A stretch of 32,917 nucleotides of DNA from Chitinophagaceae bacterium (lineage in GTDB: Bacteria; Bacteroidota; Bacteroidia; Chitinophagales; Chitinophagaceae): NCBI GenBank assembly GCA_014379515.1, contig JACMLR010000014.1:1-32917 (forward strand). Direction: 5' to 3'. Both the position numbers and the translations under genes were made by a program. The notes under the pieces are model-generated. The model was not told the DNA's origin. It saw nothing but the letters and a program-made list of their open reading frames with translations, and did not search any database. Shown here piece after piece: positions 1 to 32,917 of the stretch; positions within the stretch are counted from its first letter, which is position 1; every line of letters starts with the position of its first letter.

Positions 1-45
1 CATATTTTGCATATTTAGCACATTCACAACCGCCATTCGCACATG
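1..45. repeat. degenerate 9-bp-period intergenic repeat
   Basis: Read on the minus strand, this stretch has a TGCGAATGGCG element followed by loose 9-bp units of the type AATGTGCT / AAATATGCA / AAATATG. The same two-part arrangement occurs at about 10330-10420. It lies just before the first gene and is cut by the window edge. The similarity was judged by eye; no function is known to me. Confidence 0.4.
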
Positions 46-57
46 CTAAAACCAGTC

Positions 58-756
58 ATGACCAACATTCTTTTTTTAGATATCGAAACCGTACCCCAAT
101 CACCATCATTTGATGATGTTGCTGCCGAGTGGAAAGAATTGTGGACGAAAAAGGCAGAAGCCCTGCTTCGCAATCGTTTAGATGAAACAGTAGACAGTAT
201 TTATTCAAGAGCCGGCATCTATGCTGAGTTTGGAAAGATCATTTGTATCAGTGTCGGTGTAATTCAACAGGGTAATGACCCGAAATTAATTATTAAGTCA
301 TTTTTTGGAGAAGATGAAAGATCACTGCTACTTGAATTTGTCGAGATGTTGAAACGTTGGTCGGGCGAACCGCAGAATTATTTATGCGCACACAATGGAA
401 AAGAATTTGATTTCCCATTTATTTGCCGCCGTCTGATCATCAATCACATTCCTATTCCTCCAATACTTAATACAGCTGGCAAAAAACCGTGGGAAGTCAA
501 CCATCTCGATACAATGGAGCTTTGGAAGTTCGGCGACTTCAAAAATTACACGTCATTGAATTTATTAGCGCATGCACTGGGCATTCCAACTCCGAAGGAT
601 GATATTGACGGAAGTATGGTGGGTGAGGTGTACTGGAAAGAAAAGAACATTCGACGTATTGCAAATTACTGCGAGAAAGATGTTATCACTGTTGCGCAGG
701 TCTATCTGCGTATTGTTGGCGAGAAACTCGTTACTGAAATCGAGATCAAAAGCTAA
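58..756 (+). CDS. DEDDy-type 3'-5' exonuclease, predicted PolB-like exonuclease domain
   Basis: Probable 3'-5' exonuclease of the DnaQ-like DEDD fold, resembling the stand-alone PolB exonuclease domain (Pfam DNA_pol_B_exo2 type). Visible motifs are LDIETVP near the N-terminus (Asp8 and Glu10, ExoI), HNGKEFDFP in the middle (ExoII), and NYCEKDV near the C-terminus (ExoIII in the YxxxD form), so all four acidic metal ligands appear present. The protein is 232 residues from the ATG at 58. An in-frame ATG at 43 would add five residues, but the conserved beta strand begins right after the second Met, so I prefer 58. It has no polymerase domain. Its substrate (DNA or RNA) cannot be told from sequence. 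No signal peptide, so presumably cytoplasmic. Confidence 0.88.
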   Translation: MTNILFLDIETVPQSPSFDDVAAEWKELWTKKAEALLRNRLDETVDSIYSRAGIYAEFGKIICISVGVIQQGNDPKLIIKSFFGEDERSLLLEFVEMLKRWSGEPQNYLCAHNGKEFDFPFICRRLIINHIPIPPILNTAGKKPWEVNHLDTMELWKFGDFKNYTSLNLLAHALGIPTPKDDIDGSMVGEVYWKEKNIRRIANYCEKDVITVAQVYLRIVGEKLVTEIEIKS

Positions 757-817
757 TCGTACCAGTTGCTTAACTTGGGAACGCGATTCTCGATTCAAAC
801 CATCTATAAATTTAATT

Positions 818-1204
818 ATGGCACGTATTAATTATTCTTCCGGTGCAAAATGGGAAGACATCGTCGGTTATAGTCGCGCTGTGAAAATCGGAAACACGAT
901 TGAAGTAACAGGAACTGTAGCGGTTGATGAGCAAACGAATTTGGTTGGCGGCAACGACGCTTACCTTCAAACAAAATATGCAATCGAAAAAATTGCTGCA
1001 GTACTCGAACGCGCAGGCGCATCGCTAAAAGACGTGGTAAGAACAAGAATGTTCGTTACTGACATTTCCCGTTGGGAAGAATATGGAAAAGCCCATGGCG
1101 AATTTTTTGCTTCTATCAAACCTTGCACAAGTATGATCGAAGTAAAAGGGCTTATTGATAAAGATTATTTGATTGAAATAGAAGCAACGGCCGTTATCGG
1201 TTAA
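818..1204 (+). CDS. RidA/YjgF/UK114 family protein, atypical (catalytic Arg replaced)
   Basis: A 128-residue single-domain protein of the YjgF/YER057c/UK114 fold, the usual family length. Family signatures are KDVVRTRMFVTDI (residues 71-83) and LIEIEATAV near the C-terminus. Canonical RidA hydrolyses reactive enamines/imines and uses an Arg in a PARS motif. Here the aligned segment reads KPCTSMIEV (residues 101-109), with Thr where that Arg should be, so this is probably one of the Rid subfamilies without proven deaminase activity. The ATG at 818 is chosen because the domain begins immediately after it; the longer upstream open frame has no family similarity. It follows the exonuclease by 61 bp and precedes the YjbR-type gene by 25 bp, so the three could be cotranscribed. 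Confidence 0.87.
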   Translation: MARINYSSGAKWEDIVGYSRAVKIGNTIEVTGTVAVDEQTNLVGGNDAYLQTKYAIEKIAAVLERAGASLKDVVRTRMFVTDISRWEEYGKAHGEFFASIKPCTSMIEVKGLIDKDYLIEIEATAVIG

Positions 1205-1229
1205 CCAATGAATCAAAAGTGTTATTACG

Positions 1230-1589
1230 ATGAATATTGAAACACTCCAAAAATATTGTCTTTCTAAAAACGGAGTTGAAGAGACGCTCCCCTTCGGCCC
1301 GGAAACGCTGGTATACAAAGTGCATGGTAAAATATTTTTGCTTTGCGGCATGGATAGCAGCCCATTTCAATTCAATGTAAAATGCGATCCCGATCGCGCA
1401 ATCGAGCTTCGGGAAGAGTATGCTTCTGTTCAACCGGGTTACCACATGAACAAAAAGCATTGGAATACGGTGATTGTGGATGGCTCCGTTGGAGTAAAAC
1501 TGTTGAATGAATGGATCGACCACTCTTACGATCTCGTCGTAAAAAGCCTGCCAAAAAAAATCCAGGAGGAAATGAATAAGAAAGTATAA
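1230..1589 (+). CDS. MmcQ/YjbR family protein
   Basis: A 119-residue protein matching the MmcQ/YjbR family, which folds like a CyaY-type or double-wing DNA-binding domain and has no firmly established role. Typical features are the N-terminal helix with a GVEETLPFGPETLVYKV segment, the FNVKCDP core strand, and the hallmark GYHMNKKHWNTV motif (about residues 70-81), followed by LLNEWIDHSYDLVVKSLPKK. The length is that of the complete family, so the gene looks intact. The start is the ATG at 1230, 25 bp after the RidA-family stop. No signal peptide or membrane segment; cytoplasmic. Confidence 0.88.
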   Translation: MNIETLQKYCLSKNGVEETLPFGPETLVYKVHGKIFLLCGMDSSPFQFNVKCDPDRAIELREEYASVQPGYHMNKKHWNTVIVDGSVGVKLLNEWIDHSYDLVVKSLPKKIQEEMNKKV

Positions 1590-1626
1590 CGGTGCTGCCC
1601 AATTTCAAGCTACTCAAATCATTCTC

Positions 1627-2004
1627 TCAACGTTCTATGCCAGTTGTTTTACTGAATGCACTGGCAAGGCAACTTTTCTTAAAATTAGCTGTCGAAGCGA
1701 TGCCAGGTGAGAAAACAACACCAATGGAACAACCAATGCAGGTAATATTTAAACGGATAGTACGAGACGCAACATTTGGCTGAGCGAATGCCAGTTCACC
1801 TTCTTTGCTGTAAAATTGACGAAAGGTGCCACTTACTACAAAAGCAACTTCAAAAGAACGCTTGCCTTCTTCACAGAAAAGCTCATGCTTCTTGAATTCC
1901 CTGGCTTTAATAAATGGCAACACCAATTCCCAATCGTTGTCGGGTAATTTGCCAAACCGCTCTAGGCATTGGCGGAGTTTTCCATTAGCAATAGCTGTAC
2001 TCAT
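1627..2004 (-). pseudogene. truncated Crp/Fnr-family regulator (N-terminal part only)
   Basis: Residues 1-69 from the ATG at 2004 read like the N-terminal half of a Bacteroidota Crp/Fnr regulator: LPDNDWELVLPFI, then FKKHELFCEEGK, then VAFVVSGTFRQFYSKEGE, the start of the cyclic-nucleotide-binding beta roll. After SKEGE the frame continues for about 55 residues with no resemblance to the rest of the beta roll, and there is no dimerisation helix or helix-turn-helix. Family members are about 190 residues; this frame ends at 125. I read the other two minus-strand frames over 1627-1830 and did not find the missing part, so a simple frameshift is unlikely. It is divergent from the SDR gene at 2170, a neighbour such a regulator might once have controlled. 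Probably non-functional as a DNA-binding regulator. Confidence 0.55.
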
Positions 2005-2169
2005 ATAGATAGATGAATGCAAAGTTGAGCACCAAAGTTCCCCAATAAAAAAGATTTATGTTCTTTTAGCAATTATTATTCACTGGCTGGTAAATTAATT
2101 CTTTCGGAAAATCATTGAAGAATTCAGCCAGCAGAAACATTTTATCATTTTGTTTGTTCTAAAAAAATC

Positions 2170-2937
2170 ATGCAAATAACCAACAACACCATCCTAATTA
2201 CTGGTGGCAGTAGCGGCATAGGCTTGGCGATGGCAGAAGCTTTTCTCAAGGCTGGAAACGAGGTTCTCATTTGCGGACGGCGGGAAAGCAAGCTGAATGA
2301 AGCAAAAGAAAAATTTCCACAGCTTCACACAAAGGTTTGCGATGTATCTGAGAAAACAGATCGGGAAGAACTATTCCAGTGGGCTACCACAGAATTTCCC
2401 GGTATTAATCTGCTTGTGAACAATGCAGGCATTCAGAAAGAAATTAATTTTTTGACTGGAGCTGCTGGTTTACTGGATGAAGAAAATGAAATTGAAACAA
2501 ACCTCACTGGCAGCATTCACTTGTGTGCTCTTTTTATCCCGCAATTTCTGAAGCAGGAAAAAGAATGCGCCATCGTGAACGTTACATCGGGACTTGCTTT
2601 TATTCCGTTGAAGATTGTGCCTGTTTATTGCGCCACCAAAGCGGCATTGCACACCTTTTCTATTTCACTCCGTTCGCAGCTTACCAAAACAAACGTTCGG
2701 GTTTTTGAAATAGCACCACCAATTGTTAAAACAGAATTGCACCGGGAAGCAAAAGCTCGCAAACAATCCCAGCGGGGCATCTCTCCGGATGTTGTTGCCG
2801 ACGCAACGCTCAAAGCTTTAAGTAGGGATCAATACGAAACGATTGTGGGACAAGCAAAAGTATTAAAAGGTGCAGCCCGCATTGCTCCCGGCTTCTTTCA
2901 TCGACTGCTAAACAAGGTAGCAGCTGGAAAAGATTAA
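2170..2937 (+). CDS. SDR family oxidoreductase (DltE-like)
   Basis: Classical short-chain dehydrogenase/reductase of 255 residues. The NAD(P)-binding glycine motif TGGSSGIG is at residues 11-18, NNAG at 84-87, the structural Asn at 111, the catalytic Ser at about 140 (NVTSGLAF) and the catalytic YCATK (Tyr153, Lys157). GRRESK after the second beta strand suggests NADPH preference. The C-terminal part resembles DltE-like oxidoreductases (IAPPIVKTELHREA), but the substrate cannot be deduced. All catalytic residues are present and the length is normal. It sits 165 bp from the divergent truncated Crp/Fnr gene and converges with the bestrophin-like gene. Confidence 0.9.
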   Translation: MQITNNTILITGGSSGIGLAMAEAFLKAGNEVLICGRRESKLNEAKEKFPQLHTKVCDVSEKTDREELFQWATTEFPGINLLVNNAGIQKEINFLTGAAGLLDEENEIETNLTGSIHLCALFIPQFLKQEKECAIVNVTSGLAFIPLKIVPVYCATKAALHTFSISLRSQLTKTNVRVFEIAPPIVKTELHREAKARKQSQRGISPDVVADATLKALSRDQYETIVGQAKVLKGAARIAPGFFHRLLNKVAAGKD

Positions 2938-2965
2938 ACATTAAACTTTAGTGCTCCTTCCATTT

Positions 2966-3952
2966 TTACAACAACACATCATCAACAGGGGCTGCTTTTT
3001 GCGGAACATTATCATCGCCCAAAAACTCCTTTACATCTGTTTCAATGGTTGTGCAAATGGCACTAAGCGGCACATCGTTGATAGCATTGTCGAAAGGATT
3101 TTCGCTAAACTCACCAATCTGCTCCATTGTATAAAACACCCAGGAGATGAGCATCGAAAATGGAATGGTAAGCCATACGCCGTATTCCCCTGTTTTGTCC
3201 ATTTCGTTCATGAGTCCAAAGGGCAAAAGTGCAATAAACAGTACCACAAACACCCGACTGAAGAGACTGTACTGGCGGTAGAGTGGAGTGCTTTTTATGC
3301 GTTCGCAACCACCCTGATAGTCTATGAGCTGCGTAATTTGCTTCACCAGGTCGCTGTGCTCAAAATCGTCTATCACGCCTTTCTTTTTCAACTGTCCCAG
3401 TTCATGAATTTGCTTTTTCAGTACGTGGTTGGCAATGTTGCTTCTTTTATTCAGCATATCAAAGTATTCCAGCTTACCGGCATCGGTAAATATCTTTTTT
3501 ACACCGGCATCAAACTGCTCCAATTCGTGTTTCTCGCTTAGAAAGGTTTGGTGCAGGTGCTCTTTGCTTGTAGCCCAGGTAATCGTTTTTCGTAGTTGCA
3601 AACGAAGTATATGTACCCATGAAATGTGGCGGTAAATAAATTCTTTTTGAATGCTTTTATCGGGCACCACAGCGATAAGCATGGCGGCAAAGCTGCGGGA
3701 AGTATTGGTAATGCTGCCCCAGAGTTTGCGGGCTTCCCACAAGCGGTCGTATGCCTGGTTATTTTTAAAGCCTACATAAAAAGCCACCGCAGTACCGATG
3801 GTAGCTACCGGTATAAATGAAATGCCCATCCAACGCCAGCCCACAATTTTATACAGTACACAAGCAACAAGGGCAATTAAAAAAGTACGAATGAGATTGC
3901 GACGGGCGAAATGCCAAAGCAGGCGAAAGGTGAACACTTTACCTACATACAT
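2966..3952 (-). CDS. bestrophin family ion channel (UPF0187)
   Basis: A 328-residue membrane protein of the bacterial bestrophin family, which forms pentameric ion channels in the inner membrane. The family signature AVAFYVGFKNNQAYDRLWEA starts near residue 55, following two hydrophobic segments at about residues 21-36 and 43-62. Two more hydrophobic segments occur at roughly 210-232 and 238-260. The C-terminal cytoplasmic signature (FSENPFDNAINDVPLSAIC, then TTIETDVKEFLG) is complete. Whether it carries anions or cations cannot be told from sequence alone; characterised bacterial members include cation-selective ones. The ATG at 3952 gives the usual start. It converges with the SDR gene with a 28-bp gap and no clear terminator. 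Confidence 0.93.
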   Translation of the reverse strand: MYVGKVFTFRLLWHFARRNLIRTFLIALVACVLYKIVGWRWMGISFIPVATIGTAVAFYVGFKNNQAYDRLWEARKLWGSITNTSRSFAAMLIAVVPDKSIQKEFIYRHISWVHILRLQLRKTITWATSKEHLHQTFLSEKHELEQFDAGVKKIFTDAGKLEYFDMLNKRSNIANHVLKKQIHELGQLKKKGVIDDFEHSDLVKQITQLIDYQGGCERIKSTPLYRQYSLFSRVFVVLFIALLPFGLMNEMDKTGEYGVWLTIPFSMLISWVFYTMEQIGEFSENPFDNAINDVPLSAICTTIETDVKEFLGDDNVPQKAAPVDDVLL

Positions 3953-4068
3953 AAGCGTTAATTTGAGAATTGAAAATATTATAAATAGCGGCGTCAGATT
4001 TCATTCAAACGTTAACTTAAACGTCCAACGGTCTAACCCACTGGTTGGTTCTGTTACTTCTCTTAGTA

Positions 4069-4503
4069 TTAAATTGGCTGTATGCCTTCAACTGGAATAA
4101 GTTCACCGTGAAATAAGATGTTCCTTAGCTGGTACAACACTTCCACTAATGATTTACACACATAACTGCCCCTGCAATAACTATCCCGTCGATAGGCTTT
4201 AATCAGTGAACTGTCTGCGAAATGCGCGTTTGTTAATTCTTCTTCAGGAATCTGTGAGAAGAATAGATGATTATCCCGAATCCGAAACACCAATTGACAA
4301 AGTCTGTAATACTCTTCAAATGTTGACTTCGCCGAAGGCAGCTTGTATAAAGAATCATATAATCGCTCATACTGCTGTTTCACCTCCCCACGCATCTGGC
4401 CGCGATAAGAATATGTTTTGCGTAACTCCCTATGGAGCGTTTCCAAAATATAAGCTGCCTGTTTCGGCGATTTTATTCCTATTGCTGCGAAATCCCATTG
4501 ATT
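4069..4503 (-). pseudogene. start-less remnant: S41-like N-terminal piece joined to a HEPN-like C-terminal piece
   Basis: The open frame runs from a stop at 4504-4506 to a stop at 4069 with no ATG near its beginning; the only early initiator is a TTG at 4446. The first part, with RLYDSLYKLPS, FEEYYRLCQLV and IRDNHLFF, resembles the helical N-terminal region of Bacteroidota S41 peptidases, which ends in an I(R/K)D(N/G)H segment. The last 25 residues, VLYQLRNILFHGELIP, look like the end of a HEPN domain with an Arg-x4-His motif (RNILFH), and then stop abruptly. Neither part is complete. I infer a fossil made of two gene fragments. Both family assignments rest on short motifs and are uncertain. 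Confidence 0.35.
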
Positions 4504-4531
4504 TTATCAAATACATTAATTTCACTTGCTG

Positions 4532-5341
4532 ATGGCGAATTTACAAGTTGCATTGATACAAACGAATCTTCATTGGGAAAACAAACAAGCGAACATTCGC
4601 ATGTTTGAGGAAAAAATAGCCAATGCTGCAGTGAAAGGCGGTCTTGTTGTTTTGCCGGAAATGTTTAGTACAGGTTTCAGCATGAATCCCAAAGAGTTTG
4701 CGGAACGGATGGACGGACCAACGGTTACCTGGATGAAATTCATTGCAGCCAAACATAGCATCATTCTGACGGGAAGTTTAATCATCGAAGAAGAAGAGCG
4801 TTTTTTTAATCGCCTAATTTGGATGTTGCCCACCGGTCAATATGGAATTTATGATAAGCGACATCTTTTCGCTTTTGCTGAAGAAGACCAACATTACACC
4901 GCCGGGAAAAACCGATTTATTGCGTCAGTCAATGGATGGCGAATCAATTTGCAGGTTTGTTTCGATTTGCGTTTCCCTGTTTGGGCGCGCCAACGACCTT
5001 CTGTTGATGAAAGTGGCAGTCGCGGTGACTCCGAATATGATTTGCTTGTCTATGTCGCAAACTGGCCAGAGCGACGCAACCACGCATGGAAAACGTTATT
5101 ACAGGCAAGAGCAATCGAAAATCAATGTTATGTAGTAGGTGTTAATCGTGTTGGTGATGATGGAAATGGGATTCCGCATTCTGGCGATAGTATGATCGTC
5201 GATCCAATGGGCGCGATTATTAAAACCTCCACCAACGAAGAAGCCATTCTCACTGCTCAACTCGATCAACAATTACTGGCTGATATCCGTTCAAAACTTC
5301 CTTTTCTCCGCGATGCGGATAAATTTTTAATAGAACCCTGA
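4532..5341 (+). CDS. nitrilase-superfamily amidohydrolase, omega-amidase (YafV/Nit2) type
   Basis: A 269-residue carbon-nitrogen hydrolase with the Glu-Lys-Cys triad in its usual places: Glu43 (LPEMF), Lys109 (YDKRHLF) and Cys143 (QVCFDLRFPVW). The segments STGFSMNP, HLFAFAEEDQHYTAG and ANWPERRNHAW are typical of the YafV/Nit2 branch, which deamidates 2-oxoglutaramate and 2-oxosuccinamate, a methionine-salvage and repair activity. The frame can be extended to a TTG at 4526, but the ATG at 4532 is preferred. It ends three bases before the nagA start, so the two are almost certainly cotranscribed. Cytoplasmic. Confidence 0.92.
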   Translation: MANLQVALIQTNLHWENKQANIRMFEEKIANAAVKGGLVVLPEMFSTGFSMNPKEFAERMDGPTVTWMKFIAAKHSIILTGSLIIEEEERFFNRLIWMLPTGQYGIYDKRHLFAFAEEDQHYTAGKNRFIASVNGWRINLQVCFDLRFPVWARQRPSVDESGSRGDSEYDLLVYVANWPERRNHAWKTLLQARAIENQCYVVGVNRVGDDGNGIPHSGDSMIVDPMGAIIKTSTNEEAILTAQLDQQLLADIRSKLPFLRDADKFLIEP

Positions 5342-5344
5342 TTC

Positions 5345-6433
5345 ATGAATATTGCCTATACAAACGGTGACATATTCACCGGTCATCAAATCGAATCCAA
5401 AAAAGCCGTTTTAGTCACCAATGCAATTGTGGAAGCTATTGTAAATGAAAGTGACATTCCTTCTTCGTATGAAAGACATGATCTGAAAGGAAATTTATTG
5501 GCTCCGGCGTTCATCGACCTTCAACTTTACGGTGGCAACGGTCATATGTTTTTAAATGATTCGATGGATGCTGCATTGGATTCAACCTATCAGTACTGCA
5601 AACAAGGTGGGGCTGGATATTTCATGATGGCGATGGCGACCAATACAATGGAACAGTTTGTTAAAGGAATTGAAGCTGTCAAACGTTACAAGGGAAAGGG
5701 TCTTCTCGGTCTTCATCTTGAAGGCCCGTATTTAAATCCTAAAAAAAGAGGCGCGCATATTGAAAAGTATATCAAATCGCCCACGCTCGACGAACTCAAA
5801 TTTTTATTTGACGCAGGCGAAGGAATTATCCAGATGATGACGATTGCTCCTGAATGCTGCAGCGATGAAGCAGTTGACTTTCTTGTAAGTCGGGGGATCA
5901 TTTTGTCGGCTGGTCATACCAACGCAACGTATGCCGAGGCAAAGAAAGCTTTCGAAAAAATTCCGATGGCCACACACTTGTACAATGCAATGTCGGGCTT
6001 ACAACATCGCGCCCCAGGTGTTGTCGGCGCAATCTTCGATCATGCATCTGTTAAAAGCAGCGTCGTGTGTGATGGAATACATGCTGATTTCGCCGCTGTG
6101 CGTATCGCGAAGCAAATAATGAAAGAACGCCTTTTTTATATCACAGATGCCGTAACAGAAATCACAACAGGCGAATACCAACACCTTTTTAAAGAGGATC
6201 ACTATGCGCTACCTGACGGAACATTGTCGGGTTCCTCGCTGACAATGCTTCAATGTGTAAAAAATGGGGTTGAACAGTTGGGAATTACATTGGAGGAATC
6301 GTTGCGGATGGCAAGCAGCTATCCTGGATCAATGGTTAATACAACTCGAATAGGAGTCATAGAAGCAAAAGCTGCAGCAAGTTTTTGTATAATCGACAAA
6401 CAACTTACATTACTGGAATTTATCGAAGCCTGA
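5345..6433 (+). CDS. nagA: N-acetylglucosamine-6-phosphate deacetylase
   Basis: NagA removes the acetyl group of GlcNAc-6-phosphate, giving glucosamine-6-phosphate for amino-sugar catabolism or cell-wall recycling. The 362-residue protein has the amidohydrolase TIM-barrel landmarks: FIDLQLYGGNG, the metal-ligand segment HLEGPYLNPKKRGAH, GHTNATYAEA, THLYNAMSGLQHRAPG, CDGIHAD, and the catalytic Asp in YITDAVTE. The N-terminal HxH seen in many amidohydrolases is FIDLQLYG here, which is normal for NagA. It starts three bases after the omega-amidase stop. Its 3' end overlaps the convergent S41 peptidase gene by 14 bp. No nagB or transporter gene is in this window. Confidence 0.94.
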   Translation: MNIAYTNGDIFTGHQIESKKAVLVTNAIVEAIVNESDIPSSYERHDLKGNLLAPAFIDLQLYGGNGHMFLNDSMDAALDSTYQYCKQGGAGYFMMAMATNTMEQFVKGIEAVKRYKGKGLLGLHLEGPYLNPKKRGAHIEKYIKSPTLDELKFLFDAGEGIIQMMTIAPECCSDEAVDFLVSRGIILSAGHTNATYAEAKKAFEKIPMATHLYNAMSGLQHRAPGVVGAIFDHASVKSSVVCDGIHADFAAVRIAKQIMKERLFYITDAVTEITTGEYQHLFKEDHYALPDGTLSGSSLTMLQCVKNGVEQLGITLEESLRMASSYPGSMVNTTRIGVIEAKAAASFCIIDKQLTLLEFIEA

Positions 6434-7925
6434 GTTTGTTCCGTTCGATGATAATTTGTTTCACCTTTTCGGATTTCGGATCGATGTTTCTTTTTAACGA
6501 CTCAACAGTCGGTGTTACATCGATGTCGGGAAACACGCCACGCCCGGTTGCGACCGCTTCTTTATCCATTACTAATCTGAACAATGGCAATCTGAAACGC
6601 AAGCCTGTTAGTGGGAGCTGAGCCTCGGGGATCATCCATGCTGTATTTCCATAAGCGCCGCCACCGGTTTCTTCGCCAACTATCAGTACGTTCTTTTGAT
6701 GCTGCAACGCTTTTGCAAATAATGTCGTTGCAGAAAAGGAATTACCCCCGGTAATAATATAAATGTCTCCGTCAAAATGATTTTTACGCTTTGGCTTATA
6801 GACATGCTTTTCAAAATGTACAAAGTGATAGCGCCTGTCTTTTTTCTTTCTTGTTACAAAAAACATTGCTGTTCTATATAACAAATGCTTTTTAATGTAT
6901 TTGTTGTATTTCCCTGAACGCCGAATGGCATAAAGAGAATCTGCAATTTTGAATTCCTTCGTTATGAGGTAACGGGTAAGCAAGGTTGATAATCCTGCAT
7001 CGCCGCCACCGTTCGAGCGAACATCCACGATGAGATGCCTGATTGAATGTTTATTGATCTCGCGAAACCCCTGCCGAAAGAATGGACGCAATTTGTTTCC
7101 TCGCGAAAAAGTATTCACTGTCATATAAGCCGTGGAAAGCGTGGTATCGATCTGAATATTTCGGGCACCGTTTACCATAACCTGTCGCGGAACGCCCCGT
7201 TGCGAATTGACTGTGGGTGGAAATGTGCGTCGCAACGTGTCTGTTGAAGGGTCATAAACCGGTAACACGGTGAAAGCCTCGTTACCTGTTGAATCGATGT
7301 ATCCAACTCTGAAGCTAGTCGATAAGCCAAAAACATTTCGATACAAAACGCCGAAGTTCCCTCTGGTGCTAAGTGTTTGATACTTTCCATTCAATGCATG
7401 TGCATCAGTAACGAGATAGTTTAAAAACGTATCCCGGAATTGCTGAAAACTAATACCGTTGATTGAATTGATAATGGTTCCGCGACGTAAAATGGTGTCA
7501 CGACGAATAAGATTTCCGATGACCGCCATTGTATCCTGCCAGACTTTTATACTCAGCGGAAACGTTTTCAATTTGGCCGTATCAAGGTAATTTGTATAGG
7601 CCTTAGAATATCGAACTGAAGTATGACCACAACGAACCTGTGTGATCACCTGTTGCAATACGTTTCGAAATTGGGGTTCTGTCAGCGAATCTTTCAATTG
7701 CTGTCGACCCCGATCAAAATAATGATCAATACTATCTTTTGATGTAAACCAGTAAAGACTTGGATGGTATTCTTCCAGAATGCCCTGGAAAAGATTGAAA
7801 TCTTTCTCGAGTGTTGCCGGATCGTATTTACGTCCGGGATCAAACGCAGGTTTACTGGCGGAGCAGGAAATTAAAAACAAGATCGCGGCGCAACAGCCGC
7901 TTATCGTAGTCCACTTTATCAACAT
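6420..7925 (-). CDS. S41 family peptidase, lipoprotein
   Basis: A 501-residue secreted lipoprotein with a C-terminal tail-specific-protease (S41) domain. The lipobox LISC puts the lipidated Cys at residue 21. An N-terminal helical region (FQGILEEYHPSLYWFTSKDS) is typical of Bacteroidota S41 proteins. A PDZ-like segment (IINSINGISFQQFRD) follows, then the core LIVDVRSNGGGDAGLSTLL, the catalytic Ser at about residue 398 in GGNSFSATT, and VGEETGGGAYGN. The substrate is unknown. A GTG at 7928 would add one residue, but the ATG at 7925 is preferred. It begins 12 bp after the thiL stop, indicating an operon. Confidence 0.9.
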   Translation of the reverse strand: MLIKWTTISGCCAAILFLISCSASKPAFDPGRKYDPATLEKDFNLFQGILEEYHPSLYWFTSKDSIDHYFDRGRQQLKDSLTEPQFRNVLQQVITQVRCGHTSVRYSKAYTNYLDTAKLKTFPLSIKVWQDTMAVIGNLIRRDTILRRGTIINSINGISFQQFRDTFLNYLVTDAHALNGKYQTLSTRGNFGVLYRNVFGLSTSFRVGYIDSTGNEAFTVLPVYDPSTDTLRRTFPPTVNSQRGVPRQVMVNGARNIQIDTTLSTAYMTVNTFSRGNKLRPFFRQGFREINKHSIRHLIVDVRSNGGGDAGLSTLLTRYLITKEFKIADSLYAIRRSGKYNKYIKKHLLYRTAMFFVTRKKKDRRYHFVHFEKHVYKPKRKNHFDGDIYIITGGNSFSATTLFAKALQHQKNVLIVGEETGGGAYGNTAWMIPEAQLPLTGLRFRLPLFRLVMDKEAVATGRGVFPDIDVTPTVESLKRNIDPKSEKVKQIIIERNKLRLR

Positions 7926-7937
7926 CACTGAGTTAGA

Positions 7938-8969
7938 TCATTTTTGTTTGAATGCATTCCACCCTTGTGCGGTAATTGCATGTTTACTTCCACCCTTCGT
8001 AATAATGTGGGCAGGTTCTGATGCATCCGTCATATACCCGATCACACTTATTTGTTCATTTAGAACGAGTTTTTCATATTCAGATTGTGGAATGGTGAAA
8101 AGCAATTCATAATCTTCGCCACCGCTTAATGCGCAGGCAGTTGGGTCGATTTCAAACTTGAAAGCAGCCGCCTTCATATCTTCTGAAATCGGAATTTTCT
8201 CTTCGTATATCACGCAGCCAAGCGCACTTTCCTCACACAAATGGAGAATTTCAGAACTTAAGCCATCACTAATATCCATCATTGACGATGGCGTGATATC
8301 ATTTTCCTTGAAAAACTCGATTACCTCTTTCCGTGCTTCCGGCTTCAACAACCGTCCTATCACATATGATTCATTCTCCAGATCTGGTTGCACTTTAGGG
8401 TTCTCAACAAAAATTCGTTTTTCTCTTTCAAGAAAAAGCAGTCCAACATAGGCTGCGCCAAGGTCGCCACTGCAACATAACAAATCACCTTTTTTGGCGC
8501 CGCTCCGACGGACAAATGCGCCGGGCGCTACCTCACCAATTGCAGTTACGGAAATGATAAACCCTTTCTGGGAAGAAGCCGTATCACCTCCAATAAGGTC
8601 GACACCATACTTTTCACATGCTGCGTATACCCCCTCGTAAAATTCTTCTACAGCCTCAAGCGGAAATCGGTTGCTAATTCCAATGCTCATCGTGATTTGG
8701 GTGGGAATGGCGTTCATGGCGTAGACGTCACTCAGATTCACAACCACACTCTTGTAACCAAGATGCTGCAATGGAGTATAACCGAGATCAAAATGAACCC
8801 CTTCGATTAGCAGGTCAGTTGTAATAACAGTTTGCTTCCCAAAATGATCGATGATTGCGGCGTCATCACCTACACCCACGATCGATGAAACGTTTTGTAA
8901 TTCTATGTTTTTGGTAAGATGTTTTATCAACCCAAATTCGCCAAGGTTGTCGATTTCTGTACGCTCCAT
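7938..8969 (-). CDS. thiL: thiamine-monophosphate kinase
   Basis: ThiL phosphorylates thiamine monophosphate to the active cofactor thiamine diphosphate using ATP. The 343-residue protein carries the PurM/AIRS-fold signatures: VGVGDDAAII (residues 31-40), TDLLIEGVHFDL, LSDVYAMNA, LIGGDTASS, SGDLGAAYVGLL, the Mg/ATP motif MDISDGLSSEI, and SGGEDYELLFT near the C-terminus. The N-terminal ERTEIDNLGEFGLIKHL is the usual ThiL start. No other thiamine gene is nearby and no TPP riboswitch is seen in the short upstream region. It is the first gene of a two-gene unit with the S41 peptidase. A weak -7-like TATCTTCG lies about 10 bp upstream on the coding strand. Confidence 0.96.
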   Translation of the reverse strand: MERTEIDNLGEFGLIKHLTKNIELQNVSSIVGVGDDAAIIDHFGKQTVITTDLLIEGVHFDLGYTPLQHLGYKSVVVNLSDVYAMNAIPTQITMSIGISNRFPLEAVEEFYEGVYAACEKYGVDLIGGDTASSQKGFIISVTAIGEVAPGAFVRRSGAKKGDLLCCSGDLGAAYVGLLFLEREKRIFVENPKVQPDLENESYVIGRLLKPEARKEVIEFFKENDITPSSMMDISDGLSSEILHLCEESALGCVIYEEKIPISEDMKAAAFKFEIDPTACALSGGEDYELLFTIPQSEYEKLVLNEQISVIGYMTDASEPAHIITKGGSKHAITAQGWNAFKQK

Positions 8970-9033
8970 AAAAACGAAGATACATAAGGAAGCCTAGATA
9001 CCTTAAGCGCTATAGGTGGGAGTTAATTACGCG

Positions 9034-9549
9034 TCAGGCTTCTACCAATTTCTTCAAACTGGCAAGTCCCTCAACGAATTGCTTGTGTAGCCCTTTGGTT
9101 ATTGCAGGTCCGAGTAAGCGGCCGACGGGAAATGGAAACTCGCCATTATTCGACCAGGTCACTTTTGTATCGCCGCTACCCCATTCTTCCAATAACCAAT
9201 CATCACTGGCTTTGGATTTAAACGGCTTTACAAATTCAAGGTTGAAATGCACATGTTTGCTATCAAGATCGCGAAGGGTTAAGCTACCTTCTCCAACTTT
9301 TCTACCTTTCCAGGCATACTTATGACCGGCTGTATGCGGAGTTCCAGTGATTGTACCCACGGCACTTGGGTCGCTTTGCTGCCATGGATTCCATTTTGCG
9401 TAATGGTTCAGGTCAGCAATCTTGTCCATCACTTCGCGGACACTGCGATGAATAATTGTCGTTTTCTCGATATGATACCGGCCAGGCAACATCATCGCCA
9501 TAACCAGCAAAAAAAGGATTAAACCAACAATGATATAGACAACAATCAT
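9034..9549 (-). CDS. SRPBCC (polyketide cyclase/START-like) protein with N-terminal membrane anchor
   Basis: A 171-residue protein with one N-terminal hydrophobic helix (about residues 2-22, VYIIVGLILFLLVMAMM) followed by a SRPBCC/Polyketide_cyc2-type domain. The domain is recognised from IHRSVREVMDKIADLNHYAKWNPW, GTPHTAGHKYAWKG, VHFNLEFVKPF and a C-terminal helix ending KQFVEGLASLKKLVEA. Such domains bind hydrophobic ligands; the specific role is unknown. The N-terminal helix suggests membrane attachment. It lies between thiL and the nfu terminator on the same strand, with 64 bp to thiL, so partial cotranscription is possible. Confidence 0.82.
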   Translation of the reverse strand: MIVVYIIVGLILFLLVMAMMLPGRYHIEKTTIIHRSVREVMDKIADLNHYAKWNPWQQSDPSAVGTITGTPHTAGHKYAWKGRKVGEGSLTLRDLDSKHVHFNLEFVKPFKSKASDDWLLEEWGSGDTKVTWSNNGEFPFPVGRLLGPAITKGLHKQFVEGLASLKKLVEA

Positions 9550-9608
9550 GTTCAGCTGCTTTGGATGGAAGTTAGGTCATTCAATATATATGCCCAAACC
9601 ATAGACAT

Positions 9609-9632
9609 AAAAAAGCCCCGCGGGTGCGAGGC
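9609..9632 (-). terminator. Rho-independent terminator of the Nfu-type gene
   Basis: On the minus strand GCCTCGC and GCGGGGC form a GC-rich stem with one mismatch and a short loop, followed by six T residues. It lies 29 bp after the stop of the Nfu-type gene, the position expected for its terminator. Confidence 0.75.
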
Positions 9633-9660
9633 ATTCTTATAAAATCAATCGTAAAAAATA

Positions 9661-10257
9661 TTATTCAGCTTCCGCAACAACTTCTTTTACTTCAGGAATC
9701 ATTCGCTTCATCATCCCTTCAATACCAGCTTTCAACGTAATCATTGAAGATGGGCAACCACTACAACTACCCTGCAGCATCAGATTCACGACACCATCAT
9801 CATAACTTTTAAACTGAATTGCACCACCATCCATTTCCACGGCTGGCTTTACATAATTCTCGAGCAATTCCTTAATGCGCTTGACAACATCATCATCATC
9901 GGCAGAAACCAGATTCGAACTTTCCTGTTTCATCCCGGCTACTTCTTCTTCATTTACTACTGCTTTATTTTCTTCGAGATATTCTTTTAGAAAGTGGCGG
10001 ATAGTGGGGATCACATCGCTCCATTCTGTTTCGGTCGTTTTCGTCAACGTAACAAAATTGCTCGCGATAAAAACCGACTTAATAAAAGGAAAACCAAACA
10101 ACTCGACAGCCAGTGGCGAAGGCTTCGCACTTTCCGTATCGGGGAAATCAATGCTTTTGCCTGGGTACAACAATTTATTTGCAACAAACTTCATCGTCTC
10201 CGGGTTCGGAGTCATCTCCGTATAAATGCTGATAACCGGATTCCCTGTTTTAATCAT
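9661..10257 (-). CDS. Nfu-type iron-sulfur cluster scaffold/carrier (Nfu_N plus NifU C-terminal domain)
   Basis: A 198-residue Nfu protein that carries and delivers Fe-S clusters to target enzymes. The N-terminal Nfu_N domain (IYTEMTPNPETMKFVANK, later LFGFPFIKSVFIASNFVTLTK) covers about residues 10-95. An acidic linker of about 30 residues follows, and then the NifU C-terminal domain with VKPAVEMDGGAIQF and the CSGCPSS cluster-binding motif (Cys165 and Cys168). Both cysteines are present. The ATG at 10257 is chosen; an upstream TTG at 10287 would place a promoter-like box inside the gene. It is not a nitrogenase-linked NifU, since the IscU-like domain is absent. It appears monocistronic, with its own terminator. 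Confidence 0.92.
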   Translation of the reverse strand: MIKTGNPVISIYTEMTPNPETMKFVANKLLYPGKSIDFPDTESAKPSPLAVELFGFPFIKSVFIASNFVTLTKTTETEWSDVIPTIRHFLKEYLEENKAVVNEEEVAGMKQESSNLVSADDDDVVKRIKELLENYVKPAVEMDGGAIQFKSYDDGVVNLMLQGSCSGCPSSMITLKAGIEGMMKRMIPEVKEVVAEAE

Positions 10258-10275
10258 AAATCTCAAATTAGACTG

Positions 10276-10283
10276 CAAAGATA
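10276..10283 (-). promoter_or_regulatory. candidate -7 box of the Nfu-type gene
   Basis: The minus strand reads TATCTTTG, an exact match to the Bacteroidota -7 consensus TAnnTTTG, 18 bp upstream of the preferred ATG. No convincing TTTG -33 box was found at the normal spacing, so this is only a candidate. Confidence 0.4.
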
Positions 10284-10329
10284 ACAAAAGGCATGACGAA
10301 AGGTTTTTGAAATCGGGAAAAGGATTGAA

Positions 10330-10420
10330 TTGCGAATGGCGAATGACTAATGTGCGAATTCCTTGATTCGATCAGGCCTTAATTCCAAATGTGCGAAATA
10401 TGCGAAATGTGCGAAATGCC
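10330..10420. repeat. intergenic repeat: TGCGAATGGCG element plus 9-bp tandem units
   Basis: The intergenic region between the Nfu-type gene and the MerC-domain gene contains TGCGAATGGCGAATG near 10331, TGTGCGAAT near 10351, and then three consecutive 9-bp units AAATGTGCG / AAATATGCG / AAATGTGCG at 10387-10413, followed by AAATGCC. The first 45 bases of the window hold a degenerate copy of the same pattern on the other strand. No CDS is convincing here; the plus-strand frame through it simply reads the repeat. Confidence 0.6.
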
Positions 10421-10494
10421 TTATGTGTAGAAGTTCGGAATTCTTCGGTCATTTGCGCCCTGGCAAGAGCCTTCCTCTTATTCCGCGAGACATC

Positions 10495-10887
10495 TCAATG
10501 TTCGCAGTCCTCGGCGTGAGCGTGATTGTGAACCCTACACATCCGGAAATTTCGCAAGTGAGCCATCACGATTAATAACACTGCAACTGTAAGCAGCGGG
10601 ATTTGGTAGTGATGCCATACCTGTTTTGCCACGAGGAAAAGCATCCCCGCCAGGAAAATGAAGAATGGAACAAGGCTATGATGATGCTTGCGATAACCAT
10701 GAAGCAATGAGTAGGTCCCGATCACAAAAGCAAGAACAATCATAAAATACTCAAATGCGAGATTGTGGATAATGTTCACTCCTAAAACAGGCAGACTGGT
10801 TAAGATCAATGGGAGGATAGCGCAATGAATCGCGCAAGCAAGTGAAGCCGAAATTCCGAGGGCATCCCAATTAATCCTAAATCGCAT
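10495..10887 (-). CDS. MerC domain-containing membrane protein
   Basis: A 130-residue inner-membrane protein of the MerC family with about four transmembrane helices. The N-terminal segment contains the paired-cysteine motif LACAIHCAILP (Cys18 and Cys22), the family hallmark in mercury-resistance MerC. The C-terminus is His-rich (VHNHAHAEDCEH), suggesting metal binding. No merR, merA or merP is nearby, so mercury resistance is unlikely. MerC-domain proteins in Bacteroidota are often found beside Fur-family genes, and one is at 11692. The ATG at 10887 is preferred over a TTG at 10923 because the promoter and palindrome lie in between. A Fur/Zur-like operator overlaps its promoter, so control by metal availability is likely. 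Confidence 0.82.
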   Translation of the reverse strand: MRFRINWDALGISASLACAIHCAILPLILTSLPVLGVNIIHNLAFEYFMIVLAFVIGTYSLLHGYRKHHHSLVPFFIFLAGMLFLVAKQVWHHYQIPLLTVAVLLIVMAHLRNFRMCRVHNHAHAEDCEH

Positions 10888-10891
10888 GCTA

Positions 10892-10923
10892 CAAAGATAA
10901 TCGTTCAATTTAAAGTTATGCAA
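10892..10923 (-). promoter_or_regulatory. candidate promoter of the MerC-domain gene
   Basis: On the minus strand a TTG (10923-10921) is separated by 21 bp from TATCTTTG (10899-10892), fitting the Bacteroidota sigma-A pattern TTTG-N19/21-TAnnTTTG. The -7 box ends only four bases before the ATG at 10887, so the mRNA may be nearly leaderless or the true start slightly downstream. Confidence 0.55.
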
Positions 10924-10933
10924 CTTTGTTGCA
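10919..10933. promoter_or_regulatory. 15-bp palindrome, candidate Fur/Zur-type operator
   Basis: TGCAACTTTGTTGCA is a perfect inverted repeat: 6-bp arms TGCAAC/GTTGCA around three bases. It covers the -33 element of the MerC-domain promoter and lies between that gene and the SCO1-fur unit. Fur-family regulators bind short palindromes at promoters, and a Fur-family gene is 0.8 kb away. The link to that regulator is inference. Confidence 0.55.
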
Positions 10934-10979
10934 AATTATTTGTTGAGTTATTATCGCTTCATTCCAGATCGGGGCGAGT

Positions 10980-10987
10980 TAACTTTG
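10980..10987 (+). promoter_or_regulatory. candidate -7 box upstream of the SCO1 gene
   Basis: TAACTTTG matches the Bacteroidota -7 consensus TAnnTTTG and lies 19 bp upstream of the ATG at 11007. A matching TTTG -33 box is not clear. Confidence 0.4.
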
Positions 10988-11006
10988 CTCTCATAATTTT
11001 GAAGAA

Positions 11007-11657
11007 ATGCGAAAGAAGTGGGTCTTGTATACATCATTTTTTGTGCTGTTAGCAGTTGGTTTTTATTTTGTTATGACCAAAGTAATACCTGGTTATGGCG
11101 ATGTGAAACTGCCCGTTTTAAGTCATGTGAAGCCATTCACCTTCACCAACCAGGACGGGAAAAAGGTGAGCGAGCGCGATCTGGAGGGTAAAGTCTATGT
11201 TGCCGAATACTTTTTCACCACTTGCACAGGCATCTGCCCGAAGTTGAATTCAAATATGAAGGAGGTGTATGAAGACTTCAAGGATGAAACAGGATTGGTG
11301 ATTCTTTCTCATACCAGCGATCCGGATACTGATAGCGTACCTGTACTGAAACGGTATGCAGATTCTATGCAGGTAAATACACAACGCTGGTGGTTTGTGA
11401 CCGGTCGCAAAGACAGTCTCTACAACTCAGCGCGGGTTAGTTATTTACTTGATGATCCAAAAAACAATTTTCAACAAATCGATGACCAATTCCTCCATAC
11501 CCAGTTCTTTGCGTTGGTCGACAAAGCGGGACAAGTAAGAAAAATTTACGATGGCTTAAAGGACGATGAAGTTCGCGAGCTTAAACAAGACATTGCGAAG
11601 TTGATCAAAGAGCCTGTGTCACGAAAGCACTTCTCGAATAATCTGTTTGGAAACTAA
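11007..11657 (+). CDS. SCO1/SenC family copper chaperone-like protein
   Basis: A 216-residue thioredoxin-fold protein of the SCO1/SenC/PrrC family, which helps load copper into the CuA site of cytochrome c oxidase or acts in redox control. One N-terminal transmembrane helix (about residues 7-24) anchors it with the domain outside the cytoplasm. The copper ligands are intact: CTGIC (Cys73 and Cys77) and the conserved His at 164 (FLHTQFFALVD). The spacing matches functional SCO proteins. It is 34 bp upstream of the Fur-family gene on the same strand and divergent from the MerC-domain gene, so the locus looks metal-related. No cytochrome oxidase gene is in the window. Confidence 0.92.
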   Translation: MRKKWVLYTSFFVLLAVGFYFVMTKVIPGYGDVKLPVLSHVKPFTFTNQDGKKVSERDLEGKVYVAEYFFTTCTGICPKLNSNMKEVYEDFKDETGLVILSHTSDPDTDSVPVLKRYADSMQVNTQRWWFVTGRKDSLYNSARVSYLLDDPKNNFQQIDDQFLHTQFFALVDKAGQVRKIYDGLKDDEVRELKQDIAKLIKEPVSRKHFSNNLFGN

Positions 11658-11691
11658 AACGGTAACTTTAAAGGAGGATAAATAAAAACTA

Positions 11692-12108
11692 ATGGACGTT
11701 CAGATTGATTTAATCTTAAAGCGTAACCAGTTAAGTGTTACTGGAAGCAGAATGAAAATACTTGAATTGTTTCTCGAGAGCAAGGGTGCATTAGCCCATG
11801 GCGATATCGAAAAACGAACTGGTGAGAAATTCGATCGTGTAACAGTTTATCGAACACTTCAAATCTTCCTCGAAAAAGGAATCATCCATAATATTCCAAC
11901 TTCAGATAACTCGGTTCGGTATGCGTTATGTACTAACGACTGTTCGGAAGGCCATCATCACGATAATCATGTTCATTTCGTGTGTAGTGCTTGCAGTAAC
12001 ACAACATGCCTCGCTGATGTAATGGTTCCATCTGTAAAACTGCCTGTGGGATTTTCACCTGAAGAATCGCAAATGGTTGTTACAGGAATTTGTAAAGATT
12101 GTAAGTAA
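11692..12108 (+). CDS. Fur family transcriptional regulator (Zur/PerR-like)
   Basis: A 138-residue metal-dependent repressor of the Fur superfamily. The N-terminal winged-helix has the expected VTGSRMKILELFLES and RVTVYRTLQIFLEKGIIH segments. The C-terminal dimerisation/metal domain has HHHDNHVHFVCSAC (residues 88-101) and CKDCK at the end, giving two CxxC pairs for a structural zinc site. Which metal it senses (zinc, iron or peroxide via iron) cannot be decided from these motifs; linkage to MerC suggests zinc-type sensing. A perfect AAAGGAGG lies 14 bp before the ATG, unusual for this phylum. It probably shares an operon with SCO1 and may bind the palindrome at 10919. Confidence 0.9.
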   Translation: MDVQIDLILKRNQLSVTGSRMKILELFLESKGALAHGDIEKRTGEKFDRVTVYRTLQIFLEKGIIHNIPTSDNSVRYALCTNDCSEGHHHDNHVHFVCSACSNTTCLADVMVPSVKLPVGFSPEESQMVVTGICKDCK

Positions 12109-12165
12109 CCTCACCATTACGAATACACGTAATACGTTAACTTTTGTAGAACTTTTTTAAAAAAG

Positions 12166-12197
12166 AAAGCCCCGATGTAGAAACACCGGGACTTTTG
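12166..12197. terminator. imperfect bidirectional terminator-like hairpin
   Basis: An imperfect inverted repeat of the form AAAGCCCCGATGT ... ACACCGGGACTTT, with two mismatches and a 4-base loop. It is followed by TTTT on the plus strand and by a T-rich run on the minus strand. It lies between the convergent Fur-family gene and the oligoendopeptidase gene. The rest of 12109-12327 holds nothing else I can support. Confidence 0.5.
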
Positions 12198-12327
12198 GTT
12201 AAGGCTCTGATTAGTAGCTTTTTTATAATGACGACGTTTTACCGTCTTTATTTATAGTTTATTGCAAGACAAATATAGTTTGCAAATTCGAACTCGCGAT
12301 ACCTCAAAGTGGGTATTTTTTAAGGAA

Positions 12328-14055
12328 TTACGAATGAAGCAATGTGTCAATTTCACGTTTAACGAACTCCATTAGCTTTTTAATGTAAGCGGGCGAGAAA
12401 TTAAATTCAATGTCTGCACTTTTATATAATTCAGGCAATGTTTGAGTTCCACCGAGGCTTAAAGACTGCATGTAGTGGGTTAGTGCTGCATCTTTATCTT
12501 CTTTAAACTTCATCCACAATCCGATGGCACCAAGTTGAGCGATACCATATTCGATATAATAGAATGGAACCTCGAATAAATGTAACTGCCTTTGCCAGCT
12601 AAAACGCCGATACGGTTCAAGGCACGAGAAATCGATTGCCGAAGTACTGAACTCTTTCAATATCTCCATCCATTTCTCAGCGCGTTCTGCCCGTGAGTGG
12701 GCCGGATTTTCATATACCCAATTCTGAAACTTGTCAATTGTCGCGATACATGGGAAGATCGTGATCACTCTCTCGAGCTGATGTTCCTTCGCCCGCCTGA
12801 GGTCTTCTTTATCGTTAAAAAATACTTCCCAATACTCCATACTGAAAAGTTCCATCGCCATACTGGCAACTTCCGCAATTTCCATTGGGTATTCCTTGAA
12901 CGACGAGAGCTCGAGCGGATGAGCCAGGAAGGAGTGTACCGCATGCCCCCCTTCATGAACCATCGTTGTTACATCACTCATTTGGCCGGCCGCATTCATA
13001 AAAATGAATGGCGCACCTGTTTCAGCTAACGGACAGTTATAACCGCCCGGCGCCTTTCCTTTACGACTATCAAGATCAAAGCGATTCATTTCATTCATCC
13101 GGCGCAAACAATCAGCAAAAAATGGATTCAGCCGTTCGAAACATTGGATTGTTTTTTCGAGCAGTTCTCCACCTGTTTGAAACGGACGAAGTGGTGAGAT
13201 ACCGGCAGGCTGAGCTTCCGTATCCCAGGGCTTCAGTTCCGTCAGCCCAAGTTTTAGTTTTTTACGCTCATAAATATCATTGACAAGTGGAAGTATATGC
13301 TCCTTTACGGCCTGGTGAAATTGATAGCAATCTTCTTTCGCGTAATCAAAACGTCCCAGCTCTTTAAATTTATAATCACGATAGTTTTCAAAGCCTGCGT
13401 TCAACGCAACCTGCTGTCTTTTTTGGATAAGGGTGGTATATAATTCGTCGAGCGCGTCGTTGTCGAGTAAGCGGCGCTCATTGATTTTACGATAAACTTC
13501 TTCGCGTTTAGCGCGATCAGCGCTCTCCAAAAATTTTGCGGCTTGTTGCAATGTATATTCTTTTCCATCCACCTCAATAGTCATCTTGCCCGAAATAACT
13601 CCGAACTGCTGGCCAAGAACACTAAGGTCTGATTGAAGAGGAATATTTTCTTCGCGAAAAAGATCAATACTTTTTTGCACGCTGCGCAGATATGTAAAGA
13701 ACTTCGTTTGGTCCAGTTCTTTTGTAAATGGAGATTCAATCAGCTTGCGATTCAATTTATCCGCGTAAGGCTGAATGCGCGGTTGAATCTGTGTTACAAA
13801 AAAAACAAATGACTCTTCAAGTGCTTTGTTTTCGGTGTCACATGTCATTCGGATCTGGCGCCAGCAGGCATCTTCACTAAGCACTGCTTCAACTTCACTA
13901 CTGTCGATCAGCCATTGCTGAAGATCTTTTTCTGAATCTATTTTTCGGTTGAGAAGATTTACAAAGAAGGGCTCGACTGTTTCCCAGGAACTGAGTTTGA
14001 AATCTTCTGGCAAAAATTTACGCGGGATCTTTTGAATATCTGCTGTGTATTTCAT
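12328..14055 (-). CDS. M3 family oligoendopeptidase (PepF/PepB-like)
   Basis: A 575-residue cytoplasmic zinc metallopeptidase of family M3 that cleaves short peptides. The zinc motif is HEGGH (residues 367-371, within TTMVHEGGHAVHSF), with a downstream glutamate in MEIAEVASM as the likely third ligand. The C-terminal segment FEVPFYYIEYGIAQLGAIGLW is typical of the oligoendopeptidase F branch. Length and all parts are complete, and there is no signal peptide. The ATG at 14055 begins MKYTADIQKIPRKFLPEDF, the usual start. It lies 60 bp after the DUF5606 gene on the same strand. Confidence 0.94.
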   Translation of the reverse strand: MKYTADIQKIPRKFLPEDFKLSSWETVEPFFVNLLNRKIDSEKDLQQWLIDSSEVEAVLSEDACWRQIRMTCDTENKALEESFVFFVTQIQPRIQPYADKLNRKLIESPFTKELDQTKFFTYLRSVQKSIDLFREENIPLQSDLSVLGQQFGVISGKMTIEVDGKEYTLQQAAKFLESADRAKREEVYRKINERRLLDNDALDELYTTLIQKRQQVALNAGFENYRDYKFKELGRFDYAKEDCYQFHQAVKEHILPLVNDIYERKKLKLGLTELKPWDTEAQPAGISPLRPFQTGGELLEKTIQCFERLNPFFADCLRRMNEMNRFDLDSRKGKAPGGYNCPLAETGAPFIFMNAAGQMSDVTTMVHEGGHAVHSFLAHPLELSSFKEYPMEIAEVASMAMELFSMEYWEVFFNDKEDLRRAKEHQLERVITIFPCIATIDKFQNWVYENPAHSRAERAEKWMEILKEFSTSAIDFSCLEPYRRFSWQRQLHLFEVPFYYIEYGIAQLGAIGLWMKFKEDKDAALTHYMQSLSLGGTQTLPELYKSADIEFNFSPAYIKKLMEFVKREIDTLLHS

Positions 14056-14115
14056 TGGGTGTGTTTAACAAAAAAGCTGCCCTGGGTTTCAGAGCAGCTT
14101 ATTACGAATACGTTC

Positions 14116-14808
14116 TTATTTCTTTTTCGGTGCAGCTTTCTTTTTTGGAGCTGCTGCCTTTTCTTCGGCGGCTTTTTTGGGTTTCGCAGCGGCTGCCTTT
14201 TTCTTTGGCTCTGCTGATGCTGCTTTTTTTGTCGCCGCAGGTTTTTCTTCTTTCTTTTTCGCGGCTGCTTTTTTTGGCTTTTCCTCTACTACTTCCTCTT
14301 TGGCGTTCTTGGTTTCCTTAGGTTCTTTCTTTGGTGCAGGTGCTGGCTTTTCAGCTTTCTTTGCTACTTTTTCTGCTGGCTTTTCAACTACCACCTCTTC
14401 TTCAACCTCTTCCTCCTCTGGAACTTCCGATAATTTGATTTCGATGTTATTTGCTTTCAATACTGAAAACCATTTTACCATCTTCTTCATATCGCTGTTA
14501 TAAACTCTTTCGAAGTCCATATCAGGATACACTTTCTCGAAGTATGATTTAACCGCTTTCGCGTCTTTCTCGTCAGGAAGTTTGCCTCCGTCCGTGTCCA
14601 TTGCGTTGAAGATTTCAACGAGGTTCACATTCTCACGCACAGTATAAATTTCAATGCTTTCCAGATGTGAAAAGTTGTGAATGCGCGAAGAAACAAATTT
14701 TGTGCTGTTGTCTTCAAGCGAGCGAACGATGGCACCATCGCTTTTACTGCTAATCAGTTCTTGCAGGCCGGGCATTCCGGTAACAGCGATTATTTTACTG
14801 TACTCCAT
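14116..14808 (-). CDS. DUF5606 protein with Lys/Ala-rich histone-H1-like tail
   Basis: Residues 1-125 match the Bacteroidota DUF5606 family: YSKIIAVTGMPGLQELISSK, the central SSRIHNFSHLESIEIYTV, then VNLVEIFNAM and a small helical region. The function of this domain is unknown. Residues about 126-140 are strongly acidic (EEEEVEEEVVV). The last 90 residues are low-complexity Lys/Ala/Pro/Glu repeats of the KKAAAKKKEEKPAATKK kind, like histone H1 or bacterial H1-like tails, ending AAPKKK. The tail could bind nucleic acid or ribosomes; that is inference. A perfect 8-bp inverted repeat sits immediately 5' of the ATG. The gene may be cotranscribed with the downstream oligoendopeptidase. Confidence 0.85.
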   Translation of the reverse strand: MEYSKIIAVTGMPGLQELISSKSDGAIVRSLEDNSTKFVSSRIHNFSHLESIEIYTVRENVNLVEIFNAMDTDGGKLPDEKDAKAVKSYFEKVYPDMDFERVYNSDMKKMVKWFSVLKANNIEIKLSEVPEEEEVEEEVVVEKPAEKVAKKAEKPAPAPKKEPKETKNAKEEVVEEKPKKAAAKKKEEKPAATKKAASAEPKKKAAAAKPKKAAEEKAAAPKKKAAPKKK

Positions 14809-14812
14809 AAAA

Positions 14813-14834
14813 CACGTTCAGTTTTTTGAACGTG
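14813..14834 (-). promoter_or_regulatory. 5' UTR inverted repeat upstream of the DUF5606 gene
   Basis: CACGTTCA and TGAACGTG form a perfect 8-bp stem with a 6-base loop, ending four bases before the start codon. A -7-like TATCTTGC overlaps its outer end on the coding strand (14841-14834). It could be an operator or an RNA hairpin controlling translation. Confidence 0.45.
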
Positions 14835-14960
14835 CAAGATACTTTTACTGTTCATTTAAAAAAAATAGAAGGTGCGGGTTAAGAAGATTTTCCTTTCAAT
14901 AGCCCGATTTGCTTAAAACGGGGCGAAATGTCCCCTCGCAATTATTCTCGACTCATTAAG

Positions 14961-17327
14961 TTAGTCAATGAGGCGCTGACGATTTTTTTTCATGAAGGCC
15001 CATGCTCCAATGCCCGCTAAAACAACAAATGATAGCAGAAAATTCGGGTGCATTACCCCCGGATTATCATTGTTATCGTCAATGCCGCTTGCTACCGTTG
15101 CATATGCTGCATCCGTTTTTCCTGAGCTTCCTTCCTCATTTGCCATATCCCAATTTTCATGGCTCTTTCCTGTTAGGGATGTAAGTTGGAGCAATTCAGC
15201 TTTACGTCGTTGCTTTAAACCAACAAGGTATTTTCTGCCCTCGCTGCATGAAAAATCGCCTTCGGCAGGGTGGGTGATAATATATCTTGCCTGGTAGTTC
15301 TCTTTGTTAGGTGTTACCTGGAACACGAGATCCTGGGGGAATTGTTCCCGGTTATATCGGATATGCAAACGAGTGAAATAAACGTCAGGATTATAATCAG
15401 CCGCATCTTCATTATCTACATCGTCATAATTGTTCCAATCGCGCGTTAACCACCACACACCCGCTTGAATAAGGTCTTGCTCTCCCGGCGGATTGCCAAC
15501 GCACGGATCGCATTTGACATAATTTTTCGGACTAACATCCCATGCATACTCAAGCATCGAAATACTTTGACCTTCTTTTATCCACTGATGCTGGAACAGA
15601 TTACTATAAAAGGCACCGAAATTTTGCTTTACAAATAGCGGAACATTTTTCGCCGTGGGCAATTCGACACTACGATAATTGATGGTTTCGATACGACCCT
15701 TTTTTGTGAATGCATAAACGATCATATCCTGATCTCCGTCAGCATTGGCCATACCAAGACGGATGGGTAACATAAACTTGGGAGAGTTAAAACTGATTTG
15801 AATTGGACGAAGGAAATCGCCAGGTAGTTTTTTCTTTTCCGCAGCATTTACTTTTACCACGAAAAATTTCATGTTGCTTTTTACATAAGGTTCTAATACT
15901 TCTTCCGCTGCCGCGGGAAGTTTATATCCATTTTCTGTAAGCCATTCTTTTAATCCACCCGATTCTTTCGCGCTCAAAATTAGTATATCGTATTCCCCAA
16001 CGATATACTGTGCTTCAATTGTAACTGATTTTCTTTTTGCAGCGCCATATCCACTAACAACAACTTCATTCAGGGCAGAGGGAGCAAATTGCTTCATGTC
16101 GCTATCATAAGCCACCCTGCTACAGGGATTTTCGTCATAATATTCAACAAGCCTCGGCTTCGAATAATCATTCAGAATATTAAAGATGGATTGATTGACA
16201 ACTTTGATATCCTTTTTTTGCAATATAACGGGCACCGGTACGACCATTGCAAAGTCTTTGAAATTACCTTTGAAGTCGTTGTACATCGTTATCACGTTTT
16301 TATTGCCATCTCGTACTAATATTACCTGGCTTGTTTTATTTTTCAATGTGCCGTCAGCTTTGGCAACATAGAAGCCACAGAATGCAGCAACATCATGTGT
16401 CATCAACGTAGCGAGTAAAAACGTCGCCGCAATTTTTTTGAAGGATGGTTTCATTTTTGATTTTTTAAAAATTTGAAAGAGATTAAAGGCTTTTGATTGA
16501 TTCCACTCGAAGGTTGAATTTTTCCAGATACGATTCAGAATTGGAACGAGCGGGGCAGCAGCCACAAGCACCCATAACATTGTATTATATTTCCATTTGA
16601 ATGCAGATAAATAGAATGCAGTAGCTGCAATAAGTACCGCCCAGATAACCCGCGCCACAGGATGATTAGGTGCGGTCTTCGGATCACTTATCATGAAGAA
16701 GGTAAAGAGCAGGAGACTTCCGGTACCAACTGAATGAACAAAAAAGTCGAGCGGCCAACCTAAATAAACAACCTGTCGGAAAAACAGTAGTGATATGTAG
16801 GTGATCAAAAAAGCTAGGCTGACATCGAGCCGTTGCACTCTTGTGATAACGATTGTGCCGAGAGTAATAACAATGAAAAATATGACTGCATTACTTCCCC
16901 ACTGCCCTGGTGACAGCCACGCTTTGTCCGTAATTAATAGCATCACTACAATGGCAAACGCTGACGGGTTAAAAATATGCCTGCCATCGAATCGAAAAAG
17001 GAGCTTGCTCATTACCGTTAGGAATGCAGCAAAAAGACTTATATACCAGTAGTTTGTTTTCAACAGAAGGCAAAGGCTCATCGCACTAATTAACACACTG
17101 AATCCCCAAAGAGAAAAATGGTTGATCGTTAGCCATTTTTTTAGCCTGATTGAATCTGCAGCATACTGAAAAAGAAAGCAAGCAGAAATTGAAATCGAAT
17201 AATGAGGCCAGTCTGCCTGCCATCCAAGAAATAAAATTCCATAAGAAAGAAAAATTGTCTGGAAGATAACCTGGAACCATCGCGCATCCAGGCAAGAGTC
17301 TCTTACTGCCATAAACTGGTTTAGCAT
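14961..17327 (-). CDS. fusion: RnfD/NqrB-like membrane domain plus secreted DUF2330 domain
   Basis: A 788-residue protein in one uninterrupted frame. Residues 1-275 are a polytopic membrane domain resembling RnfD/NqrB (NQR2_RnfD_RnfE), with features such as FDGRHIFNPSAFAIVVMLL, the threonine-containing SVGTGSLLLFTFFMISDPKT segment and APNHPVARVIWAV. Around residue 292 comes a sequence that looks exactly like a signal peptide (MKPSFKKIAATFLLATLMTH), followed by a DUF2330 domain beginning AFCGFYVAKADGTLKNKTSQV. A C-terminal membrane helix (LLSFVVLAGIGAWAF) and basic tail follow. An internal ATG at 16454 could start the DUF2330 part alone. No other Rnf/Nqr subunits are present. Divergent from the ECF sigma gene with 73 bp between. 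Confidence 0.8.
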   Translation of the reverse strand: MLNQFMAVRDSCLDARWFQVIFQTIFLSYGILFLGWQADWPHYSISISACFLFQYAADSIRLKKWLTINHFSLWGFSVLISAMSLCLLLKTNYWYISLFAAFLTVMSKLLFRFDGRHIFNPSAFAIVVMLLITDKAWLSPGQWGSNAVIFFIVITLGTIVITRVQRLDVSLAFLITYISLLFFRQVVYLGWPLDFFVHSVGTGSLLLFTFFMISDPKTAPNHPVARVIWAVLIAATAFYLSAFKWKYNTMLWVLVAAAPLVPILNRIWKNSTFEWNQSKAFNLFQIFKKSKMKPSFKKIAATFLLATLMTHDVAAFCGFYVAKADGTLKNKTSQVILVRDGNKNVITMYNDFKGNFKDFAMVVPVPVILQKKDIKVVNQSIFNILNDYSKPRLVEYYDENPCSRVAYDSDMKQFAPSALNEVVVSGYGAAKRKSVTIEAQYIVGEYDILILSAKESGGLKEWLTENGYKLPAAAEEVLEPYVKSNMKFFVVKVNAAEKKKLPGDFLRPIQISFNSPKFMLPIRLGMANADGDQDMIVYAFTKKGRIETINYRSVELPTAKNVPLFVKQNFGAFYSNLFQHQWIKEGQSISMLEYAWDVSPKNYVKCDPCVGNPPGEQDLIQAGVWWLTRDWNNYDDVDNEDAADYNPDVYFTRLHIRYNREQFPQDLVFQVTPNKENYQARYIITHPAEGDFSCSEGRKYLVGLKQRRKAELLQLTSLTGKSHENWDMANEEGSSGKTDAAYATVASGIDDNNDNPGVMHPNFLLSFVVLAGIGAWAFMKKNRQRLID

Positions 17328-17400
17328 TGGATGTGCTTTTGCAAAAGATTACATAACGATGCTTAATCCATAAATAAATAAATGTTGAGATCAAAAGGTT

Positions 17401-18057
17401 ATGAACTGGGCGACAAAAGATTCTCCGGGTGATCACAAGCGTGCATCAAAAACCTTAATTTTCCGGAAATCTTCGGCGGAATTGAATGAACTGGAATTAA
17501 TTGACAGACTAAAGAAAGGGGATGAAAGTGCGTTTAAGCTAATTGTAGAAACCTGGCAGGATATGGTCTACAATACATCTCTTGGTATCGTCCAGCATTC
17601 TGAGGATGCGGAGGATGTAGCGCAAGAGGTATTCGTTCAAGTGTATGAGTCAATTGGCCAATTTAAAGGAGATTCAAAATTTTCCACCTGGTTATACCGG
17701 ATCGCCTTTACCAAATCACTCGATCACATCCGCAAAAAAAAGCGCAAGAAGCGATTTGCTTTCTTGCAAAGCCTTTTTGGAATTAATGATGAGGAGGTTC
17801 GGCATCAGCCTGATTTCCATCACCCCGGCGTCAGCATGGAAAACAAGGAAAAGGGGGCAGTTCTTTTCAGAGCGATAGAGAAATTACCCGATAATCAAAA
17901 GACAGCTTTTACCCTGCATAAGATTGAAGGCCTTAGCTATCAGGAAGTTGCAGAAATTATGGAATCAACGGTATCCTCCGTTGAGTCACTAATGCATCGG
18001 GCAAAGGGAAATCTCAAAAAGATCTTGAACGATTATTACCGAAATTTAAAAGAATAA
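17401..18057 (+). CDS. ECF RNA polymerase sigma factor
   Basis: A 218-residue extracytoplasmic-function sigma factor. Region 2 spans about residues 30-118, with DAEDVAQEVFVQVYESI (core binding) and STWLYRIAFTKSLDHIRKK (-10 recognition). Region 4 spans about 155-212, with LPDNQKTAFTLHKIEGLSYQEVAEIM and SSVESLMHRAKGNLKK as the helix-turn-helix for -35 recognition. A basic linker (KKKRKKR) joins them. About 30 residues precede region 2, so a later start is conceivable, but no better ATG exists. It heads a four-gene plus-strand set, and the two following membrane-anchored proteins suggest control by envelope signals. Autoregulation is usual for such operons; no promoter motif was identified. Confidence 0.93.
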   Translation: MNWATKDSPGDHKRASKTLIFRKSSAELNELELIDRLKKGDESAFKLIVETWQDMVYNTSLGIVQHSEDAEDVAQEVFVQVYESIGQFKGDSKFSTWLYRIAFTKSLDHIRKKKRKKRFAFLQSLFGINDEEVRHQPDFHHPGVSMENKEKGAVLFRAIEKLPDNQKTAFTLHKIEGLSYQEVAEIMESTVSSVESLMHRAKGNLKKILNDYYRNLKE

Positions 18058-18117
18058 GGCAAAAACTTTCAACAAGGTGCAAGTTTGATCACCTGTTAAC
18101 GTCAAAAAAATAGTAAT

Positions 18118-18459
18118 ATGACCAACCCCGAAAACATATCAAAACAGGTGGAAGAAACGCTTGCGAGCCTGGATCATATCGAGCGAGCAACGGCCAATCC
18201 ATTTTTGTATACCCGAATCATCGCCTCGTTGAAGTCTGATGGAGCAAAAGACTGGAGCTGGGCAGCTCGGTTTCTCAGCAGGCCAGTTATTGCGCTCGCA
18301 GCAGTTGTGGTAGTTATTATAATGAACGCGGTTGTTGTTTTTCAGTCTTCTGAAACGAGCCAGCTGCTTCCTGAAGAAGAGCAGATTTTTGCCAGCGAGT
18401 ATAACTATCCACAAACCACCGCTGATCGCTTCTACAGTGTAAATGATGAACAACCATGA
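18118..18459 (+). CDS. one-pass membrane protein, candidate anti-sigma factor
   Basis: A 113-residue protein with a soluble N-terminal part (residues 1-54), one transmembrane helix (about 55-75, RPVIALAAVVVVIIMNAVVVF) and a short acidic outer segment. Size, topology and position 60 bp after the ECF sigma gene suggest that the N-terminal part holds the sigma factor at the membrane. I see no zinc-binding HxxxCxxC motif, so it is not a ZAS-type anti-sigma factor. The last four bases, ATGA, overlap the start of the next gene, implying translational coupling. The anti-sigma role is inferred from context only. Confidence 0.75.
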   Translation: MTNPENISKQVEETLASLDHIERATANPFLYTRIIASLKSDGAKDWSWAARFLSRPVIALAAVVVVIIMNAVVVFQSSETSQLLPEEEQIFASEYNYPQTTADRFYSVNDEQP

Positions 18460-18965
18460 GTACGGGAGCAAGAAACAATAAGGCGCTGATTGGATTGGTG
18501 ATAATACTATTGCTCTCCAATCTTGCAGTACTTCTTTACTTTACTGTTTGGAACCGACGTCCTGAGCATAAGGGTGGCAAGGGCGATTTTTCGATTGTCG
18601 ATTACATGAAGAAAGAAGTTGGGTTTAACGAAGAGCAAACAAAACAGTTTCAACAACTACACGAACAAAATCGTGACTCACTCAAACTTATTGGGGATAG
18701 TATTCGTTCATCGAAAAATTCTTTGTATCGTTTGTTGAGGGAACCTGCCAACGATTCTTCGGTTGCGCAGGCCATTAATACCCTGTCTGTTCAACAGCAA
18801 CGAATGGAACTAACGATGTTTCGCCACTTCGGTCGGGTCCGATCTATTTGTAATCCGGAACAAAAAGTCAAATTAGATTCGATGGTCAACCGGATGAATA
18901 ATAAACCTGCGTTTTATCGCCGTAATGGAAATCAACGAACGGAAGGACAAAAAAAGAACTCTTAA
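18456..18965 (+). CDS. periplasmic sensor of the CpxP/Spy/CnrX type (heavy-metal resistance family)
   Basis: A 169-residue protein with an N-terminal membrane anchor (about residues 10-31) and a long helical periplasmic domain: YMKKEVGFNEEQTKQFQQLHEQNRDSLKLI, a helical hairpin, and NPEQKVKLDSMVNRM. This layout is that of the CnrX/ZraP/CpxP group annotated as periplasmic heavy-metal sensors. In the Cupriavidus CnrYXH system an analogous protein senses metal and releases the sigma factor through the anti-sigma protein. Few His or Met residues are placed as in CnrX, so metal sensing is not shown. It overlaps the preceding gene by four bases. The tail is basic and Asn/Gln-rich. Confidence 0.8.
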   Translation: MSTGARNNKALIGLVIILLLSNLAVLLYFTVWNRRPEHKGGKGDFSIVDYMKKEVGFNEEQTKQFQQLHEQNRDSLKLIGDSIRSSKNSLYRLLREPANDSSVAQAINTLSVQQQRMELTMFRHFGRVRSICNPEQKVKLDSMVNRMNNKPAFYRRNGNQRTEGQKKNS

Positions 18966-19047
18966 CAGTGCAGTAAATATAGAGGGCACAGGTTTTTTTT
19001 CGTCTTCACATCTAACAACAAACAATTAATTTAATTAAACAGTCAGT

Positions 19048-19425
19048 ATGAAAAACAGAATCATTCTTGTAGCATTACTTCTTGTTGGATTTATTGCTGC
19101 AAACGCACAGGGTCCACAACGCCGTACAATTGAAGAAAGAGTAAAGACGATCCATGAAAAAATGGATAGCGCCTTCAAGCCGGCTGCTGAGAAACTTACA
19201 GAGATCGATGCAATCTTTACCGATTATTATAAAGCCTCTGATAAAGCGCGCGAGGAATTAATGGCAGGGGGTGCTCGTCCTGACCGCGATGCGATGATGG
19301 CTAAAATGGAACCCATCACTACAGAACGTGATACTAAACTGAAAAAAGTTCTCGGTGAAGATCAGTTCAAAAAATGGAAGGATGAAATTGAGCCTTCTAT
19401 GCGCCCGCAACGCAGGCAGCAGTAA
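19048..19425 (+). CDS. small secreted helical protein, Spy/CpxP-like
   Basis: A 125-residue protein with a clear Sec signal peptide (MKNRIILVALLLVGFIAANA, cleavage before QG). The mature part is charged and helical: RTIEERVKTIHEKMDSAF, KLTEIDAIFTDYY, then ERDTKLKKVLGEDQFKKWKDE, and an Arg/Gln-rich end. The LGEDQFKKWKDE segment is typical of Spy/CpxP-like periplasmic proteins (LTxxQ type). It is last in the ECF sigma cluster, 82 bp after the sensor gene, and is followed by a strong terminator. It could be a chaperone-like effector of the envelope response; this is inference from family and context. Confidence 0.75.
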   Translation: MKNRIILVALLLVGFIAANAQGPQRRTIEERVKTIHEKMDSAFKPAAEKLTEIDAIFTDYYKASDKAREELMAGGARPDRDAMMAKMEPITTERDTKLKKVLGEDQFKKWKDEIEPSMRPQRRQQ

Positions 19426-19449
19426 TGCAAAGGATTTAAAAATCATACA

Positions 19450-19475
19450 AGCACGGAATCTTCCGTGCTTTTTTT
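19450..19475 (+). terminator. Rho-independent terminator of the ECF sigma cluster
   Basis: AGCACGGAA and TTCCGTGCT form a perfect 9-bp inverted repeat with a very short loop, followed by six T residues on the plus strand. It lies 24 bp after the small secreted protein's stop codon and closes the sigma-factor cluster. Confidence 0.88.
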
Positions 19476-19544
19476 ATGCCCATGGTTTGTGATGAGCGGT
19501 CCAGCCTATTGCGGTTCCGTACGGTCTGCTCTAAAAATGGTGTT

Positions 19545-20070
19545 ATGAAATTATTCCTGGTATTATTAATCACTGCAACAACTACAACTGCACAACTGCC
19601 CTGCTCCCGCCCCGAATATCGCCAGTTCGATTTCTGGATCGGCCATTGGGAAGCCTTTGGAACGAATGGCAAAAAAGCAGGTGACAGTAATCCTCGACAG
19701 CTGTATTATACTTGAGGAGTGGACGAGTGCAGGGGTTGTCCAAGGATTACGATACGCTGGTAAAAGCTTCAAAACCTTCAATGCAGTTACTAAACAATGG
19801 CAGCAAACCTGGGTGGATAACACTGGAGGTAGTACCGAATACCTGTCAGGGAAAAGCGAAAAAGATAATATCGTTTTCAAAACGGGGCGGTTTAAATTTC
19901 ATCCCGACACGATGGCTATAAGGAAACTTAGCTTTTACAAACTTTCGGATGATCGTGTCCGGCAACATGATGAGATTTCAAAGGACGATGAAAAAACGTG
20001 GACAACCGATGCGTTCTTGATTACCGGCGGAAGAAATGACAAGCGGCTACAGCTTGCTGTGGCCAATTGA
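19545..20070 (+). pseudogene. frameshifted secreted protein of a Bacteroidota family (CSRPEYRQFDFWIGHWE)
   Basis: The ATG at 19545 opens a signal peptide (MKLFLVLLITATTTTA) followed by CSRPEYRQFDFWIGHWEAFG. This frame stops at 19715. The rest of the protein (VTVILDSCIILEEWTSAG, then GKSFKTFNAVTKQWQQTWVD and the C-terminus) continues in a different frame to 20070. The break lies between about 19670 and 19695, next to a run of six A residues at 19671-19676. The two halves read together as one approximately 170-residue protein of a conserved secreted family, related in style to DUF1579. Either the gene is inactivated or the base call in the A run is wrong. Function unknown. Confidence 0.75.
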
Positions 20071-20090
20071 TTAACTTAAATAAAAATTGT

Positions 20091-20594
20091 ATGAACCGCA
20101 AATCCTTTCTCCGCAATTTTTCAATTGGTGCAGGCGTACTCATCGCAGCACCGGTAAGTACGATCGCTCAAGATGCAACACCAGCACCATTACCCGCCGA
20201 TAAAGTGAAAGAGTTTATTGGTGCGGGACATAACAATCTTGCAAAAGTGAAAACATTACTTCTCGAGTTTCCTAACTTGCTGTACGCGACGTGGGATTGG
20301 GGTGGGGGCGATTTCGAAACCGCGCTTGAAGGAGCAGGGCATGTAGGAACGAAAGACGTTGCCAACTTTCTTATTGACCAGGGAGCACGTACAAATCTTT
20401 TTGTATTAACAATGTTGGGTAAAACACAGATAGTAAAAGCATACCTCAATGAATACCCGCAGTACCTAAATGCGCGGGGTCCGCACGGTTTTACACTTCT
20501 TCATCATGCGCAACGAGGCGGTGAGGATGCAAAAGAGTTACTCGATTATTTACAGAGCAGGGGACTAAAAGAAACCCGCGTAAAAATAGGTTAG
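20091..20594 (+). CDS. secreted ankyrin-repeat protein
   Basis: A 167-residue protein with an N-terminal export signal (MNRKSFLRNFSIGAGVLIAA, cleavage near STIAQ). The NRKSFLRNF start resembles a weak Tat signal but lacks the twin Arg. The mature part contains about three ankyrin-like repeats: NNLAKVKTLLLEFPNLLYATWDWGG, GHVGTKDVANFLIDQGARTN, and GKTQIVKAYLNEYPQYLNARGPHGFTLLHHA. These modules bind proteins; the partner is unknown. The ATG at 20091 is chosen over an upstream TTG that overlaps the previous stop. It lies in a run of small plus-strand genes with short gaps. Confidence 0.83.
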   Translation: MNRKSFLRNFSIGAGVLIAAPVSTIAQDATPAPLPADKVKEFIGAGHNNLAKVKTLLLEFPNLLYATWDWGGGDFETALEGAGHVGTKDVANFLIDQGARTNLFVLTMLGKTQIVKAYLNEYPQYLNARGPHGFTLLHHAQRGGEDAKELLDYLQSRGLKETRVKIG

Positions 20595-20615
20595 TATAAC
20601 ACTCAATCTTAAAAC

Positions 20616-21005
20616 ATGATTTTTAAACATGCAATCAGTTGGTTCGAAATTCCGACAACTGATATTGAAAGGGCAACCAAATTTTACGAAACAATTTTTG
20701 ACATCAAGATGAATCCGCTCGACGTCGCGCAATTCAAAATGCGAATGTTCCCTCTTGAAGACATGGCAACGGGTATTGGCGGTGCACTAATGCAGGTGTC
20801 TGATGGATTTTATAAACCGTCAGCGACCGATGGTCCGCTGGTTTATCTGAATGCCAATCCGGACGTTCAATTGATTTTAGACAAAATAGAAGAAGCAGGC
20901 GGCAGTATTCTCGTGCCCAAAACATTAATATCACCAGAGTATGGATATATGGCAGTGTTTTTGGATTCAGAAGGAAATCGGGTAGCCCTTCATTCGACAC
21001 CTTAA
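20616..21005 (+). CDS. VOC family protein (glyoxalase/bleomycin-resistance-like)
   Basis: A 129-residue single vicinal-oxygen-chelate domain. The family pattern is clear: HAISWFEIPTTDIERATKFYETIF at the N-terminus, the paired beta-alpha-beta-beta-beta modules, VYLNANPDVQLILDKIEEAGGSILVPKT, and the closing GYMAVFLDSEGNRVALHS. Possible metal ligands are His5 and the C-terminal residues around the last strand, but catalysis is not shown. Many such small VOC proteins have no known substrate. It starts 21 bp after the ankyrin gene and ends 9 bp before the AHSA1-like gene, so cotranscription is likely. Confidence 0.88.
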   Translation: MIFKHAISWFEIPTTDIERATKFYETIFDIKMNPLDVAQFKMRMFPLEDMATGIGGALMQVSDGFYKPSATDGPLVYLNANPDVQLILDKIEEAGGSILVPKTLISPEYGYMAVFLDSEGNRVALHSTP

Positions 21006-21014
21006 CCTAATGCA

Positions 21015-21521
21015 ATGCCGTCAGAAATTAATTGGTCACAATTTGTAGTGCGTGTTAATATCAATAACGTTGCGATAGAAAAACTTTATTGGTGCTGGGC
21101 CACGCGCGCAGGAATGGAGCATTGGTTCTTGCGAACCTGTGAATACAAAACTGCAGATGGTGTTGTGAAAAAAGACAAAGATCAGGTTTGCACAGGCGAT
21201 TCCTATAAATGGCATTGGCATGGGTATGGAGATGACTCCGTGGAATATGGTACCATTCTCGATTGTAACAACAAAGATCACCTCAAATTCAGTTTTGGAA
21301 AAGCTGGCAATTGTGCGATAGAAATTTTGAAAGAAGACGATCAAACGATTGTCCAATTAACGCAGGGCGATATCCCCAACGACGACTTAAGCAGGATGAA
21401 TTACCATGTAGGGTGTAAGAGCGGTTGGACTTTTCATCTCGCCAATATGAAATCAATTCTTGAAGGAGGTATTGATCTTCGAAACAAAAACATCAAGATA
21501 AAAAATATGTTGAATTCCTAA
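21015..21521 (+). CDS. AHSA1/SRPBCC domain protein
   Basis: A 168-residue protein with the SRPBCC fold of the AHSA1 type (activator of Hsp90 ATPase homologue 1-like). Recognisable parts are the N-terminal strand and helix (VVRVNINNVAIEKLYWCWATRAGMEHWFL), the central strands (DSYKWHWHGYGDDSVEYGTIL, then FSFGKAGNCAIEIL) and the C-terminal helix (GCKSGWTFHLANMKSILEGGIDLR), which covers the ligand cavity in this fold. Bacterial members rarely have a known role; many bind small hydrophobic molecules. It lacks a signal peptide. It follows the VOC gene by 9 bp. Confidence 0.85.
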   Translation: MPSEINWSQFVVRVNINNVAIEKLYWCWATRAGMEHWFLRTCEYKTADGVVKKDKDQVCTGDSYKWHWHGYGDDSVEYGTILDCNNKDHLKFSFGKAGNCAIEILKEDDQTIVQLTQGDIPNDDLSRMNYHVGCKSGWTFHLANMKSILEGGIDLRNKNIKIKNMLNS

Positions 21522-21610
21522 GCGAAATAACGTCCTGCACGAATTATTATCTTTTACTTCGTGTTCGAAATTATTACAGGATTTAAAATTTATGCTTCAA
21601 AAAAATTAGT

Positions 21611-22135
21611 ATGAAAAAACTGCTATCACTCGTAACCGTTATAATGCTTGTATCAACTGCACAATCCCAATTGGCTGATTCTCTCAAGGCTTATTTGATA
21701 AAGGATTGGGAACGCGCTAAACTTTACACCAAAGAATATCTTGATGCGATGCCGAAGGATAAATATGATTTTCGCGCACAGGATTCTGTTCGAACCTTTG
21801 CTCAGCAAATGCTTCATTTGGCGCAAGCCACCGTTGGCCTTTCAGCGAATGCAACCGGCAAACAGCGTTGGACTGGTCAGTTGGAAGCAAGACAAACTGC
21901 GCAGTCTGCTGACTCCGTTGTTTATTATGTGATGGCTAGTTATGATTTTGCTATCGAAGGAATAAAAAGCATGAATACGTCGCAGTTTCTCGAGCGCGCG
22001 GGAACGGGCCGCTTCCAGGAAACAAAGTTGGGTTGGTTGTTGAAAGCATTTGAACATCAAACGCATCATCGGGGACAAGCTACTATTTACATCAGGCTGC
22101 TCGGCATCAAACCGCCGAATGAAAAATTATTCTAA
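21611..22135 (+). CDS. secreted DinB-like protein
   Basis: A 174-residue protein with a Sec signal peptide (MKKLLSLVTVIMLVSTAQSQ) followed by a DinB/YfiT-like four-helix bundle. The metal-binding histidine pattern is visible: QQMLHLAQA in the second helix and EHQTHHRGQATIYIRLLG in the last one, the classic HxxHHRGQ end. DinB-family proteins include metal-dependent thiol S-transferases, but most members are uncharacterised. Export from the cytoplasm is unusual for the wider family though seen in Bacteroidota. A hairpin at 22142-22178 directly follows the gene. Confidence 0.87.
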   Translation: MKKLLSLVTVIMLVSTAQSQLADSLKAYLIKDWERAKLYTKEYLDAMPKDKYDFRAQDSVRTFAQQMLHLAQATVGLSANATGKQRWTGQLEARQTAQSADSVVYYVMASYDFAIEGIKSMNTSQFLERAGTGRFQETKLGWLLKAFEHQTHHRGQATIYIRLLGIKPPNEKLF

Positions 22136-22141
22136 ATAAAA

Positions 22142-22178
22142 ATGGTTGTGGCTGTTCTATTCAATCAGCCACAACCAT
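22142..22178 (-). terminator. long perfect hairpin, terminator of the DUF1579 gene
   Basis: ATGGTTGTGGCTG and CAGCCACAACCAT form a perfect 13-bp stem around an 11-base loop. On the minus strand it is followed by TTTTATTTA, 14 bp after the stop codon of the DUF1579 gene. It may also stop transcription from the DinB-like gene on the other strand, although no T-run follows on that side. Confidence 0.8.
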
Positions 22179-22191
22179 CTTGTTGATCATG

Positions 22192-22845
22192 TTATTTGCG
22201 TCGGGAAAATGTGCCTTCCATAAACTTCATTTCTTTCCCATCCATCCCTGCTCCATACATCGTGAGTATCTGCGTATTTGAATCGACGATTTTTAATACC
22301 TGTCGGATTTCCGTGTCTTTACCTGTTACCGGGTCGGTTTGATTACCACTTAAACTCAATGTCTTTGAATTTTCATCCCAGTCGCCGGTCATAAACACGA
22401 TCCCTGAACTTGAGTTATCGATCCACGTACTCACGAATTTCTTCTTTCCGTTGTCGAAACCCAGGAGCGACTTTCCTTCGAACGGAGCACCAAACATTGA
22501 TCCGGTCCATTTGCTTTCCTGGAAAAGCCCATTTGCCGCTGTCTTACTTACCATCGTGGCGCGACTAACCATTGGTCGGGAGCCCGGATCCATCCATTGA
22601 GAAACCTCGCCTGTCCATGTTCCATCCCAGGAGCGTATCAACTGATGCTTTGTGGAAGGAACTTTGAAATCATTCCATGCCTTTGCGATAGCAGCAGTAT
22701 CCAATACGGCAGAAGATTTTACCGGGCTATCGAGAGTTGCGACCAGACCGGAGTCAACGGGTGTTTCTTTCTTGGTTGCCGCGTCGTTATTACAACTCGA
22801 CACTGTAATTGCAAAAATCGCAAGTGCAGGGATTAGCTTTTTCAT
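22192..22845 (-). CDS. DUF1579 family lipoprotein
   Basis: A 217-residue lipoprotein: MKKLIPALAIFAITVSSC with the lipobox Cys at residue 18. After an Ala/Ser-rich linker, the domain (IRSWDGTWTGEVSQWMDPGS, NGLFQESKWTGSMFGAPFEGK, GFDNGKKKFVSTWIDNSSSG, TLSLSGNQTDPVTGK) matches DUF1579, a beta-barrel family of unknown function. Upstream frame extension to 22932 runs into the preceding gene without a signal peptide, so the ATG at 22845 is chosen. It starts 37 bp after the stop of the amidohydrolase gene, indicating a two-gene operon of surface lipoproteins. Substrate or ligand unknown. Confidence 0.87.
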   Translation of the reverse strand: MKKLIPALAIFAITVSSCNNDAATKKETPVDSGLVATLDSPVKSSAVLDTAAIAKAWNDFKVPSTKHQLIRSWDGTWTGEVSQWMDPGSRPMVSRATMVSKTAANGLFQESKWTGSMFGAPFEGKSLLGFDNGKKKFVSTWIDNSSSGIVFMTGDWDENSKTLSLSGNQTDPVTGKDTEIRQVLKIVDSNTQILTMYGAGMDGKEMKFMEGTFSRRK

Positions 22846-22882
22846 ATTGTTAGTTTTGGTTTTTTTGATTGGTGTGGCGCTG

Positions 22883-23971
22883 TTACTTTGGAAATTGCGA
22901 CTTATCAATATTTGGTACGATACGAAGCGCATTTTTATAATACACTTTCTTTAAGATCTCATCCGGTAAGCCCATTCCATACATTGGCCAAAATGCATGA
23001 TACTTCTTGTGGTAGGGGAAATATTCGTCTTCTGTTTCAAGCACACGAAAGTAGGTTGCATATTCCTCAGGCACCCAACTATCCTTTCCAAATAAAATGC
23101 GATCCTGGTATTTAGTAAAAAATTGTTTTGACATTCTTGGTTGACGTCCCAGTTCGGCAATCACTGCACCGAACTCTACCATTACGTTCGGCAATTTATC
23201 TAACAATAATCCGAGCTTGGCAAGATCATTTGGATACCATCCGAAATGTGCAGCAATGAATGTTGTTTTTGAATTGCGTGTAAACAGCCGATGCTGTTCC
23301 TCGATCAGCTTTTCAAATGGCACCGGGTTATCAGCTGCACGCTTGCGATTCGGATGCGTAGTAATTTCCAACCATCTTTCATTGTGTTCATCCACCGGAT
23401 CCCAAAAAGATTTCGGATCGGCAGTATGAATTAGGACCGGTATTTTTAGCTCTGCGCATTTCTTCCAAATGGGGTCAAGCCGCGGATCGTCGACCGTAAC
23501 GCGCTTGCCTGTATTATCCTTAACTGAAAACCCCAGGCTCTTATAGATCTTAAGACCATTAGCGCCGTTTCTAACGTCTTCGTCTAACTGTTTTGCTGCT
23601 GCTTCGGCCCAACCTTCAGTTCCGACACCATTGAAATTCACATTTGCAAACACAATGAAACGTGTTGGCGCATTTTTACGAACGTTATTTACAGATTGCT
23701 GAAGTTTGCTTCCATTGTCACCACTAAGATTCACCATGACAGCCATATTCATTTTATCCATTTCATTCGTAAGCCGTGATAAATTAGCTGTGGGCATATC
23801 AAACTGATGATTGTGGACATCGATAAAAGGAAACTTAGCTTTTGTGATTCTGTGTTCCGGCACAACAAGTGTTGAGGTAGGATTGTATTGCTCAAAATCC
23901 ATTTTACCAGTTTGAGCGCAAGCCATTAGGAGACTCATAATAGAGGAAAACAAGAGGATAATTTGTTTCAT
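22883..23971 (-). CDS. amidohydrolase-family (Amidohydro_2) lipoprotein
   Basis: A 362-residue metal-dependent hydrolase of the Amidohydro_2 (TIM-barrel) type. A lipoprotein signal ends in LMAC (Cys18). The metal motif at the first strand is FIDVHNHQF (HxH); further ligands are probably the His in VLIHTADP and the His in FIAAHFGWYP; the catalytic Asp may be the one in ILFGKDSWVP. This branch includes decarboxylases and lactonases such as ACMSD-like enzymes, but the substrate is not predictable. It is unusual in being exported and lipid-anchored. First gene of a unit with the DUF1579 lipoprotein. Confidence 0.87.
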   Translation of the reverse strand: MKQIILLFSSIMSLLMACAQTGKMDFEQYNPTSTLVVPEHRITKAKFPFIDVHNHQFDMPTANLSRLTNEMDKMNMAVMVNLSGDNGSKLQQSVNNVRKNAPTRFIVFANVNFNGVGTEGWAEAAAKQLDEDVRNGANGLKIYKSLGFSVKDNTGKRVTVDDPRLDPIWKKCAELKIPVLIHTADPKSFWDPVDEHNERWLEITTHPNRKRAADNPVPFEKLIEEQHRLFTRNSKTTFIAAHFGWYPNDLAKLGLLLDKLPNVMVEFGAVIAELGRQPRMSKQFFTKYQDRILFGKDSWVPEEYATYFRVLETEDEYFPYHKKYHAFWPMYGMGLPDEILKKVYYKNALRIVPNIDKSQFPK

Positions 23972-24192
23972 TCATTATAATTTGAGGGGAAACTAAACGA
24001 GCTATGTGGTGGTAAAAAACCAGCCGTATAAGTTAACATTCTTTTTCGCTAAGGTGTGGTGACTTTATGTTGCGGTTTCATTTCATTGACAGTAGATGCT
24101 CTTGTTAACGATGCTGGTGAAAACACCACGGAAAGCGTTGTTTAGAAAATTTTGAAAGACTAAGACATTGGTTGCTAGTGATTAACGTCTTA

Positions 24193-24205
24193 GGTTCGGA
24201 ACCGG
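24193..24205. repeat. single GGTTCGGAACC palindrome
   Basis: GGTTCGGAACCGG contains the odd palindrome GGTTC-G-GAACC. It is an isolated copy about 80 bp left of a double copy with the same core. Confidence 0.6.
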
Positions 24206-24282
24206 CTCCAAAGTGTCAACAGAATACCGCGTTTTGTGTTTTTATGAAAATTAATTTATTGACTTACACCACTTAATGCACC

Positions 24283-24311
24283 CGGTTCGGAACCGAAGCG
24301 GTTCCGAACCG
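24283..24311. repeat. nested double palindrome, REP-like hairpin
   Basis: CGGTTCGGAACCG, then AAG, then CGGTTCCGAACCG: the two 13-base arms are perfect reverse complements, and each arm is itself a palindrome (GGTTC/GAACC around one base). It lies 68 bp after the pfkB stop. No T-run follows, so it is not a standard terminator. Confidence 0.75.
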
Positions 24312-24378
24312 CCTATAATCCTAAAATCAACTCCGGTCGCGTCTTACGTAGACGGACAGCCGTAAATTAATTCATTTA

Positions 24379-25302
24379 CTAAACTGCACTTCGAATACCA
24401 TTGAATAAGTTCAACGCATCTTGTTGATCAAATAACTGCGTGCCGCTATTCATCGTAGCAGCAGTTCCGCAAGCAACGCCCATTTGCAGCGCCTCCTTAA
24501 GCGATAAATTTTTTTGCAATGCATACGTAATTCCTGCAACCATGCTATCACCAGCACCAACAGTACTTTTCTTTTCTACAGTAGGGGCGGTAACGAAATG
24601 TTTTTCATCACGACTAACGAGCCACGCACCTTCCGCTCCCATAGAAACAACAACAAGTTCTGCATATCCATTTTCAATTACCTGTTGGGCTGCGTCATCC
24701 GTCTCATTTCGTTCAAGCTTGTCCACTTTCAACATACGCGCAAGTTCTCCAATGTTTGGCTTGATTAAATATGCCTTTCGATCTTTGATCGCCTCCAATG
24801 CAGGTCCGGATGTATCTACAATGCAGCGCGCTCCAACTGCATGTGCGGTTTTAATGATCAATCCATAAAAATAATCTGGTAGTCCGGGAGGAAGGCTTCC
24901 GCTTGCGATTACATATGTTGGAGAGAAAGACCGCATCTGATCAATCAATTCTTTGATCACAACTTCTTCAACTGCTCGCCCCGGAAATGTAAATCGAAAT
25001 TGATTATTGGATTCGCTTTCGAGAACAATCCAGTTTTCTCTTGTTTCAACATGAGTGTCCACCGCATGGAACTGAATACTTTGTTGCTTAAGCAAACTCT
25101 TCAACATATCGCCATTGTGACCTCCCGATGGAAACAGCGCGACAGATTCAACTCCCAGTCTTTTGAGTGCTTTACTCACATTTATTCCGCCACCGCCTGC
25201 TTCATGAAGTACTTCTGTACATCGCAGCTTGCTCTCTGGCTTCAGCTGTTCGACTGACGAGCTTTTATCAATACATGGGTTAAGCGTTACTGTTAGTATC
25301 AT
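24379..25302 (-). CDS. pfkB: PfkB-family sugar-phosphate kinase, phosphofructokinase-2-like
   Basis: A 307-residue ribokinase/PfkB-superfamily kinase very close in motif layout to E. coli Pfk-2: SKLRCTEVLHEAGGGGINVSKALKRLG (sugar-binding glycines at 36-39), NNQFRFTFPG, VIASGSLPPGLP, RCIVDTSGPAL, KPNIGELARML, and the ATP/catalytic signature STVGAGDSMVAGI with the catalytic Asp at about 252, then GVACGTAATMNSGTQL. It most likely phosphorylates fructose-6-phosphate at C1, though 1-phosphofructokinase or tagatose-6-phosphate kinase activity cannot be excluded. No fructose PTS or transporter is nearby. Its first 23 bp overlap the end of the DsbA-family gene, indicating translational coupling. Confidence 0.88.
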   Translation of the reverse strand: MILTVTLNPCIDKSSSVEQLKPESKLRCTEVLHEAGGGGINVSKALKRLGVESVALFPSGGHNGDMLKSLLKQQSIQFHAVDTHVETRENWIVLESESNNQFRFTFPGRAVEEVVIKELIDQMRSFSPTYVIASGSLPPGLPDYFYGLIIKTAHAVGARCIVDTSGPALEAIKDRKAYLIKPNIGELARMLKVDKLERNETDDAAQQVIENGYAELVVVSMGAEGAWLVSRDEKHFVTAPTVEKKSTVGAGDSMVAGITYALQKNLSLKEALQMGVACGTAATMNSGTQLFDQQDALNLFNGIRSAV

Positions 25303-25963
25303 CGCGTTCAGATAGTGTTTTTAGTTCAGAAAGAATCGCTTCGATCCGCGGTTTCAATGTTTCGTAATCTGTATATCCTCGTGCAAGTAAGTAAAATTTC
25401 GTTTCATTTACTTGCAGCAAGACAGCCGGAAATCCAGTTACCTGTAATTGTTTGCACAATGAAAATTCGTAGTAGGCCTTTTCTTTATATTCAGTTGATT
25501 TCAGCTTCGCATAAAAATCATCAGCCATAATTGCATATTTTTCGAGGAGGTGACGGTAAGCCTCGTCATCGCATAAATCCCGACCTTCAAAATGCAAAGC
25601 ATATTGCAGATCTGCCGCAAACTCTACTTGCATGTCTGGATAAATGTCCTTGAACACGCAAAGAGCGATCGCGGGCTTTTCAGAAGATGGATACCAATCG
25701 CTTTTGTCAGAATTATAGACGTGCCATAGATAGTCACTTCCAAATCGGATGCCGGTCATCTCCTGCACGCGCTGGTACGCTTGCTGAATATATTTCGCAG
25801 TAACACTGATTGGTTTTGGTTCATCGGTAATAATCATACCACCACTGAGAACTTCAAATGAGATTTCATCTTTGTAATCAGCAGCAATCCGTTTGATAAC
25901 GGGACTAAAGCCGTAGCACCAGCCGCAGTATGCATCGTAGCAATAGATGACATTTAAAGACAT
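25280..25963 (-). CDS. DsbA family protein (FrnE-like, cytoplasmic)
   Basis: A 227-residue thioredoxin-fold protein of the DsbA/FrnE group. The active-site motif is CGWC (residues 13-16, within YDAYCGWCYGFSP), and the cis-proline loop is TGFPAVLL. Between them is the helical insertion typical of the DsbA family. No signal peptide is present, so it should act in the cytoplasm, unlike periplasmic DsbA. The ATG at 25963 is preferred over a TTG two codons upstream. It overlaps the pfkB start by 23 bp. The pairing with a glycolytic kinase has no obvious biochemical reason. Confidence 0.88.
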   Translation of the reverse strand: MSLNVIYCYDAYCGWCYGFSPVIKRIAADYKDEISFEVLSGGMIITDEPKPISVTAKYIQQAYQRVQEMTGIRFGSDYLWHVYNSDKSDWYPSSEKPAIALCVFKDIYPDMQVEFAADLQYALHFEGRDLCDDEAYRHLLEKYAIMADDFYAKLKSTEYKEKAYYEFSLCKQLQVTGFPAVLLQVNETKFYLLARGYTDYETLKPRIEAILSELKTLSERDDTNSNA

Positions 25964-26000
25964 TTGCAAATTTAATTAAGCTTCGTTGGTCGTTGCAAAC

Positions 26001-26028
26001 AAAAAATCCCTGCCAGGTGGCAGGGATT
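26001..26028 (-). terminator. Rho-independent terminator after the GPW-repeat gene
   Basis: AATCCCTGCCA and TGGCAGGGATT are perfect 11-base complements. On the minus strand the hairpin is followed by a T-run, 20 bp after the stop codon of the large secreted repeat protein gene. Confidence 0.88.
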
Positions 26029-26047
26029 CGAAAAGTTGAAAATATAT

Positions 26048-28417
26048 TTAACCTCCTCGACGTCCACTTCCGCCTCTACCGCTGTTACCGCCATTTCCAT
26101 TTCCACTATTATTATTTCCGCCATTGTTTCCACCACTTCTAACATCATTGCTACGTTCCGGTGCGCGGTTCCCTGAACCATTGTTGCCGCGCGATGAGTT
26201 GTCTGGCCGATTAATAATTTCGCGACTTCTTCCACCCTCCGTACCTCTGGAACGCTCAATTGTACGATCCGGAGATGAGCCCCGATTCTCGTTTATGATC
26301 CGATTGTTCCTATTGCGTTCTGGATAGTCATTGTTTGTCGAGGGGCGATATTCCCTACTTGGACGTGAATTATTGTTTGTTCCATTTCCAATTCGATTCG
26401 CATCCCGACCACCATTTCCGCGATTATTGTTATTTATGTCGTTATTCCTGTTATTATTATTCCCGTTATTGCCGCGATTGATGTCTGGACGATTGTTATT
26501 GTTATTATTATAATCGCGGTTATTATAATTTCTCTCGATGCGATTACCGTCATTACGACGATTTCCATTATTATTTACGATGTCGCGACGGCGATTGTCG
26601 TTGCGCTGTATATCGCGACTTGAAATTCCGCGCCGGTTGTTGTAAATGTTTGGATTGGAATTGTAATACCTGTTATTGTTGTACACATTATTACGTTGAT
26701 TTCCATTATACCCATAATAGCGGTTATTGTATCCATAGTATCCTCCGCGATAGCAATAGTTCGGCCGATAGGCTGATGGTCCCCACCATCCTGCGCGACT
26801 ATAACCCCACCATGGACTTCCGATACCGACGTTCAACCAACCGAAGTTGATATTCACACCAAAACCCCAACCACCATAAGGTGAATACCTCATATTATAC
26901 CCCCATGTGCAGGGCCGCGGGTAGTAAAATGTCCGATACCATGGCCGATAATAATAACCCGTTCCATAAACAACCGTCGGACCATATACATAGGTATTCA
27001 AATAGCCCGGTGTGTATCCCATATAAACATAATCCGGTTGCACATCATAGATGTACACGTACTTTACGTGATACACCGGATATCGTGGGGGAATCAATGC
27101 GATTTCATAAGGGCGCTCGACGGCTACAGCCCATGGACCCCGCGCCGATCGCGCAACAAACCACACACCATTATCGACTGAATAATATTGGTTGCGATAG
27201 CGGAGAACAGAATTTGGAGTGTTCACTGCATATTGCATACTGGTGCCATCAATATCCTGGAATTCCGGATCTCCGTCATACACAACATCGACAGTTGCGC
27301 TATTCCGATCAACCTTTGCCGTTTGAGGCAGTTGCGCTTCCTGGATAGCATCGGTTGCTTCATCAGTGCCAGCTACACTTGACAATACATCTGCTTTCTC
27401 AGACTTCGCGGGAATGCGGGCAAAATCCTGCGGGAGTTTATCAGATTCTACAAACTGCCATTGTCCGCTCAGTGTTTTGGATTTATACCAGCGACCTGCC
27501 AGCAGCACATAATAATTTTGAGAATTTACATCCATGAATATATCGTCGTCCGTGTTCTTTACATACAACAGGTTCGTGCCTTCTACCGCTGCGAAGCTTG
27601 CCTCACCTTCAGTCTGTACCAATTCAGCCGGCTTTGTTGTCACAACGATGGAAGAAATAGTGTACGAATTTTCTTCACTGTCAGTATTATTATTGTTTTT
27701 GTAAGAATCGTTTATTGCAGATTCAATTGAAGTTAAGTTGGATGGAACCTGCTGTGTATACTTGTATGGGCCTGTCGCTGCATTGGCTTCATACCAATGT
27801 TTTCCTCCATATAGATAAAAATTTCCATCTCTATTTTTGATAATTGTAAACGGCGAGTTTACGACAGCTTCTACTCCCCACTCTTCGTTCTTCTTAAGTT
27901 TTGGATCACCATCGATAGAAACAAGAATGGAGGGCTGCGTCGAATAGATAATTTGTGGCGGCGCGTTGCTGATGTTTTTCGACAAACTCTCTTGCTGTTG
28001 GTTCAGCTTGAGGTCGGAATTGATTTCGTCATTGGTGAAGGAAATCTTCCACGCAGGTACCTGGGCTTCAAGCGATCTCTCAATTTGTTCAAGCTGCTCA
28101 TCAGAACGATCGCCTGGAAGTTTAATACTTTGGATTTCCACGGATTCCACAATATAACCGTTGGAGGTTTTGTTCAATGCGGCCGTAAACCAGGCAACAC
28201 CGAATACCGGATCCGCTTTGCCATTTTCGATTACAGAAATTGCAGCACGAGCTTTCAGCGAACTTTCTCCGCTGGATTCAGGCTGCCATTCGTACATTTT
28301 AATAGTTGAGCCTTCCGACGTAGTGACAATTTTCGGCCAGGAAGTTTGAGCGTGCCCATTGTAGGGGAAGAGAAACAAAAAGGCAATCGCCGAGGTGAGG
28401 GTAAAAAACATCTTCAT
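26048..28417 (-). CDS. large secreted protein with WY/GPW repeats and Asn/Arg/Gly-rich tail
   Basis: A 789-residue exported protein. The ATG at 28417 is chosen because it opens a good signal peptide (MKMFFTLTSAIAFLFLFP, cleavage after GHA); the ATG at 28498 would put 27 charged residues in front. Three related repeats are visible: YLYGGKHWYEANAATGPYKY, YYVLLAGRWYKSKTLSGQWQF and YYSVDNGVWFVARSARGPWAV. This pattern occurs in proteins annotated as carbohydrate-binding family V/XII-like. A Tyr/Trp/Pro/Gly-rich block follows, then about 200 residues of Asn/Arg/Gly low complexity (NNNNNRPDINRGNNGNNNN style) ending GRGGSGRRGG. The tail should be disordered and strongly basic. Function unknown; surface or matrix role is inference. 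Confidence 0.82.
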   Translation of the reverse strand: MKMFFTLTSAIAFLFLFPYNGHAQTSWPKIVTTSEGSTIKMYEWQPESSGESSLKARAAISVIENGKADPVFGVAWFTAALNKTSNGYIVESVEIQSIKLPGDRSDEQLEQIERSLEAQVPAWKISFTNDEINSDLKLNQQQESLSKNISNAPPQIIYSTQPSILVSIDGDPKLKKNEEWGVEAVVNSPFTIIKNRDGNFYLYGGKHWYEANAATGPYKYTQQVPSNLTSIESAINDSYKNNNNTDSEENSYTISSIVVTTKPAELVQTEGEASFAAVEGTNLLYVKNTDDDIFMDVNSQNYYVLLAGRWYKSKTLSGQWQFVESDKLPQDFARIPAKSEKADVLSSVAGTDEATDAIQEAQLPQTAKVDRNSATVDVVYDGDPEFQDIDGTSMQYAVNTPNSVLRYRNQYYSVDNGVWFVARSARGPWAVAVERPYEIALIPPRYPVYHVKYVYIYDVQPDYVYMGYTPGYLNTYVYGPTVVYGTGYYYRPWYRTFYYPRPCTWGYNMRYSPYGGWGFGVNINFGWLNVGIGSPWWGYSRAGWWGPSAYRPNYCYRGGYYGYNNRYYGYNGNQRNNVYNNNRYYNSNPNIYNNRRGISSRDIQRNDNRRRDIVNNNGNRRNDGNRIERNYNNRDYNNNNNNRPDINRGNNGNNNNRNNDINNNNRGNGGRDANRIGNGTNNNSRPSREYRPSTNNDYPERNRNNRIINENRGSSPDRTIERSRGTEGGRSREIINRPDNSSRGNNGSGNRAPERSNDVRSGGNNGGNNNSGNGNGGNSGRGGSGRRGG

Positions 28418-28598
28418 AGATGATGCTGTTTTTGGTGATGAAACTGAAAAGAACTTGCATTTAAAAGTATGAAAACGCCGTGCCCTTGTTTGTTTCATAT
28501 TGATAAAGTTTTGTCAACGAACTGTGAATGTTAGACCGGTTAGTTCTGCTTTTGGTTGCAAAGCCAGAAGTGTAGGAATGACATTGATTAGCAATTGA

Positions 28599-29351
28599 TC
28601 ATCTGGACTTAACGTCATCGAAATGACGATCATAGTCTTCGCGGATTGTTCCCATTAACCGATCCCAAAAAAGAAAATACAACCCGTAATTGCCTTTGAA
28701 ATGTTGGTGATGTTGATTGTGATTCACCGACGTGTTCATCCACTTACCCAACCAGTGGCGGCTAAATCCCTTCGGGAAAATCTCCCAACCGAGATGGCCA
28801 TATACATTATATATTATCATGAACAGGATAAAGAGAAAGAGATGGATGGAGTGAACAGGAATAGTAAATAAAAATACAACGATGATGCCTCCCTCAATGA
28901 TTGCCTCGAGCGGGTGAAATGAATATGCTGCCCAGGGCGATGGATTTGTGGATTTGTGATGAATCAGGTGAACAAACCTGAATACTTTGGGATGATGCAT
29001 TAACCGGTGCGCCCAATAAAAATATGTGTCATGCATTAGAATCATAATCGGTAGTGCCAATACGAAATAAGTCCAACCGTATTGAGAAATGTCTTTATAA
29101 AAAGTTGTGTGTGGGCGGATGGCGTCGTTTCGCAACAGAACAAATGGAAAAAGCGCCAGTATGGCAATGGTAATGATGGAGTAGCCGATTTCTCTCTTGT
29201 AATCTGCCGCTTTGGGAAATCGGGACTGTATTTTTTTTGTGTTGATTCTACGATTGAAAAGAACGTAAGCGAGCAGGAATGCAATGCCAGCAAAAAGTAG
29301 ATAGCGACTCCCTATCAACCACATCAGCTTAATATAGTAATCCCAGGTCAT
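28599..29351 (-). CDS. sterol desaturase/fatty acid hydroxylase superfamily membrane protein
   Basis: A 250-residue integral membrane di-iron enzyme of the fatty acid hydroxylase superfamily. The histidine boxes are complete: HDTYFYWAHRLMHH, HLIHHKS, and NHNQHHQHF, which together with a further His (HPLEAI) bind the iron pair. Four or so hydrophobic segments surround them (about residues 14-30, 56-72, 95-110, 150-180). Bacteroidota members hydroxylate or desaturate lipids such as fatty acids, carotenoids or sphingolipids; the substrate is not evident. Transcribed toward the GPW-repeat gene with about 180 bp between them. The first ATG at 29351 is used. Confidence 0.9.
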   Translation of the reverse strand: MTWDYYIKLMWLIGSRYLLFAGIAFLLAYVLFNRRINTKKIQSRFPKAADYKREIGYSIITIAILALFPFVLLRNDAIRPHTTFYKDISQYGWTYFVLALPIMILMHDTYFYWAHRLMHHPKVFRFVHLIHHKSTNPSPWAAYSFHPLEAIIEGGIIVVFLFTIPVHSIHLFLFILFMIIYNVYGHLGWEIFPKGFSRHWLGKWMNTSVNHNQHHQHFKGNYGLYFLFWDRLMGTIREDYDRHFDDVKSR

Positions 29352-29704
29352 GAAGGTTTATGCTCCGTTTTATTGATTGGACGTGTAACAGCTATTCGGA
29401 ATTGCGCCAGCTGTCGTTTCTAAAAAAATTATACGAAGTGATATAAGAATTGCAAACGGGTGAAAAGTAAATCCGTGTCGATTCTTCATTGTAAAACTAC
29501 TACTTAATGTCGATGGAACTTGCAAACTCAACTTGAACTCTGGGGAATTGATCATCACGAACTTAGCGAACATGAAAGCGAGGATCTCCGCGGACTGGCT
29601 TTCGCTAGTGCCGGGCTAGCGCGATACCTGGATTAAACCACTTGTCACTATCCTTTTCGCCAGCAATTATTAAGTATTATCTTTCTCATGAAATCAACTT
29701 TAAC
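29352..29704. other. 353-bp divergent intergenic region
   Basis: Separates the divergent hydroxylase and aminopeptidase genes and should hold both promoters. A 67-codon minus-strand frame here starts with a non-ATG-like context and has no family resemblance. The region contains a GC-rich patch near 29575-29625 with a CGCTAG...CTAGCG hairpin (29603-29621). A TATCTTTC near 29679 is a weak -7-like box for the aminopeptidase gene. Confidence 0.45.
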
Positions 29705-31147
29705 ATGAGAAATATTCTTGTCACGTTCCTAACCGTGCTCAGCTTTGCAGTCGTTGCGCAAGACGATCTACCAACGGATTATTTAACCAAAGAGTTTCAT
29801 GCAGGTCGACGCGCGGCCCTTCGGGAAAAAATGCCGGCGAAATCGGTGGCAGTTGTCGTTGCCTTTCCAACGCGTACGTATTCCAACGATGTTGAATACC
29901 TCTATCATCCCAATCCCGACCTCTACTATTTTACAGGGTACAGGGAGCCACATTCTATGTTGATGGTATTTAAAGAACCACAAACCGCAGCGGATGGTAC
30001 AACATTCGATGAGTTACTTGTCGTACAAAAAAAGAATGCGCAGGCTGAACAGTGGACAGGTCGCCGACTCGGAGTCGAAGGCGTCCAACAGAAATTAGGA
30101 ATAAAAAATTCCATTAATGGCGAAGATTTCAAAGGGCTGGCCATTGACTTTGCATCATTTGATAAAATCATCTTCGATCGAATTCCAAATGACTTACCTG
30201 CCGGATCTGGACGAGGTGCAGAATTAGCAACCCTCGTAACTCAATTCAAGGAAAAGGCTGCAATTCCAACTGACTATTCTAAGGAGCCGCGATATGATAC
30301 CAGATTATACCGCGAACTGACAACGGCGTTGCGAGAAATCAAGACTCCAGAGGAAATGGAACTATTGCGAAAAGCAATTGAAATTTCTTGCCTTGGTCAA
30401 AACGAGGTAATGAAAACCGTCAACCCAAATATGTCTGAACTAGAAATCCAGGGCTTGCACGAATACGTTCACAAAAAATATGGTTCAGAAGAAGTCGGCT
30501 ATGGTTCAATTGTAGGTGCGGGAGAAAATGGTTGTATTCTTCATTATATGGAAAACACAAAAACGAAAATTGGTACGTCGATGTTATTGATGGATGTGGG
30601 CGCGGCTTACCATGGCTATACCTCCGATGTTACTCGCACCATCCCCGTGGATGGAAAGTTTTCAGCGGAAGAACGCGCAATTTATCAATTGGTTTATGAT
30701 GCGCAGGAAGCTGTTTTCGCGAAAGCAAAAGACAACACTCCATTCAGTGAGATCGAAGCAGCAGCAAGAGAAGTTGTGACGCAAGGCCTAATAAAACTTG
30801 GTATCGCAAAAACTACTGCAGAAGCCAATCAGTATTATCCGCATGGGTGCTCGCATCATATCGGGATGGACGTTCACGATCGTGGTTCTTACAAAAATTT
30901 GAAAAAGAATATGGTGATCACCGTTGAGCCAGGCATTTATATTCCCGAAGGAAGTAAGTGTGATAAAAAATGGTGGGGTATTGCAGTTCGTATTGAAGAC
31001 GACATTTTGATCAGGGAAAAAGACAATGAGCTTTTATCTTCATTTTCCCCGCGTTCCATTGAAGCAATTGAAAAAATGATCGCTGAAAAAAGCGTACTGG
31101 ATAATTACACGTTACCAAAATTGAAATCAGGTAAAAAAGGATTTTAA
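29705..31147 (+). CDS. secreted M24 family aminopeptidase P (Xaa-Pro aminopeptidase)
   Basis: A 480-residue two-domain metallopeptidase. A Sec signal peptide (MRNILVTFLTVLSFAVVA) precedes an aminopeptidase P N-terminal domain (RAALREKMPAKSVAVVVAFP, PNPDLYYFTGYREPHSMLM). The M24 pita-bread domain follows with its five metal ligands: two Asp in MDVGAAYHGYTSDVTRTIPV, His in HGCSHHIGMDVHD, Glu in VEPGIYIPEG and Glu in VRIEDDILI. It removes N-terminal residues preceding proline, here probably in the periplasm. The ATG at 29705 is chosen because the signal peptide begins there; the frame is open further upstream. Ends before a strong bidirectional terminator. Confidence 0.93.
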   Translation: MRNILVTFLTVLSFAVVAQDDLPTDYLTKEFHAGRRAALREKMPAKSVAVVVAFPTRTYSNDVEYLYHPNPDLYYFTGYREPHSMLMVFKEPQTAADGTTFDELLVVQKKNAQAEQWTGRRLGVEGVQQKLGIKNSINGEDFKGLAIDFASFDKIIFDRIPNDLPAGSGRGAELATLVTQFKEKAAIPTDYSKEPRYDTRLYRELTTALREIKTPEEMELLRKAIEISCLGQNEVMKTVNPNMSELEIQGLHEYVHKKYGSEEVGYGSIVGAGENGCILHYMENTKTKIGTSMLLMDVGAAYHGYTSDVTRTIPVDGKFSAEERAIYQLVYDAQEAVFAKAKDNTPFSEIEAAAREVVTQGLIKLGIAKTTAEANQYYPHGCSHHIGMDVHDRGSYKNLKKNMVITVEPGIYIPEGSKCDKKWWGIAVRIEDDILIREKDNELLSSFSPRSIEAIEKMIAEKSVLDNYTLPKLKSGKKGF

Positions 31148-31184
31148 TTTTTGATATTATAATACATCATCAGCTCTACTGATT

Positions 31185-31224
31185 AAAAAAGACCGTAGCA
31201 ATTTTATGCTACGGTCTTTTTTTT
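31185..31224. terminator. strong bidirectional Rho-independent terminator
   Basis: AAAAAAGACCGTAGCA and TGCTACGGTCTTTTTT form a perfect 16-bp inverted repeat with a 6-base loop. With A- and T-runs on either side it works in both directions, between the convergent aminopeptidase and SusD genes. Confidence 0.92.
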
Positions 31225-31273
31225 ATGTATGATTATTACAAACGAACATGCTTGTTCAGGTAATCAACACTTA

Positions 31274-32917
31274 TCAATATCCCGGGTTTTGAACTAAGTA
31301 TCCAGGTAAGTTTGACGCTCCGTCAATTGCAGTTTGTGGAATCGGGAAGATTCGTTTGTTCTTATCTGTATTACTCTTTTCTGTCCAAGTTCCTTCATAT
31401 TTTCCAAAGCGGATCATGTCTGTGCGACGAACCATTTCCCAATAAAGTTCGAATCCTCTTTCGCGGAATAACAAATCAAGATTCATCGTTGCCAGTGGTG
31501 CGGCGGGAGTTGTAGATGTTCTTGCAGCCCTTACCAGGTTTACATCTGCCAATGCTGCGGCTTCTCCACCACCTTTGCGCAGTTTGGCTTCCGCGCGCAT
31601 GAGGTATACGTCTGCAAGGCGCAGAATAACAATATCGTGTTCTCCAAAGTTTCTGCCACTAACTGAACCACGACTGAATTCATATTTTTCAACACGAAAC
31701 CCGGTATTATAATTACTACCGGCAACCGTATAATCAATTTGCTCAGTAAAGTCGACTGCAAGGGTCGGTTTGTTCCGCGTATCATGAAACAGTTTACCAA
31801 CTTTCATTTTTCCATCAGCACATTTTAAAAACACACCATTCTTACGAATCAGACCATACTGCTGCCCACGTAGAATACCGCGATTGATATTGAAATTTGC
31901 TGCATCTACACAAGTATCATTTGCATTAGTATAGATGGAAAGGTTTTGTTTGTAGAAACGCGGGTCAGCCGCTGACGGATCGGCCGGTGCATTTGCGGCT
32001 ACCCATGTTTGATAGAAATCAGGAGTGATACCCGGGCCATCGGTTCCGTTTGCTCCGGTATATGCCGGCAACGGAAACTGGTCTCCAGACAATGAAAAAT
32101 AAGCTAACCTGTTATGTCCATTCAAATCAGCACGCTGATCCACTGCAAAAATCAATTCTTTGTTCGTGTGGTTATTGTCATTGAATATCGAAAAATAGTC
32201 AGCAGCCAATTGGAACTGACCAGCACCAATGATCTTGTCACAATACTCAATCACTTTATCCATGTCTTCAGCTTTAAAATTTGCAGCGCCGTAGACGTCA
32301 CGATATACTGCTGCCTGCAAATGAAGGCGAGCAAGTAATCCCCAAACACCGGCTTTTGTTAAGCGGCCCGGACCAGTAGTATTATCTAACAAAGGCTCAA
32401 CTGAAAGCAATTCTGATTTCAGGTATTCAACCGCTGCATCGCCACGAAGAATTTCTGAAGTTTGACCCGGATCATCCTTTTTGAAAACTATACCGAACAA
32501 ATCAAGCGTCATCATCGAATAAAATGCACGCATGCCTCTTGCTTCTGCTAAATAAATTTTCGCGTTTGGATCGTTATTATCAGGCAACGCATTGATTGCT
32601 GTGATCGAGCGCGAAATTCCCTGGAGAATGGTGTTCCATGTATCGCGAACGTTTGGATCTGTACTTGTTGTTTCGTGTTTGTGCATTGCAAGGTAGATCC
32701 CATTATCGCCCCAATCGGTTCCGCCTCTGTATGGCAGAATTGCCTCGTCTGTTGAAATTTCCTGAAGTGTGAAATAAGTTGTATGACGGAAGAGGTCTGG
32801 AAGCCTGGCATAAACAGGTGCAATAATTCCGTCTGCAATTTGTTTGTCAGTCAAACCGGTGACCGATGTTTCGTCAAGTACCTTTTCTGATAACTTGGTA
32901 CAGCTGTTAATACCTGC
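31274..32917 (-). CDS. SusD/RagB family outer-membrane lipoprotein, 5' end beyond the window
   Basis: The frame is open to the right edge and covers 547 residues. It begins inside the signal peptide: AGINSCTKLSEKVLDE contains the lipobox Cys near residue 6 of the visible part, so only some 15 residues are missing. SusD features are the N-terminal helices (TDKQIADGIIAPVYARLPDLF, then ITAINALPDN and the TPR-like YLAEARGMRAFYSMMTLDLFG) and the C-terminal signature DIVILRLADVYLMRAEAKLR and RFRERGFELYWE-like segment (LLFRERGFELYWEMVRRTD). SusD proteins hold glycans or other nutrients at the surface for a TonB-dependent SusC partner, whose gene should lie just beyond the right edge. The substrate is unknown; no glycoside hydrolase is seen downstream. 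Confidence 0.95.
   Translation of the reverse strand, partial: AGINSCTKLSEKVLDETSVTGLTDKQIADGIIAPVYARLPDLFRHTTYFTLQEISTDEAILPYRGGTDWGDNGIYLAMHKHETTSTDPNVRDTWNTILQGISRSITAINALPDNNDPNAKIYLAEARGMRAFYSMMTLDLFGIVFKKDDPGQTSEILRGDAAVEYLKSELLSVEPLLDNTTGPGRLTKAGVWGLLARLHLQAAVYRDVYGAANFKAEDMDKVIEYCDKIIGAGQFQLAADYFSIFNDNNHTNKELIFAVDQRADLNGHNRLAYFSLSGDQFPLPAYTGANGTDGPGITPDFYQTWVAANAPADPSAADPRFYKQNLSIYTNANDTCVDAANFNINRGILRGQQYGLIRKNGVFLKCADGKMKVGKLFHDTRNKPTLAVDFTEQIDYTVAGSNYNTGFRVEKYEFSRGSVSGRNFGEHDIVILRLADVYLMRAEAKLRKGGGEAAALADVNLVRAARTSTTPAAPLATMNLDLLFRERGFELYWEMVRRTDMIRFGKYEGTWTEKSNTDKNKRIFPIPQTAIDGASNLPGYLVQNPGY

Follow-up and report, generated by a model that had tools for sequence, protein, structure and literature searches.

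Two normally neighbouring genes have merged in Chitinophagaceae, bacteria of soil and water, and a single reading frame probably yields two proteins. The gene considered here lies in a window of 32,917 nucleotides (the whole stretch of DNA that was analysed, from a Chitinophagaceae bacterium assembly) and combines an RnfD/NqrB-like membrane domain with a DUF2330 domain. Held with somewhat more confidence than doubt, our reading as a whole is that of a read-through fusion which kept an internal start and a signal-peptide cleavage site, which would give two products, and whose halves would act as membrane partners.

An earlier note on this DNA had described one uninterrupted frame of this composition, an internal signal peptide with its own ATG and a C-terminal membrane helix, and all three features were recovered (Table 1). 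Between its ATG and its end the frame contains no stop codon. The N-terminal half scored above the curated cut-off of the Pfam family PF03116, NQR2_RnfD_RnfE (47.7 vs 27.7 bits, E 1.8e-12), and the second domain above that of PF10092 (232.8 vs 24.7 bits), with positions 3-278 of the 279 in the profile covered. Met292 opens a typical signal peptide, MKPSFKKIAATFLLATLMTHDVAA|FCGFYV, and the last helix is predicted at residues 761-787. Lys/Arg residues precede the signal peptide and follow this helix, a placement that fits an outer domain flanked on both sides by segments of cytoplasmic location.

Table 1. Features of the fused gene, with positions in the window.
Feature	Position	Strand	Basis or content
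Single frame, 788 codons/aa	14961..17327	minus	RnfD-like domain, internal signal peptide, DUF2330, C-terminal helix
RnfD/NqrB-like membrane domain, residues 13-275	16503..17291	minus	PF03116, profile match, Foldseek
DUF2330 domain, residues 313-669	15321..16391	minus	PF10092, E 5.9e-69
Internal signal peptide, residues 292-315, predicted cleavage VAA|FC	16383..16454	minus	-3/-1 motif in fused genes
Internal ATG (Met292), signal-peptide start	16452..16454	minus	Conserved in 17/20 fused genes
A-rich putative internal translation-initiation region, 5' of ATG 16454	16455..16474	minus	Synonymous-conservation peak, A fraction, split-start profile, low structure
Asn120 codon, equivalent of A. woodii RnfD Asn123	16968..16970	minus	Invariance and alignment
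Asp215 codon, equivalent of A. woodii RnfD Asp249	16683..16685	minus	Invariance and alignment
Invariant CDPC motif (Cys606, Cys609)	15501..15512	minus	Alignment of loci
C-terminal membrane helix, positive residues at cytoplasmic end	14982..15047	minus	Helix prediction

Protein searches of relatives and public genomes returned many full-length fused homologues, mostly 60-71% identical, as well as neighbouring separate-gene pairs of both halves. A set of 41 loci, chosen for containing both halves, comprised 20 fused and 21 split forms; the split pairs were adjacent and on the same strand in every case, with most gaps between -26 and +63 bases and a single gap of 255. The earlier note had looked to recurrence in several genera as support for a true fusion, had asked whether the halves are usually adjacent or fused in Bacteroidota, and would have given the fusion up had all homologues been separate genes and the fused form confined to one assembly. 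Fused forms recur in many genera and in about 20 other genomes, among them the isolate genome of Terrimonas pollutisoli. The genome of the window is fragmented and 78% complete, which could suit an assembly or sequencing artefact that deleted a stop, but this recurrence refutes such an explanation and leaves it a negligible chance. The fusion is real and common to a clade.

A tree built from the joined halves and rooted on the most divergent split forms placed the split forms at its base and needed three state changes, all forced by well-supported branches. The split state looks ancestral, and the simplest reading is one main fusion within Chitinophagaceae and a second in L079; in its congener L077 an in-frame TAA separates the halves, and in L036 a fused lineage apparently became split again. 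The nearest sisters of the window gene are L075 and L076. When 299 genomes of the order were searched for the DUF2330 family only, 21 were positive and the majority of the DUF2330 genes had an RnfD-like gene directly upstream, while at least two (L110 in G829 and L120 in G845) had no RnfD-like neighbour within about 1.5 kb. The genetic link between DUF2330 and RnfD-like proteins in Bacteroidota is thus strong and near-constant, though not absolute, and the partnership is not obligatory. The L120 protein also seems to lack the C-terminal helix, and one genome carries a tandem second DUF2330 copy (L119/L122, G906:C293). Outside the phylum, a plasmid of Deinococcus sp. QL22 (L102, 4001-5193) holds a DUF2330 sequence 45% identical to that of the window, apparently broken into several frames, with no RnfD-like gene annotated nearby and possibly acquired by horizontal transfer; DUF2330 is also found on a Nocardia plasmid, in a record that bears no annotation at that place.

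The earlier note had offered, as its second option, that two products are made from the one frame, and the comparative evidence favours this over one uncut chain, as the more likely state predicted from the sequence. An ATG lies exactly 25 codons 5' of the conserved Cys of AFCGFYV in 17 of the 20 fused genes. For synonymous conservation the seven codons just 5' of it come top among 749 windows (p about 5e-5; 0 of 20000 matched column draws reached this level), and in a divergent subset (n=11) they rank second, behind the window shifted by one codon. Amino-acid needs of the signal-peptide n-region cannot account for a synonymous constraint, and its peak at the internal start and nowhere else points to selection on the nucleotide sequence after the fusion. 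The fraction of A before the internal ATG is 0.55, compared with 0.24 at 271 other in-frame ATGs, and base by base the profile resembles that seen where split DUF2330 genes start (100% and 75-90% A at -10 to -12). In Flavobacterium johnsoniae adenines at -3, -6, -12 and -13 promote initiation (PMC6847099); the internal starts fit this pattern well at -6 and -12 and partially at -13, and at -3 most fused genes have G, the window A. Predicted folding is weak at the internal start of the window (MFE -1.1 vs a gene mean of -7.4 kcal/mol) and in most other fused genes, with few exceptions such as L027. By these predictions the start context is of the Bacteroidota type, A-rich and mostly unstructured. 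The synonymous peak might instead mark another nucleotide element, such as an internal promoter or an RNA regulatory site, since A-rich DNA could also be an upstream promoter element; this is improbable, given that the peak lies directly 5' of the ATG and has the position-specific profile found at split DUF2330 starts.

Three fused genes (L029, L075 and L076) have lost the internal ATG, which means that the fusion alone is tolerated and the internal start is not indispensable. As two of them are the sister lineage of the window gene, the internal start may be decaying in this lineage. In these two (also listed as L050/L051) predicted folding energy is zero at the lost start, with 40-48% G+C. 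The cleavage motif A/V-x-A|FC, with A or V at -3, A at -1 and -2 free, is present in all 20 fused proteins, including the three lacking the ATG; a kept -3/-1 pair around a free -2 is what would be expected if signal peptidase I still cuts, and cleavage is predicted.

These observations bear on a single-chain fusion as well, in which the signal peptide would be an uncleaved transmembrane segment, the product a single membrane protein bearing a large outer domain and the ATG context a relic. The long open frame maintained through much divergence and the three ATG-less genes, including the sisters of the window gene, speak for it; we regard it as unlikely nonetheless, because synonymous conservation is concentrated at the internal start alone, the cleavage motif is kept in every fused protein around a free -2, and the lineage of L036 has apparently re-split. 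Under the favoured reading, with two products, the fused gene would derive from an old two-gene unit by loss of the stop between the genes and read-through. The first gene would have encoded an RnfD-like membrane orphan whose riboflavin-type site is non-covalent, and the second a secreted DUF2330 protein that its C-terminal helix anchors in the membrane; the translation-initiation region and signal peptide of this second gene would have stayed inside the frame. One product would be a long precursor, cut by signal peptidase I between Ala315 and Phe316, and the other extra DUF2330 initiated at the internal ATG. As in the split relatives, both halves would be partners at the cytoplasmic membrane, the RnfD-like one within it and DUF2330 on its periplasmic face. 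Internal-start use, cleavage, flavin binding, physical partnership and any transfer of electrons to the DUF2330 cysteines are what we infer for this system.

The identification of the first half as RnfD/NqrB-like stood as regards fold and riboflavin ligands, and failed as regards the linker that carries the FMN threonine. RnfD and NqrB were the best structural matches (Foldseek to 8rbq_D, E 2.4e-8), a profile matched 8ahx_D (E 5.5e-16), and the score against the NCBIfam rnfD model was 22 bits for a cut-off of 207. In the RnfD of A. woodii the riboflavin ligands are Asn123 and Asp249, and the FMN is attached to Thr156 (PMC11889175), and in C. tetanomorphum the FMN threonine sits in a five-helix linker (PMC9588780). 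Asn120 and Asp215 of the window protein align with the two riboflavin ligands, as the Asn of an NP motif and the Asp of a TDP motif, and show no variation across all 41 loci or across 23 diverse RnfD-like proteins (down to 25% identity). The window protein lacks the insertion that carries Thr187 in E. coli RsxD, and positions 131-172 of the PF03116 profile are unmatched, so the half cannot be an ordinary RnfD/NqrB. On the evidence of two residues in low-identity alignments, it is a candidate flavin binder. As for the orphan status claimed earlier, it agrees with the genome-wide searches: in the genome of the window, at 78% completeness, no other true PF03116 member was found, nor were PF02508 (RnfA/E, NqrD/E) and PF04205 (FMN_bind, RnfG type), each of which was found in four control genomes; at this completeness the absences are not final. 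A second weak PF03116 match in the genome is an ABC exporter and not an Rnf/Nqr protein, and one ApbE gene is present.

The loss of the FMN linker and the lack of other Rnf/Nqr parts in the genome could also mean that the half is no longer redox-active and acts as a channel for small molecules or simply as a membrane scaffold for DUF2330; its fold resembles that of urea and ammonium channels, and a urea transporter and AmtB were among the Foldseek matches of low significance. This is possible but doubtful: even RnfD-like proteins of 25% identity have both riboflavin ligands without exception, and in Nqr/Rnf-like systems the RnfD-type half likewise lacks the Thr, yet has an apparent non-covalent flavin site (PMC10979944). 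Such a role concerns function and can coexist with the two-product reading.

The DUF2330 half contains five invariant cysteines (Cys317, Cys402, Cys606, Cys609 and Cys694). A PDB sequence search with the whole protein gave no match to it, and no mention of DUF2330 was found in the papers searched; a Foldseek match of the DUF2330 model to baculovirus P35 (E 1.4e-3) was rejected at an rmsd of about 10-11 angstrom. Our reading of the function of the first half is that of a riboflavin-bearing membrane partner of an anchored periplasmic DUF2330 protein. More speculatively, and with little confidence, the pair can be pictured as a membrane redox module in which an RnfD descendant that lost FMN and kept riboflavin would pass electrons from the cytoplasmic side to the cysteine-bearing periplasmic DUF2330, one clade making both from a single frame by an internal start and signal-peptidase cleavage.

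An envelope function had been suggested from an ECF sigma factor ORF that starts 73 bp from the fused gene and is divergent from it. The comparison did not sustain this suggestion: such an operon occurs close to the gene pair in about ten loci, its orientation in the relatives being convergent and its position downstream, it is absent nearby in most loci, and the divergent upstream placement occurs only in the window. Its proximity is poor evidence of co-regulation, and besides the gene pair itself the neighbour analysis gave no conserved functional context. In the window the operon spans 17401-19425, includes a Spy/CpxP-like (Metal_resist/LTXXQ) gene and is rearranged in placement with respect to the relatives.

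The near-constant partnership with an orphan RnfD-like protein offers a lead to the function of DUF2330 in Bacteroidota. Within one bacterial family, moreover, a gene fusion can be seen midway: some forms are split, some fused with the internal start, some fused without it and one apparently re-split, a mixture that makes the way in which bacteria retain two products of a single frame directly testable. Standard annotation would record one fused protein and overlook a second product.

Among known systems, RnfD of Rnf and NqrB of Na+-NQR (PF03116) share with the window half the fold, the profile match and the riboflavin Asn and Asp, whereas the window half lacks partner subunits and the FMN-Thr linker and falls far below the NCBIfam rnfD cut-off. 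Also comparable are the Nqr/Rnf-like two-subunit systems (PMC8238504, PMC10979944), in which, according to a 2024 study (PMC10979944), RnfD-like parts without the flavinylated Thr function with a membrane-anchored extracytosolic partner. The partner there is of the FMN-bind type, which as PF04205 was not found in the genome of the window, while here it is DUF2330, which Pfam places where those systems have a C-terminal cytosolic NAD-binding domain (PF00175), absent from the window protein. Of the other RnfD-like proteins in these bacteria, the nearest adjoin secreted UnbV/ASPIC-FG-GAP proteins; these orphans, 25% identical and with the same invariant residues, likewise have an extracytosolic partner, adjacent or fused. 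RnfD-like proteins of this kind go by the name UnbU. In several Chitinophagaceae (L098-L100) the orphan RnfD-like gene overlaps or closely follows the UnbV/ASPIC-FG-GAP gene. In L017 (G047:C491, minus strand) a 764-aa frame links a distinct orphan RnfD-like domain to an FG-GAP protein by way of a membrane segment, and is an independent fusion of the same design. Based on the UnbV/FG-GAP pairs, the L017 fusion and the two-subunit systems (PMC10979944), an orphan RnfD-like protein with an extracytosolic partner looks like a recurring design. The UnbV pairs differ from that of the window in the fold of the partner and in gene order, UnbV preceding the RnfD-like gene and DUF2330 following it. The Bradyrhizobium fbcH cytochrome b/c1 polyprotein consists of a polytopic membrane protein followed by an internal signal peptide, a periplasmic domain and a C-terminal anchor. 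The fused protein has the same layout, its internal signal peptide with a cleavage motif included; cleavage is known for fbcH and predicted for the window protein, in which the internal start has seemingly been retained as well.
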